The translations under genes and the position numbers were made by a program. The notes under the pieces were generated by a model, which worked only from the letters and a program-made list of their open reading frames with translations, had not been told where the DNA came from and searched no databases. Shown here piece by piece: positions 1 through 64,000 of a stretch of DNA of 64,000 bases. Source of the stretch: Massilia sp. MS-15. Its GTDB lineage: Bacteria > Pseudomonadota > Gammaproteobacteria > Burkholderiales > Burkholderiaceae_D. Where the stretch lies: the NCBI RefSeq assembly GCF_020176695.1, contig NZ_JAIWIA010000022.1:124001-188000 (forward strand), written 5' to 3'. The stretch's first letter is position 1. The number at the start of each line of letters is the position of its first letter.

Positions 1-1002
1 GGCGGCGCCAGGGCGCCGACCCTGATGTCGCAGCTGGCGCAGAAGAACATCACGGCGAAGGAAACCGCGCCGATGGACGAAGAGGCCATCGGCGAACTGC
101 TGCGCTCCAAGAAGATGGCGGCCGTGCTGCGCCTGCCGGAGGACTTCACCGAGAACTACCAGGCCATGCGCCCTGCGCGCCTCGAGATCTGGTATGACTC
201 GGCCTCGGACCGCGACCGCCAGCGCAAGGATGTGGAAGACGTGCTGGAAGCCTACGGCGCCAACGTCGCCAACGCGCGCCTGCTGGCGCACGGCGTGTCG
301 CCGGCCGCGCTGACCCCGATCCTGGTGCAGCGCTACGACACCGGCACCAATGCTTCGCGCTCGGCGGTCCTGATCGGCAGCATCATCGGCATCCTGTTCT
401 TCCCGGCCTTCATGCTGAGCATGTCGGCGGCGGTCGACAGCACCGCCGGCGAACGCGAACGGCGCTCGCTGGAAGTGCTGATGGCGCAGCCGGCCCGGAC
501 CTGGGAACTGGTGTGCGGCAAGTGGCTCGCCGCCAGCACCCTGGCCATCGTCGGCGTCACGCTCGAACTGATCCTGGCGCACCTGATCCTGGGCTGGCTG
601 CCGCTGGAGGAACTGGGCATGACCTGGAGCCTGGGCTGGGGCCAGCTGCTGCTGGTGTGCGCGGTGACGGTGCCGCTGGCGCTGCTGGGCGGCGCCCTGC
701 ACGTGACCCTGGCGATGAATTCCAAGTCGTTCAAGGAAGCGCAGACCATGATCAGCTTCGTGCTGCTGGTGCCGATCATCCCGGGCCTGGTGGTGTCCTT
801 CATGGAGCTCAAGACCGCGCAGTGGATGTACCTGGTGCCGATGCTGTCGAACCAGACCCTGGTGACGGAAATGTCGAAGGCCGGCGGCATCGGCGCCCTG
901 CCCTTCGTGCTGACCTTCCTGTGCTCGGCCATCCCGGCCGTCCTGATCATCGCCTTCGCCAGCTGGCGCATGAAGAGCGAGCGCTACGTGCTGGCAGTGT
1001 AA
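1..1002 (+). CDS. NatB-type ABC-2 transporter permease, 5'-truncated by window edge
   Basis: Membrane subunit of an ABC exporter of the NatB/ABC-2 type. The reading frame is open back to base 1, so the N-terminus lies outside the window; the ATG at 25 is probably internal. The visible part has a soluble extracytoplasmic stretch followed by about five hydrophobic segments. It carries the family-typical short motif GERERRSLEVLMAQP just after the first of these segments, where the NatB family has its conserved E-R-E-x-x-S-L-E cytoplasmic loop. It ends with a basic tail after the last helix. The ATPase partner should lie upstream of the window. Substrate cannot be told from the sequence. A strong hairpin follows the stop codon. 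Confidence 0.85.
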   Translation, partial: GGARAPTLMSQLAQKNITAKETAPMDEEAIGELLRSKKMAAVLRLPEDFTENYQAMRPARLEIWYDSASDRDRQRKDVEDVLEAYGANVANARLLAHGVSPAALTPILVQRYDTGTNASRSAVLIGSIIGILFFPAFMLSMSAAVDSTAGERERRSLEVLMAQPARTWELVCGKWLAASTLAIVGVTLELILAHLILGWLPLEELGMTWSLGWGQLLLVCAVTVPLALLGGALHVTLAMNSKSFKEAQTMISFVLLVPIIPGLVVSFMELKTAQWMYLVPMLSNQTLVTEMSKAGGIGALPFVLTFLCSAIPAVLIIAFASWRMKSERYVLAV

Positions 1003-1029
1003 GCACGCAGCACCGGGCAGCGAAGCGAA

Positions 1030-1060
1030 GGGGGCGCCAAACACGGCGCCCCCTTCTGCC
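1030..1060 (+). terminator. Rho-independent terminator after the NatB-type permease
   Basis: A perfect 9-bp GC-rich stem (GGGGGCGCC at 1030-1038, GGCGCCCCC at 1045-1053) with a 6-nt loop is followed by the T-rich stretch TTCTGCCTT. It lies 28 bp after the permease stop codon and before the OsmC start. The T-tract is imperfect, so termination may be partial. Confidence 0.65.
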
Positions 1061-1100
1061 TTACAATGCCCCGCACAGCATCCTCAGCGGAGAACGATCA

Positions 1101-1523
1101 ATGGAAGTCAAAGTCAGCTGGAACGGCCCGTCGGGCATGAGTTTTCGCGCCGAGACCGGCAGCGGCCACATGGTGGCGATGGACGGCGCGCCGGAAGGCG
1201 GTGGCCACAACCTGGCGCCGCGCCCGATGGAGATGGTGCTGGCCGGCACCGGCGGCTGCACCGCCTACGATGTCGTGCTGATCCTCAAGCGCGGGCGCGA
1301 AGACGTGCGCGGCTGCGAGGTGACGCTGCAGGCGCAGCGGGCCGAGACCGAGCCCAAGGTGTTTACCAAAATTAATTTCCACTTCACGGTCAGCGGGCGC
1401 AAGCTGAAACCGGCGGCCGTCGAGCGCGCCGTCACCCTGTCGCACGAGAAGTACTGCTCGGCCTCGATCATGCTGGCCAAGACCGCCGAGATCACGCACA
1501 CGGTCGAGATCGTCGAGGTGTGA
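1101..1523 (+). CDS. OsmC family peroxiredoxin-like protein
   Basis: A 140-residue cytoplasmic protein of the OsmC/Ohr superfamily; members reduce organic hydroperoxides with a pair of cysteines or are of unknown substrate. Both family cysteines are visible: one in TGGCTAYDV near residue 55 at the start of the long helix, and one in HEKYCSAS near residue 121. Length and fold pattern are those of the short OsmC (YhfA-like) branch rather than Ohr. The ATG at 1101 is preceded by the purine-rich AGCGGAGAACG, a reasonable ribosome binding site. It is a single gene, convergent with coq7. Confidence 0.88.
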   Translation: MEVKVSWNGPSGMSFRAETGSGHMVAMDGAPEGGGHNLAPRPMEMVLAGTGGCTAYDVVLILKRGREDVRGCEVTLQAQRAETEPKVFTKINFHFTVSGRKLKPAAVERAVTLSHEKYCSASIMLAKTAEITHTVEIVEV

Positions 1524-1550
1524 GCCGGCCGCGGGCCGGCCGCCTGCGGG

Positions 1551-2195
1551 TCAGATGCGGTAGGCGGTGGTGGTCATCACCTTCGACATCGCCGTCATCA
1601 GGATGCGCACCGGCAGCGGCGTCTCGGCCGCGCCCAGCGCCTGGGCCGCGGCGCCGTGCGCGATCTCGTCCACCCGCATCTGCTCGACGATGGCGCGCGA
1701 TTTCGCGTCCTGCGGCGGCAGGGTGTCGAGGTGGCGGTTCAGGTGGGCTTCGACCTGGCGCTCGGTCTCGACCACGAAACCCAGGCTGTGCGGGTCGCCC
1801 AGCTTGGCGGCGATCCCGCCCAGCACGTAGGAGCCGGCATACCACAGCGGATTGAGCAGGCTCGGCTGCGAACCCAGCTCCGCCAGGCGCTCGGCCGTCC
1901 AGGCCAGGTGGTCTTCTTCCTCGCGCGCCGATTTCTCGAACTGGGCACGGATCGCCGGGCTCTTGCCGAAGCGCGCCTGGGAATCGTACAGCGCCTGGGC
2001 GCACACTTCCCCCACATGGTTCACGCGCATCAGGCCGGCGCTGTGGCGGCGCTCGTCGTCGCTCAGCTCGCAATCGGTGGCATGCATGCCGGGGTTGGCG
2101 CGGGAAGCGGAAGCGACGCCGCCGACCACGCGCAGGGCCTTGTCGAAACCGGTGATCAGGCGGTCGAGGGAAGAACTGGAACGGTATGCACTCAT
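1551..2195 (-). CDS. coq7: Coq7, demethoxyubiquinone hydroxylase
   Basis: Di-iron monooxygenase that hydroxylates the quinol ring in the penultimate part of ubiquinone synthesis, at the inner membrane. The 214-residue protein carries the ferritin-like ligands: E in [14 protein letters not shown], the EEEDHL helix, E in [11 protein letters not shown] and EIAH in MRVDEIAHG. Length and the bacterial N-terminal extension fit the proteobacterial Coq7 branch. It lies downstream of an unrelated hypothetical gene on the same strand. A TATAAT box and inverted repeat just upstream suggest its own promoter. A GC hairpin at 1524-1540 separates it from the convergent OsmC gene. Confidence 0.95.
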
Positions 2196-2204
2196 GATGT
2201 CGTC

Positions 2205-2231
2205 GATGCGAATGGCGAAAACGCCATTATA
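2205..2231 (-). promoter_or_regulatory. Probable coq7 promoter with inverted repeat
   Basis: On the minus strand a TATAAT hexamer (2226-2231) is overlapped by a 7-bp inverted repeat, AATGGCG and CGCCATT with loop AAAA (2211-2228). It lies 16-36 bp upstream of the coq7 start. No good -35 box is seen. The repeat overlapping the -10 box and start region could be an operator or only a transcript 5' hairpin. Confidence 0.4.
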
Positions 2232-2247
2232 GGCCCAGCGCCCGGGC

Positions 2248-2694
2248 TCAGGCGCCCGCCGCCGGCGCCTCGCCCTTGCGGCGCCCGATCCAGTCGGCCA
2301 GCGGGCCGGCCGGCGCCAGGCCGGACAGGTTCTTCGCCACCCCCAGGTTCAGCTCGAGCAGGAAGGGAATCGAGGCCACCGGCACTTCCGGGCAATGGCG
2401 CTGGAAGGCGTCCATGAAACGCGCCGATTCGACGGTCGGCATCACCTTCGCGCCGCTCATGTACTGCAGCACGCTGGTGATGGTGTGGCCCCGGCCCAGC
2501 GTGTGATAGATGAAACGGTTGAAGGCGCGGTCGACCTTCCTGAAATCGATGGTCTCGTCGGTCATCAGGGCCGCGAGGTAGAACAGGCCGAGCGCGACCC
2601 GGAACCAGTCGGTCGATTCGGCGCGGTCGCGGCCTTCGCGCATCAGCGCCAGCAGCTTGTCCTGGATGGCCTTGTTCATGCGCCCATTATCCAC
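2248..2694 (-). CDS. Conserved hypothetical protein, about 143-148 residues
   Basis: I do not recognise a named family. The protein is soluble and helical, has no signal peptide or membrane segment, and contains aromatic-rich amphipathic stretches ([27 protein letters not shown]). Starts are possible at GTG 2694 or ATG 2679; the ATG gives a protein beginning MNKAIQDKL and looks more natural, but neither has a clear ribosome binding site. Coding character follows the neighbouring genes. It precedes coq7 by about 50 bp on the same strand, without any visible functional link. Confidence 0.65.
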
Positions 2695-2885
2695 TTTTCC
2701 ATCGGGAATGCGTACGGTATTTATCTATAGAAACTAAACATGCGCAGCGTCATGCATCCTGTCATCCGATAATGCAGTCTGGACCACGGAAGGGCCGGTG
2801 CGTCGCAGAGATACCACGACCGGCCGGACAATTTAATACAATGCAAGTGTTGAAAAAGCCGTCAGGCAAGCTGGGAGAGCAAGGC

Positions 2886-3779
2886 ATGGAATTGAAAATC
2901 CGCAATTTGTCGAAGACCTACGCCAATGGCGTGGTCGCGCTCGACCGCGTCACGCTGACCATCCCGGCCGGGATGTTCGGCCTGCTCGGTCCGAACGGCG
3001 CCGGCAAATCGACGCTGATGCGGATCCTGGCGACGCTGCAGGAATGCGATTCCGGCTCGGTCTTCCTGGACGATATCGACGTCCTCGACGAGAAGGACGC
3101 GGTGCGCCGCATGCTCGGCTACCTGCCCCAGGATTTCGGCGTCTACCCGAAAGTGACCGCTTACGAACTGCTCGATCATTTTGCCCAGCTCAAGGGCCTG
3201 TCGCACAAGGGCCGGCGGCGCGAGGTGGTCGATGGCCTGCTCCAGCAGGTGAACCTGTGGGAGGTGCGCAACCAGCGCCTGGGCGGCTTCTCGGGCGGCA
3301 TGCGCCAGCGCTTCGGCATCGCCCAGGCCCTGCTGGGCGACCCGCGCCTGATCATCGTCGACGAGCCCACCGCCGGCCTCGACCCGCAGGAGCGGGTACG
3401 CTTCCATAACCTGCTGTCGGACATCGGCGAAGACAAGACCGTGATCCTGTCGACCCACATCGTGTCCGACGTGGCCGACCTGTGCGCCAACATGGCGATC
3501 ATCCACAAGGGCCACGTGCTGCTGTGCGGCGATCCGCAGGAACTGACCTACGAGATCGAAGACTACATCTGGGCGCGCATCGTGACCAAGCAGGAACTGC
3601 CGATGTTCCAGAAGCGCCACCAGGTGATTTCCACCCGCCTGCTCACCGGGCGCACCCTGATCCACGTGTACAGCGAGAGCGACCCGGGCGACGGCTTCGA
3701 GCCGGCCCGCGCCAGCCTGGAAGACGTCTACTTCGCCACCATCGCGGGCCGTTTCAACGCCGCCGCCGGGGACTGCTAG
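2886..3779 (+). CDS. ABC transporter ATP-binding protein
   Basis: ATPase subunit of about 297 residues that pairs with the permease/peptidase encoded immediately downstream. All nucleotide-binding motifs are intact: Walker [10 protein letters not shown] (residues 35-43), signature FSGGMRQR (about 135-142), Walker B LIIVDE (155-160) with D-loop, and H-loop histidine at about 191. A C-terminal region of about 80 residues follows the ATPase core. I chose the ATG at 2886, preceded by GGGAGAGCAAGGC; the open frame reaches further upstream. One base separates its stop from the next start codon, so translation is almost certainly coupled. Confidence 0.93.
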
Positions 3780-3780
3780 C

Positions 3781-6700
3781 ATGGCGCCGCTGTTCGCCAT
3801 CGCCCGCTTCGAGGCGCGCCAGCGCCTCAAGCTGCTGTCGACCTGGATCTATTTCGGCATGTTCCTGGCGCTGGCGATGCTGTGGATGGCGGCCGCCGGC
3901 GGCGCCTTCAAGGATGCCCTGGTCACCTTCGGCGGGCGGGTCCTGATCAACGCGCCGCGCCAGATCGCGCTGACCGCGTCCTTCCTCGGCTGCTTCGGCG
4001 TGATCGTGGTGGCGGCCGTGATGGGCCGCTCGGTGCAGCAGGACTTCGAATACGAGATGCAGCACTTCTTCTTCAGCGCGCCGATCCGCAAGGCGGACTA
4101 CGTGCTGGGACGCTTCATCGGCGCCTTCGTCACGCTGGCCGTGATCCTGTCCAGCATCGTGCTGGGCGCCTGGCTGGGCAGCTTCATCCCCGGCATCGAA
4201 CCCGACCGCCTGGGCCCGAACCTGGTGGCAAGCTACCTGCTGCCCTACGTGTTCACGCTGCTGCCCAACACCTTCATCTTCGGCTCGCTGTTCTTCGTGC
4301 TGGCCGCGCTGTCGCGCCGCATGCTGCCGGTCTACGTGGCCAGCATCGTCATGATGATCGGCTACATCGTCGCGCCCTCGCTGGCGCGCGACCTCGACTA
4401 CAAGACCCTGGCCGCCCTGATCGATCCGTTCGGCACCACGGCCCTGATCCGCCTCACCGAATACTGGCCGATCGCCGAGCGCAACACGCGCCCCGTCACG
4501 CTCGAGGGCGTGTACCTGGTGAACCGCGCGATCTGGGCCGGCTTCGGTCTGCTGGTGCTGGTGCTTGGCTACTGGCGCTTCCATACGGTGGGCAGCATCG
4601 ACCCGCGCCACCGCAAGGGCGCGCAGCTGGCCGAGGTGACGGATGCGCTGGCGCCGCCGCTGTCGGGCACCGCGGCCGATACCCGCGAGGCGCCCGACTT
4701 CCAGCAGCGCAGCCTGGCCATCCTGCTCGGCAAATCGGTGCTGTACAACCTGCGCGAATCGAGCAAGAACGTGTACTTCCTGGCGCTGACCGTGGCCGGC
4801 GCGCTGATCCTGGCCGCCAGCTCGCTCGACCTCGGTTCGATCTACGGCACCACGACCTATCCGGTCACCTACATAGTGGTGGAACTGATACGCGACGTGT
4901 TCCAGCTCTACATGCTGGTGGTGACCACCCTGTTCGCCGGCGAGATGGTGTGGCGCGAGCGCGAGGCGCGCATGTCGCAGATGCTCGATGCGATGCCGGC
5001 GCCGAGCTGGCTGCCGCTGGTCGGCAAGACCCTGGCCCTGGTCGGCCTGCAGGCCCTGCTGCTGCTGATGGCGATGGCGGTCGGCATGCTGATCCAGCTG
5101 TTCAAGGGCTACTTCGGCCTCGAACCGGGCCTCTACCTGCGCTACCTGTTCACGGTGCTGCTGCCGCAGTACGCGCTGCTGGCGGTGGCGGCGGTGGCGG
5201 TGCAGGTGATCGTCAACAACCGCTACCTGGCCTACTTCATCCTGATTACGCTTTACCTGACGCTCGGCACTGCCCAGGGCTACGGCTATGACCACCCGAT
5301 GCTGGTGTACGGCAGCACCCCGGCCTTCACCTATTCGGCGATGAACGGTTTCGGCCATTATCTGCTGCGCGAGCACCTGTTCCAGCTGTACTGGGGCGGC
5401 ATGGCCCTCATGCTGATGGTGGCGGCGCGCGTGCTGTGGACGCGCGGCGTCGACAGCGGCTGGCGCGAGCGCCTGCGCCTGGCGCGCCGCAACCTGTCGC
5501 TGCCGGTGCTGGCCGGCTTCGGCGCCGGATTGCTGGTGTTCGCCGGCAGCGGCGTCCTGCTGGCCTACGAGCTGCATGCCGGCGGCTACCGCACCACGGC
5601 CCACCAGGAACGCGACCGCGCCGAATACGAGCTGCGCTACCACCGCTACGCCCGCCTGGCGCAGCCGCGCATCGCCGACGTGCGGCTGCAGGCCGACCTG
5701 CGCCCCGAGGGGCGCAGCATGGCCGTGCAGGGCAGCTACCTGCTCGAGAACCGCAGCGGCCAGCCGCTGTCGGACGTGGTCCTGTACCAGCAGCGCGGCG
5801 CCCGGTTCGAGGCCAGCTTCTCGGCCCCGGCCCAGCTGCGCCTGGCCGATCCCGAGCGCGGCTTCTATCACTACCGCCTGGCGCGGCCCCTGCCACCTGG
5901 CGGGCGCATCAGCTTCGACTTTCGCGTCAGCTACCAGCCGGGCGGCCTGCTGGGCCTGGGCCAGGATACCCCGGTGGTCGGCAATGGCACCTTCTTCACC
6001 AACGAGGTGCTGCCACGCATCGGCTACCAGAACGCGGTTGAACTGACGGACGACCGCGACCGCAAGCGGCGCGGCCTGCCGCCCAAGGACCCGATGCCCG
6101 CGCGCGACGACCCGGCCGCACGCGCCAACAACGGCCTCGGCGTGGACGCCGACTGGATCGGCTTCGACGCGGTGGTTTCCACCAGCCCGGACCAGGTCGC
6201 GATCGCGCCCGGCACGCTGGAGAAGGAATGGATGGACAAGGGACGGCGCTACTTCCACTACCGGGTGGACAAGCCGATCCTGAACTTCTACGCGGTCCAG
6301 TCGGCGCGCTACGAGGTGCGGCACGACCGCTGGCAGGACGTGACCATCGACGTGTACTACCACCCGGGCCACGGCTACAACGTGGAGCGCATGATCCGTG
6401 GCGCCCAGGCCGGCCTGGATTACGCGTCGCGCCGCTTCGGTCCCTATCAGTTCCGCGAACTGCGCATCGTCGAGTTCCCGCGCTATGGCCACTACGGACA
6501 AGCCTTCCCGGGCACCATCCCGCTCTCGGAAAGCATGGGCTTCATCGCCCGCATCGACGCCGATTCGCCCAAGGACATCGACTATCCGTTCTACGTGAGC
6601 GCGCACGAAGTCGCGCACCAGTGGTGGGGCCACCAGCTGGTGGGCGCCAACGCGCGCGGCGCGACCGTGCTGTCGGAGAGCCTGTCGGAGTACACGGCGC

Positions 6701-7371
6701 TGATGGTGATGAAGCGCGCCGTGGGCGGCGACAAGATGCGCCGCTTCCTGCGCTACAACCTGGACGCCTACCTGATGGGCCGCGCCACCGAGCGCCGCAA
6801 AGAACTGCCGCTGGCCCAGAACGAGAACCAGGACTACGTCCATTACCGCAAGGGCAGCCTGGCGCTCTACCTGCTGGCCGACCTGCTGGGCGAGGACACG
6901 GTCAACGGTGTCCTGCGCAGCCTGCTGCAGCAGCATGCGTTCAAGGGCGCGCCCTACCCCACCGTACTGGCCCTGGTGGACGCGCTGCGCGCCGTGACGC
7001 CGCCCGACAAGGCCTACCTGATCGACGACCTGTTCGAGCACATCGTCCTGTACGAGAACCGCGCCGACAGCGCCAGCGCGCGCCAGCGCCCGGACGGCAA
7101 GTACGAGGTCACCATCAAGGCCCATGCCGGCAAGGTGCGTGCCGGCGAGCTGGGTGACGAGAAAGCGGCGCCGCTGAAGGACTACATCGAATTCGGCGTC
7201 GACGACCGCAACGGCAATCCACTGGTACGCGAGCGGCGCCTGGTCGACCGGGCCGAGCAGAACGTCACGCTGGTGGTCGGCGCGCGTCCCGCACGCGCCG
7301 GGATCGATCCCGACAACAAGCTGATCGATCGAAAACCAACAGATAACATGGTCGCCGTCGACAAGCGCTGA
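3781..7371 (+). CDS. ABC-2 permease fused to an M1-family metallopeptidase domain
   Basis: A 1196-residue membrane protein. The first part has two blocks of hydrophobic helices resembling ABC-2 permease halves (about residues 15-265 and 325-600), joined by a cytoplasmic stretch. The rest is an extracytoplasmic M1 aminopeptidase-like domain with the zinc motif [11 protein letters not shown] (H942, E943, H946). The third ligand is probably the first glutamate of LSESLSEY, 20 residues after the motif, one more than in classical M1 enzymes. The adjacent ATPase should power it. The fusion suggests peptide export or processing across the inner membrane, but the substrate is unknown. Such fusions are known in Proteobacteria and Bacteroidetes under the name ABC transporter permease/M1 aminopeptidase. 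Confidence 0.9.
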
Positions 7372-7412
7372 AACAATAGTTACTATTACCAAATATTTCC
7401 CAGAGGTGAATC

Positions 7413-7619
7413 ATGTCGAACCTGGTTGCCGAGATCGCAGAGAAGATCAAGCTGCTCAGCACGGACGAGCAACACGCGCTGCTTCGGATGCTCCTCCAGG
7501 ACACCGAGGTCGCGGACGAGGATGCCGACCAGGCCTGGCGCGACGAGGTGGTACGCCGTGTAAAGGCGATCCGCAGCGGCGAAGCCGCCCTGCGCGCCCT
7601 GCAGGAATGGCAGGACTGA
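7413..7619 (+). CDS. Antitoxin-like addiction-module protein without a toxin
   Basis: A 68-residue acidic helical protein that resembles the unstable-antitoxin (addiction module, PF09720-like) family. It has an N-terminal helix with an LLSTDEQHALLRMLL pattern. A C-terminal half with AWRDEVVRRVKAIRSGEA matches the family's W-x-x-E-x-x-R-R-x-x-x-I-x-x-G-E pattern. The start at ATG 7413 has a good ribosome binding site, AGAGGTGA. Family members normally sit in front of a RelE/ParE-type toxin; here the next gene is a secreted serine hydrolase, so no partner is present. The assignment is by motif and moderately sure. Confidence 0.6.
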   Translation: MSNLVAEIAEKIKLLSTDEQHALLRMLLQDTEVADEDADQAWRDEVVRRVKAIRSGEAALRALQEWQD

Positions 7620-7703
7620 GCGCCTGCTCCGTATCTGTTCCCGGAAACCGCGGCATGGCCGCGGTTTTGCATTTCCGGCCGCTTGCGGCGAAGGATCCTG
7701 CCG

Positions 7704-8933
7704 ATGAAACGACTGTTCGCCCTGCTTTCCCTCTCCATGGCCGCGCTGTGCGCCCAGGCGGCGCCGCCTGCCCATGCCACCCATGCCTCCCTGGATGCCC
7801 GCCTGGCCAGCCTGCATCAGGCCTCGAGGCTGCCCGGCTTCGCGGTGGCCGTGGTGTCGGACAAGGACGTGCTCTACCAGCGCGGCTTTGGCTACGCCGA
7901 CCTGCAGGCCCGGCGCCCGTATACGGTGGATACCGTGCAGAACGTCGGCTCGGTCAGCAAGACCGTGATCGGGGTGGCGCTGGTCAAGGCGATCGAACTC
8001 GGCTACTTCGGCCTGGACACCGAGATCGACAGCATCCTGCCGTTCAAGGTGCGGCATCCGCATACCGGCCTGCCCATCACGGTACGCCACCTGGTGACGC
8101 ACACCTCAGGCATCCTGGATGACGACGAGGTATACGGTCACTCCTATATCGTGCTGCCGGGCTCCGGCCAAACGAGTCCGCTGCGGGAGCAATTCGCGCG
8201 CACATTCACCGTACCGGGCCGCGCCGACCCCGGCCTGGGCGCCTTTCTGAAGGATTACCTGGCCGTGGGCGGACGCCACTACAAGCCGGGCAACTTCGCA
8301 AAGCCTGCTCCCGGCAGCGCCTACCACTACTCGAACATCGGCTCCGCCCTGGCGGCCTACCTGGTGGAGCTCAGGAGCGGCGAGCGCTTCGACGAGTTCA
8401 CCCGGCGCACGATCTTCGCACCGCTGCAGATGCGCGCCACCTCCTGGCGCGCCGATCCGGCGCATGCCGGACGCCAGGCCCTGGCCTACAACCGCCGCCA
8501 CCAGCCCTATCCACCGTATGCGCTGATCACCTATCCGGATGGCGGCCTGACCACGTCCGCCGCCGACCTGACGCGCTTCCTGATGGCGATGGTGAAGGGT
8601 TACAAGGGTGGCGAGGGGGTGCTGAGCAAGGCTGGTTTCACGCTGCTGTTCGACCCGCAGTTCGCGCCTGACGCCCTGCCCGCCGGCAGTCCGGCCGGGG
8701 AGCCGAACAGCGGGGTATTCTGGCGCATCCGGCGCAATGGCCAGGTCGGGCATACCGGCAGCGATCCGGGCGTGACCGCCTTCATGTTCATCGATCCGGC
8801 CAGCAGCACCGGCCGCCTCTTGATCACGAACACGGAATTCAGCGGCCCCGGCGAAGAGGACGATCCGAAGCTGGTGCGCCAGTTCAGGGAAGTCTGGCAG
8901 ACACTGGGGGAGGTGCGGGGCGAAGTGCGCTAG
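7704..8933 (+). CDS. Secreted serine hydrolase, beta-lactamase (class C/esterase) family
   Basis: A 409-residue exported protein of the penicillin-binding/class C beta-lactamase fold. A signal peptide ends near AQAAPP (about residue 20). The three catalytic elements are visible: SxxK in GSVSKTVIG, the tyrosine motif YSN in YHYSNIG, and HTG in QVGHTGSDPG in place of KTG. The HTG variant is common in the esterase and D-aminopeptidase-like members, so hydrolysis of esters or D-peptides is as likely as beta-lactam hydrolysis. The ATG at 7704 was chosen because the signal peptide begins there. Its 3' end overlaps the convergent gene on the other strand by 50 bp. Confidence 0.88.
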   Translation: MKRLFALLSLSMAALCAQAAPPAHATHASLDARLASLHQASRLPGFAVAVVSDKDVLYQRGFGYADLQARRPYTVDTVQNVGSVSKTVIGVALVKAIELGYFGLDTEIDSILPFKVRHPHTGLPITVRHLVTHTSGILDDDEVYGHSYIVLPGSGQTSPLREQFARTFTVPGRADPGLGAFLKDYLAVGGRHYKPGNFAKPAPGSAYHYSNIGSALAAYLVELRSGERFDEFTRRTIFAPLQMRATSWRADPAHAGRQALAYNRRHQPYPPYALITYPDGGLTTSAADLTRFLMAMVKGYKGGEGVLSKAGFTLLFDPQFAPDALPAGSPAGEPNSGVFWRIRRNGQVGHTGSDPGVTAFMFIDPASSTGRLLITNTEFSGPGEEDDPKLVRQFREVWQTLGEVRGEVR

Positions 8934-9435
8934 CCTTGCCCGCATGGGCGCGCAGCGCGATCCGCATCTCGTCGATGATGCCGGCCATGTTCGCGTCCAT
9001 CGGCGCGCTGCGCTGCTTCAGGAGCAGTGTGCCGTGGCCGGGCGTGGTGCAATGCAGGACCGCGTCCACGGCCTGGTAGCGGCAGCGCGTCGTCGGCCCC
9101 GTGTCGTCCGGATTGCCCGGATTGAAAGGCAGGACCACCAGCGTGCCCTCTTCCAGCCGCGCGCGGAACGGCAGGCCCATCGTGATCCGTCCTACCGGCT
9201 TGCCCTTGTCCGGACCCGCCGTGAAGACGCCCGGTGGCGAGGAACCGATCAGCAGGCCGAAACCGTCCGCCTCCAGATAGAGCTCGGCTTGCGCGGTGGT
9301 GCCGGCGTCCAGCGATTCGGCCGTGCCCCAGACACCGGTCAGGTGGGCCGGCACCGTCTCGCCGGCCATGACCGGCAGCGACCATGCCGATGCCAGCGCC
9401 AGCGCCAGTGCCAGCCGCGGCGGCGCGGGCTTCAT
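8884..9435 (-). CDS. Exported hypothetical protein
   Basis: A 183-residue protein with a clear signal peptide (basic N-terminus, LALALALASAW core, cleavage near VMAGE). The mature part begins with LTGVWGTAESLDAG, reminiscent of small beta-rich lipocalin-like periplasmic proteins, and it contains two cysteines (TRCRY and LHCTT) that could form a disulfide. No named family is recognised. The ATG at 9435 overlaps the stop of the preceding Dabb gene in an ATGA junction, so the two are probably co-translated. The last 50 bp overlap the convergent serine hydrolase gene. Confidence 0.7.
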   Translation of the reverse strand: MKPAPPRLALALALASAWSLPVMAGETVPAHLTGVWGTAESLDAGTTAQAELYLEADGFGLLIGSSPPGVFTAGPDKGKPVGRITMGLPFRARLEEGTLVVLPFNPGNPDDTGPTTRCRYQAVDAVLHCTTPGHGTLLLKQRSAPMDANMAGIIDEMRIALRAHAGKASALRPAPPPVSARLP

Positions 9436-9749
9436 GCGCGCGTCCAGTAGTCGAGCACCAGTGAGCGCGCCAGGCAGCCGCCCAGCGTGGCGACGAAGTC
9501 CTGGTGCGCGGGATGCGCCAGGTAGGCGTCGCGTCCGGCCTCGCTGGTGAAACTCAGGGTGAAACAATGGGTGAACCCATCGTTCAGGCCTTCCGGGCTG
9601 ACGTTGGTGCCCCACTCATAGGCGGCAATGTCGGCAATCGCGGCGGGCAGCCGGGCGAAATCGGCGACGACGGTATCGATCGCATCCTGGCCGGCTTCGG
9701 GCTTGAATGCGAACAGCACCACGTGGCGCAGGAAGGCATTGGGTGGCAT
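9432..9749 (-). CDS. Dabb (stress-responsive alpha/beta barrel) family protein
   Basis: A 105-residue dimeric ferredoxin-like barrel protein. The Dabb hallmarks are present: LRHVVLFAFKPEA at the N-terminus (the conserved H-x-V-x-F-x-x-K), a central EWGTNVSPEGL segment, and FTHCFTLSFTSEAGRDAYLAHPAHQDF, the typical H-P-x-H-x-x-F end. The family is widespread and mostly uncharacterised; some members act on small phenolic or polyketide substrates. It overlaps the exported hypothetical gene by 4 bp (ATGA). Confidence 0.88.
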   Translation of the reverse strand: MPPNAFLRHVVLFAFKPEAGQDAIDTVVADFARLPAAIADIAAYEWGTNVSPEGLNDGFTHCFTLSFTSEAGRDAYLAHPAHQDFVATLGGCLARSLVLDYWTRA

Positions 9750-9873
9750 CGGGCTGCTCCTTTCGCGTGGGGTTGGTCGCGTGGTGCGGCCGTTTCAGCG
9801 CCACGGCAACCGGCCTCGATGCTACACGGACGCGCCGCCGCGGCGCGCCCGCCAGCGCCGGCCCCGGTAGACC

Positions 9874-11586
9874 TCAGTGGGCCACGTCTGCCTCGGCCAC
9901 CGCAGCCGCCTGGGCGGGCTTGGCTGCGCGCCGGGCGCTCCCGGCGCGGGCCACGCGCGCCGGCTGGCCACCGCCTGCCAGCGCCGCCCGCGCCGGCTTG
10001 CGCGGCAGGGCCTGGACTGGCGCCTGGGACGGTGCCCCCTCGGCCAGGCGGAAGGTGTCGACCAGCTGTGCCAGCCCATCCGCCTGTTCGCGCATCGCGA
10101 TCGCCGCCGCCGCGGCCTGCTCGACCAGGGCCGCGTTCTGCTGGGTCACGTGGTCCATCTGCACGATCGCGTGGTTCACCTGCTCGATGCCTTCGCGCTG
10201 CTCGTCGCTGGCGGCCGCGATCTCGCCGATGATGTCCGAGACCCGCTTCACGCTCGACACCACTTCGTCCATCGTGCGGCCGGCCTGGTCCACCAGGCGC
10301 GAGCCGGTCTCGACCCGCGATACCGAGTCGCCGATCAGGTCCTTGATTTCGCGCGCCGCCGCGGCCGAGCGCTGCGCCAGGTTGCGCACCTCGCCCGCCA
10401 CGACCGCGAAGCCGCGCCCCTGCTCGCCGGCGCGTGCCGCTTCCACCGCCGCGTTCAGGGCCAGGATATTGGTCTGGAAGGCGATGCCGTCGATGACGCT
10501 GATGATGTCGGCGATCTTGCGCGATGCCTCGTTGATCGAGCCCATCGTCACCACCACCTCGGCCACCACTTCGCCGCCGCGCGCGGCGGTGTCGGCGGCG
10601 CTGGCGGCCAGCTGGTTGGCCTGGCGCGCATTGTCGGCATTCTGCTTGACGGTCGAGGTCAGCTCTTCCATCGATGAGGCAGTCTCTTCCAGCGTGCTGG
10701 CCTGCTGTTCGGTGCGGCTCGACAGGTCCTGGTTGCCGGCCGAGATCTCGCCGGCCGCGCTGGCGATGGTGCCGGTACCGGCGCGCACCTGGGCCACGAT
10801 CGACCCCAGCGAGGTATTCATGTCCTTCAGTGCGGCCATCAGCTCGCCCGCCTCGTCATTGGTACGCACCTTGACCTCGGTGCTCAGGTCGCCCTGCGCC
10901 ACCTTGCGCGCCAGCTGGACCGCACGGCGCAGCGGCACGCTGATGTTGCGGCCCAGCTGGTAGGCCATGAATACCGCGAGGATGGCGCCGACCAGGCCGC
11001 CCCCAACCAGGGTGCGGCGCATGGCCGACTGCAGGGATGCGATTTCCGCCGCCTGCTCGGCCAGCTCCGCCGTTTCGTCCGCCTTCAGCTGGGCGATCAC
11101 GACCCGCATGGCATCCATGCCGGCCTTGCCCTTGCCTTCGTGTTCGGCCCCGACCACGGCCGCCAGGTCGGCATCGCCGGCGCCGCGGCGCAGCGCGATG
11201 GCAGGATCGACCACCTGCGCCAGCCAGTCACGCTGGTGCCGGGCCAGCTGCTGCAGGCGGCCGCGCTGCGCCTCGTCGCCGGCGGTCAGCTCGAGCGACC
11301 TGGCAAGGTGGCGCTGGAAGGCGGTCTTGCCGGCGGTGTAGGGTTCCAGCGATGCCTCCTTGCCGGTCAGCGCATAGCCTCGCTGGCCGGTCTCGATGTT
11401 CACCAGCGCCAGCAGGGCCGCGTCGATTTCGGCCAGGGTCGCATGGTCGCGCAGGTTGGTCTCGTTGGCGGCGACCAGGGCGGTGAAATTGCCGTAGGCG
11501 AGGGCCACCACGATACTGGTGACGCCGACCAGGATGCCATAGCCGAGATAGAGGCGGGTCGCGATTTTCAGGTCAGAGAGCTTCAT
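9874..11586 (-). CDS. Methyl-accepting chemotaxis protein with CHASE3-type sensor
   Basis: A 570-residue chemoreceptor. It has one N-terminal membrane helix (about residues 11-30) and a periplasmic helical sensor containing [18 protein letters not shown], the CHASE3-like pattern. A second membrane helix near residues 190-212, a HAMP domain and the long methyl-accepting coiled coil follow. The highly conserved hairpin tip [21 protein letters not shown] is intact. The protein ends in an Ala/Arg/Pro-rich tail of about 60 residues without the NWETF-type CheR tether. It would feed the CheA/CheW pathway. No chemotaxis genes adjoin it, so it is an orphan receptor; the ligand is unknown. Confidence 0.94.
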
Positions 11587-11772
11587 GGATGTCAGGCAGG
11601 TCTGTCTTGTTGGAGTAATGCCTGCAGGCAGGCGACCAGGAAAGAAACTTCAGGTTTGAAACATTCGCTCGATTATTACCGGAACATCGGATTAATGAAA
11701 AGCAAATTCTTGTGGTGGTGGGAAATGGAGACAGACGCTATGCAAGATGGCTGACGCAGACGCGCCCCGAGC

Positions 11773-11803
11773 AAAAAAAAACGCGAACCCGTGGGTTCGC
11801 GTT
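11773..11803 (-). terminator. Rho-independent terminator after topB
   Basis: On the minus strand a 10-bp stem (AACGCGAACC with GGTTCGCGTT; small loop around 11790-11793) is followed directly by eight or more T residues (the A-run at 11773-11780 on the plus strand). It lies 25 bp beyond the topB stop codon. This is the strongest classical terminator in the window. Confidence 0.9.
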
Positions 11804-11827
11804 CCTGTGATCGGCGGGGCGGTTTGC

Positions 11828-14509
<2,682 letters not shown>

Positions 14510-14792
14510 AGTGTTTCTCGGGTGCTCTATATATAAGTGGCTTTTGCCCGCGCATCATACATGCTCCCGGGCGAGACGGTTGTGAAAGCCGTAGTGTCTG
14601 AATAGTAACAGTCTCGATGGAGCGGCCAATGATAAGCGCGATCTCGCGCCTCCTGCAAGTGCGCACGGGCGCGCGGGCCAGCATGCCGCGGCCCTGCAGC
14701 CCCGCCACGGCCATGCTTGCGCGTGACAATGTGTGAGAATTCGGTGACGTCCGCACGCTAGACTGGACAACCTTCACCCTACCGGCTCCCCG

Positions 14793-16346
14793 ATGAAGCA
14801 ATTCCTGATCGCATTCCTGTATTGCCTGGCCGCGGCGGCGCAGGCCGCCGACGAGTTCAGCTTTTCCACGCCGCCCGGTCGCCATGGCGTCGGCCTCAGG
14901 ATCGTGCAGCAGTACGACCACACGCGCCAGTACAAGCCGCGGGTGGACATGCGCACCGGCGAGCCGGTCTCGGGCGAGCGTGCCCGCCCGGTCCAGGCGC
15001 TGGTCTGGTATCCGGCCGCGCGCGGCGGCACGCCGCTGAACTTCCGGAATTACATGGAGACCGTCCCCACCGAAGACGACTTCACGACCAGCGCGGCCGA
15101 GATCAAGCGCGTGACCGATGCACGCATCGACGGCTTCGCCGGCAAGCGCCGCGCCGCGCTGCTGCGCGAACTGGCCAGGCCGATGCTGGCGGTGCGCGAT
15201 GCCCGGCCGGCGAGCGGCAGCTTCCCGGTCGTGATCTATGCGCCAGGCTTTTCCGCCAGCGCCATGGAAAACAGCGACCTGTGCGAACTGCTGGCCAGCC
15301 ATGGCTACGTGGTGCTCGCCGCCGCCTCGATGGGCGCCCATACCCGCTCGATGACGGATGACCTGGAAGGCCTCGAGGCGCAGGTTGCCGACATCGCCTG
15401 GCTGATCGGCCATGCACGCACCCTGCCGGGGGCGGACACGAACCAGGTGGCGGTGGTCGGCTTCAGCTGGGGCGGCCTGGCGAATGTGCTGGCCGCGGCC
15501 AGGGACGACCGCATCAAGGCCATCGTCAGCCTGGACGGCTCGGTGCGCGGCACCCGTGAATGGGTCGACGGCGGCAAGGACGCGGCGAAGTACGTGACGC
15601 CGGCGCGGGTGGCGATCCCGATGCTGTTCGTGGGCCGCCGCCCGCCCACGATCGAAGAACTGAACCGCGCCGAGGTCGACACACGTTTTTCCTTCCTGAA
15701 CGAGATGCGCTGGTCCGACGTCTATATCACGACCATGCTGCCGATGAAACACATGGACTTCTCGTCCTACAGCGTGCGCGTGGGGCGCGAAGGCAGCTTT
15801 GGCGACTACACGCGCGCCGGGATCGCGCTCGCGCACAGCTGGGCCGCGCGCTACGCCCTGCGCTTCCTCGACGCTTACATCAAGGGCGACGCCAGCGCCC
15901 TGGCGTTCATGAACAATACCCCGGCCGCGAATGGCGCGCCGCCGCACATGATCCTCACCGATGTGCGGCGCAATGGCGGCAAGACCGCGCCGACGCGCGA
16001 GAACTTCGTGGCGCGACTGGGTAGCGAAGGCTTCGAGCACGCGATTGCCCTGCACCGGCAGTTCGCCGCGCAGGGGGCCGGCTTCACGCTCGGTGCGAAC
16101 GAGATCCATGGCTGGGGCTCGGCGCTGGCGGCGCGCGAGCGCTACGCGCAGGCGCGCGAGATCTTCCGTCTCGGCACCCACCTGTATCCGGACGAACCCT
16201 TCCTGCACCAGGGCCTGGCCGAGATGCAGGCGGAGTCGGGCCAGACGGCGGACGCCTTGCGCAGCTACCGGCGCGTGCTCGAACTCGCTCCGCAGCATGC
16301 TGCGGCGGCCGCGTTCGTACAGGCGCATGCCAGTATCCCGCCTTGA
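14793..16346 (+). CDS. Exported alpha/beta hydrolase with C-terminal TPR-like region
   Basis: A 517-residue exported protein with a short signal peptide (LYCLAAAAQAAD). The central part is an alpha/beta hydrolase of the dienelactone-hydrolase/PAF-acetylhydrolase-like type: YAPGFSASAMENSDLCE corresponds to the oxyanion strand, and the nucleophile elbow is GFSWGG near residue 227. The segment MKHMDFSS may hold the catalytic histidine. The final 90 residues (RYAQAREIFRLGTHLYPDE; ADALRSYRRVLELAP) form about two tetratricopeptide-like repeats. Substrate unknown. It interrupts the topB-smg pair on the opposite strand, so it may be a later insertion into that block. Confidence 0.82.
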   Translation: MKQFLIAFLYCLAAAAQAADEFSFSTPPGRHGVGLRIVQQYDHTRQYKPRVDMRTGEPVSGERARPVQALVWYPAARGGTPLNFRNYMETVPTEDDFTTSAAEIKRVTDARIDGFAGKRRAALLRELARPMLAVRDARPASGSFPVVIYAPGFSASAMENSDLCELLASHGYVVLAAASMGAHTRSMTDDLEGLEAQVADIAWLIGHARTLPGADTNQVAVVGFSWGGLANVLAAARDDRIKAIVSLDGSVRGTREWVDGGKDAAKYVTPARVAIPMLFVGRRPPTIEELNRAEVDTRFSFLNEMRWSDVYITTMLPMKHMDFSSYSVRVGREGSFGDYTRAGIALAHSWAARYALRFLDAYIKGDASALAFMNNTPAANGAPPHMILTDVRRNGGKTAPTRENFVARLGSEGFEHAIALHRQFAAQGAGFTLGANEIHGWGSALAARERYAQAREIFRLGTHLYPDEPFLHQGLAEMQAESGQTADALRSYRRVLELAPQHAAAAAFVQAHASIPP

Positions 16347-16362
16347 GGCCGGGCCACACGGA

Positions 16363-16390
16363 AAAGCAAACGGGGCCTTGCGGCCCCGTC
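16363..16390 (-). terminator. Terminator between smg and the alpha/beta hydrolase gene
   Basis: An 8-bp stem (ACGGGGCC 16371-16378, GGCCCCGT 16383-16390) with loop TTGC is followed on the minus strand by TTTGCTTTTCC. It lies 23 bp past the smg stop and 25 bp past the convergent hydrolase stop. The T-rich side serves smg best, although the hairpin may also slow plus-strand transcription. Confidence 0.75.
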
Positions 16391-16412
16391 GATGTGTCGG
16401 TGGTTCGTGTGC

Positions 16413-16871
16413 TCAGTGCAGCAGGCGCGGTTCCTGGTCGTCGTCGTCGCCGAACAGGTCGTCGAACATCAGCGCATCGGGCTCCTTGCCCTGGCTCCAC
16501 AGGACCATCAGCACGATGATCTTGAGCTTGCCCAGCGCCACCGGCGACTCGTCGCAGGCCAGCGCGCGTTCGATGACGATCTCGCGCTGGGTGGGGGTCA
16601 GCACCTTGGCGCTCTCGAGGAACTGGATGAAGCCGATCGCGGCCCTGCCCAGTTCGATGTACTCCTCATCCACGTAGTAGCGGATGCCGGTGCAGGCATC
16701 GATGGCGTCGGAAACTGCCGCTTCGGTCAGCCCGGACAGCCAGTCCAGCGCCTCGGAAATCTCGATGTCATCGAAACCGACGGCGGACAGCTTGCGTGCC
16801 AGGGCCGCCGGCTCGGGGCAGGCGTCAGGACGATAGTACGTCTCGTAGAGGTAGACCAGGATGTCGAACAT
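16413..16871 (-). CDS. smg: Smg family protein (DUF494)
   Basis: A 152-residue acidic helical protein of the Smg family, encoded beside dprA in many Beta- and Gammaproteobacteria; its biochemical role is not established. The family start [13 protein letters not shown] is present, as is the C-terminal [19 protein letters not shown] block, followed by a very acidic tail ([11 protein letters not shown]). I chose the ATG at 16871 because it gives the conserved N-terminus; the frame extends 16 codons further without homology. An AT-rich 259-bp gap separates it from dprA, longer than usual for this pair. Confidence 0.92.
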
Positions 16872-17130
16872 AGTGACGCTACTGTAGCAGCTAAGCTCGC
16901 CGAGGCACAAGCCTGACACGTCCGGCCGTGCGCCAGGGATGGAAAACGTTGTTTCGTGGCCTTATTCGTTCATTCAGTTTTACCGTGATTTAACAAAATA
17001 GAGACTGCGCATTTCACAAAAATAACTCAGGAAGAATACTCTTTTTCGCATCTGCCCATGCGCATCGCATACGCTAGCATAGGTATGCTTCGGCCAGGCA
17101 GCGCCGCATGAGGCCGTATTGGCGCCTTGC
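16872..17130. other. AT-rich spacer between dprA and smg
   Basis: The stretch from about 16945 to 17095 is strikingly AT-rich for this genome. It contains TTTAACAAAATAG and CACAAAAATAACT segments and a block of CGCATnnG-like repeats (CATGCGCATCGCATACGCTAGCAT) near 17058-17082. No reading frame with coding character is seen. It probably holds the smg promoter on the minus strand, but no convincing -35/-10 pair could be fixed. Confidence 0.4.
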
Positions 17131-18270
17131 TCAGCAAGGACCGGCAGCGCGGGCACGGACCACCCGCTGCACGCGCCCGTCGGGCAGCCGCTCGAGCAGC
17201 CCGGCTAGCTCGAGCGCCAGCAGCTCGCCGGCGAGCCGGCCGGCATCGGCGCCGATCCGTCCCAGCAAGGCATCGGGTTCGACCGGATCGTGGCCCAGCG
17301 CCGCCAGCAGCCGGTCATGGCCGGCCGCGGGCGGCGGCGCGGCGGCACGCGCCAGGGGCGAGCAGCGCAGCGCCGCCAGCACCTCGTCCACCGTCTCGAC
17401 CAGCTGCGCCCCTTCGCGGATCAGCTGGTGGCAGCCCTTGGCCAGCGCTGAATGGATCGAGCCTGGCAGCGCGAACACCTCGCGCCCCTGCTCCGCCGCC
17501 ATCTGCGCCGTGATCAATGAGCCGGACTGTGCCGCCGCCTCGACCACCAGCACGCCGGCCGCCATGCCACTGATGATGCGGTTACGGCGCGGGAAATTGC
17601 CCGCGGCCGGAGGCGTGCCGAGCGGGTATTCGCTGACGATGCAGCCTCCCTCGGCAATGCGGTGCGCCAGGGCGCGGTTGCGCGCCGGGTAGACCCGGTC
17701 GGCCCCGGTGCCGATCACGGCGATGGTCGAACCGGGACCGCGCAGTGCGCCTTCGTGGGCCGCCGTATCGATGCCGAGCGCCATGCCGGACACCACGCAC
17801 AGGCCGGCGTGCGACAGCGCTTCGGCAAAGCCTTCCGCATTCGCCCTGCCCTGCGCGCTGGCGTTGCGGCTGCCGACCACGGCGATCATTGGTTCGCCCA
17901 GGCGTTCACGCTGGCCGTTTATATGGAGCAGCAGGGGCGGATCGGGAATGTGGCGCAGGGCCGCAGGATAATCGGCGTCGTCCAGCGTGAGCAGGTGGTG
18001 CCCGGGCGCAGCCAGCCAGTCCAGCGTGCGCGCGATGCGCTCCGTGAGCGCGGGTGGGGATGGCGCGCACAGGGCGGCGGCCTGGGCCGCCGGCACGTGG
18101 GCAGCAAGGGCCGCCTGGCCGGCCCTGAAGATCGCGGCGGGCGAGCCGAAGGCGGCCAGCAGCTTGCGCGCGCCGCGCACGCCCACCCCTTCCGTGCCTT
18201 CCAGCCTGATCCAGTCGGCGAAGGCTTGATGGTCCGCGGGGCTGGAGGGAGGGAAGGCCGTGTCTTGCAC
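17131..18270 (-). CDS. dprA: DprA, DNA-processing/ssDNA-protecting protein
   Basis: Loads RecA on incoming single-stranded DNA during natural transformation; also widely conserved in non-competent species. The 379-residue protein has an N-terminal SAM-like helical region and the Rossmann core with IAVVGSRNASAQG, VSGMALGIDTAAHEGAL (the G-x-A-x-G-I-D-x-x-A-H motif) and FPRRNRIISG. It ends with a winged-helix DML1-like domain. It is followed by smg and preceded by a LysM gene whose stop lies only 12 bp away, so lysM-dprA is probably one transcript. Confidence 0.94.
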   Translation of the reverse strand: MQDTAFPPSSPADHQAFADWIRLEGTEGVGVRGARKLLAAFGSPAAIFRAGQAALAAHVPAAQAAALCAPSPPALTERIARTLDWLAAPGHHLLTLDDADYPAALRHIPDPPLLLHINGQRERLGEPMIAVVGSRNASAQGRANAEGFAEALSHAGLCVVSGMALGIDTAAHEGALRGPGSTIAVIGTGADRVYPARNRALAHRIAEGGCIVSEYPLGTPPAAGNFPRRNRIISGMAAGVLVVEAAAQSGSLITAQMAAEQGREVFALPGSIHSALAKGCHQLIREGAQLVETVDEVLAALRCSPLARAAAPPPAAGHDRLLAALGHDPVEPDALLGRIGADAGRLAGELLALELAGLLERLPDGRVQRVVRARAAGPC

Positions 18271-18282
18271 GCTAGGCTGGTT

Positions 18283-19386
18283 TCATTCAGGTGATTTGGC
18301 CACGTCGCCGACTTCGACCGGCGCCGACACTTGCATGATCAGACCATACGAGACATTGCTGAACACGCGGAAGATGAACAGGCTGCCATATTGCTCGTCG
18401 GGCAGCTTGATCTGCTTCCTGCCCATGCCGAGCACGCCCTTGCTGTCCGGGTCCGGCACCGTTCTTCCGAGATGATAAAGCTGCAGCACCGAGCCGACAT
18501 CGAGTCCGTCAAGGGAACCGCGGTTGACCGTGACGACCTGGCTCTGGCCGGCATAGGTCACGCCGGCATAGATCGACATCACGCGCCCATCGACCGGCTG
18601 CGCCGGCGCATGCGGCATGTAGTTGCGCACTGGCGCCGGCGGCATCGGCAGCAGCAGGTCGCCCACGCCCATTTCCTGGCGCGTCTCGGCGACCCGGAAG
18701 CTGTGCGCATCCACGCCCGGCGCGGCTTCGCGGTCGAGCGTGACGCTGCCGAGGTAGGCCGCTTCGTGCGCCAGCACCTTGCCGGTCTGCGGATCCTTCA
18801 GCGGACCGCTGGGACGGAACACCTGGAAGGTCCGGCCACCGCCCAGCGCGCCCTTGACGTAGACGCGGTCGCCCGTGCCCAGGTACACCCGGCCTTCCTG
18901 CGACGCCACGATGCGCGGCGCACTGGCCAGGGCGCCGGCTTCCACCAGCAGCGGCTGGGTCAGGTAGGGTTCGATGCTGCCGGCCCGGATCGACTGCACG
19001 GCATCGCGTTCGAGCGGCTCGGTGCGCACCTGCGGCGACAGCTTCAGCAGCGGCGGCTGCCCTGTCCCGTCGCTGCCCGGACGGCTCAGCGACAGGCGTC
19101 CGCGCGCGCGGTCGAAATAAATGATTTGGCCCGGGTAGATCCAGTGCGGGTTGCGGATCTCGTCGCGGTTCATGCCCCATACCTGGGGCCAGCACCAGGG
19201 ATTCTGCAGGAAGGTGCCGGAGATGTCCCACAGGGTATCGCCCTTGACGACCAGGTGCTGGTCGGGAGCGTTCGGGCGGAAGCTGCATGCACTTGCCGGC
19301 GTAACAGCCTGGACCGGACTAGCCACGGCAAGCGCGGCCAGCGCCGTGGCAGCAGCGCGGGTCACGACTGTGCTAAAATTTTTCAT
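18283..19386 (-). CDS. LysM-domain cell-wall-binding protein
   Basis: A 367-residue exported protein with a signal peptide (ALAALAVASPVQAVTP). One LysM module follows at about residues 42-95, with DQHLVVKGDTLWDISGTFL at its start and NPHWIYPGQIIYF at its end; it should bind peptidoglycan. The remaining 270 residues are beta-rich, without a hydrolase motif. This gene type precedes dprA in many Betaproteobacteria. It is divergent from def across a 275-bp gap that must hold both promoters. A competence or division-linked role for the LysM protein is suggested only by position. Confidence 0.9.
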   Translation of the reverse strand: MKNFSTVVTRAAATALAALAVASPVQAVTPASACSFRPNAPDQHLVVKGDTLWDISGTFLQNPWCWPQVWGMNRDEIRNPHWIYPGQIIYFDRARGRLSLSRPGSDGTGQPPLLKLSPQVRTEPLERDAVQSIRAGSIEPYLTQPLLVEAGALASAPRIVASQEGRVYLGTGDRVYVKGALGGGRTFQVFRPSGPLKDPQTGKVLAHEAAYLGSVTLDREAAPGVDAHSFRVAETRQEMGVGDLLLPMPPAPVRNYMPHAPAQPVDGRVMSIYAGVTYAGQSQVVTVNRGSLDGLDVGSVLQLYHLGRTVPDPDSKGVLGMGRKQIKLPDEQYGSLFIFRVFSNVSYGLIMQVSAPVEVGDVAKSPE

Positions 19387-19661
19387 TGCTTACGTCCGTC
19401 ATGTGTCCGTGGATTGCGGCTTTGACACCGGATGGCTGGCGGCGCACGCCTTGGCGCTGATCGTCCCGCTGAAATGCAGCGCGGCGCTCCACTGTGATCG
19501 ATAAAGTTTGCGTGCTAAAGGTTGCCGTACTGAATCAAATTCTGCACATAAATCCCTGAACTAGCAAGACAAACCGCGTCCTGCCGCGGCGCCAGTGTGT
19601 TGCATTTCCGTACGCGTGCGCGAACCTTATTGAACTGATATTTCCTCTTGATTTCTTGACC
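19387..19661. promoter_or_regulatory. Divergent promoter region lysM/def
   Basis: A non-coding gap between two divergent start codons. The right half (from about 19500) is AT-richer than its surroundings, with TTGCGTGCTAAAGG and TTGAACTGATATTTCC stretches just before def. Promoters for both operons are expected here, but no single -35/-10 pair stands out. The def ATG at 19662 follows TTTCTTGACC and has a weak ribosome binding site. Confidence 0.4.
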
Positions 19662-20201
19662 ATGGCCCTACTGAAGATCCTCCGCTACCCCGATCCACGC
19701 CTGCACAAGGTGGCCAAGCCCGTGACCGAATTCGGCACCGAACGCCTGCGCCAGCTGGTCAAGGACATGGCCGAGACCATGTACGATGCACCGGGCGTCG
19801 GCCTGGCCGCCACCCAGGTCGACGTGCACGAGCGCGTGCTCGTCATCGACGTGAGCGAAACCACCGACCAGCTGATGGTCTTCGTCAACCCGGACATCAC
19901 CTGGGCCAGCGAAGAAAAGCAGGTCTACGACGAAGGCTGCCTGTCGGTGCCTGGCATTTACGACGGCGTCGAGCGTCCTGCGCGCGTGAAAGTCAAGGCC
20001 TATGACGTCGAAGGCAAGGAGTTCGAACTCGAGGCCGACGGCCTGCTGGCGGTGTGCATCCAGCACGAGATGGACCACCTGATGGGCAAGGTCTTCGTCG
20101 AATACCTGTCGCCGCTCAAGCGCAACCGCATCAAGGCCAAGCTGCAGAAGGAAGAGCGCGGCATGGAGCGCGACGCCCAGCGCGCCGGCGCCCGCCGCTG
20201 A
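19662..20201 (+). CDS. def: Peptide deformylase
   Basis: Removes the N-terminal formyl group from nascent proteins; an iron/zinc enzyme acting at the ribosome exit. The 179-residue protein has all three motifs: GVGLAATQ (about residues 45-52), EGCLSVPG with metal ligand C93, and [10 protein letters not shown] with H135, catalytic E136 and H139. I chose the ATG at 19662 giving [14 protein letters not shown], the usual family start. It is followed within about 10 bp by fmt, the enzyme that puts the formyl group on, so the two form a def-fmt operon. Confidence 0.97.
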
Positions 20202-20211
20202 CAGGGTGCCG

Positions 20212-21159
20212 ATGAAAGTCGTCTTCGCCGGCACGCCCGAGTTCGCCGCCTGCGCCCTGCGCGCCCTGCACGAGGCGGGCTTCGAGATTCCCCTGGTCCT
20301 GACCCAGCCCGACCGGCCGGCCGGGCGCGGCATGCAGTTGCAGGCGTCCAGCGTGAAGCAGTACGCGCTGGAGCATGGCATGGAGGTGGCGCAGCCGCTG
20401 TCGCTGCGCATGGACAGCAAGGATCCGCAGCGCGCAACTGAAGCGCGCGCCGCGCACGAACGCCTGCTCGCGCTTGACTACGACGTGATGGTGGTGGCGG
20501 CCTATGGCCTGATCCTGCCGCGCAGCACGCTCCACATCAGGCCCTGCATCAACATCCACGGTTCGCTGCTGCCGCGCTGGCGTGGCGCCGCGCCGATCCA
20601 CCGCGCCATCGAAGCGGGCGACTGCGAGACCGGCGTCACCATCATGGGCATGGAGGAAGGCCTGGACACCGGCCCGATGATGCTGGTGGAGCGCGTGCCG
20701 ATCGCCGACACCGACACCACCGGCAGCCTGCACGACAGGCTGGCCGAACTGGGCGGGCGCATGATCGTCGACGCGCTGCGCAGGATGGAAGCGGGCGTGC
20801 TGGAGGCCGTGCCGCAGCCGGCGGACGGCGTGACCTATGCCGCCAAGATCAGCAAGGAAGAAGCGAAGCTCGATTTCAGCCTGCCGGCCGAGCTGCTGTG
20901 GCGCCGGGTGCGCGCCTTCAATCCCTTCCCCGGTGCGCACGGGATGGTCGATGGCGTGGCGGTGAAGGTATGGAATGCCGTACTGGCCGAAGGCAGCGGA
21001 GCACCGGGCGCGGTGCTGGCGGCCGACACGCAAGGTGTCGTGGTGGCCTGCGGCGGCGGTGCGTTGCGCATGACCGAACTGCAAAAGCCAGGTGGCAAGC
21101 GCCTGGCGGCGCCGGACTTCCTCAAGAGTTTCCCGCTCAGCGGAAAAATCTTCTCGTAG
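20212..21159 (+). CDS. fmt: Methionyl-tRNA formyltransferase
   Basis: Transfers a formyl group from 10-formyl-tetrahydrofolate to initiator Met-tRNA. The 315-residue protein starts [19 protein letters not shown] and contains the catalytic-site signature [18 protein letters not shown] (N, H, D triad region). A C-terminal tRNA-binding domain ends [16 protein letters not shown]-like. The ATG at 20212 has ACAGGG upstream; a GTG six bases earlier is a possible alternative. It is second in the def-fmt operon. Confidence 0.96.
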
Positions 21160-21218
21160 TACACGCTGTCGCAGCACGGCCGGCACTGGCTGGCTGGCGC
21201 TGCGACGCTCGCTTTCCC

Positions 21219-21248
21219 AAAAAAGAAAATCGGGGCATTCGCCCCGAT
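21219..21248 (-). terminator. Rho-independent terminator after the BrnA-like gene
   Basis: An 8-bp stem (ATCGGGGC 21229-21236, GCCCCGAT 21241-21248, loop ATTC) is followed on the minus strand by TTTTCTTTTTTGGG. It starts 4 bp past the stop of the small minus-strand gene at 21252. It also lies 70-90 bp beyond the fmt stop, so it may separate the convergent fmt transcript. Confidence 0.85.
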
Positions 21249-21251
21249 CGC

Positions 21252-21482
21252 TCACTGCTGCTGCGATGCCGCAGCGCGCTGCGCATCCATGTATTCGCGC
21301 AGCACCTGGTTGATGCGGGTCTGGTAACCCGGGCCTGCCGACTTGAACCACTCCAGCATGTCCACGTCCAGGCGAATCGTCACGATCTGCTTGACGCCAT
21401 TGACTGGCGACTTCAGGGCAACAGCCGGTTCTTCGATACGGTTCACCGGTTGCTCCCAATCCGGCTCATACTCTTTGTTCAT
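21252..21482 (-). CDS. BrnA-like antitoxin (ribbon-helix-helix), no BrnT partner
   Basis: A 76-residue protein whose C-terminal half, VTIRLDVDMLEWFKSAGPGYQTRINQVLREYM, shows the BrnA pattern (R-L-D-x-D-x-L-x-W-F, then G-x-G-Y-Q-T-R-I-N-x-V-L-R). BrnA proteins are DNA-binding antitoxins that neutralise the BrnT RNase and repress their own operon. brnT normally lies immediately upstream of brnA; here the upstream DNA is only a 254-bp gap before metH with no toxin gene. A clean terminator follows. It is therefore an orphan antitoxin or a repurposed regulator. Confidence 0.75.
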   Translation of the reverse strand: MNKEYEPDWEQPVNRIEEPAVALKSPVNGVKQIVTIRLDVDMLEWFKSAGPGYQTRINQVLREYMDAQRAAASQQQ

Positions 21483-21537
21483 GCAATCATCCCGTTAAAA
21501 GCTTCGCCAACAATGTGGCGACGAGTTAATTGTAGTC

Positions 21538-21626
21538 CGTGTATGTAACGTAAAGATTGCGGAAGCGCCAGGTTTTGTAACATTGTGTATCAATACAGCC
21601 GATACATACATAAAGATACATACACG
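21538..21626. promoter_or_regulatory. Cluster of TGTAT/ATACA motifs between the BrnA-like gene and metH
   Basis: A perfect 10-bp inverted repeat, CGTGTATGTA at 21538-21547 and TACATACACG at 21617-21626, encloses two further motifs. One is a short palindrome TGTATCAATACA (21586-21597); the other is a direct repeat of GATACATAC (21601-21609 and 21615-21623). The set lies 55-145 bp upstream of the BrnA-like start and 110-200 bp upstream of metH. A ribbon-helix-helix regulator often binds such repeated short motifs, so this may be its operator; that is inference. Confidence 0.5.
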
Positions 21627-21680
21627 AAACCGTTATTTGCGCGCTTTTCGGGTCAGCCTGAGCGTCGCGGCGTCCTGACG

Positions 21681-21686
21681 TATAAT
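21681..21686 (+). promoter_or_regulatory. Possible metH -10 box
   Basis: A TATAAT hexamer lies 51-56 bp before the metH start. The -35 region 17 bp upstream (around CTGAGC) is poor, so either an activator is needed or the box is fortuitous. No cobalamin, SAM or SAH riboswitch pattern could be recognised in the 254-bp leader. Confidence 0.35.
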
Positions 21687-21736
21687 CGTTGACCGCCCAA
21701 CAGTAAACGGCCTGTCAAGCCGTAGAAAGACGACCC

Positions 21737-25507
<3,771 letters not shown>

Positions 25508-25546
25508 CTTCAGCCGCCGCTGTATGCCAGTCAGTGAAGGGCCATC

Positions 25547-25654
25547 GTAGGGTGGGCGGGTAAGGCGCCCACGCGGTGATCGTTGTGATGTGAACCGTCG
25601 CACGAGCTGCTGTACCGTCATTCGACCGCGTGGGCGGCACGCCGCCCACCCTAC
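25547..25654. repeat. REP-like pair in inverted orientation (copy A)
   Basis: Left unit: GTAG (25547-25550), one base, then a hairpin GTGGGCG/CGCCCAC (25552-25558 and 25566-25572) with a 7-nt loop. Right unit is the mirror: hairpin GTGGGCGGC/GCCGCCCAC (25630-25638 and 25641-25649), one base, then CTAC (25651-25654). The two units face each other across about 57 bp. A GTAG foot plus hairpin, paired head to head, is the architecture of REP/BIME elements. It lies between the convergent metH and EAL/HDOD genes, where it could also act as a bidirectional barrier to transcription. Confidence 0.85.
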
Positions 25655-25666
25655 GGACCCGGTAGC

Positions 25667-26965
25667 TCAGATCGCGTAGCGAACGACCTTGTCGCTCCAC
25701 TCGAAGGCCGACACCTCGAGCTCGGCCAGGTCATCCCCGTCCATCGACAGTTCGTGGAGCGCCGGCGTCACCTCGTCCTGGGCGCCGTCGATGCGCTCGA
25801 GCGATTCCGCCAGGCGCAGCAGTTCACCGAAGAAGCCGCGCCGCACCAGCAGCGCGTGGCGCACTTCGTCGATCACCGGAATCTGTTCGACGATGTCCTG
25901 CATCGAAATGCAGAACAGGGTATCCATCAGCGACATCATGCCCACCGTGAAAGCGATGTCGGCGACATTGCGCTGTCCCGGGCGCAGGCGCTGGGCCAGC
26001 AGTTCCATCAGGCGCGCGCGCGTGGTGGCCAGCATCAGGAGCGGGCTCGCGTTGTGGCCGCGCGTGCCCGGCTCCGCATACAGCAGGATCTGCAGCCAGC
26101 GCTGCAGCTGGCGCCGGCCCAGCAGGATCACGGCCTGGCTGACCGACTCGATGCGCCTTCCCGCGCCCGCCGCCGGCGTGTTCACCAGACGCAGCAGGTT
26201 CAGGCCGAGCGTGACGTCCTGCTTCACGGCGCGCTCGATCGCGGCATTGTCGGCATCCGACACCACCAGGTGCAGCAGGTCCATCACGGCGGCCTGCGAA
26301 GGCGAGAGCTTGCGCCCGGCGATCACGGTCGGCTTGGCAAAATAATAGCCCTGGAAGTAGTCGAAACCGAGGTCGAGGCAGGTGCGGTATTCGCTGTGGC
26401 TCTCGACCTTCTCGGCCACCAGGCGCTTGCCGGTGCCGCGCAGGCGCGGCGCCAGCGACAGCAGGCTCACCACGGGCAGTTCGCGCAGGTCCATCTTGAC
26501 GAAGTCGACCACCGGCAGCAGGCGCGCCAGGCCCGGTCCATGGGCCGAGGCCTCGGCCGCGAAACGGAAACCGTGGGCCGACAGTGCGGTCATGCGCCGG
26601 ATCACGGCATCGTCCGGCACCACCGAACGCACGATCTCGAGCACCGTCCGTTCACGCGGCAGGAAGGCGAACATGTCGCTCATGAGGACGTCGGTGTCGA
26701 CGTTCAGGAAGGCGGTGGCGTCGCCGATCGCGCGCGCCAGCCCGAGCTGGGAAGCATGGTGCAGCACGCCGGCGCTGGCCGATAGTCCCGAGTCGATCTG
26801 CGCCGGTCCCTGGGCGCTGCCACGGAACAGCAGTTCATAGCCGAACAGCGCCTGGTTGCGGTCGAGCACCGGCTGGCGCCCGAGATAGAAATTGCGCAAG
26901 GGCTGTGAAGCAGACTGGAAAGCAGGCTGTGAAGCCCCCTCAGGGCTGGCGGCGGTATCGGTCAT
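25667..26965 (-). CDS. EAL-HDOD domain signalling protein
   Basis: A 432-residue soluble regulator of the YuxH-like EAL/HDOD type. The N-terminal EAL domain is degenerate: the expected EALLR is replaced by YELLFRG, and DFVKMDLRE and GFDYFQGYYFAKP keep the fold but not the metal site, so it should not cleave cyclic di-GMP. The C-terminal HDOD domain (from about residue 215) lacks HD hydrolase residues. Such proteins act as signalling scaffolds linked to cyclic di-GMP, motility or cell division. It stands alone on the minus strand, 12 bp from REP-like copy A. Confidence 0.9.
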   Translation of the reverse strand: MTDTAASPEGASQPAFQSASQPLRNFYLGRQPVLDRNQALFGYELLFRGSAQGPAQIDSGLSASAGVLHHASQLGLARAIGDATAFLNVDTDVLMSDMFAFLPRERTVLEIVRSVVPDDAVIRRMTALSAHGFRFAAEASAHGPGLARLLPVVDFVKMDLRELPVVSLLSLAPRLRGTGKRLVAEKVESHSEYRTCLDLGFDYFQGYYFAKPTVIAGRKLSPSQAAVMDLLHLVVSDADNAAIERAVKQDVTLGLNLLRLVNTPAAGAGRRIESVSQAVILLGRRQLQRWLQILLYAEPGTRGHNASPLLMLATTRARLMELLAQRLRPGQRNVADIAFTVGMMSLMDTLFCISMQDIVEQIPVIDEVRHALLVRRGFFGELLRLAESLERIDGAQDEVTPALHELSMDGDDLAELEVSAFEWSDKVVRYAI

Positions 26966-27062
26966 GTCGTGTGGTTGGGCTCGCGAACATCCCTACTTTA
27001 CCGTATCCGTCAGATTTAGTGGCTTTTTGGCATTAATTTATTGCCGCGACGATAAGCCCCTG

Positions 27063-27830
27063 TCATGACTGTGGCATGCCATCCACGAACAACTTCAATT
27101 CGCCGGGGGCGAAAGGAATCCAGGTCTCGTTCTTGGTCAGCGGCTCGGTCACGATGATGGCCACCCTGTCGTTCGGCGTGGTGACTTCGGAAAAGTCCAC
27201 CGACAGGTCTTCGTCGGCCAGGTGGGCGGCGGCGAAAGGATACTGGCGCACGATGTAGCACAGCTTGGTCGAGCAGTGGGTGAACAGCGCGGTGCCGTCC
27301 GACAGCATCATGTTGAAGGTGCCATGCGCGGCCACTTGCGGCACCAGCCGTTCCAGCGCGGCGCGCAGCGCGGGCAGTGCGGGCGCGACGTCGCCGAACT
27401 GCGCGTGCAGGTTCTGCATCAGCCAGCAAAAGGCCAGTTCGCTGTCGGTCGTGCCCACCGGGCGGAACGGGCCGGACAGCTGTGGCGCGAATTCCTTCAG
27501 GTCGCCGTTGTGGGCGAACACCCAGTAGCGGCCCCACAGTTCGCGCACGAAGGGGTGGCAGTTCTCGAGGGCGATACTCCCCTGCGTGGCCTTGCGGATA
27601 TGGGCAATGACGTTGGTGGACTTGATCGGGTAGCGCTTGATCAGTTCGGCGATCGGCGAGGCGATGGCGGCCTGGTGGTCGACGAAGTGGCGTACTCCCC
27701 TGCCCTCGAAGAAGGCGATGCCCCAGCCGTCGTGATGGGTGTCGGTGCGTCCGCCGCGATGGGCGAAGCCGGTGAAGGAAAAGACGATGTCCGTGGGGAC
27801 GTTGCAGTTCATTCCGAGGAGTTGGCACAT
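27063..27830 (-). CDS. Class II glutamine amidotransferase, YafJ-like
   Basis: A 255-residue N-terminal-nucleophile amidotransferase. Cysteine 2 of MCQLLGMNCNVP is the predicted nucleophile after removal of the start methionine. The family segments FAHRGGRTDTHHDGWGIAFF, IAHIRKATQG, CHPF and FAHNGDL, and the glutamine-site TTDSELAFC, are all present. Stand-alone proteins of this kind release ammonia from glutamine or a gamma-glutamyl compound; some YafJ/DUG3-like members degrade glutathione derivatives. No partner synthase lies nearby. The ATG at 27830 is fixed by the need for Cys2. Confidence 0.92.
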   Translation of the reverse strand: MCQLLGMNCNVPTDIVFSFTGFAHRGGRTDTHHDGWGIAFFEGRGVRHFVDHQAAIASPIAELIKRYPIKSTNVIAHIRKATQGSIALENCHPFVRELWGRYWVFAHNGDLKEFAPQLSGPFRPVGTTDSELAFCWLMQNLHAQFGDVAPALPALRAALERLVPQVAAHGTFNMMLSDGTALFTHCSTKLCYIVRQYPFAAAHLADEDLSVDFSEVTTPNDRVAIIVTEPLTKNETWIPFAPGELKLFVDGMPQS

Positions 27831-27923
27831 GCGCGCAGCTTACCACGCCAGAGGTGCCGGTGACACGGATTGGCACCGTGCCGCCACCACCGCGCCTCGA
27901 AACCGCGGTGGTGGATGTGAAGC

Positions 27924-28181
27924 TCAGTGCAGCACGACCGGCTGGCTCATCAGGGTATCGTAGGACCCCAGGAAGTCGTCGATTTCTTCCATGGTCGGCT
28001 CGCTGGCGATGAGGTTGTTCACATCGCGGCGGAAAGACTGAGCCAGTTTGCCGCCGATGAACGCTTCGCGCCGGCCGGCTTTGTCGACGATCTCGTACCC
28101 GCCGAAGCGCAGCGCTTCGAGGTCGCGATCAACGCCAAATTCCACGACGCTGTACTGTTCGCTGTTATAGATCATGTTCAT
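27924..28181 (-). CDS. DUF3567 family protein
   Basis: An 85-residue soluble protein with the betaproteobacterial DUF3567 pattern: MNMIYNSEQYSVVEFG at the start, GGYEIVDKAGRREAFIGG in the middle and a terminal DDFLGSYDTLMSQPVVLH. The function is unknown. It has a good ribosome binding site (AGAAGGAG) and stands as a single small gene between the amidotransferase and the ntr-like cluster. Confidence 0.88.
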   Translation of the reverse strand: MNMIYNSEQYSVVEFGVDRDLEALRFGGYEIVDKAGRREAFIGGKLAQSFRRDVNNLIASEPTMEEIDDFLGSYDTLMSQPVVLH

Positions 28182-28306
28182 GATGACTCCTTCTCTCGAT
28201 CAGAGTAATTGTGCAGTCCAGGCGCCTGGCGGCGGGCGCTTGACTGATCACTTCGCTTAAGAGGTGGGGCTCGCTGGACCGATTTCAAGTACGTCACGAC
28301 ACAGCG

Positions 28307-28693
28307 TCAGGTGCGTAGGTCCGGCTCCAGTGCCAACAGCTGATCGTATGGCGCTTGCTGCAGCCACGATCGCAACTGATCAAGGTGTTCGCTGTTCGCC
28401 ACACCGATGAACAGGCGTTCAGGGCCTTGGCGTAACAGTCGATTTAATGTTACACGCAAAACCAGGTTCCCGGCACAGCACATGCACCCGGGTGCGAGTC
28501 GGACAAGTCTGACAGGAGGGAGTTCGGGGATCGGGCTGCTGCCTGAGGCGAGCCCTTCGAGGATGACGGCGATCCTGCCTTCGGCCGCTGCGGCCTGTTC
28601 CGGCAGCAGCGCCGCGAGCCGCTTCGCGATGGCCGCTTCGCGCGCCGCCGCGGAAGCACCCGTGACCAGGGTGGTCGCGACGCGTCCGCGCAA
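28307..28693 (-). CDS. Small CobW/G3E-GTPase-like protein with CxCC motif and degenerate P-loop
   Basis: A 128-residue protein starting with TTG directly after the stop of the response regulator gene. The middle segment VRLVRLAPGCMCCAGNL carries the C-x-C-C metal-binding motif of the CobW/YjiA metallochaperones, followed by LNRLLRQGPERLFIGVANSEHLDQL, which parallels the Walker B/switch region of that family. The N-terminal LVTGASAAAREAAIAKRL is in the place of the P-loop but lacks the G-K-T/S. The C-terminal CobW domain is absent. It is probably unable to bind GTP; it may be a metal-binding adaptor or a shrinking gene. Confidence 0.6.
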   Translation of the reverse strand: MRGRVATTLVTGASAAAREAAIAKRLAALLPEQAAAAEGRIAVILEGLASGSSPIPELPPVRLVRLAPGCMCCAGNLVLRVTLNRLLRQGPERLFIGVANSEHLDQLRSWLQQAPYDQLLALEPDLRT

Positions 28694-29431
28694 TCAGACG
28701 CCTTTCTTGGCGAGCTTGCCCGGCTCGACGCCGAGCTGCTTGAGCTTGCGGTACAGGTGGGTGCGTTCGAGGCCGGTCTTCTCGGCCACGCGTGTCATGC
28801 TGCCGCCTTCGCGGCCCAGGTGGTGTTCGAAGTACATGCGCTCGAAGGCATCGCGCGCCTCGCGCAGCGGCAGATCGAAGGACAGCGTGTAGCCGGTGCC
28901 CTCGCCCTGCGAGGTCGCATGCACCATGCGCGAGCCGTTGGCCGCCGGCGGGGCTGGCGGCGCGAACATCGGCGCGGCCGCCGCGGCGCTCGGAACGCCG
29001 GCATCCGGCACCGGGATCGCGGTCGGCACCGGGCGCGGCGGCGCCAGCGGCGCGCGCGCCACTTCCTGGGCGCGGCTCAGGCCCTGCTGCACGGCTTTCA
29101 GCAGCTTCTGCAGGGCGATCGGTTTTTCGAGGAAATTCAGGGCGCCGATGCGGGTGGCTTCGACCGCGGTGTCGATGGTGGCGTGGCCGGACATCATGAT
29201 GACCGGCATCGTGAGCAGGCCGTCGCGCTGCCACTCCTTGAGCAGGGTGACGCCGTCGGTGTCCGGCATCCAGATGTCCAGCAGCACCAGGTCGGGAGCG
29301 CCGGCGCCTCGTGCCTCGCGCGCCTGCTGCGCATTTTCCGCCAGTGTGATGGCATGGCCTTCATCGCCCAGGATTTCCGAAAGTAATTCCCGGATGCCCA
29401 TTTCATCATCAACTACGAGTATGTTCGCCAT
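28694..29431 (-). CDS. NtrX-like response regulator lacking the AAA+ domain
   Basis: A 245-residue response regulator, partner of the histidine kinase encoded just upstream. The receiver domain starts MANILVVDDEMGIREL, with phospho-acceptor D in LVLLDIWMPDTDG (about residue 53), the switch region MSGHATIDTAVEA and lysine in FLEKPI. The C-terminal end is a Fis-type helix-turn-helix (VAEKTGLERTHLYRKLKQLG). Between them, instead of the sigma-54 AAA+ ATPase of true NtrX, lies an Ala/Pro-rich linker of about 70 residues. It can therefore bind DNA but not activate sigma-54 promoters by ATP hydrolysis. Confidence 0.88.
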   Translation of the reverse strand: MANILVVDDEMGIRELLSEILGDEGHAITLAENAQQAREARGAGAPDLVLLDIWMPDTDGVTLLKEWQRDGLLTMPVIMMSGHATIDTAVEATRIGALNFLEKPIALQKLLKAVQQGLSRAQEVARAPLAPPRPVPTAIPVPDAGVPSAAAAAPMFAPPAPPAANGSRMVHATSQGEGTGYTLSFDLPLREARDAFERMYFEHHLGREGGSMTRVAEKTGLERTHLYRKLKQLGVEPGKLAKKGV

Positions 29432-29494
29432 CTGTCCGCCTTCCTGATCTCTTGCCCGCTATCGCCAACTACCCAGTGAGATTTTAAGCGTCTT

Positions 29495-31816
29495 TTAAGT
29501 TTCGGCCAAGTTCGCCTCGGGGGCTAACTTTAACAGCAAAATGAATACCGCCGCGCCAGATCCATCGGGACGGTTCCCGATGTCGATACGGCCGCCATGT
29601 TCATCGATGATCTTCTTGACCATCGGCAGCCCGAGGCCGGTGCCGCGCGCCTTGGAGGTGACGTAGGGTTCGAAGGCGCGCGCCAGGATGCGCGGCGAGA
29701 AGCCGGGGCCGTTGTCCGTGATCGCCAGGCGCACCGCGGTACCGTCGGCGCCGTCCGCGCCCTCGTAGTGGATCGCCTCGGTGGTGACTTCCACCCGTGG
29801 AGGCGGCGCGCCGGGGCCGCGGTCGGCCAGCGCGTCCTGCGCGTTCTGCACCAGGTTGTGGATCACCTGGCGCAGCTGGGTCGGGTCGCCCATCACCAGC
29901 GGCAGGCCGGGCGCCAGGTCGGCATGGATGATGTCGGAGCCGTCCCCGGTCAGGTACAGCTGCAGGATCTCGTCGATCAGGCCGTTCAGGTCGAGCGGTT
30001 CGAGCACCGCCGGCGGCGTGCGCGCGTAGTCGCGGAAGTCGTCCACCATGCGCTTCATGGCGTCGACCTGGTTGACGATGGTGGTGGTGCTCTTCTTGAG
30101 CAGTTCCGCTTCCGGCGGCGGCAGGCTCGCTTCCAGCTTCATCTGCAGGCGTTCGGCTGACAGCTGGATCGGGGTCAGCGGGTTCTTGATCTCGTGCGCC
30201 AGGCGGCGCGCCACCTCGCCCCAGGCCACCGAGCGCTGGGCCGAGATCACGTCCGAGATATCGTCGAACACCACGATGAAGCCGCTGCCGGTACCGACCG
30301 GCAGGCGCGAGCCGCGCGCCAGCAGGGTGATGTCGTGGTCCTGCTCGTGGTCTTGTCCATCCTGGCTGCCGCGGCGCGGGATCTCGATCTGCTGCTGCCA
30401 GTGGGCGCGCCGGCGCCGGTCGCCGCCGGCAGGCGCGCCGGCCGCGCTCTGCGCGCTCTGCGCCGAGATCGCGCGCGTGACGCAGTTGTAGAAGGTCTCC
30501 AGGCCCGCGATGCTGCCCAGCGGGCCGCTCAGCGCGCCCGGTTCCACCTGCAGGATGCGGTAGGCGGCATCGTTCGAGTTCACCACCCGCCCTTCGGCGT
30601 CGAGCACGATCACGCCGGCCGACATATTCGCCAGCACCGACTCCAGGTGGGCCTTGGCGTTCTGTAGCGCCGTGCGGTTGCGCTCGACGGCGCTCCTGGC
30701 CTCGAACAGCTGGCCGGTCATGGCGTTGAAGGAGCGCGTCAGGGTGCCCAGTTCGTCGTTGGTCTCGACCGTCGGCCGCGGTGACAGGTCGCCCTCGGCC
30801 ACCGCCTGCGTGCCCTCGGCCAGCACCAGCAGCGGCTGCGCCAGGTTGCCGGCGATGAGCACCGCGCTGCCGATGGCGCCGAAGATCGCCAGCAGCAGGG
30901 TCAGGGTGAGCGTCTCGATGTACATCTTGCGCAGGCCGGTGCGCTCCTGGAAGCGCGACTGGTATTCGTCGCGCGCGCTGCGCAGCACCACCGCGTTCGA
31001 GGCCAGGTTCACCGGCACCGACTGCAGCAGCTGCAGGTAGCGCGGCTCCATCCCGAGCGCCTCCGGGACCGCCAGCACCACGCGCAGGCGCAGGCCGGTG
31101 GCGGCGTCGAGCGCGTTCGGCTCTTCCCCGGCCTCGCCTCCGGCCCCGGTACCCTCGGGGCTGGCATAGCCGCCCGGCAGCGCCGCCGACTTGAGCATCA
31201 CCGGCGTCGGGCGGTCGCGCTCCAGGTCGAGCATGCGGTCCTGCGAACCGGAGGCCAGCACGGTGCCGTCAGCCGCCAGCAGCATCGCGCTTTGCAGGCC
31301 GCTGACGTCGTCCACCAGGCGCGTGAGGATGCCCTGCACCGCGACCGCGTCCTGGCCGGCCAGGGTGGCGGCCGCGGTCTGGCCGGTGGCACCGAGTTCG
31401 GCCACGGCTTCGTCCAGCGCGGCGCGGCCGAGGTTGATGCCGGACTCGATCGCGGCCTCGATCTTGACGTCGAACCAGCTCTCGATCGAGTGCGACACGA
31501 ACTGCACCGAGACCATGAAGATGACCAGGCCCGGCAGGATGCCGATGCCGGCGAACAGCAGCACCAGCCTCGCCACCAGGCGCGAGCCGAACTTGCCGGC
31601 CTTGTAGCGCGCGTACAGGCGCGCCAGCGCCACGATCACCAGCACCAGCAGCAGCGCCGCCATGCCGGCGTTCAGGCCCAGCAGCCAGGTGTAGTAGCGG
31701 TCGAAGAAGCCGGAATTGTCGGAAGCCGAGGCAAGCAGGAACAGCAGGATCGAGACGATGGCGCCGCCCACCACCAGCGCGTAGCGCAGCGCCTGGTTCA
31801 CCGACTTACCGCGCAT
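29495..31816 (-). CDS. NtrY-like sensor histidine kinase
   Basis: A 773-residue inner-membrane kinase. Two N-terminal hydrophobic helices and a third at about residues 85-110 precede a large periplasmic sensor. A further helix near residue 310, a HAMP domain (LAEGTQAVAEGDLSPRPT) and a PAS domain (LESVLANMSAGVIVLDAEG) follow. The H-box is RRLAHEIKNPLTPIQLSAERL, and the ATPase boxes are N (VIHNLVQNAQDAL), G1 (ITDNGPGFS) and G2 (GTGLGLPMVKKI). The NtrY class pairs with NtrX; here the partner is the shortened regulator. Its stimulus is unknown, though redox or nitrogen status is reported for relatives. An insertion rich in Ala/Arg/Gln sits in the PAS domain. Confidence 0.93.
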   Translation of the reverse strand: MRGKSVNQALRYALVVGGAIVSILLFLLASASDNSGFFDRYYTWLLGLNAGMAALLLVLVIVALARLYARYKAGKFGSRLVARLVLLFAGIGILPGLVIFMVSVQFVSHSIESWFDVKIEAAIESGINLGRAALDEAVAELGATGQTAAATLAGQDAVAVQGILTRLVDDVSGLQSAMLLAADGTVLASGSQDRMLDLERDRPTPVMLKSAALPGGYASPEGTGAGGEAGEEPNALDAATGLRLRVVLAVPEALGMEPRYLQLLQSVPVNLASNAVVLRSARDEYQSRFQERTGLRKMYIETLTLTLLLAIFGAIGSAVLIAGNLAQPLLVLAEGTQAVAEGDLSPRPTVETNDELGTLTRSFNAMTGQLFEARSAVERNRTALQNAKAHLESVLANMSAGVIVLDAEGRVVNSNDAAYRILQVEPGALSGPLGSIAGLETFYNCVTRAISAQSAQSAAGAPAGGDRRRRAHWQQQIEIPRRGSQDGQDHEQDHDITLLARGSRLPVGTGSGFIVVFDDISDVISAQRSVAWGEVARRLAHEIKNPLTPIQLSAERLQMKLEASLPPPEAELLKKSTTTIVNQVDAMKRMVDDFRDYARTPPAVLEPLDLNGLIDEILQLYLTGDGSDIIHADLAPGLPLVMGDPTQLRQVIHNLVQNAQDALADRGPGAPPPRVEVTTEAIHYEGADGADGTAVRLAITDNGPGFSPRILARAFEPYVTSKARGTGLGLPMVKKIIDEHGGRIDIGNRPDGSGAAVFILLLKLAPEANLAET

Positions 31817-31821
31817 GCCTG

Positions 31822-32382
31822 CTACTCCGCACGGTAGGTGAAGGTCTTGCGGTTGGAAGCCAGGCGCCAGCTCGAATCGTTGATGGCGTTGACCTGCAGC
31901 GGCTTGGACAGGAAGTCCCGGTCCATGAACATGCGCAGCGAGACGTTATAGGTCTCGCCGCGCTTGAGCGCGTCGCGCGGCGCGATCAGCCAGCGCGCCG
32001 GGCGCCGGATCAGCGACAGCGCATCGTCGAGGGTATTGAAGGGTTGCGGCACGCTGCCGTTGCTGGCCACGATGTACTGGCGCGTGAGCACGTCGTAGGA
32101 GATGCCGATGGTACGCCGCGCCAGCACCGCCTTCTCGTCGCGCCACCACCAGCGCGGGCGCGTCATCTCGATCTCGGTGGTGAAGTGCAGCTTGACGCCG
32201 TTCTGCACGGCGTCCTGCAGCTCGTGGTTCAGGTCGAAGGCGAAGGCCGTATTGAGACGGTAGCCTTCCTCGGTGGCCTGGATTTCCGCCTTGGTGATGT
32301 CGACATCGGCCGCCCGCGCCTGCGTGCACGCGAAGACCAGCAGCAGCTGGCAAGCGAGTAGGCAGAAAAATCGTAACGTCAC
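31822..32382 (-). CDS. DUF4390 exported protein
   Basis: A 186-residue exported protein with a signal peptide (FFCLLACQLLLVFACTQARAAD). The mature beta-rich domain contains the DUF4390 pattern: EEGYRLNTAFAFDLNHELQDAVQNG, FTTEIEMTRPRWWWRDEKAV, YDVLTRQYIV and LRMFMDRDFLSKPLQV. Genes of this family lie between rsmB and the ntrY-like kinase throughout the Betaproteobacteria, so a link to the kinase's periplasmic sensor is plausible but untested. The stop lies 5 bp from the kinase start. Confidence 0.93.
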   Translation of the reverse strand: MTLRFFCLLACQLLLVFACTQARAADVDITKAEIQATEEGYRLNTAFAFDLNHELQDAVQNGVKLHFTTEIEMTRPRWWWRDEKAVLARRTIGISYDVLTRQYIVASNGSVPQPFNTLDDALSLIRRPARWLIAPRDALKRGETYNVSLRMFMDRDFLSKPLQVNAINDSSWRLASNRKTFTYRAE

Positions 32383-32434
32383 GGGTGCGCCGGAGCCTTA
32401 TCTGAAGCCGAAGCCTATTCTGTCGGGATGAGCA

Positions 32435-34018
32435 TTACGCCGCTTTTTTCTGGAACAGGGCGTAAAACAAGCCGTCATGATCCTGCCCGGCACCGCTGGA
32501 TGGCAGCAGCTGGCCCGGCGCGTCGAGGCGGAGGGCGTCATGGCGCGCCGCGAACGCGGCTGCCTGCGCCTCCGATTCCTGGGGCCAGAGCGAACATGTC
32601 ACAAACAACAATTTACCATTGGGCAGTAACATCTGCCAAAGGTTGTCGAGTATTTTGCTGGAAAGTGTTGCAAGTTGGAGCGTGTCGGACTTGCGGCGCA
32701 ACCAGCGGATATCCGGATGGCGGCGCACGATGCCGGACGCGGTACACGGCACGTCGGCCAGGATGCGATCGAAGGGGCGGCCGTCCCACCAGCCGCCCTC
32801 CTGGGCCTCGGCGGCGAGCAGGGTCGCGGCGAGCCCGAGGCGGCCGAGATTGTCACGGACGCGCGCCAGGCGCGCCGGGTCGGCGTCCACCGAGGTCAGC
32901 TCGACCTCGGCCGTTTCCAGGATGTGGCCGCTCTTGCCGCCCGGCGCCGCGCAGGCGTCCAGCACGCGCATGCCGTCGGCCAGGTCGAGCAGCGGCGCGG
33001 CCAGCTGGGCACCGGCGTCCTGCACCGACACCAGGCCGTCATGGAAACCGGGGATCTGGCTGACGTTGACGGCCTGCGCCAGGCGCACCGCGCTCGGGCC
33101 GACCTGGGCGGCGTCGAAGCCGGCCGCGCGCAGCATCTCCAGGTAAGCCGCGACCTCGAGCCGGCGCCGGTTCACGCGCAGGGTCAGCGGCGGATGCGCG
33201 TTGCCGGCGGTGAGGATGGCTTCCCAGTCCTGCGGATAGGCGCTGCGGGTGCTGTCGATCCACCACTGCGGATAGTTCCAGCGCGCCAGCGGCTGCTTCA
33301 GCGCTTGCTCGACCAGGGCTTCGCGCTCGCGCAGGAAGCGGCGCAGCACGGCATTGACCATGGCCTTGGCGTGGGCAAAATCGGGATGGCTGGCGGCCGC
33401 GGTGACGGCCTGGTCGACCACGGTGAAGGCCTCGTAGGGCGGCTGCCCGCCCTGCGGCGGATCGAGCAGGGCCAGCGCGGCGCACAGCAGGCCGTCCAGC
33501 ATCGGCGGTTCGGGCGCCTTGCTGGTCATCAGGCCGAGCAGGGTCTCGCTGCGGCCCAGCTGGCGCATCGTGCGGTAGGCGATGTCCTGGATCGCGCCGC
33601 GCGCCTGCGGCGTCACTTCGTAGGCGCCGAATACGGCGCTCAAGGCCTGCGGCAGCGCGCTGCCGCCGCGCACCCGGGCCACGGCATTCGCCGCGCCCAG
33701 CAGGCTCAGGGCCAGCGAGTCGGCCTTCAGGTCGGGCCGGTAGTCGCGCTGGGGGGCCACCTTGACCTCATGGCTCGGCCGCAGGCGCGCAGTGTCACGC
33801 AGCGGCGCCGGCGGCGCAGGTGGCGCGGAGGGGGCCGCGGCGCGCTCGGCGGACGGGCGGTAGCTCGGCTTCGGCGCGGTCGCCTGGGCCGGCTTGCGGG
33901 CCTCGGCCTGCGCCGGCGCAGCGGCCGGACGCGGCGGCTTGCCCCCACCCTGCGACGCAGCGCTACGCGCCGGCTTGGCTTTCGGTTTCAGGGTGAGCGT
34001 CGGGCGCTTGTCGGTCAT
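32435..34018 (-). CDS. rsmB: 16S rRNA (cytosine-967-C5)-methyltransferase RsmB
   Basis: Methylates C967 of 16S rRNA using SAM. The NusB-like helical N-domain is followed by the Rossmann methyltransferase with SAM motif LDACAAPGGKSGHIL, motif IV DVPCTASGIVRRHPDIRW and the catalytic cysteine in VTCSLWPQESEAQ. The start at ATG 34018 (MTDKRPTLTLKPKAKPAR) gives about 527 residues. An ATG at 34090 would add 24 more but lies in the argS promoter area. An extra Pro/Ala/Lys-rich stretch of about 90 residues precedes the usual RsmB start, making it longer than the E. coli enzyme of about 429 residues. Confidence 0.93.
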   Translation of the reverse strand: MTDKRPTLTLKPKAKPARSAASQGGGKPPRPAAAPAQAEARKPAQATAPKPSYRPSAERAAAPSAPPAPPAPLRDTARLRPSHEVKVAPQRDYRPDLKADSLALSLLGAANAVARVRGGSALPQALSAVFGAYEVTPQARGAIQDIAYRTMRQLGRSETLLGLMTSKAPEPPMLDGLLCAALALLDPPQGGQPPYEAFTVVDQAVTAAASHPDFAHAKAMVNAVLRRFLREREALVEQALKQPLARWNYPQWWIDSTRSAYPQDWEAILTAGNAHPPLTLRVNRRRLEVAAYLEMLRAAGFDAAQVGPSAVRLAQAVNVSQIPGFHDGLVSVQDAGAQLAAPLLDLADGMRVLDACAAPGGKSGHILETAEVELTSVDADPARLARVRDNLGRLGLAATLLAAEAQEGGWWDGRPFDRILADVPCTASGIVRRHPDIRWLRRKSDTLQLATLSSKILDNLWQMLLPNGKLLFVTCSLWPQESEAQAAAFAARHDALRLDAPGQLLPSSGAGQDHDGLFYALFQKKAA

Positions 34019-34112
34019 GGCAGGTCGATACGGTGAAAAGGCTTCATTGTAACGGGTCAGGCTTTGGCGCCGCTTAAGTGTTTGCTGCATTGCAAATGCC
34101 AGCCTGATCGTA

Positions 34113-34139
34113 TTGCATCATGCGCCAAACCAGTATAAT
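34113..34139 (+). promoter_or_regulatory. Probable argS operon promoter
   Basis: TTGCAT (34113-34118) and TATAAT (34134-34139) are spaced by 15 bp, slightly short but with a perfect -10 box. The predicted transcript would begin about 50 bp before the argS ATG at 34195 and would drive the argS-SPOR-dsbA-SDR-birA-coaX-SPOR gene chain. Confidence 0.6.
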
Positions 34140-34194
34140 GGGCGCTGTTTGCCTGTCCGCAGGCCCGCCTCACTATACAGACCGAAACACTCCC

Positions 34195-35946
34195 ATGCTC
34201 GTCCAACAAAAACAACAAATCGTTGCCCTGTTCCAGGCCGCACTCGCGCCGATCGTCGCCGGCACCGACCTCACCCCCAACGTGGTGCTCGAACGTCCGC
34301 GCGACCCGAGCCATGGCGACATCGCCTGCAACATCGCGATGCAGCTGGCCAAGCCGCTGAAGACCAATCCACGCGAACTGGCCACCCGCCTGGTCGCCGC
34401 CCTGCTGGCCGAGCCTGGTGCCGCCGGCCTGGTCGAGTCGGCCGAGGTGGCCGGTCCCGGCTTCATCAACCTGCGCGTGGCTGCTGGCGCCAAGCAGTCG
34501 GTCGTGCGCACCGTGCTCGAGCAGGGCGCGGCCTTCGGCCGCGGCACGTCCGGCCAGGGCCACCACGCGATCATCGAATTCGTCTCGGCCAATCCGACCG
34601 GTCCGCTGCACGTCGGCCACGGCCGCCAGGCCGCGCTGGGCGATGCCCTGTCCTCGCTGTTCGAAGCGCAGGGCCACGACGTCACCCGCGAGTTCTACTA
34701 CAACGACGCGGGCGTGCAGATCGCCACCCTCGCCACCTCGGTGCAGGCGCGCGCGCGCGGCTTCAAGCCTGGCGACGCCGAGTGGCCGGAAGCGGCCTAC
34801 AACGGCGACTACATCGCCGAGATCGCGGCCGATTTCCTGGCGAAGAAGACCGTCTCGGCCAGCGATGGCGAGCCCGCCACCGCTTCGGGTGACGTCAACG
34901 ACATCGAGTCGATCCGCCGGTTCGCCGTGACCTACCTGCGCAACGAGCAGGACCAGGACCTGCAGGCCTTCGGCGTCAAGTTCGACAACTACTACCTCGA
35001 GTCCTCGCTGTACGCGGACGGCAAGGTGGAAGCGGCCGTGCAGGCCCTGGTCGACGCCGGCGTCACCTACGAGCAGGAAGGCGCGCTGTGGCTCAAGACC
35101 ACCGACTACGGCGACGACAAGGACCGCGTGATGCGCAAGTCCGACGGCACCTACACCTATTTCGTGCCGGACGTGGCCTACCACATCCAGAAATTCCGCC
35201 GTGGCTTCGACCAGGCCATCAATGTGCAGGGCAGCGACCACCACGGCACCATCGCGCGCGTGCGCGCCGGCCTGCAGGCGGTCAATATCGGCATCCCGAA
35301 GGGTTACCCCGACTACGTGTTGCACAAGATGGTCACCGTGATGAAGAACGGCGAAGAGGTCAAGATCTCCAAGCGCGCCGGTTCCTACGTGACGGTGCGC
35401 GACCTGATCGAATGGTCGGGCAACGGCGACATCACGCGCGGCCGCGATGCGGTGCGCTTCTTCCTCATCTCGCGCAAGGCCGACACCGAGTTCGTGTTCG
35501 ACGTCGACGTCGCGCTGAAGACCTCGGACGAGAACCCGGTGTACTACGTGCAGTACGCCCATGCGCGCATCTGCTCGGCGCTGGCCAACTGGGGTGGCGA
35601 TGAAGCGCAGCTGGCCAGTGCCGACCTGTCGCTGCTTACCGAACCGCACGAAGCGAGCCTGCTGGCCAAGCTGTCGGCCTACCCGGAAATGCTGGAGCGC
35701 GCCAAACTCGAGCTGAGCCCGCACCACGTCGCCTTCTACCTGCGCGAACTGGCTGGCGAGCTGCATAGCTACTACTTCGCCCACAAGTGGCTGCTGGACG
35801 ATAACGCGCCATTGAAGCTGGCGCGCCTGGCCCTGGCCCTGGCCACCCGCCAGGTGCTGCGCAACGGCCTGGCCCTGATCGGCGTATCGGCCCCGGCCAA
35901 GATGGAACGCGCATTGGCGGACACCCCGACCGAAACCCAAGAGTAA
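34195..35946 (+). CDS. argS: Arginyl-tRNA synthetase
   Basis: Class I aminoacyl-tRNA synthetase charging tRNA-Arg. The 583-residue protein has the Arg-specific N-domain, the HIGH-type motif in [20 protein letters not shown], the KMSKS-like loop in [15 protein letters not shown], and the all-helical DALR anticodon-binding domain. The ATG at 34195 ([13 protein letters not shown]) fits both family length and the promoter upstream. Seven bases separate it from the SPOR-domain gene that follows, and that linkage is seen in many Betaproteobacteria. Confidence 0.97.
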
Positions 35947-35953
35947 TCGCAAC

Positions 35954-36652
35954 ATGACCGCCATCCGACATCTCTCCCCGCTGCGCCAGCGCGGCAGCAC
36001 CCTGACCGGGATCATCATCGGCCTGATCATCGGCCTGGGGATCGCGGTGGCAGTCGCGCTCGTGATCACCAAGGGCCAGTCGCCGTTCACCGACCGCTCC
36101 ACCAAGATGGGACGGCCGGCCGATCTCGAGCCGAGCCAGGCGAATGATCCGAACAAGCCGCTGTACGGCAAGCGCGACGCCGCGCGCGAGGCGAACCGCG
36201 AGCTCGCCGAGCGCGCCAACCGCCCGGCTCCCGATGCCGCCCCGGCCCCGGCGCCGGCCGATGCCGACCCGCTGGGCCAGGCGATCGCCGGCATGCAGGC
36301 AACGGCGCCGGCCGCTTCTTCGGCAACTGCGCCGGCAGCGGCACCGGCCGCACCCGCCGCGCCCGCCCCGGCAGCCGCCGCTCCGGCAGCCCCGGTCCCC
36401 GCGAATGGCGGCGACGGCTACATCTACTACCTGCAGGCCGGTGCCTTCCGCGAGATGTCGGACGCCGAGAACACCCGCGCCAAGCTGGCCCTGCTTGGCT
36501 TCGAAGCGACGATCAGCGACCGCAGCACCGACAGCGGCGTGCTGCACCGCGTGCGGGTCGGCCCCTACGGCGGGCCGGAGGCCATGAACAAGGCGCGCGC
36601 CAAACTGCTCGATAGCGGCGTCGACGTGGCCATCGTCCGCAACCAGCGCTGA
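35954..36652 (+). CDS. SPOR-domain membrane protein, FtsN/DedD-like
   Basis: A 232-residue single-pass inner-membrane protein with a short cytoplasmic N-terminus. It has a membrane helix at about residues 18-40 (LTGIIIGLIIGLGIAVAVAL) and a long Ala/Pro-rich periplasmic linker. A C-terminal SPOR domain (YYLQAGAFREMSDAENTRAKLALLGF, then VRVGPYGGPEAMNKARAKL) binds denuded septal glycan. The topology is that of FtsN, and in this group the gene after argS is often annotated as the division protein. I leave the symbol blank because the essential FtsN motif is not certain. Confidence 0.9.
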   Translation: MTAIRHLSPLRQRGSTLTGIIIGLIIGLGIAVAVALVITKGQSPFTDRSTKMGRPADLEPSQANDPNKPLYGKRDAAREANRELAERANRPAPDAAPAPAPADADPLGQAIAGMQATAPAASSATAPAAAPAAPAAPAPAAAAPAAPVPANGGDGYIYYLQAGAFREMSDAENTRAKLALLGFEATISDRSTDSGVLHRVRVGPYGGPEAMNKARAKLLDSGVDVAIVRNQR

Positions 36653-36677
36653 TCCTTTTCGCCTTCCAGGGAACCGC

Positions 36678-37343
36678 ATGAACCCGCTTCGCCGCCTGAT
36701 CTGCTGCTCCGCCCTGGCCGCCGCCATGCCGGGCTTCGCCGCCGCCTCCCCCGCTTCGCCGAAGGAGGGCACCGAATACCTGACGCTGCCCGAAGCCCAG
36801 CCGACCGACAGCGGCCGCAGGATCGAGGTACTGGAGTTCTTTGCCTATTACTGCCCGCACTGCTACGCGCTCGAGCCGCAGCTGGCCAACTGGGTCAGAA
36901 GGCAGGGCGAGAACATCGCCTTGCGCCGCGTGCATGTGCCGGCCGGGGCCGCGGTGATGCCGCAGCAGCGCCTGTTCTTCACGCTCGAGTCGCTCGGCCT
37001 GCTCGAGCAGTACCACGGCCAGGTGTTCAACGCGATGCACGTCGAGCGCCAGCGGTTTGCCCAGGACGAGCAGGTGTTCGACTGGGCCAGCCGCGCCGGC
37101 ATCGACCGCGCCCGCTTCATCGACGCCTACCGCTCCTTCGGCGTGCAGGCCAAGCTGCGCCGCGCCCAGGCCATGATGGAAGCCTACCGCATCACCCACT
37201 GGCCGATGATCGCGGTCGACGGCCGCTTCCTCACCTCGCCCGGCATGCTGGCGGAAGCCGGTGCTGCGGGCGACGCGGCGCTGGCCGGCACGCTGCAGGT
37301 GATGGACGGACTGGTCGCGCGGGCGAAAGCGGCCCGCACATGA
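36678..37343 (+). CDS. dsbA: Thiol:disulfide interchange protein DsbA
   Basis: Periplasmic dithiol oxidase that introduces disulfides into exported proteins and is re-oxidised by DsbB. The 221-residue precursor has a signal peptide ending near FAAASP. The thioredoxin-fold active site EFFAYYCPHCYALEP has C59-P-H-C62, the DsbA-type CPHC. The cis-proline loop is ITHWPMIAVDGRFL. The insert of helices is of normal length. Its stop overlaps the start of the SDR gene by 4 bp (ATGA), so translation is coupled. Confidence 0.95.
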   Translation: MNPLRRLICCSALAAAMPGFAAASPASPKEGTEYLTLPEAQPTDSGRRIEVLEFFAYYCPHCYALEPQLANWVRRQGENIALRRVHVPAGAAVMPQQRLFFTLESLGLLEQYHGQVFNAMHVERQRFAQDEQVFDWASRAGIDRARFIDAYRSFGVQAKLRRAQAMMEAYRITHWPMIAVDGRFLTSPGMLAEAGAAGDAALAGTLQVMDGLVARAKAART

Positions 37344-38146
37344 ACGCTGCGCCGGTGCGCGCGGAACGGGTCTTCATCACCGGCGCCTCGAGCGGCATCG
37401 GGGCCGCGCTGGCGCGCGAATACGCGGCGCGCGGCGCCCGCCTCGGCCTGCTGGCGCGCCGCCGCGAACGGCTGGAAGAACTGGCCGCATCCCTGCCCCA
37501 TCCGGAACGCCATCGCCTGTACGCGGCGGACGTGACCGACCGTGCGGCGCTGGCGGCGGCCGCCGCCGACTTCCTGGCCGCCAGTGGCGGCGCCGACATC
37601 GTCATCGCCAGCGCCGGCGTCTCGCACGGCACCCTCACCGAGCGCCCCGCCGACCTGGCGGTCTTCGACGCCGTGTTCGCCACCAACGTGAATGCCACGG
37701 TCGCCACCTTCGCCCCCTTCATCGCTGCGATGAAGCAGCAGGATGGCGCGCGCCGCCTGGTCGGCATCGGCAGCGTGGCCGGCATCCGCGGCATGCGCGG
37801 CGCCGGCGCCTACTGCGCCTCGAAAGCGGCCGTGCACAGCTACTGCGAATCGCTGCGCGTGGAGCTGCGCGGCAGCGGCATCGAGGTGGTGACCATCGCT
37901 CCCGGCTACATCGACACCCCCATGACCCGTAACAACCGCTTCCCCATGCCCTTCCTGATGCCCGCCGAACGCTTCGCCGCCCAGGCGGTGAACGTGATCG
38001 CGCGCGGCGCCAGCTACCGCGTGCTGCCCTGGCAGATGGGCGTCGTCGCCAAGCTGCTGCGCCTGCTGCCGAACGCCCTGTTCGACCGCCTGTTCGCGCG
38101 CGCCCCGACCAAGCAGCGCGCCGCAGCCGGTCAGGAGCGGCCATGA
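37340..38146 (+). CDS. Short-chain dehydrogenase/reductase
   Basis: A 268-residue classical SDR. The cofactor motif is TGASSGIGAALARE (T-G-x3-G-x-G), an arginine pair (LLARRRERLE) suggests NADP preference, and the catalytic site is YCASK with an upstream serine in GSVAGIRG. C-terminal APGYIDTPMTR is typical. The substrate cannot be deduced. It overlaps dsbA at its start and birA at its end by ATGA junctions, so it is fully embedded in the operon. Confidence 0.9.
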   Translation: MNAAPVRAERVFITGASSGIGAALAREYAARGARLGLLARRRERLEELAASLPHPERHRLYAADVTDRAALAAAAADFLAASGGADIVIASAGVSHGTLTERPADLAVFDAVFATNVNATVATFAPFIAAMKQQDGARRLVGIGSVAGIRGMRGAGAYCASKAAVHSYCESLRVELRGSGIEVVTIAPGYIDTPMTRNNRFPMPFLMPAERFAAQAVNVIARGASYRVLPWQMGVVAKLLRLLPNALFDRLFARAPTKQRAAAGQERP

Positions 38147-38916
38147 ACGCCGAGCGTATCGCCGCGCTGTCGCGTGCCGGGGTGCGCGTGGAGGTGGTGC
38201 CGGAGACCGGCTCCACCAATGCCGACCTGCTGGCGCGCGCGGCCCTGCTCAGCGACGCCCTGCTGCTGGTGGCCGAGCACCAGACCGCCGGCCGTGGCCG
38301 CGCCGGGCGCAGCTGGCTGTCTTCCAGCGAGCACTCGCTGACCTTCTCGCTGGCCTGGAAGTTCGACGGCGGCCCGCAGGTGCTGGCCGGGCTGCCGCTC
38401 GCGGTCGGCGTGGCCCTGGGCGAGGCGCTGGCGGCACTGGGCGTGCAGGTCCAGCTCAAATGGCCGAACGACGTGCTCAAGGACGGCGCCAAGCTGGCCG
38501 GGATCCTGATCGAGACCCAGTCCGCGCCACCCGCGCAGGGCGGCGGCACCTGGGCCGTGATCGGCATCGGGCTGAACCTGGTGATGCCGGACGAGGTGGA
38601 AGCGCGCCTCGGCCGCAGCGCCGCCGGCGCGCCCTGGCTGGCGCGCATGGAGCGCGACGTCCTGATGGCCGCCCTGCTCGACGCGCTGGCCAAGGCGCTG
38701 CGCCTGTTCGCGCGCCAGGGCTTCGCGCCTTTCTGCGCGCGCTGGAACCTGCGCCACGCCTGGCAGGGCCAGACCGTGGTCATCCTCGACCATGGCCAGG
38801 TAGTGCAGGAGGGCCTGGCCGCCGGCGTCGACGATAGCGGCCGCCTGCTGCTCGATACGGCCCACGGCCGCAGCACGGTGCTGGCGGGCGACGTGTCGCT
38901 GCGCGTGAAGGAGTAG
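38143..38916 (+). CDS. birA: Biotin-[acetyl-CoA-carboxylase] ligase, without repressor domain
   Basis: Attaches biotin to the biotin carboxyl carrier protein via biotinyl-AMP. The 257-residue protein begins directly with the catalytic domain (VEVVPETGSTNADLL), the biotin/ATP loop AEHQTAGRGRAGRSW, and LKWPNDVLKDGAKLAGIL. The C-terminal SH3-like domain is present. The N-terminal winged helix of E. coli BirA is missing, so it is a monofunctional ligase that cannot repress biotin genes. It lies 3 bp before coaX, an arrangement common in Betaproteobacteria. Confidence 0.95.
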   Translation: MNAERIAALSRAGVRVEVVPETGSTNADLLARAALLSDALLLVAEHQTAGRGRAGRSWLSSSEHSLTFSLAWKFDGGPQVLAGLPLAVGVALGEALAALGVQVQLKWPNDVLKDGAKLAGILIETQSAPPAQGGGTWAVIGIGLNLVMPDEVEARLGRSAAGAPWLARMERDVLMAALLDALAKALRLFARQGFAPFCARWNLRHAWQGQTVVILDHGQVVQEGLAAGVDDSGRLLLDTAHGRSTVLAGDVSLRVKE

Positions 38917-38919
38917 GCC

Positions 38920-39645
38920 ATGCTGCTGCTGATCGACGCCGGCAATACGCGCATCAAGTGGGCCCTGGCCGCCCCTGGCGCCGCGCTGGGCGCCTGGACC
39001 CGCCTCGAGGCGCTCCCGCACGCCGCCCTCGACGATGCCGCCGGCGCCTGGCGCGCGGCCGGGGTGACGCGCGCGATCGTGGCCAACGTGGCCGGGACGG
39101 CACTGCGCGAGCGTATCGCACATGCCCTGCCGGCAGGCGTGCCGGTCGAGTGGTTCGCCGCCACGGAACAACGCGCGGGCCTGCGCAACGGCTACCGCAA
39201 TCCCGGCCAGCTTGGCTGCGACCGCTTCGCCGCCGCCATCGGGGCGCGCGCGCTGGCGCCTGGCAAGGACCTGGTCGTGGCCACCTGCGGCACCGCGACC
39301 ACGGTCGATGCCATCACCGCGGACGGCCGTTTCATCGGCGGCATGATCCTGCCCGGCCTGGCGCTGATGGCCAGCGCGCTGGCGCGCAACACGGCCCAGC
39401 TGCCGCAGGTGGTGCCGGGCGGCGCGCCGCCGCCGGTCTTCGGCGACAACACCGACGACGCCATCGTGTCGGGCCTGCTCTCGGCCCAGGCCGGCGCGAT
39501 CGAGCGCGCCTGCGCGGCGCACGGCGCCAGCACCTGCATCCTCTCCGGCGGTGCGGCGCCCTACATCGCTCCCGTCCTCAAGTTCGGGCACCAGGTGGTC
39601 GATAACATCGTGCTGGTCGGCCTGCACGCTGCAGCCGCCGCATGA
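38920..39645 (+). CDS. coaX: Type III pantothenate kinase
   Basis: Catalyses the first step of coenzyme A synthesis and is of the CoaX class, insensitive to feedback by CoA. The 241-residue protein shows the ASKHA phosphate loops: LLLIDAGNTRIKWAL at the N-terminus, NPGQLGCDRFAAAIGA in the middle, and VATCGTATTVDAI as phosphate-2. The C-terminal CILSGGAAPYIAP completes the fold. It lies 3 bp after birA. Confidence 0.96.
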   Translation: MLLLIDAGNTRIKWALAAPGAALGAWTRLEALPHAALDDAAGAWRAAGVTRAIVANVAGTALRERIAHALPAGVPVEWFAATEQRAGLRNGYRNPGQLGCDRFAAAIGARALAPGKDLVVATCGTATTVDAITADGRFIGGMILPGLALMASALARNTAQLPQVVPGGAPPPVFGDNTDDAIVSGLLSAQAGAIERACAAHGASTCILSGGAAPYIAPVLKFGHQVVDNIVLVGLHAAAAA

Positions 39646-39658
39646 ACGGAGAAGCCAC

Positions 39659-40378
39659 TTGTTGAAATTCGTATTCTGGGCGCTGCTGGCATTGAATGCC
39701 GGGCTGTTCGCCCATGCCGAGGGCTACCTCGGCCGGCTCGAGGACGGCGAGCGCGAGCCGCAGCGCCTGAAGAACCAGCTGGCGCCCGAGCGCATGGTGG
39801 TGCTGACGGCGAGCGAGGCGCGCGCGGTGGCCGATGCGGCAACCGCCGCGGCCGCGCAGGCCGACGCACCGCCGGCGCAGCCCCTTCCCGTGGCCGCCGC
39901 CGCGCCGGTGGAAACCATCGCCTGCACCCAGGCCGGCGCCTTCGCCGCCGGCGACGCGCGCCGTTTCGACACCCGCATCGCCCGCCTCGGCCTCGGCCAG
40001 CGCGCCAGCCGCATCAGCGTGCCCTTCCAGGAAGTCAGCAGCCACCTGGTCTACCTGCCGCCCGGCGGCGGCAAGGAAGGCGCCGAGCGGCGCGTGGCCG
40101 AACTGAAGGAACGCGGGATCGAGAACTTCTTCGTGATGCAGGGCGATTCGCCGCTCAGGTGGGCGGTGTCGCTGGGCGTGTTCAAGAGCGAGGCGGCGGC
40201 GCAAGGCCTGGTCGCTTCGCTGGCACGCCAGGGCGTACGCGGTGCGCGCGTGCTGCCGCGTGGGCCGCAGGGCACGCGCGCGGCCTGGCAATTCCGCGAT
40301 CTGACGCAGGACGAACGCAAGCGGCTTGCCGGCATCGCTGACGATTTCGCCGGGGTCCAGCTGCGCGCCTGCCAGTAA
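39659..40378 (+). CDS. SPOR-domain protein with N-terminal membrane anchor
   Basis: A protein of about 239 residues starting at TTG 39659 (or TTG 39662), preceded by a strong ribosome binding site ACGGAGAAG; no in-frame ATG exists near it. One hydrophobic helix (LLKFVFWALLALNAGLFAH) anchors it in the membrane. The C-terminal region (RWAVSLGVFKSEAAAQGLVASLARQGVRGARV) is SPOR-like. It closes the argS-to-coaX gene chain, giving the operon a SPOR protein near each end. A role in cell-envelope or septum binding is inferred only from the domain. Confidence 0.82.
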   Translation: MLKFVFWALLALNAGLFAHAEGYLGRLEDGEREPQRLKNQLAPERMVVLTASEARAVADAATAAAAQADAPPAQPLPVAAAAPVETIACTQAGAFAAGDARRFDTRIARLGLGQRASRISVPFQEVSSHLVYLPPGGGKEGAERRVAELKERGIENFFVMQGDSPLRWAVSLGVFKSEAAAQGLVASLARQGVRGARVLPRGPQGTRAAWQFRDLTQDERKRLAGIADDFAGVQLRACQ

Positions 40379-40413
40379 GACCACGGGCCGCTGGCTGACG
40401 CTGGCCTGCCGCC

Positions 40414-41424
40414 TCAGCGCTTGACGACGATCGGCTTCAGCCCGAACGAATCCGGCACCGCGCGCGCGGCCTCGGCCGCATCCTCGCGGCGCTCGAAGGG
40501 GCCGCCGAACAGGCGGTTCACCGATCCCGCCTTGACCACTTCCAGCTTGCCGACTTCGACGCCGGCCTGCTGCAGGCGCGCGCCCATGGCTTCGGCGGTG
40601 CCGGCGCGGCCATAGGCGCCGAGCTGCACGTAGTAGCTGCCGCGCGGGACCAGCTTGGGCACGACCTGGGCCAGCGCCGCGCTGTCGGTGCGCACCCGGT
40701 CTTCCAGCATCAGGGCGACGATCTCGGGCGGCGCCGACTGCGCTTCCGAGGCGGCGCTGCGGCGCTCGGAGGCAAGGCGGATCGGGTCGTCCGGGAACAG
40801 GCGTTCGAGCTCGACCTGGTGGCTGCCCTTGCCCAGCAGGCCGAGCTTGAGGGCCGCCGTATACGACACGTCCACGATGCGGCTGGCGTGGAAGGGGCCG
40901 CGGTCATTGATGCGCACCACCACCGACTTGCCGGTTTCGACGCTGGTGATGCGCGCATAGGAGGGAATCGGCAGCGTCGGATGGGCCGCGGTCATCTTGT
41001 ACATGTCGTACAGCTCGCCGGACGAGGTCTTCTGGCCGTGGAATTTCACCCCATACCAGCTGGCCACGCCACGCTGCACGAAAGGGTCGTTGTGCAGCAT
41101 CGGGGTATAGGTCTGGCCGAACACCGCGTACGGACGGTTGGCCCACTTGGCATAGGGCTCGGCCTTGACCACCGCATCGGGCAGGTCCATCAGGCCGGGT
41201 GGTGGATTGGCGCCGGGCCCGTCGTCCTTGTAGTAACCGCCGCGGCCCGAATTCGGCGGCGGCAGCTTCGGCGCATCGCCATGCCTGGCGGCGGGATGCT
41301 TCCAGGGCAGCGGAATCAGGGGCTTGTGCTCGCCGGTGGAACTAGTGCTGCACCCGGTTGCCAGGATTGCCAGGGTGATGACCGTGCCGATGGTCGTAGC
41401 AAGTTGTTTTCTTGGAACGGCCAT
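40414..41424 (-). CDS. rlpA: RlpA-family septal lytic transglycosylase lipoprotein
   Basis: Outer-membrane lipoprotein that cleaves denuded glycan strands. The 336-residue precursor has a lipobox (LAILATGC, cysteine at about 25), the double-psi barrel RlpA domain (VASWYGVKFHGQKTSSGELYD, then VVVRINDRGPFHASRIVDVS, with the catalytic D in NDRGPF) and a C-terminal SPOR domain. It is the last gene of the mre/mrd operon, 17 bp after rodA, as in other Proteobacteria that couple elongation and RlpA. Confidence 0.94.
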   Translation of the reverse strand: MAVPRKQLATTIGTVITLAILATGCSTSSTGEHKPLIPLPWKHPAARHGDAPKLPPPNSGRGGYYKDDGPGANPPPGLMDLPDAVVKAEPYAKWANRPYAVFGQTYTPMLHNDPFVQRGVASWYGVKFHGQKTSSGELYDMYKMTAAHPTLPIPSYARITSVETGKSVVVRINDRGPFHASRIVDVSYTAALKLGLLGKGSHQVELERLFPDDPIRLASERRSAASEAQSAPPEIVALMLEDRVRTDSAALAQVVPKLVPRGSYYVQLGAYGRAGTAEAMGARLQQAGVEVGKLEVVKAGSVNRLFGGPFERREDAAEAARAVPDSFGLKPIVVKR

Positions 41425-41441
41425 GCGCGGTCCTTGTTAAA

Positions 41442-42557
41442 TTACGTCTGCACTAGTTTACGATGTCTTTGAATACTCATCAATATACCTGCGCCAAGAC
41501 CTAGCGTAATAAATGCGGTGCCCCCGTAGCTCATGAAGGGCAAGGGCACGCCGACCACCGGCAGGATGCCGCTCACCATGCCCATGTTGACGAACGCATA
41601 CGTGAAGAAAATCATCGTGATCGCGCCGGCCAGCAGGCGCGTAAACGTGTTCGGCGCGTTCGCCGCGATCATCAGGCCGCGGCCGATCAGCATCAGGTAG
41701 ACGACCAGCAGGAAGCAGTTGCCGACCAGTCCGAACTCTTCCGAGAACACCGCGAACACGAAGTCGGTGGTCTGTTCCGGTACGAATTCCAGCGCGCCCT
41801 GGGTCCCCTTGGCGTAGCCCTTGCCGAGCAGGCCGCCGGAACCGATGGCGATCTCGGACTGGATGATGTGGAAGCCCTTGCCGAGCGGGTCGGAGGTGGG
41901 ATCGATCAGCGTCATCACGCGCTCGCGCTGGTAGTCGTGCAGCATCGACCAGGCGATCGGCAGCGCGGCGCCGCCGGCCAGGCCGAGGCCGAGCAGCGCC
42001 TTCCACGGCAGGCCGGCCAGGAAGATCACGTAGAAGCCCGAGGCGCCCACCATCAGCGCGGTGCCGAGGTCGGGCTGCTTGGCGATCAGGGTGAAGGGCA
42101 CCAGCAGCAGCGCCGCCGCGACCAGGAAGTTCTTCCAGTTGGCGGCGTTCGCGCGCTGCTGGAAGTACCAGGCCAGCATCAGCGGCGTGGCAATCTTCAG
42201 GATCTCGGAGGGCTGGATGTCCACTCCCACGTACAGCCAGCGCCGCGCGCCCTTCTTGATGATGCCGAACATGGCCACCGCGATCAGCAGCGCGACGCCG
42301 ATCGTATAGATCGGCACGGCCAGGCGCATCAGGGTCTGGGGCGGCACGTTGGCGGCGACCCACATCACGCCGAAGGCCAGCAGGAAGTTGCGGATCTGGT
42401 GCTCGACGCGGTCGGGGAACTCGGCACCGGCCGAGGTCATGGTGATCACGCTGGTCATCATCAGCACGAACAGCACCAGGCCAAGCGGCCAGTCGAAGAC
42501 CGTGAAGTACGGACGCAGGCGGCGCCGCAGCGAGCGGCGTTCTGGAATGTGCGCCAT
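41442..42557 (-). CDS. rodA: RodA, peptidoglycan glycosyltransferase of the elongasome
   Basis: SEDS-family polymerase that works with PBP2 (encoded just upstream) to extend the lateral wall. The 371-residue protein has about ten membrane helices and the SEDS signatures: GARRWLYVGVDIQPSEILKIA, KQPDLGTALMV with the catalytic-type aspartate, and MVSGILPVVGVPLPFMSYGGTA near the end. Three bases separate it from mrdA, so the pair is translationally coupled. Confidence 0.97.
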   Translation of the reverse strand: MAHIPERRSLRRRLRPYFTVFDWPLGLVLFVLMMTSVITMTSAGAEFPDRVEHQIRNFLLAFGVMWVAANVPPQTLMRLAVPIYTIGVALLIAVAMFGIIKKGARRWLYVGVDIQPSEILKIATPLMLAWYFQQRANAANWKNFLVAAALLLVPFTLIAKQPDLGTALMVGASGFYVIFLAGLPWKALLGLGLAGGAALPIAWSMLHDYQRERVMTLIDPTSDPLGKGFHIIQSEIAIGSGGLLGKGYAKGTQGALEFVPEQTTDFVFAVFSEEFGLVGNCFLLVVYLMLIGRGLMIAANAPNTFTRLLAGAITMIFFTYAFVNMGMVSGILPVVGVPLPFMSYGGTAFITLGLGAGILMSIQRHRKLVQT

Positions 42558-42560
42558 GGC

Positions 42561-44555
42561 TTATTCCTTTCGAGTGGCTGGAACGCCCGGCGTTGCCGGC
42601 GCAGCAGCCTGGATGACCGGTGCGGCAGGCGGCGCGGCCTTCGGCGCGGCGCCGGCGGGCAGGCTGGCGCCCACCCCATCCTTGGGCTTCGGCGGCGGCG
42701 GGCGCTTGCCCAGCAGGTAGTAGTCGAGCGCCTTGCGCGCGATCGGCGCGGCGGACGCGGCGCCGAAGCCGGCGTTCTCCACGATCAGCGCCAGCGCGAT
42801 TGTCGGCTTGTCGGCCGGGGCGAAGGCGACATACAGCGCGTTGTCGCGGTGGCGCTCGTCGATGGCGTTGGCGTTGTATTTGCCGCCGCGCAGGCCGATC
42901 ACCTGCGCGGTGCCGGTCTTGCCGGCCGAGACGTAACCGGCGTTGGCAAAGGCGCGGAAACCGGTGCCGTAGGATTCCTGGGTCACCCCCACCATGGTGC
43001 GCTTGATGAAATCGAGGTTCTCCTGCTTGAGCGGAATGCGCCGGCTTTCCTTCGGCACCGTCTGGGTGCGCTGCTTGGTGGCGCCGTCCTCGATCAGCTT
43101 GACCAGGTGCGGCTTCATCACGATGCCGTCGTTAGCCAGGGTCGAGACCGCGTGCGCAAGCTGGATCATGGTGTAGTTGTTGTAGCCCTGCCCGATCGAG
43201 ATCGAGATGGTGTCGCCGCCGTGCCATTTCTGGGCCGCACGGTTCTTGCTGAAGCGCTTGGCCTTCCACTCCTTGGACGGGCGCACGCCGGTCTTCTCGT
43301 GTTCGAGGTCGATGCCGGTCAGTTCGCCGAAGCCGAACTGCTTCATGAAGTCCGACATCCGGTCGATCCCCATCTCGTTGCCGAGCTGGTAATAATAAGT
43401 GTCGCAGGATTCGACCACCGACTTGTACATGTCGACCACGCCGTGCCCGCCCGGCTTGTCGTCGCGGAAGCGGTGCCCGCCCAGGATGTAGAAACCGGGG
43501 TCGCGGATCGCGTCGGACGGCTTGCGCAAGCCGAGTTCCAGGGCGGCCAGTGACATGAAGGGCTTGAAGGTCGATCCCGGCGGATAGGTGCCGGACAGCG
43601 GGCGGTTCATCAGCGGGCGGTCGAGCGAGGTGTTCAGCTCGTTCCAGTTCTGGCTGTCGATGCCGTCCACGAACAAATTGGGGTCGAAGCCCGGACGCGA
43701 CACGTAGGCCAGCACGTCGCCGGTGCTTGGCTCGATCGCCACCAGCGCGCCGCGCTGCTCGCCGAAGGCCTCCTCGATCACCTTCTGCAGTTCGATGTCG
43801 ATCGACAGGATCAGGTTGCTGCCCGGTGTCGGCGCGGTGCGCGACAGGGTACGGATGGCGCGCCCGCCGGCGGTGCGCTCGACCTGCTCGTAGCCGGTGG
43901 TGCCGTGCAGGTAGCTCTCGTACTTCTTCTCGACGCCTTCCTTGCCGATATGCTCGGTGCCGTTGTAGTTGGCGTCGATGCCGTCCTCTTCCAGCTTCGC
44001 CGCCTCTTTCTGGTTGATGCGGCCGATGTAGCCGATCACGTGCGAGGCGGTCTCGCCCAGCGGGTACTGGCGAAACAGGCGCGCCTGCACCTCCACGCCC
44101 GGGAAGCGGAAGCGCTGCGCCGTGAAACGCGCCACTTCGTCGTCGGTCAGGCGGGTGCGCAGCGGCACACTGGCGAAGCTGCGCGATTCTTCCAGCAGGC
44201 GCTTGAAGCGGCGGCGGTCGCGCGCGTCGATCTCGACCAGCTTGGACAGCTCGTTGATGGTGGACTCCATGTTGGCCTGCAGCTTGGACGGCGTGACCTC
44301 GAGCGTATACGCCGAGTAGTTGCGCGCCAGGACCACGCCGTTACGGTCGACGATCAGGCCGCGGTTGGGCACGATGGGCACCAGGGCGATGCGGTTGCCC
44401 TCGGCCTGCAGCGCGAACTGGTCGTGGCGCAGCACCTGCAGCCAGACGAAGCGCGCCACCAGCAGGCCGAAGCAGATGAAGACGAGCGCCACCAGCGCCG
44501 TGAGGCGCATGCGGAACAGGTGGATCTCGCGGTCGTTGTCCTTGAATTCGGTCAC
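42561..44555 (-). CDS. mrdA: Penicillin-binding protein 2, elongasome transpeptidase
   Basis: Class B PBP of 664 residues. A single N-terminal membrane helix (LTALVALVFICFGLLVARFVW) precedes the pedestal domain (GLIVDRNGVVLARNYSAYTLEVTP). The transpeptidase has S-T-F-K in YPPGSTFKPF, S-C-D in the SxN position and K-T-G-T in AGKTGTAQVI. The last 60 residues are a Pro/Ala-rich tail not found in the E. coli enzyme. It works with RodA and the MreBCD scaffold encoded beside it. Confidence 0.97.
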   Translation of the reverse strand: MTEFKDNDREIHLFRMRLTALVALVFICFGLLVARFVWLQVLRHDQFALQAEGNRIALVPIVPNRGLIVDRNGVVLARNYSAYTLEVTPSKLQANMESTINELSKLVEIDARDRRRFKRLLEESRSFASVPLRTRLTDDEVARFTAQRFRFPGVEVQARLFRQYPLGETASHVIGYIGRINQKEAAKLEEDGIDANYNGTEHIGKEGVEKKYESYLHGTTGYEQVERTAGGRAIRTLSRTAPTPGSNLILSIDIELQKVIEEAFGEQRGALVAIEPSTGDVLAYVSRPGFDPNLFVDGIDSQNWNELNTSLDRPLMNRPLSGTYPPGSTFKPFMSLAALELGLRKPSDAIRDPGFYILGGHRFRDDKPGGHGVVDMYKSVVESCDTYYYQLGNEMGIDRMSDFMKQFGFGELTGIDLEHEKTGVRPSKEWKAKRFSKNRAAQKWHGGDTISISIGQGYNNYTMIQLAHAVSTLANDGIVMKPHLVKLIEDGATKQRTQTVPKESRRIPLKQENLDFIKRTMVGVTQESYGTGFRAFANAGYVSAGKTGTAQVIGLRGGKYNANAIDERHRDNALYVAFAPADKPTIALALIVENAGFGAASAAPIARKALDYYLLGKRPPPPKPKDGVGASLPAGAAPKAAPPAAPVIQAAAPATPGVPATRKE

Positions 44556-44580
44556 AGCGGAGAAACTCGGCTCAGGTGGT

Positions 44581-45099
44581 TCAGATCGGGCGCGTATGGT
44601 CGCGGTCGACGGCGCGGCGCTGGGGCGCCAGCAGCAGCCAGGTGATCACCGGCCACAGCGCGACCGCGACCACGCTCTCGGCGAAGTGCAGCAAGCCCGG
44701 GAAGCGCCCGGAGGCCGTGAAGTGGACGAAGGCCTGCACCGTCTGCGCCAGCAGCAGCAGCGGGAACACGTGCATGGCCTGGGTCATCAGGCGGAACCAG
44801 AGCACGCGGCGGTGGATCATGATGGCGAGATAGGACAGCAGCGTGTAGGCGAGCGCGTTCTCGCCCAGCAGGCTGGCGTCATGCACATCCATCAAAAGAC
44901 CCATGACGAAGGCCACGCCGATGCCGACCTTGCGCGGCTGGTGGATGCCCCAGAACACTAGCACCAGCGCGACGAAGTCGGGCGCACCCACCCAACGGCC
45001 CAGCGGCAGCAGGTTGAGCATGAAGGCGCAGACCAGGCTGAAGGTGATGAACAGCGGGCTGACGGGCAGCAGGATATAGTGCGGGCGGTTACCTGGCAT
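44581..45099 (-). CDS. mreD: Rod shape-determining protein MreD
   Basis: Inner-membrane protein of 172 residues with about five hydrophobic helices. It belongs to the MreBCD complex that positions lateral wall synthesis. The family pattern GAPDFVALVLVFWGIHQPRKVGIGVAFVMGLLMDV is recognisable near residues 37-70. Its start overlaps the mreC stop by 11 bp. Confidence 0.94.
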   Translation of the reverse strand: MPGNRPHYILLPVSPLFITFSLVCAFMLNLLPLGRWVGAPDFVALVLVFWGIHQPRKVGIGVAFVMGLLMDVHDASLLGENALAYTLLSYLAIMIHRRVLWFRLMTQAMHVFPLLLLAQTVQAFVHFTASGRFPGLLHFAESVVAVALWPVITWLLLAPQRRAVDRDHTRPI

Positions 45100-46249
45100 T
45101 CGGCGTGCTTCCCTGTGGAACGGTGGTCATGGCGCGTTGCGGCTGCTGCTGCGTCTCTGGCCTTGCGGCGGCGGTCGCAGGCGCTGGCGCGGGCGCGGCC
45201 GGCTGCGGCGCCGGGCGGGACGGCAGGCCGCCGACGCCGCCGACGCCATTGACCGGCGCGGCGCCCTGCCCCGCACCGGGCGCACCGGCCGGGACGCCCT
45301 GCGCCGGCAGCGGCGACGGCGCCAGCGGCGGCGGCGGCACCGGCGCCATGTCGGGCAGCTTGCGGCGCGCGGTGGTCGCCGCCGGCCTGGCCTCCGCCTG
45401 CGGGCGTGGCGGCAGGTCCGACTGCGACATGATGATCAGGAGCTGGCGGTTGCGGTCGATGCCGGCCAGCGGCTGGCACACCACGCGGCCGAAGGCACCG
45501 GCCGCGACGTTCTCGACCTGCACCACCTTGGCCACCGCCAGGCCGGCCGGGTACATGCCGTCCAGGCCCGACGTCACCAGCACGTCGCCCACCTGGATGT
45601 CGGCATTGGCCACCACGAAGCGCAGGTCGAGCAGGCCGGACTGGCCGCGGCCGTAGGCGATGCTGCGCAGGCCGCTGCGCAGCACCTGCACCGGAATCGC
45701 CTGGTCGCGGTCGGTGAGCAGCGTGACTTCGGACGTAAACGGGAACACGCGGGTCACCTGGCCCACCACGCCCGCATGGTCGATCACCGGCAGCCCGGGC
45801 ACGACCTTGTCGCGCGCGCCGCGGTCGATCACGATGCGGCGCGTGGAAGGATCGCGCGCGTCGTACAGGATCTCGGTCATCTGGGCCTGCACCGGCAGGT
45901 GCTGCCTGGCATCCATCAGGCGCCGCAGCTGGGCGTTTTCCGCCATCTGGAGCTGGGCCTGCTGCAGCACGCGCGCCTGCGCCAGCTGCTGGGTCTTGAG
46001 CTCGCGCACCTCCCTTTGCAGCGTGGAGATCGAGGAAAAATAGCCGGCCATGTTGCCGAGCGCTTCGCGCGGCATCAGGGCGGCCATCTGCAGCGGATAG
46101 AGGACGGTGGCGGCCACCTGGCGCACCGCGCCGAGGGTGTGGTAGCGCGCATCGACGACCAGCAGCATCACCGAAATCAGGGCGAACACGATCGCCTTGA
46201 CCCGGGCCGGGGCACCCTGTTTGAAAAGCGGCGGCGGACTGTATTCCAT
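45089..46249 (-). CDS. mreC: Rod shape-determining protein MreC
   Basis: Bitopic membrane protein that links cytoplasmic MreB to periplasmic PBP2. The 386-residue protein has a membrane helix near residues 15-35, a coiled coil (about 75-115; REVRELKTQQLAQARVLQQAQLQ), and the paired beta-barrel domain with VIDRGARDKVVPGLPVI and DVLVTSGLDGMYPAGLAVA. The final 100 residues are rich in Pro, Ala and Gly and lack any recognised domain, a long extension compared with E. coli. Confidence 0.95.
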   Translation of the reverse strand: MEYSPPPLFKQGAPARVKAIVFALISVMLLVVDARYHTLGAVRQVAATVLYPLQMAALMPREALGNMAGYFSSISTLQREVRELKTQQLAQARVLQQAQLQMAENAQLRRLMDARQHLPVQAQMTEILYDARDPSTRRIVIDRGARDKVVPGLPVIDHAGVVGQVTRVFPFTSEVTLLTDRDQAIPVQVLRSGLRSIAYGRGQSGLLDLRFVVANADIQVGDVLVTSGLDGMYPAGLAVAKVVQVENVAAGAFGRVVCQPLAGIDRNRQLLIIMSQSDLPPRPQAEARPAATTARRKLPDMAPVPPPPLAPSPLPAQGVPAGAPGAGQGAAPVNGVGGVGGLPSRPAPQPAAPAPAPATAAARPETQQQPQRAMTTVPQGSTPNAR

Positions 46250-46369
46250 GTCCTGGTTGGCGTCCTGTCTGGACCGTGCGGCCGGCCAAGGTCAAGGCGG
46301 GCAGACGCGCGCGGTACCGCCGCACGTCCTGCCCGCCAGCACGCTCATCGCGCCGCCAGTCCTGCTTTC

Positions 46370-47724
<1,355 letters not shown>

Positions 47725-48024
47725 ATGTCCCTGACACTTTCAGACGTAAAACGCATCGCCAACCTGGCCCAGCTCGAAATGGATGAGGCCCATGCGGAAA
47801 CCGCGCTGGCCGAGCTGAACGGCATCTTCGCGCTGGCCGAGCAGATGCAGGCGGTGGACACCAGCGGCGTCGCGCCGCTGTCACAGCCGCTGTCCGCCAT
47901 CATGGCGCTGCCGCTGCGCCTGCGCGACGACGTGGTGACCGAGGAGAACCGCCGCGAGGATTACCAGGCCCCGGCGCCGAAGGCCCAGGACGGCCTGTAC
48001 CTGGTCCCGAAAGTCATCGAGTAA
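47725..48024 (+). CDS. gatC: Asp-tRNA(Asn)/Glu-tRNA(Gln) amidotransferase subunit C
   Basis: Small 99-residue subunit that stabilises the GatAB heterodimer. It starts [19 protein letters not shown] and has the central [12 protein letters not shown] and terminal [11 protein letters not shown] motifs. The ATG at 47725 gives the conserved start. It is first of the gatCAB operon, which lets the cell make Gln-tRNA and/or Asn-tRNA by amidation of mischarged tRNA. Confidence 0.96.
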
Positions 48025-48074
48025 GCCTGATTTCGCCTCCGCCTCCGCCTCCGTCTTCACGAACCGACACGCAC

Positions 48075-49550
48075 ATGCATAACAAGACCATCAAAGAGCT
48101 GTCCGCGCTCCTGCAATCGAAGCAGGTATCGAGCGTCGAACTGGCCAGCCACTACCTCGACCGCATCGAAGCGAGCAGCCACAATGCCTTCCTGCACCTG
48201 GACCGCGCACGTTCGCTGGCCCAGGCAGCCGAGGCCGACGCCCGCATCGCCGCCGGCAACGCCGGTCCGCTGACCGGCGTGCCGATCGCGCACAAGGACA
48301 TCTTCGTGACCCGCGGCTGGCGCACCACGGCCGGCTCGAAGATGCTGGCCAATTACGAGAGCCCGTTCGACGCCACCGTGGTCGAGCGTTTCGGCCGCGC
48401 CGGCATGGTCACCCTGGGCAAGGTCAACCTCGATGAATTCGCGATGGGCTCGGCCAACGAGAATTCGGCCTTCGGTCCGGTGAAGAACCCCTGGGATCCG
48501 CTGGCGGTGCCGGGCGGCTCCTCGGGCGGCTCGGCCGCCGCGATCGCCGCGCGCCTGGCGCCGGCCGCCACCGCCACCGACACCGGCGGCTCGATCCGCC
48601 AGCCCGCCGCCTTCTGCGGCGTCACCGGCATCAAGCCGACCTACGGCCGCGTGTCGCGCTTCGGCATGATCGCCTTCGCCTCCTCGCTCGACCAGGGCGG
48701 CCCGATCGCCCAGACCGCCGAGGACTGCGCCCTGCTGCTCAACGAAATGATCGGTTTTGATGAGCGCGATTCGACCAGCCTGACGGTCGAACAGGGCAAC
48801 GTCGCCGAAGACTATACCCGCGACCTGAACCAGCCCTTGAATGGCCTGCGCATCGGCGTGCCGAAGGAATACTTCGGCGAAGGCCTGGCAAGCGACGTGG
48901 AGGCCGCGGTACGTGGCGCACTGGACGAATTCGTCAAGCTGGGCGCGACCCTGGTCGAGATCTCGCTGCCGAAGACCGCGCTGTCGATCCCGACCTACTA
49001 CATCATCGCCCCGGCCGAGGCCTCGTCGAACCTGTCGCGCTTCGACGGCGTGCGCTACGGCCACCGCGCCAGCGAGTACAAGGATTTGCAGGACATGTAC
49101 CGCAAAACCCGCGCCGAAGGCTTCGGACGCGAGGTCCAGCGCCGCATCATGGTCGGCACCTATGTGCTGTGCCATGGCTACTACGACGCCTATTACGTGC
49201 AGGCGCAGAAGATCCGCCGCCTGATCGCGGACGACTTCCAGGCCGCCTTCAAGGACAAGTGCGACGTGATCATGGGCCCGGTGGCCCCGACCGTGGCCTG
49301 GGACCTGGGTTCGAAAGCCAACGATCCGGTGGCGAACTACCTGGCCGACATCTTCACGCTGTCGACCAGCCTGGCGGGCCTGCCGGGCATGTCGATCCCG
49401 GTCGGTTTCGGCCAGGGCGACAAGAATGCCAAGCGCCCGGTCGGCCTGCAAATCATCGGCAATTATTTTGCCGAAGCGAAGCTGCTGAACATCGCGCACC
49501 AGTACCAGCAAGTCACCGACTGGCACCAGCGCGCTCCAGAGGGCGTTTAA
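48075..49550 (+). CDS. gatA: Asp/Glu-tRNA amidotransferase subunit A
   Basis: Amidase-signature glutaminase of 491 residues that delivers ammonia to GatB. The Ser-cisSer-Lys triad region is intact: lysine in [14 protein letters not shown], the glycine/serine-rich [12 protein letters not shown], and [14 protein letters not shown] with the nucleophilic serine. It follows gatC by 50 bp. Unusually, a REP-like repeat of about 50 bp lies between it and gatB. Confidence 0.97.
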
Positions 49551-49553
49551 GCC

Positions 49554-49604
49554 CTAGGGTGGGCGGGGTAAATCAGGCCAGTGGCCTGATTTACAAACGC
49601 CCAC
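49554..49604. repeat. Single REP-like unit with extended hairpin (copy B), inside the gat operon
   Basis: CTAG (49554-49557, a G-to-C change from GTAG) and one base precede the hairpin base GTGGGCG/CGCCCAC (49559-49565 and 49598-49604). The loop is replaced by a second, perfect 12-bp stem at 49568-49579 and 49583-49594 with loop AGT. The whole structure starts 4 bp after the gatA stop and ends 47 bp before the gatB start. Transcribed, it would form a very stable hairpin between the two coding regions. Confidence 0.85.
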
Positions 49605-49651
49605 GCGTTCAAATTACGCCAGCGCGGCCACAGAATAAAGAGAGAACAACT

Positions 49652-51112
49652 ATGCAATGGGAAGTCGTCATCGGTCTTGAGAACCACGTGCAGCTCACGA
49701 CCAACTCCAAAATCTTCAGCGGCAGCTCGATCCGCTTCGGCGCCGAGCCGAACACCCAGGCCAGCCCGGTGGACCTGGCGCTGCCGGGCGTGCTGCCGGT
49801 GTTGAACCGTGGCGCCGTCGAGCGCGCGATCCGCTTCGGCCTGGCCGTGGGCGCTAGAATCGCGCCGCAGTCGGTGTTCGCGCGCAAGAACTACTTTTAT
49901 CCGGACCTGCCCAAGGGCTACCAGATCAGCCAGTTCGAGGACCCGGTGGTCCAGGGCGGCACCATCAGCTTCGCCTTTGAAAAGGACGGCAAGCTGGAAA
50001 CGAAGACCGTCAACCTGACCCGCGCGCACCTGGAAGAAGACGCCGGCAAGTCGCTGCACGAAGACTACGCCGGCATGAGCGGCATCGACCTGAACCGCGC
50101 CGGCACGCCGCTGCTCGAGATCGTGTCCGAGCCGGAAATGCGCAGCGCGGCCGAAGCCGTGGCCTATGCCAAGGCCCTGCACTCGCTGGTGGTATGGCTG
50201 GGCGTCTGCGACGGCAACATGCAGGAAGGCTCCTTCCGCTGCGACGTCAACGTCTCGGTGCGCCCGATGGGCCAGAAGGAATTCGGCACCCGCTGCGAGA
50301 TCAAGAACCTGAACTCCTTCCGCTTCATGGAAGAAGCGATCCACTACGAAGTGCGGCGCCAGATCGAGCTGATCGAAGACGGCGGCAAGGTGATCCAGGC
50401 CACCCGCCTGTGGGATCCGGACAAGAAGGAAACCCGCTCCATGCGCACCAAGGAAGACGCGCAGGACTACCGCTATTTCCCCGACCCGGACCTGCCGCCA
50501 CTGGTCATCAAGCAGGACTGGATCGAGCGCGTGAAGGCCGACATGCCCGAGCTGCCGGGCGCCCTGCGCGCGCGCTTCACCGGCGACTACGGCCTGCCGG
50601 AATACGACAGCCTGGTGCTGACCTCCTCCAAGGCGATGGCGACCTACTACGAGGCCGTGGTGGCCACGGCCGGCAAGGAAAACGCCAAGGCCGCCGCCAA
50701 CTGGATGATGGGCGATGTTTCCTCGACCCTGAACCGCGAAGGCGTGGAGCTCGAGCAAGCGCCGGTGTCCGCCGCCCAGCTGGCCCTGCTGCTCAAGCGC
50801 ATCGCCGACGGCACCATCTCGAACAAGGCCGGCAAGGAAGTGTTTGCAGCCATGTGGGAAGCCGGGTCGGATGACGTGAACCTGGCCGACACCGTGATCG
50901 AACAGAAGGGCCTGAAGCAGATCTCGGACACGGGCGCCTTGGCGGCGATCGTTGACGAGGTGCTCGCCGCCAATGCCAAGTCGGTGGAACAGTACCGCGC
51001 CGGCAAGGAAGCCGCGATCAACGCCCTGATCGGCCAGACCATGAAGGCCTCGAAGGGCAAGGCCAATCCGGCCCAGGTGACCGAGCTGCTGAAGCAGAAG
51101 CTGGCCGGCTGA
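49652..51112 (+). CDS. gatB: Asp/Glu-tRNA amidotransferase subunit B
   Basis: Kinase-like and tRNA-binding subunit of 486 residues that activates the mischarged aminoacyl-tRNA and transfers ammonia. It starts [15 protein letters not shown] and contains the family signature [18 protein letters not shown], then [16 protein letters not shown]. The C-terminal YqeY-like domain ends near [13 protein letters not shown]. The stop codon is 1 bp from the left foot of REP-like copy C. Confidence 0.97.
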
Positions 51113-51113
51113 T

Positions 51114-51286
51114 GTAGGGTGGGCGGCTCCACCCGGCATGCTGGTCGGCCCCAGGCCTTGAGGCCGCCCACGCGGTGATCGTTGGCGGCTCCGCTCGCGC
51201 GCCGGATGATCTTGCCGCCAACGCTCACCGCGTGGGCGGCGCATGCACCGGCGTGATGCAAGGCGACGGGTGCAGCCGCCCACCCT
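51114..51286. repeat. REP-like pair with long hairpins (copy C), right end split by an IS
   Basis: Left unit: GTAG 51114-51117 and a stem GTGGGCGGC/GCCGCCCAC (51119-51127, 51163-51171) with a 35-nt tip. Right unit: stem at 51232-51240 and 51275-51283, then C and CT at 51285-51286. The two missing foot bases AC appear at 52487-52488 beyond the insertion sequence. The units are joined by a 27-bp inverted repeat with one mismatch (51163-51189 against 51214-51240). It lies between the convergent gatB and pyrE genes. Confidence 0.88.
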
Positions 51287-51299
51287 TGTATCTTGTTCT

Positions 51300-51470
51300 C
51301 ATTGGTGGTTAGCTACTGCCAATTGAGGTGAAGACCAGCTTGGGCCCACCCTTAAGGCTCGACCTTGGAAGGTAGATCAAGCCCTTCACCTCGTTCGCAC
51401 ACCATACCAAACACTGGACGGTAGCCAAGGGCTATGACCCTGTATGCACAAGGAGAGTGGGTGTGATGAT
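51300..51470 (+). ncRNA. Candidate bridge RNA of the IS110 element
   Basis: Three structured parts are visible. A 5' hairpin has ATTGG 51301-51305 with CCAAT 51319-51323. A first loop is closed by GAGGTGAAG (51325-51333) with CTTCACCTC (51384-51392) and GCTTG with CAAGC. It contains GCCCACCCT (51344-51352), identical to the left target flank, and GGTAG (51371-51375), whose GTAG pairs with the right flank CTAC. A second loop is closed by CACACC (51398-51403) with GGTGTG (51460-51465) and CACT with AGTG. It contains GACGGTA (51417-51423), identical to the right IS end, and ACAAG (51448-51452), complementary to the left IS end CTTGT. The order and sides of the guides match those known for IS621. 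Confidence 0.8.
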
Positions 51471-51490
51471 CGAGAACACAAGGAGAGACT

Positions 51491-52462
51491 ATGTTTTACC
51501 TGGGCGTAGATGTCGCCAAAGCCAAGCTTGACTGCATGCTGCTCGATACCACGAGTGGCAAACTGAAATCGAAGTCGCTGGCAAATACACCGGCCGGCTT
51601 TACCCAGCTGCTCGAATGGCTGGACAAACAGAAGGCGCTCAAGCCCCATGTAGTGATGGAACCGACCGGGATGTATCACGAGAACGCCGCACTGGCGTTA
51701 GCCGATGCAGGGCTGGTGGTATCGCTCATCAATCCAGCCCAACTGCGCGCATTTGCTCAAGGTTTGGGTGTCAAAACCAAGACCGACAAGGCAGATAGCG
51801 CCGTTCTGGCGCGCTTTGGCGCGGCTCAGAATCCCGCACCATGGCAGCCACCGTCACAGTCAGCGCGCCGGCTCAAGGCGCTGCTGACGCGACGAGATGC
51901 TGTCGCTGACGATTTACAGCGCGAACGAAACCGCCAGGAAGCAAATGATTTCAGCCCAGCTCCTGAAGCAGTTGGAGAATCGATCGCCCAATCGATCGTC
52001 TTCCACGAAGCTGAACTTAAACGACTGGAGAAAATGATTGCCGAGCATATCGACAACGATCCAGACCTGCGAAACAAAAAGGAACTTCTTGAGACCATTC
52101 CAGGTGTCGGTCCGCGCGTCTCGGGTCATATGACAGCCCTGTTTGCAGGGCGAACATTTGACCGTGCCGAGCAGCTCGCCGCTTACCTTGGCCTGGTACC
52201 TGTAGAGTGGCAATCTGGCTCGTCTGTACGTGGTCGACCGCGCATGTCCAAAGCTGGCCCTGCTTATTTGCGCAAGGTGCTGTACATGCCTGCCGTTGTT
52301 GCACGACGCTGTAACCCACACATCAAGGCACTCAACGACCGTCTGCTTACAAAAGGTAAGTCAAAGATGGCGGCCATTGGCGCCGCGATGCGTAAGCTCG
52401 CTCACCTCTGCTTCGGGGTCATCCACAGCGGTAAGCCCTACGATCCGAAATTTGCGATGTAG
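51491..52462 (+). CDS. IS110-family transposase (DEDD recombinase)
   Basis: A 323-residue recombinase that in this family works with a bridge RNA and cuts with a serine. The RuvC-like N-domain has the DEDD residues: D7 in YLGVDVAKAKLD, E57 in VMEPTG, and D99 and D102 in TDKADSAVLARF. A coiled-coil linker spans about residues 125-195. The C-terminal Tnp domain has IPGVGPRVSGHMTAL and LGLVPVEWQSGSSVRGRPRMSK, where S242 is the expected catalytic serine. All key residues are intact, so the protein looks active. Ribosome binding site AAGGAGAG precedes the ATG. Confidence 0.95.
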   Translation: MFYLGVDVAKAKLDCMLLDTTSGKLKSKSLANTPAGFTQLLEWLDKQKALKPHVVMEPTGMYHENAALALADAGLVVSLINPAQLRAFAQGLGVKTKTDKADSAVLARFGAAQNPAPWQPPSQSARRLKALLTRRDAVADDLQRERNRQEANDFSPAPEAVGESIAQSIVFHEAELKRLEKMIAEHIDNDPDLRNKKELLETIPGVGPRVSGHMTALFAGRTFDRAEQLAAYLGLVPVEWQSGSSVRGRPRMSKAGPAYLRKVLYMPAVVARRCNPHIKALNDRLLTKGKSKMAAIGAAMRKLAHLCFGVIHSGKPYDPKFAM

Positions 52463-52465
52463 GGC

Positions 52466-52486
52466 TTGACCGCCAAGACGGTATCT
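52466..52486 (+). promoter_or_regulatory. Right-end half of a junction promoter (-35 box)
   Basis: TTGACC at 52466-52471 lies in the right end of the IS. If the ends join in a circle through the CT core, it is placed exactly 17 bp from TATCTT (51289-51294) in the left end. Transcription would then start near 51300, at the 5' edge of the candidate bridge RNA. In the integrated form the two halves are 1.2 kb apart and the promoter is absent. Confidence 0.75.
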
Positions 52487-52491
52487 ACGCG

Positions 52492-53151
52492 TCAGACGCC
52501 GTAGCGGCTGCGGTAGGCGGCCACGGCCTCCTTGTGCGCGCCCAGCTCGGCGCCGGCATCGTTCGACAGGTAGGTGAACAGGTCGTCCAGGTTGGCGATC
52601 GAAATCACCGGGATGCCGAATTCCTGCGACACCTGCTGCACCGCCGAGTGCGCCGACAGCGCGTCGTCCTTGCCCGAACGCTCCATGCGGTCGAGCGCGA
52701 TCAGCACGGCGGCCGGTTCGGCGCCGGCGGCGCGGATCATGTCGACCGATTCGCGCACCGAGGTGCCGGCCGAGATCACGTCGTCGATGATCACGACCTT
52801 GCCCGCCAGTTTGGCGCCGACGATGGTGCCGCCTTCGCCATGGTCCTTGGCTTCCTTGCGGTTGTAGGCAAACGAGGTGTTGCGGCCCTTGGCGGCCAGC
52901 GCCACCGCGGTTGCGCTGGCCAGCGTGATGCCCTTGTACGCGGGTCCGAACAGCATGTCGAATGCGACGCCTGAATCGAGCAGGGTCTGGGCGTAGAACT
53001 GCGCCAGCCGGCCCAGCGTCGCGCCATCGTGGAACAGGCCGGCGTTGAAGAAGTACGGCGACTGGCGCCCCGCCTTGGTCGTGAAGTTACCGAACTTCAA
53101 TACCTCGGCCCCCACCGAAAATGCAATAAATTCCTGGCGCAAGTCGCTCAC
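52492..53151 (-). CDS. pyrE: Orotate phosphoribosyltransferase
   Basis: Makes OMP from orotate and PRPP in pyrimidine synthesis. The 219-residue protein contains KFGNFTTKAGRQSPYFFN, FGPAYKGITLASA, AYNRKEAKDHGEGG (catalytic loop) and the PRPP motif VVIIDDVISAGTSV. I chose the GTG at 53151, preceded by a good AGGAGAAG ribosome binding site; a longer frame to 53196 lacks one. The convergent IS element ends 5 bp after the stop. Confidence 0.96.
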   Translation of the reverse strand: MSDLRQEFIAFSVGAEVLKFGNFTTKAGRQSPYFFNAGLFHDGATLGRLAQFYAQTLLDSGVAFDMLFGPAYKGITLASATAVALAAKGRNTSFAYNRKEAKDHGEGGTIVGAKLAGKVVIIDDVISAGTSVRESVDMIRAAGAEPAAVLIALDRMERSGKDDALSAHSAVQQVSQEFGIPVISIANLDDLFTYLSNDAGAELGAHKEAVAAYRSRYGV

Positions 53152-53309
53152 GTGCTTCTCCTGAATGGTCGAAAGCGCGTATTGTAAACCGCCCACTTCG
53201 CGGGAGCGAAGCCGCGCCCGGCCGGGACCGTTCCGAAGAGCATCGAAACAGGCTACACTATCGGCCCGGTGCCACGTGCCGGCCCCTGCTTTCCTTCACC
53301 TCGAATCCC

Positions 53310-54080
53310 ATGCCACGAATTATTTCCGCGAACCTGAACGGCATCCGTTCCGCCCACAAAAAAGGCTTCTTCAACTGGCTCGCCACCCAGTCCGCCGATT
53401 TCATCTGCGTGCAGGAACTGAAGGCGCAGCAGGCCGACATGAGCGAGGAATTCCTCGCGCCGCACGGCTACCATGGCCATTTCCACTACGCCGAGAAGAA
53501 GGGCTATTCCGGCACCGGCGTGTACAGCCGCAGCGCGCCGGACAACAGGCGCATCGGCTTCGGCTGTACCGAATTCGACGCCGAAGGCCGCTACACCCGC
53601 TGCGACTTCGGCAACCTGACGGTGATTTCGGTGTACTGCCCGTCCGGCTCCTCGTCGCCGGAGCGCCAGCTGGCCAAGTTCCGTTTCATGGAAGTCTTCC
53701 TGCCGCACCTGCAGGAACTGAAGGCCGAGGGACGCGAAGTGGTGATCTGCGGCGACTGGAACATCGCCCACAAGGAAATCGACCTGAAGAACTGGAAGAG
53801 CAACCAGAAGAATTCGGGCTTCCTGCCGGAAGAACGGGCCTGGATGAGCCGCATCTTCGACGAGATCGGCCTGGTGGACGTGCACCGCAAGCTGGCGCCG
53901 GACGCCGCCGACTACACCTGGTGGAGCAACCGCGGCCAGGCCTACGCCAAGAACGTGGGCTGGCGCATCGACTACCACGTGGCCACCCCGGGCATCGCGG
54001 CGTGCGCGACATCGGTATCGGTCTACAAGGACGAGCGCTTCAGCGACCACGCGCCGCTCATCATTGATTACGATCTCTGA
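53310..54080 (+). CDS. xthA: Exodeoxyribonuclease III
   Basis: AP endonuclease and 3'-5' exonuclease of base excision repair. The 256-residue EEP-fold protein has RIISANLNGIRSA, the metal-binding E in FICVQELKAQ, CGDWNIAHKEIDLKN (catalytic D/N), and the C-terminal WRIDYHVATPG and SDHAPLIIDY with the catalytic histidine. It is divergent from pyrE across about 158 bp and ends 3 bp before the convergent pseudouridine synthase gene. Confidence 0.96.
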   Translation: MPRIISANLNGIRSAHKKGFFNWLATQSADFICVQELKAQQADMSEEFLAPHGYHGHFHYAEKKGYSGTGVYSRSAPDNRRIGFGCTEFDAEGRYTRCDFGNLTVISVYCPSGSSSPERQLAKFRFMEVFLPHLQELKAEGREVVICGDWNIAHKEIDLKNWKSNQKNSGFLPEERAWMSRIFDEIGLVDVHRKLAPDAADYTWWSNRGQAYAKNVGWRIDYHVATPGIAACATSVSVYKDERFSDHAPLIIDYDL

Positions 54081-54083
54081 TAG

Positions 54084-55058
54084 TCAAGCCGTATTCAGAA
54101 GCTTGTCTTCTGAATACGCGTCCACCGGCCATGCCAGCCGGAAGCGGCTATCGAAACGCCGTGTCTCCCCCGTCAGCGGATCGTCGAAGCTGATCGCGCG
54201 CGCCAGCAACTGCAGCGGCGCGTTGAAATCATCCCCCTTGCAGGGCAGCGCGACCGGATAGAAAGCGTCGTTCAGGATCGGCGCGCCCAGCGCCGCCAGG
54301 TGCAGGCGCAGCTGGTGCTTGCGTCCGGTATGCGGATGCAGCCGGTAGTGCGCCAGCGCGCCGCGCCGCTCGATCAGCTCGACCACGGTCTCGGAATTCG
54401 GCTCGCCCGGCACTTCCGCGCTCACAAAAAACTGCTCCGCATCCTGCATGCGGCTGCGATAGGTGAAGGGGAACTCCCTGCCCTCGATCGGGCCGGCCAG
54501 GGCCTCGTACACCTTCTTCACCACCCGCTTCTGGAACATCGACTGGTAGGCCCCGCGCGAATCCGGGTTGTGCGAGAAGATCACCACGCCCGCGGTCTCG
54601 CGGTCGAGCCGGTGGATCGGGGTCAGGTGCGGCAGGCCGTAGCGCTTCTTCAGGCGCACCAGCAGCGTCTCGTGCAGGAAGCGCCCGGTCGGGATGGTGG
54701 GCAGGAAGTGCGGCTTGTCGGCCACCAGCAGGTGCTCGTCCTGGTGCAGCACCGTCTCCTGGAACGGAATCGGGGTTTCCGGTGTTTCCAGCTCGCGGTA
54801 GTACCAGATGCGCATGCCCTGGCGCACCGGGCTGTCGGCGCGCAGCGGCGCGCCCTGCGCATCGACGATTTCGCCGCGCGCCAGGCGGCTCGCCCATGCG
54901 CCTTCGGACACGTCGGGAAAGCGTTCGGCCAGGAAGCGCAGCATGCCGCCGGCGCGCGTTTCGGTCAGCCACAGGTAGCTGGGCGCGACGCCGTCGCGGA
55001 TGGGCAGCGGCACGTAGGCATTGGCTTCGGCCTGGTGGCCCTTGCGGCTGCTGCCCAT
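54084..55058 (-). CDS. RluA-family pseudouridine synthase
   Basis: A 324-residue RNA pseudouridine synthase without an S4 domain. It contains the RluA-class catalytic motif HRLDRETAGVVIF (catalytic D), VADKPHFLPTIPTG in place of the usual K-P-x-G-x-x-x-H, and a C-terminal LHPHTGRKHQLRLHLAALGAPI. The target base cannot be told; the sequence resembles the RluA group that modifies 23S rRNA and tRNA position 32. Its 3' end carries a perfect inverted repeat shared with the xthA terminus. It runs 3 bp behind the M48 protease gene's stop. Confidence 0.92.
   Translation of the reverse strand: MGSSRKGHQAEANAYVPLPIRDGVAPSYLWLTETRAGGMLRFLAERFPDVSEGAWASRLARGEIVDAQGAPLRADSPVRQGMRIWYYRELETPETPIPFQETVLHQDEHLLVADKPHFLPTIPTGRFLHETLLVRLKKRYGLPHLTPIHRLDRETAGVVIFSHNPDSRGAYQSMFQKRVVKKVYEALAGPIEGREFPFTYRSRMQDAEQFFVSAEVPGEPNSETVVELIERRGALAHYRLHPHTGRKHQLRLHLAALGAPILNDAFYPVALPCKGDDFNAPLQLLARAISFDDPLTGETRRFDSRFRLAWPVDAYSEDKLLNTA
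54090..54118. repeat. Perfect 12-bp inverted repeat at the xthA/pseudouridine synthase junction
   Basis: CGTATTCAGAAG (54090-54101) and CTTCTGAATACG (54107-54118) flank the loop CTTGT. It lies 9 bp after the xthA stop, so it may terminate that transcript, though no T-tract follows. It is inside the last codons of the minus-strand pseudouridine synthase, so its arms are also translated. Confidence 0.7.
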
Positions 55059-55061
55059 CGC

Positions 55062-55961
55062 CTAGCGCAGGGCGACGTTGCTGCGGTAGGGCGGCAGCTT
55101 CGCGGCGGTGGTCCCCTTGGTGCGCGCATACACCGGCAGCAGCACGTTCATGTGCGCCTGCATGTCGTTGATGCGGCTTTCCCCGCCCGGGTGGGTCGAG
55201 AGCAGCTCGATCGGCGCGCGCTGGCTCAGGGCCGCCATCTTGCGCCACAGGGCGATGCCGGCGCGCGGGTCGTAGCCGGCGCGGGCGGCGATGTCGAGGC
55301 CGACCAGGTCGGCCTCGCGCTCGTCGTTGCGCGAGAACTTCAGCCCGACCAGCTGGGCGCCGGCGTTGGTGACCATGCCGGTGATGTTCGGATCGACGCC
55401 GAAAAAGGCCGATGCCGCCAGGCCGGTGAGGCGCGCGCCGATGTTGGTCAGGCCCTGCTTGGCCATCTTTTCGCGGCTATGCTCGCGCAGCGCGTGGGCG
55501 ATCTCGTGTCCCATCACGGCCGCCACCTCGTCGTCGGTCAGCTTCAGCGAGGTGAGGATGCCGGTAAAGAAGCCGATCCGGCCGCCCGGCATGCAGAAGG
55601 CGTTCACGTCCTTCGAATCGATGACGTTGACCTGCCACTGCCAGCGGCTCGCTTCCTGGTTCCAGCGCGTGCTGTGCGGAATGATGCGCCGGGCGATGGC
55701 GCGCAGGCGCTGCACTTCCGGATGCGAGGGCGGCAGCAGCACACCTTTCTGCTGGGCCTGGCTCATCATCTGCGTGTACTGCTGCGCCGCCGCCTGGTTC
55801 ACCGTTTCCGCCGGGACCACCTTGCTAAAACGCGACAGGGGCCGTACCTCGATGCCGTCCTGGACCGTGGTGTTGCGGTCGTCCTGTGCCGCCGCGCCAC
55901 CGGCCACGCCAAAGGCGGCGCACAGCGCGAGGCCGCCCGCCAGATGCTTGAATGTTTTCAT
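55062..55961 (-). CDS. Exported M48-family metalloprotease
   Basis: A 299-residue periplasmic zinc protease of the BepA/LoiP-like M48C group. A signal peptide (LAGGLALCAAFGVAGGAAAQ) precedes the catalytic motif VMGHEIAHALREHS (H-E-x-x-H), with the third ligand probably E in NDEREADLVGLDIAARAGYDP. PGGRIGFFTGIL is family-typical. Relatives assist outer-membrane protein assembly or degrade misfolded ones. It has no TPR extension, unlike BepA. Confidence 0.92.
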   Translation of the reverse strand: MKTFKHLAGGLALCAAFGVAGGAAAQDDRNTTVQDGIEVRPLSRFSKVVPAETVNQAAAQQYTQMMSQAQQKGVLLPPSHPEVQRLRAIARRIIPHSTRWNQEASRWQWQVNVIDSKDVNAFCMPGGRIGFFTGILTSLKLTDDEVAAVMGHEIAHALREHSREKMAKQGLTNIGARLTGLAASAFFGVDPNITGMVTNAGAQLVGLKFSRNDEREADLVGLDIAARAGYDPRAGIALWRKMAALSQRAPIELLSTHPGGESRINDMQAHMNVLLPVYARTKGTTAAKLPPYRSNVALR

Positions 55962-56102
55962 GTCGTCAGCGATAGGCTGTTCTTAGCAGCACTATCTCCC
56001 AAGAAATAAGCTGAATGGATCCATCAGCGCCGATCATCGCGGATCACGGGCGGCCCGACAAGCCGCCACCGCACATAAGCGCCGGGTTGCCAGGCCAATC
56101 AC

Positions 56103-56726
56103 TCACGCCGGTCCGCTGACGCCGGAGCGTTTGCGCAGGCGAAACACCGCCAGGCTGCCGCGCAGATTCGGCAGGAAGCGCACCACCTTCCCCTCGGCCA
56201 GCGCCACGTACTCCAGCACTTCCAGCCCGCACTTCTCGGCCAGGTCCTGGAAGTCGTGGATGGTTGCGTAGCGCACGTTGGGCGTGTCGAACCATTGGTA
56301 AGGCAAGGTGCGCGACACCGGCATGCGGCCGCAGATCAATGCCACGCGGTGCGGCCAGTAGGCGAAGTTGGGGAAGGACACGATGGCTTCCTGGCCGACC
56401 CGCACGATGTCGCGCAGGCGCGCCTCGACATGCTGCATCATCTGCAGCGAGGACAGGCACAGCACCATGTCGAAGCTGTTGTCGCGGAACAGGTCCAGGC
56501 CCTCTTCCATGTCGTGCTGGATCACGCTGATGCCGCGCTGGGTGCTCTCCAGCACCTTGTCGTCGGCGATCTCGACGCCGTAGCCGGTGCAGTGCTTGCC
56601 CAGTTCCAGGTAGCGCAGCATGGCGCCGTCGCCGCAGCCGACGTCGAGCACGTGCGACCCCTCGCGCACCCAGTCGGCGATGAAGGCCAGGTCGGGACGC
56701 AGCGCGTCCAGTTCGCGGGCGTTCAT
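56103..56726 (-). CDS. metW: MetW, partner of homoserine O-acyltransferase
   Basis: A 207-residue SAM-binding methyltransferase-fold protein with [21 protein letters not shown] as motif I. The MetW-specific segments [26 protein letters not shown] and [22 protein letters not shown] follow. MetW acts with MetX to form O-acyl-homoserine in many Proteobacteria; its own reaction is not established. It overlaps the metX stop by 4 bp, so MetX and MetW are made in coupled fashion. Confidence 0.95.
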
Positions 56727-57892
56727 GCCGCCTCCCTTGCCGCGGCGCGGTGTTCGCCGAGTTCGGCGGCGATGCGGTCGTAGTAGGCGCGCACCACCGC
56801 CATGTAGCGCGGGTCTTCCAGCAGGAAGGCGTCGTGGCCGTGCGGCGCGTCGATCTCGGCATAGCTCACCTTGCGCCGGTTCGACAGCAGGGCCTCGACG
56901 ATCTCGCGGCTGCGCTCCGGCGAAAAGCGCCAGTCGGTGCTGAAAGAGGCGATCAGGAACTGCGCCTTGGTGGCAGCCAGCGCCTTGGCCAGGTCGCCGC
57001 CGTGGGCGCGCGCCGGGTCGAAGTAGTCGAGCGCCTTGGTGATGATCAGGTAGGTGTTGGCGTCGAAGTATTCCGAGAACTTGTCGCCCTGGTAGCGCAG
57101 GTAGGATTCGATCTCGAAATCGACGCCGAAATCGAAAGCGTAGTCGTCGCTCTCGGCGGCATTGCGCAGCTTGCGGCCGAATTTTTCCGCCATGTCGTCG
57201 TTCGACAGGTAGGTGATGTGGCCGACCATGCGCGCCACCTTCAGGCCGTTCCTGGGCACCACGCCGTGCTCGTAGAAGTCGCCGCCATGGTAGTCGGGAT
57301 CGGTGAGGATGGCCTGGCGCGCCACGTCGTTGAAGGCGATGTTCTGGGCCGACAGCTTGGGGGTGGAAGCGATCACGATGCAGTGGCGCAGGCGGTCCGG
57401 GTACAGGATGCTCCAGGACAGGGCCTGCATGCCGCCCAGCGAACCGCCCATCACGGCGGCGAAGCAGTCGATGCCGAGGCGGTCGGCCAGGCGCGCCTGG
57501 GCCGCCACCCAGTCTTCCACGGTCAGCAGCGGAAAGGCCGCGCCATACGGCTTGCCGGTGGCCGGATTCGTGTGCATCGGACCGGTCGAGCCGAAGCAGG
57601 AGCCGAGGTTGTTGACGCCGATGACGAAGAAGCGGTCGGTGTCGACCGGCTTGCCCGGCCCCACCATGTTGTCCCACCAGCCCTGGCTCTTGGGCTTGCC
57701 GGCGTAGGTGCCGGCCACGTGGTGCGAGGCGTTCAGCGCGTGGCAGACCAGCACCGCGTTCGAGCGCTCGGCGTTCAGCGAGCCATAGGTCTCATACATC
57801 AGCGTGTAGTCGCCCAGCTGGGCGCCGCTTTGCAGCGGCAGGGGTTCGGCGAAATGCATCGCCTGCGGTGTGACGTTTCCTATCGATGCCAT
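56723..57892 (-). CDS. metX: Homoserine O-acyltransferase MetX
   Basis: Acylates homoserine in methionine synthesis. The 389-residue alpha/beta hydrolase-fold enzyme has [12 protein letters not shown], the nucleophile elbow [13 protein letters not shown] and the C-terminal [13 protein letters not shown] carrying the catalytic histidine. Whether the donor is acetyl- or succinyl-CoA cannot be settled by eye; MetW-linked enzymes of Proteobacteria are often succinyltransferases. It is the first gene of the metXW pair. Methionine synthesis is completed by metH, elsewhere in this window. Confidence 0.95.
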
Positions 57893-57941
57893 GGGGGTTG
57901 CGTGTGCTTCTTCATGTGTTTCGTGTTGCCGCGCGCCCCGG

Positions 57942-59717
57942 TCATCCGAGGTTCTGCAGCTGTTCGACGGCGGCGGCGATCTCGTCCGGCTCGACCGCGC
58001 GCAGGATGCGCCGGGTGCGGGTGGTGATCGCGGCCAGGTCGCTATTCAGGATTTCCTGCTTCACCGCCAGCAGCTGGGCCGGATGCATCGAGAATTCGCG
58101 CAGGCCCATGCCGAGCAGCAGGCGGGTGAGCTTGGGGTCGCCCGCCATCTCGCCGCATACGGCCACGTCCAGCCCGGCCTTGTGGCCGGTGGCGATGGTA
58201 TGGGCGATCAGGTTCAGGACCGCCGGGTGCAGCGGGTTGTACAGGTGCGCCACTTCGTAGTCGACGCGGTCGATCGCCAGCAGGTACTGGATCAGGTCAT
58301 TGGTCCCGATCGACAGGAACTGCATGCGCTTGACGAACATCGGCAGCGCCAGCGCGGCCGCGGGAATCTCGATCATGGCGCCCACTTCCACGCCCGGGTC
58401 GTACTTGACGCCCTCTGCGCGCAGCTGGGCCTTGGCCTGCTCGATCATGGCGAGCGTCTGGTCGATCTCGAAGGCATGCGCCAGCATCGGGATCAGGATC
58501 CGTACTTTTCCATAGGCGGAGGCGCGCAGGATGGCGCGCAGCTGGGTCAGGAACAGCTGCGGTTCGGCCAGGCAGTAGCGGATCGCGCGCAGGCCCAGGG
58601 CCGGGTTCAGGGCGGTATGCTCGGTGGGGTCGAGCGGCTTGTCGGCGCCGACGTCGAGCGTGCGGATCGTCACCGGACGGCCCTTCATCGCCACCACCGC
58701 CTTGCGGTACTGCTCGAACTGCTCGTCCTCGCCGGGCACCTTCAGGCCGTTGGGGCCGCGGCCCATGAACAGGAATTCGGAGCGGAACAGGCCGACGCCC
58801 ATCGCGCCCGCCTCCAGCGCGCCCGGGCAGTCGTCCGGCAGCTCGATGTTGGCCAGCAGCGTGATTGCGGTGCCGTCCTTCGTCACCGCCGGCGTCTTCT
58901 TGAGCTTGAGCAGGCGCTTGCGCGCCTTGATGAGCGCAGCCTGGCGCGCACGGTACTGTTCCAGCACCAGCTGGCTCGGGTTGCAGATCACCACGCCGGC
59001 GTCGCCGTCGATGATCACCCAGTCGTCCTGCTCGATCAGGCGCGAGGCCTGGCTCAGGCCGACCACGGCCGGGATGTCGAGCGAGCGTGCGACGATCGCG
59101 GTGTGCGAGTTCTGGCCGCCGACGTCGGTGACGAAGCCGATGAAGGAACGGTTCTCGCCATCGCGGTCGCGGAAGGCCAGCATGTCGGCCGGCGAGATAT
59201 CGTGCGCCACCACGATCATCGAAGGCGGCGCATGGTCCTCGCCCGCCGGGAACGACGGCGGCATCGCGCTGGCGCTGCCCATCAGGACTTTCAGCACGCG
59301 CTCGGCCACCTGCTGGATGTCGTGCTTGCGCTCGCGCAGGTACTCGTCCTCGATCTCGTCGAACTGGCTCGACAGCTCGTCGATCTGGGTCACCAGCGCC
59401 CATTCGGCGTTGTAGTGGCGGGTACGGATGATGTCGAGCGGCGCTTCCGAGATCATCGGGTCGGACAGGATCAGCGCGTGCACGTCGATGAAGGCGCCCA
59501 GTTCGGTCGGGGCGTCCTTGGGGAGCTCGGTCCACAGGGCCTGCAGCCCACGGTGCACCTCGGCGATCGCGTCCTGCAGGCGCGCGACCTCGGCCTCGAC
59601 CTGCTCTTCCGGCACCAGGTAGTGCTTGACGTCGAGCGCGGCCGGCGTGAGCAGGTGCGCGCGGCCGATCGAGATGCCGCGCGATACCGGAATGCCGTGG
59701 AGCGTGAACGATGCCAT
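57942..59717 (-). CDS. ptsI: PTS enzyme I
   Basis: Takes phosphate from phosphoenolpyruvate and passes it to HPr. The 591-residue protein has the N-domain with the active histidine in [13 protein letters not shown] (near residue 200) and the PEP-binding TIM-barrel domain with the family segments [23 protein letters not shown] and [16 protein letters not shown] cysteine in [11 protein letters not shown] completes the site. I chose the ATG at 59717 ([15 protein letters not shown]). No sugar permease lies nearby, so the phosphate probably serves regulation. Confidence 0.96.
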
Positions 59718-59758
59718 CGATGGTCCCGTGTGGCGGGTAGGAACCGCTTCGCGCGGCA

Positions 59759-60028
59759 TTATTCGCCTTCGCCGAACTTGTCGTTGACCAGGCCTGCCAG
59801 CGCCGCGACGCAGGCTTCCTCGTCCGGGCCGTCCGCCTCGAGCAGCACTTTGGCGCCCTTGCCGGCGGCCAGCATCATGACGCCCATGATCGACTTGGCG
59901 TTGATGCGGCGGCCGTTGCGGGTAAGCCAGACGTCGCTCTTGAACTTGGCGGCCAGCTGGGTGAACTTGGCGGAGGCGCGGGCGTGCAGGCCCAGCTTGT
60001 TGATGATTTCCAGTTCCTGTTGAATCAT
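59759..60028 (-). CDS. ptsH: HPr phosphocarrier protein
   Basis: An 89-residue phosphocarrier. H15 in KLGLHARAS receives phosphate from enzyme I. S46 in NAKSIMGVMML is the site used by HPr kinase where one exists. Length and the C-terminal AGLVNDKFGEGE are normal. It lies between the EIIA gene and ptsI, all on the minus strand. Confidence 0.96.
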   Translation of the reverse strand: MIQQELEIINKLGLHARASAKFTQLAAKFKSDVWLTRNGRRINAKSIMGVMMLAAGKGAKVLLEADGPDEEACVAALAGLVNDKFGEGE

Positions 60029-60087
60029 GTTCTCGTTATGTGCCCGTGGCCAAATGGTAGGAAGGGGTGAAGTTCAGTTCGATCCGA

Positions 60088-60495
60088 TCAGCTCGATCCG
60101 ACGCGGATCCGGTTGTCGACCCGCACCGCGCCGTTCTGGGCGCCGGCCAGGGCCATCTCGACCACCACATCGAGGCTGTCGCGGCGGTAGGTGATCGCGC
60201 GCAGCAGCATCGGCAGGCTGATGCCGGCGATGACTTCCACATGGCCGGCGTCCTGCAGCGAAGTGCAGCAATTCGAGGGCGTACCGCCCTTGATGTCGGT
60301 GATGACCAGCACGCCGTCGCCTTCGTCGAGGCGCGCGATCGCTTCCCTGGCCAGGCAGTTCACCTGGTGCAGGTCCTGGTCGGCGCTGACGTCGATCGCC
60401 TCGAAGCGCTCGGTGGGACCGCGGAACACGTGCGCCACCGCGGCGATGAAGGCCTGGCCCAGCGGCGCGTGGGTCAGCAGGAGGATGCCTACCAT
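60088..60495 (-). CDS. Mannose-family PTS EIIA protein
   Basis: A 135-residue stand-alone EIIA of the mannose type. The phosphorylated residue is H9 in LLLTHAPLGQAF, and ITDIKGGTPSN corresponds to the family's D-x-x-G-G-T-P-x-N loop. No IIB, IIC or IID gene is present. In Betaproteobacteria this gene sits with ptsH and ptsI next to gshB and is thought to form a regulatory phosphorelay. It begins 1 bp after the gshB stop, so coupling with glutathione synthesis is likely at the translation level. Confidence 0.92.
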   Translation of the reverse strand: MVGILLLTHAPLGQAFIAAVAHVFRGPTERFEAIDVSADQDLHQVNCLAREAIARLDEGDGVLVITDIKGGTPSNCCTSLQDAGHVEVIAGISLPMLLRAITYRRDSLDVVVEMALAGAQNGAVRVDNRIRVGSS

Positions 60496-60496
60496 G

Positions 60497-61447
60497 TCAG
60501 TTCGCTTTCGATACTTGTTGTTCGACCGCGTCGATGAACATCGCGGCCACGTCGAATCCGGTCTGGTCGGCGATTTCCTGGAAGCAGGTCGGGCTAGTGA
60601 CGTTGACTTCGGTCAGGTACTCGCCAATCACATCCAATCCTACCAGCAACAAACCACGCGCGGCCAGGACCGGGCCGATGGCCTCGGCGATCTCGCGCTC
60701 GCGCTCGGTGATCGGCATGGCCACGCCCAGGCCGCCGGCGGCCAGGTTGCCGCGCACTTCATTGCCCTGCGGGATGCGCGCCAGCGTGAACGGCACCGGC
60801 TTGCCGCCGATGACCAGCACGCGCTTGTCGCCCTGCGTGATGGCAGGGATGAATTTCTGGGCCATGATCGAATGCCGGCCGTTGTCGGTGAGCGATTCGA
60901 TCACCGAGCCCAGGTTCATGCCATCCGCCTTGACGCGGAAGATGCCGGCGCCGCCCATGCCGTCCAGCGGCTTGAAGATCACGTCGCCGTGCTTGTCGTG
61001 GAAGGCGCGCAGGCGGGCCGGGTTCGAGCTCACCAGGGTTGGCGAGGTGTACCCGCTGAACTGGCCGATGGTGAGCTTTTCGTTGTGGTCGCGGATCGCG
61101 CCGGGACGGTTGAACACGCGCGCGCCCTGGCGTTCGGCCAGTTCCAGCAGGTAGGTGCCGTACACGTACTCCATGTCGAAAGGCGGGTCCTTGCGCTCGA
61201 TGACGGCGTCGAACACCGACAGGGCCACGATCTCCGGGGCATCGGCGCGGTACCAGGCATCCGGCTCGCCGGTCAGGTGGATGCGCCTGACCTCGGCCGT
61301 GACCGCGCCCTCTTCCAGCACCATGTCGCGCTGCTCGAAGGCGTACACGGCGTGGCCGCGGCGCGCCGCTTCGCGCATCATCGCAAAGGTCGAATCCTTG
61401 TAGATCTTGAAGGAAGAGAGCGGGTCGGCGAGGAAGGCGATGTTCAT
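60497..61447 (-). CDS. gshB: Glutathione synthetase
   Basis: Second enzyme of glutathione synthesis, adding glycine to gamma-glutamylcysteine with ATP. The 316-residue ATP-grasp protein begins MNIAFLADPLSSFKIYKDST and contains DVIFKPLDGMGGAGIFRV (ATP-grasp loop) and GLDVIGEYLTEVNVTSPTC (metal ligands). It follows gshA by 96 bp, in which a short GCGGGCA/TGCCCGC inverted repeat is seen near 61499-61513. Confidence 0.96.
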   Translation of the reverse strand: MNIAFLADPLSSFKIYKDSTFAMMREAARRGHAVYAFEQRDMVLEEGAVTAEVRRIHLTGEPDAWYRADAPEIVALSVFDAVIERKDPPFDMEYVYGTYLLELAERQGARVFNRPGAIRDHNEKLTIGQFSGYTSPTLVSSNPARLRAFHDKHGDVIFKPLDGMGGAGIFRVKADGMNLGSVIESLTDNGRHSIMAQKFIPAITQGDKRVLVIGGKPVPFTLARIPQGNEVRGNLAAGGLGVAMPITEREREIAEAIGPVLAARGLLLVGLDVIGEYLTEVNVTSPTCFQEIADQTGFDVAAMFIDAVEQQVSKAN

Positions 61448-61543
61448 GGCGCGGGCAATGGAGGGGAATGCCTGATTTTAGCCGGAAATGCGATTTCTCG
61501 CGGGCAGTGCCCGCTTCCAGCCACTCCCCGCCCCCGGCGCCAC

Positions 61544-62845
61544 TCAGTACACTTCCGGATTCGGGTCGGTGCGCTCGAGTTCCAGCGAGGCCGCCAGCAG
61601 CCCCAGGCGCGCCACCACGCCGTACACGTAGAAGCGGTTCGGCGCGGCCGTGCCCGGCTTGGCCTTGAGGTCGGGCACCGCATGCTGCTGGGCAAACGCC
61701 AGCGGCACGTATTGCGAGCCCGGCGCGTTCAAATTCTGGTCGATGCCGCGCTCGGCGTGCACGCGGTAGAAGCCGCCCACCACGTAACGGTCGATCATGT
61801 ACACCACCGGCTCGGCCACGGCATCGTTGATCGACTCGAAGGTCGGCACGCCTTCCTGCACGATCATGTCGGTGATGGCGACCCCATCCTTGATGACCGT
61901 CATCCGGTTGCGCTGGGCACGGCTCAGGTCGCGCACTTCGCTCGCGTCCTTGATGGTCATGACGCCCATGCCGTAGGTACCGGCATCCGGCTTGACGATC
62001 ACGAAGGGCTTTTGCTCCTTCATGCCGTATTCCTTGTACTTCTTCTTGATCTTGGACAGCAGCGCCGAAACGGCGTCGGCCAGCTGCTCGGTGCCGACGT
62101 CGTCCTGCAGGTCGATCTCGCCGACCTTGCTGTGCAGCGGGTTGACCAGCCACGGATCGATCTCGATCAGCTTGCCGAACTTCTTGGCCACTTCGTCGAA
62201 GGCCTTGAAGTGGTTGCTCTTGCGCCGCATGGCCCAGCCAGCGTGCAGCGGCGGCAGCAGCGACTGCTCGTGGATGTTTTCCAGGATGGACGGGATGCCC
62301 GCGGACAGGTCGTTGTTGAGCAGGATGGTGCAGGGGTCGAAGTCGGCCAGCCCGACCCGGCGGCCGTTGGGCGAGCGCACCAGGGGTTCGACCACCAGCA
62401 TGTTCCCGTCCGGTAGCGCCAGCGGGGTCGGCTGGGTGACTTCCGGCGACAGCGAGCCGAGGCGCACGTGCAGGCCGGTCTGGCGGAAGATCTGCATCAG
62501 GCGCGCCACGTTCTGCAGGTACATCGGGTTGCGCGTGTGCACTTCCGGGATCATCAGGAGGTTGCGCGCATCCGGGCAGTACTTGTCGATCGCGGCCATG
62601 GCCGCCTGCACGGCCAGCGGCAGCATCTCGGTGGACAGGTTGTTGAATCCGCCCGGGAACAGGTTGGTATCGACCGGGGCCAGCTTGTAGCCGGCGTTGC
62701 GCAGGTCGACCGAGCAGTAGAAAGGCGGGGTATGCTCCTGCCACTCGAGGCGGAACCAGCGCTCGATGGCGGGCGTGGCTTCGAGGATTTTCTTTTCCAG
62801 GTCCAGGAGAGGACCGGTCAGGGCGGTGGCGAGGTGCGGAACCAT
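61544..62845 (-). CDS. gshA: Glutamate-cysteine ligase, proteobacterial GshA type
   Basis: First enzyme of glutathione synthesis. The 433-residue protein belongs to the type first noted in Acidithiobacillus and common in Betaproteobacteria rather than the E. coli type. Recognisable segments are FYCSVDLRNAGYKLAPVDTN, LFPGGFNNLS, LLNNDLSAGIP and FVIVKPDAGTYGMGVMTIKD (ATP-grasp-like). It starts the gshA-gshB-EIIA-ptsH-ptsI gene row, with mixed spacing. Confidence 0.94.
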   Translation of the reverse strand: MVPHLATALTGPLLDLEKKILEATPAIERWFRLEWQEHTPPFYCSVDLRNAGYKLAPVDTNLFPGGFNNLSTEMLPLAVQAAMAAIDKYCPDARNLLMIPEVHTRNPMYLQNVARLMQIFRQTGLHVRLGSLSPEVTQPTPLALPDGNMLVVEPLVRSPNGRRVGLADFDPCTILLNNDLSAGIPSILENIHEQSLLPPLHAGWAMRRKSNHFKAFDEVAKKFGKLIEIDPWLVNPLHSKVGEIDLQDDVGTEQLADAVSALLSKIKKKYKEYGMKEQKPFVIVKPDAGTYGMGVMTIKDASEVRDLSRAQRNRMTVIKDGVAITDMIVQEGVPTFESINDAVAEPVVYMIDRYVVGGFYRVHAERGIDQNLNAPGSQYVPLAFAQQHAVPDLKAKPGTAAPNRFYVYGVVARLGLLAASLELERTDPNPEVY

Positions 62846-62969
62846 GGTGTGGACGTCCTAGTGATGGCTTATTCGAATTATATCGGTACGCTCATATAGG
62901 GACGAACAAGCCGTTTTAAAGGCGCGATTGCACGGCGAGCAATTCCCGGGCACCGGTTCGCCCATCCTG

Positions 62970-63046
62970 TCATCCCAGCAGGGCGACAGCGGCCCAGGCA
63001 TAGACCGGAATACCCAGCAGGATGTTCAGGGGGAAGGTCACGCCCG
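62970..63046 (-). pseudogene. Relic of the 3' end of an unidentified membrane-protein gene
   Basis: On the minus strand an open frame reads GVTFPLNILLGIPVYAWAAV followed by ALLG and a stop at 62970-62972. The hydrophobic, natural-looking sequence resembles the last helix of an integral membrane protein. Upstream of it the frame runs into DNA that is clearly LysR-coding on the other strand. It appears to be the surviving end of a gene whose body has been lost. The parent family is not recognised. Confidence 0.4.
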
Positions 63047-63796
63047 AGGGCGGCGGGCGAGGCGCTGGCGCACACGGCGCGCGCCATGATGGACGAGTGG
63101 TCGGCGTTCGAACAGCAGGTGGACGGCATCCGGGGCATGACCCGCGGCCGGCTGCGGCTGTCGGTGGTCAGTACCGCGAAGTATTTCGTGCCGCGTTTGC
63201 TCGGCAGCTTCTGCGCCGCCTTTCCGGACATCGACATCGCGCTCGAAGTGCTCAACCGCGACGGGGTGCTGAGGCGCCTGCGCGACAACCTCGACGACCT
63301 CTACATCATGTCGATGCCGCCCGAGGACCTGGAACTCGAGCGCCATGCCTTCCTGGGCAACCCGCTCGACGTGGTGGCCTCGGCGGCGCACCCGCTGGTC
63401 GGGCGCGCGCGCATCGCCCTGGCCGAACTGGCGCCGCTGCGCTTCATCCTGCGCGAAAAAGGGTCCGGCACCCGGCTCGCCTGCGACAAGCATTTCAAGG
63501 CGCTCGGCTTCCGGCCCGATGTGCGGATGGAGCTGGGCAGCAACGAAGCGATCAAGCAGGCGGTGGCGGCCAGCCTGGGCCTCGGTGTCATCTCACGCCA
63601 CGCGCTGGGCGAGCGCCCGGAAGACGAGCACCTGGCCGTGCTCTCGGTCGCAGGGTTCCCCGTGCAGTCGAACTGGTGGACCCTGTACCGGAAAGGGAAG
63701 AAACTGTCGCCGGTCGCAACGGCCTTCCTGCAGCATCTCGAGCATACCGGCGAACGGGCTGTCACAAGTGGTACGCCGACTCCCCGTGGCTGGTGA
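63047..63796 (+). pseudogene. LysR-type regulator, CbbR-like, missing its DNA-binding domain
   Basis: The frame begins in mid-gene: AAGEALAHTARAMMDEWSAF matches the end of the LysR linker helix, followed by GIRGMTRGRLRLSVVSTAKY and a complete effector-binding domain of the CbbR type (RFILREKGSGTRLACDKHF; GSNEAIKQAVAASLGLGVIS). The 60-65-residue winged helix-turn-helix is absent, and a stop lies upstream in a neighbouring frame. The first ATG (63086) would yield a 236-residue protein with no DNA binding. Its 3' end overlaps amtB by 35 bp. Confidence 0.75.
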
Positions 63797-64000
63797 TGTC
63801 CAGCCCCTCGCGCTCCTGGTCCGCCGGCACGCGCAGGCCCACCAGCACATCCACCAGCTTGAAGGCGGCGAAGGCGACCACTGCCGACCACACGATGGTG
63901 ACGCCCACCGCTTCGGCCTGCACCAGTAATTGTCCCGCGATCGAATAGTCCGGCGAGGCCTTGTTGGCGACGTAGTCCCACACGCCCTGCCCGCCCAGGG
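63762..64000 (-). CDS. amtB: Ammonium transporter, C-terminal part (cut by window edge)
   Basis: The frame is open to the window end, so the gene starts outside. The visible part encodes the last membrane helix (VTIVWSAVVAFAAFKLVDVLVGL) and the characteristic AmtB cytoplasmic tail VPADQEREGLDITSHGESAY, the region that GlnK binds to close the channel. No glnK gene is within view; it would normally lie upstream, beyond the window. Confidence 0.93.
   Translation of the reverse strand, partial: LGGQGVWDYVANKASPDYSIAGQLLVQAEAVGVTIVWSAVVAFAAFKLVDVLVGLRVPADQEREGLDITSHGESAYHL

Follow-up and report, generated by a model that had tools for sequence, protein, structure and literature searches.

Does the non-coding left end of an IS110 element in a Massilia/Telluria genome encode a bridge RNA, and could such an RNA have directed the element into the palindromic repeat in which it is found? 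The question is raised by an insertion sequence of about 1.2 kb located between two genes that we take, from their translations, to be gatB (ending at 51112) and pyrE (52492–53196, minus strand). Positions refer to the window, i.e., the whole 64,000-nucleotide stretch of DNA analyzed, which belongs to genome G000 (4.5 Mb, 108 contigs). This genome has a single copy of the element at this identity, and the nearest named relatives for the element are Massilia sp. Leaf139 and Telluria aromaticivorans. The first-pass annotation had proposed a bridge RNA with four guide segments in two loops upstream of the transposase gene. The proposal is supported by the order of the four guides, which is that of IS621, by a conserved fold, by a target-loop guide that follows the insertion flank and by the closest solved relatives of the transposase, IS621 and ISCro4, both of the IS110 family guided by bridge RNAs; judged from its sequence, the element is very probably an IS621-type member of the IS110 group with a bridge RNA.

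The transposase/recombinase (323 aa; 51491–52462, plus strand) contains the Pfam domains DEDD_Tnp_IS110 (PF01548) and Transposase_20 (PF02371). Alignment with IS621 (8wt6) identifies counterparts of all five catalytic residues, D7, E57, D99 and D102 (DEDD) and the serine S242, and the combination of a DEDD RuvC-like domain with a PF02371 domain carrying the conserved serine is that of the IS110 group. Among solved structures, the nearest are IS621 (8wt6, E = 2e-73) and ISCro4 (9t56, E = 1.7e-72). The gene is preceded by a non-coding left end of 204 nt (51287–51490) and followed by a right end of 22 nt (52463–52484), the long non-coding left end and short right end again being those of the IS110 group.

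The element interrupts a 175-bp extragenic palindromic repeat (GTAGGGTGGGCGG...CCGCCCACCCTAC), the left part of which lies at 51114–51286 and the last two bases of which (AC) lie at 52487–52488. The left core dinucleotide CT is found at 51285–51286 (plus strand), and the right core CT forms part of the right target CTAC (52485–52488, plus strand), which completes the palindrome. When the flanks are joined at a single CT, the complete 175-bp element is restored, as is typical of the IS110 group, whose elements insert at a core dinucleotide and duplicate no further target bases. Uninterrupted copies in the same genome occur in a long form of 171–179 bp and a short form of about 108 bp. Since the joined flanks restore an intact repeat, the boundaries of the element are fixed independently of the guides. 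In relatives in which both flanks were found, the gatB–pyrE interval contains neither the IS nor the GTAGGGTGGGC repeat in the sequence inspected (for some of them, the gap ends only). The pyrE side was not found in other relatives, and therefore only the repeat copies of the same genome serve as empty sites. The repeat itself, with arms GTAGGGTGGGC/GCCCACCCTAC, is genome-wide, being present in the window at 25547–25654 and 51114–51286 and on many other contigs of G000.

The predicted bridge RNA occupies 51297–51466 (plus strand), as delimited by covariance model R1 and compensatory changes; its start would be near 51301, judging from the promoter described below. All guides and their counterparts are given on the plus strand. 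The left target guide (LTG) GCCCACCCT at 51344–51352 is identical to the left target GCCCACC together with the core CT (51278–51286), as the first-pass annotation had stated with coordinates that proved correct on re-reading. The right target guide (RTG) GTAG at 51372–51375 is, as had also been claimed, the reverse complement of the core and flank CTAC at 52485–52488. It is followed by the target-loop handshake bases AT (51376–51377; handshake bases as defined in PMC11208158), which complement donor positions 6–7 (AT, 52483–52484).

In the donor loop, the left donor guide (LDG) GACGGTAGC at 51417–51425 pairs with the donor GACGGTATC except at T7. The left donor GACGGTAT with the right core CT was read from the sequence at 52477–52486. 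The seven bases GACGGTA first reported at 51417–51423 do recur at 52477–52483, and the left donor guide is located where it had been placed, but it is mismatched at one internal position (guide ACGGTAGC, donor ACGGTATC), a difference conserved in close relatives. This G at 51424, opposite donor T7 at 52484, occurs in most of them, whereas G011 and G035 lack the G/T mismatch at donor position 7; perhaps it is a tolerated or a tuning mismatch. The right donor guide (RDG) had been described as ACAAG (51448–51452), the reverse complement of CTTGT at 51285–51289. That match holds, but the guide extends to AT-(GC)-ACAAG (51444–51452) and forms seven pairs, not five, a split match to the right donor CTTGTAT (core and left end, 51285–51291). 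As in elements of the IS621 type, the donor loop is thus complementary to the element's own ends through a split RDG, with the one LDG mismatch. Donor-loop handshake bases GA follow at 51453–51454; the G complements target C7 and the A is unpaired with C6.

The probability of such an arrangement arising by chance was estimated from 100,000 dinucleotide shuffles of 51297–51470. None of them contained all four guides in order. Separately, the 9-nt LTG recurred in 325 (0.3%) and the LDG in 1,446, while the two short guides recurred in 47,866 and 23,918. The short guides are so frequent in shuffles that they mean little alone, and the leading evidence is the 9-mer together with the ordered set.

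The two-loop fold that had been proposed stands for loop 1, which appears both in the minimum free energy (MFE) fold and in the consensus structure for nine homologues; the outer stem is less secure in loop 2, and the folding energy is not significant (z = −1.03). Thermodynamic stability alone gives no support for the fold; it is the compensatory changes that support it. A 5' stem-loop (51301–51323) shows two-sided changes in 5 of 9 pairs. The target-binding loop (51325–51392), backed by the MFE fold, the RNAalifold consensus and compensatory changes, consists of an outer stem (51325–51333/51384–51392), an inner stem (51338–51342/51378–51382) and an apical hairpin (51354–51366). The donor-binding loop (51398–51465) has CACACC/GGTGTG and CACT/AGTG stems and an invariant apical hairpin (51428–51441); its outer stem, drawn by eye, is less certain than the rest. 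All three features are on the plus strand, and their order, a 5' stem-loop and two stem-loops with internal loops, is that of IS621-type RNAs, with the donor-loop outer stem as its conjectural part.

Conservation of the fold, suggested from the start as a check, was assessed on an alignment of nine left ends of related elements, covering the 5' stem-loop, the outer and inner stems of the target loop and both apical hairpins. Paired bases were found in 98.9% of cells, with two-sided changes in 9 pairs (20 two-sided cells), and 0 of 500 shuffles reached the observed cells paired, two-sided changes or covariation score. Sliding the partners by 1–3 columns lowered pairing to 25–51%, a control biased towards the fold because the structure was drawn partly from the same sequences; the compensatory changes carry more weight. 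RNAalifold independently recovered the 5' stem and the stems of the target loop. Small donor-loop pairs that this program also proposed (columns 124–136 and 156–168) were discarded, since they overlap the guides. A covariance model built from the nine left ends also finds the left end of a separate IS110 lineage, in G000 and in other genera (E ~1e-4 to 1e-6). In the window, Rfam gave no match at gathering score; weak microRNA matches, far below gathering scores, lie on the palindromic repeat and were rejected.

If the first loop is a target guide, it should change together with the flank. Searches by covariance model and by protein yielded 65 left-end/flank pairs, which represent 27 elements and 13 distinct guides, and among them loop 1 covaries with the genomic target flank. 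The LTG tracks the left flank across different targets (GCCCACCCT, GCCAACCCT, ATCCGCCCT, GTCGCTCCT, TTGCACCCT and GCGGCACTT). Guide and flank are identical for GCCAACCCT (G011), ATCCGCCCT (G213), TTGCACCCT (G093) and GTCGCTCCT (G517). In G741, the guide GCGGCACTT is accompanied by a TT core (loci L092, L097, L099, L101, L103 and L104); five of the six flanks are exact and the sixth has CT. Over the seven non-core positions the mean mismatch is 0.68, compared with 2.45 on average and 1.30 at the lowest among permutations (0/10,000 match), and with unique guides only it is 0.98 vs 3.03 permuted (0/20,000), values that are not strict probabilities because the targets are similar repeats and the elements share ancestry. 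Several of the mismatches are G-U compatible. A fixed C/A mismatch occurs in the ATCCGCCCT/ATCCGACCT group, and G510 and G591 are exceptions with three guide–flank mismatches each.

These data bear on the possibility that the shared 9-mer is only a fragment of the repeat, the left end having been captured from a palindromic repeat or merely resembling one. The 9-mer does belong to a repeat with 179 genome copies, and C-rich 9-mers recur in shuffles at the frequency given above for the LTG. Nevertheless, in all copies the core marks the precise end of the shared stretch, which sits in a loop between conserved stems and changes with the flank in elements aimed at unrelated sequences (GCGGCACTT, GTCGCTCCT, TTGCACCCT); the donor loop, moreover, corresponds to the IS ends, whose sequence is not that of the repeat. 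Mainly because of the guide–flank covariation, this explanation is considered refuted in the main and extremely improbable. Equally improbable is a left-end RNA that mainly regulates the transposase by antisense or leader control while the protein chooses the target. Such a role has a precedent in ISPpu9, an IS110-family element for which regulatory small RNAs at the ends are described (PMC8450116), but regulation would not make the loop track the target flank; it could be a further function of the bridge RNA.

The covariation of target loop and insertion site, characteristic of IS621-type elements, applies to the left target. The right target CTAC, with its RTG GTAG, is almost invariant, and consequently it is barely tested by covariation. 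A divergent IS110 element (L036; G025:C1:172807–173760) has by eye a right flank CTGACCC and an apparent RTG GGGTCAG, longer and different, a pair that seems to fit guide–target pairing on the right side; for its left guide to fit the flank, a one-base gap is needed. Another locus (L082; G028:C1:1462888–1463000) contains a partial left-end copy, then N, then a complete copy; two insertion sites have probably been joined there in the assembly.

How the bridge RNA might be produced and used could be outlined by analogy with IS621, from which transcription, RNA binding, chemistry and present-day activity are carried over. Excision would yield an element circle. The right end contains a -35-like box TTGACC (52466–52471) and the left end a -10-like box TATCTT (51289–51294), both on the plus strand, and the RE–LE junction rebuilds a predicted sigma-70-like promoter, TTGACC-17-TATCTT. 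Its spacing is 17–18 nt in 13/13 full elements compared, with the qualification that the -10 box was wrongly assigned by the script in one case (G093). This promoter, formed by the joined ends, would drive transcription of the left end into a bridge RNA some 170 nt long, which the recombinase would bind. The target loop (LTG and RTG) could then pair with the two strands of GCCCACC-CT-AC, an arm of the abundant host repeat, and the donor loop (LDG and RDG) with the ends of the element. Cuts beside the CT cores, handshake-aided strand exchange and resolution would result in insertion without further duplication.

The bridge RNA element could also be a fossil copy, now inactive in its host, which is a variant of the bridge RNA reading and not an alternative to it. 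This is unlikely, though less so than the two explanations weighed above. The single copy in G000 and the LDG mismatch at donor T7 point in this direction; against it, the ORF and all five catalytic residues are intact, the LTG match is exact, and multi-copy relatives, e.g., G050 and G016, share the LDG mismatch.

Bridge RNAs of this very layout have been known from IS110 elements since 2024 (PMC11208160, PMC11208158, PMC11187229), and a bridge RNA was predicted in 85.7% of the IS110-group elements examined (PMC11208160). It is well supported that the element adds to these systems and is not a new kind of system. With IS621 (PDB 8wt6; PMC11208160, PMC11208158) it shares the transposase architecture and catalytic DEDD+S residues, the left-end bridge RNA with the order 5' stem-loop, target loop and donor loop, the 9-nt LTG including the core, the 4-nt RTG, the CT core, the handshake bases, a REP-type target and the junction promoter. 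The split RDG with two skipped bases is likewise as in IS621, where nine RNA bases pair discontiguously with seven donor bases. It differs in protein sequence (identity about one third to two fifths, estimated from the alignment), in guides aimed at the Massilia palindromic repeat and in the LDG, which has a mismatched G opposite donor position 7. ISCro4 (PDB 9t56), compared as a protein only, is a homologous recombinase from a different host.

A DEDD recombinase and a guide RNA from a non-coding region are also common to the IS1111 group with its seekRNA (PMC11187229). IS1111 elements have the RNA downstream of the gene and subterminal inverted repeats, whereas the Massilia element has its RNA upstream and a 22-nt right end, and on these two features it is placed outside that group. 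ISPpu9, ISPpu10 and other REP-targeting IS (PMC1525189) likewise insert into repetitive extragenic palindromes, but the hosts and the repeats are different ones. Matches to the element in the plasmid collection were all partial (60–80% identity), the viral contigs searched contained no relative, and the literature search found no paper on an IS110 of Massilia (ISfinder was outside this search, and the element may already be named there). Bridge RNA and recombinase are both there as a complete natural pair, in a new lineage and with clearly readable guides, handshake bases and target, and the element provides an extra orthologue for a family of interest in programmable DNA insertion.

The relation between guide and host repeat was followed in eight genomes through the frequency of the target arms. 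For GCCCACCCTAC there are 179 copies in G000 (1 for the reversed control) and 498 in G050, the guides of both hosts matching it, and 0–10 elsewhere. For GCCAACCCTAC the counts are 73 in G011 and 0–3 elsewhere, and for ATCCG[AC]CCTAC they are 127 in G213, 73 in G377 and 1–9 elsewhere. The table of counts is near-diagonal, so that in most cases the repeat targeted by an element is one that its own host carries in large numbers. GCGGCACYTAC is found 25 times in G741 vs 9 for the reversed control and elsewhere is not above control, so that the backing from G741 is weak. It may be, with about equal chances for and against, that Burkholderiales IS110 guides follow the dominant extragenic palindromic repeat of the host, changing between species, and that separate lineages in one genome reach the same guide. 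Should this hold generally, the guide would be an adaptor that evolves quickly and fits the element to a safe landing site of high copy number. The series of close relatives, with guides and host repeats that change jointly, makes natural re-aiming of bridge guides testable in a small group of soil bacteria. A second IS110 lineage in G000 (C42:78927–79865; L003, L145) has 42% amino acid identity and a different RNA scaffold; it carries the same LTG and occupies the same position in a long-form copy of the same repeat.
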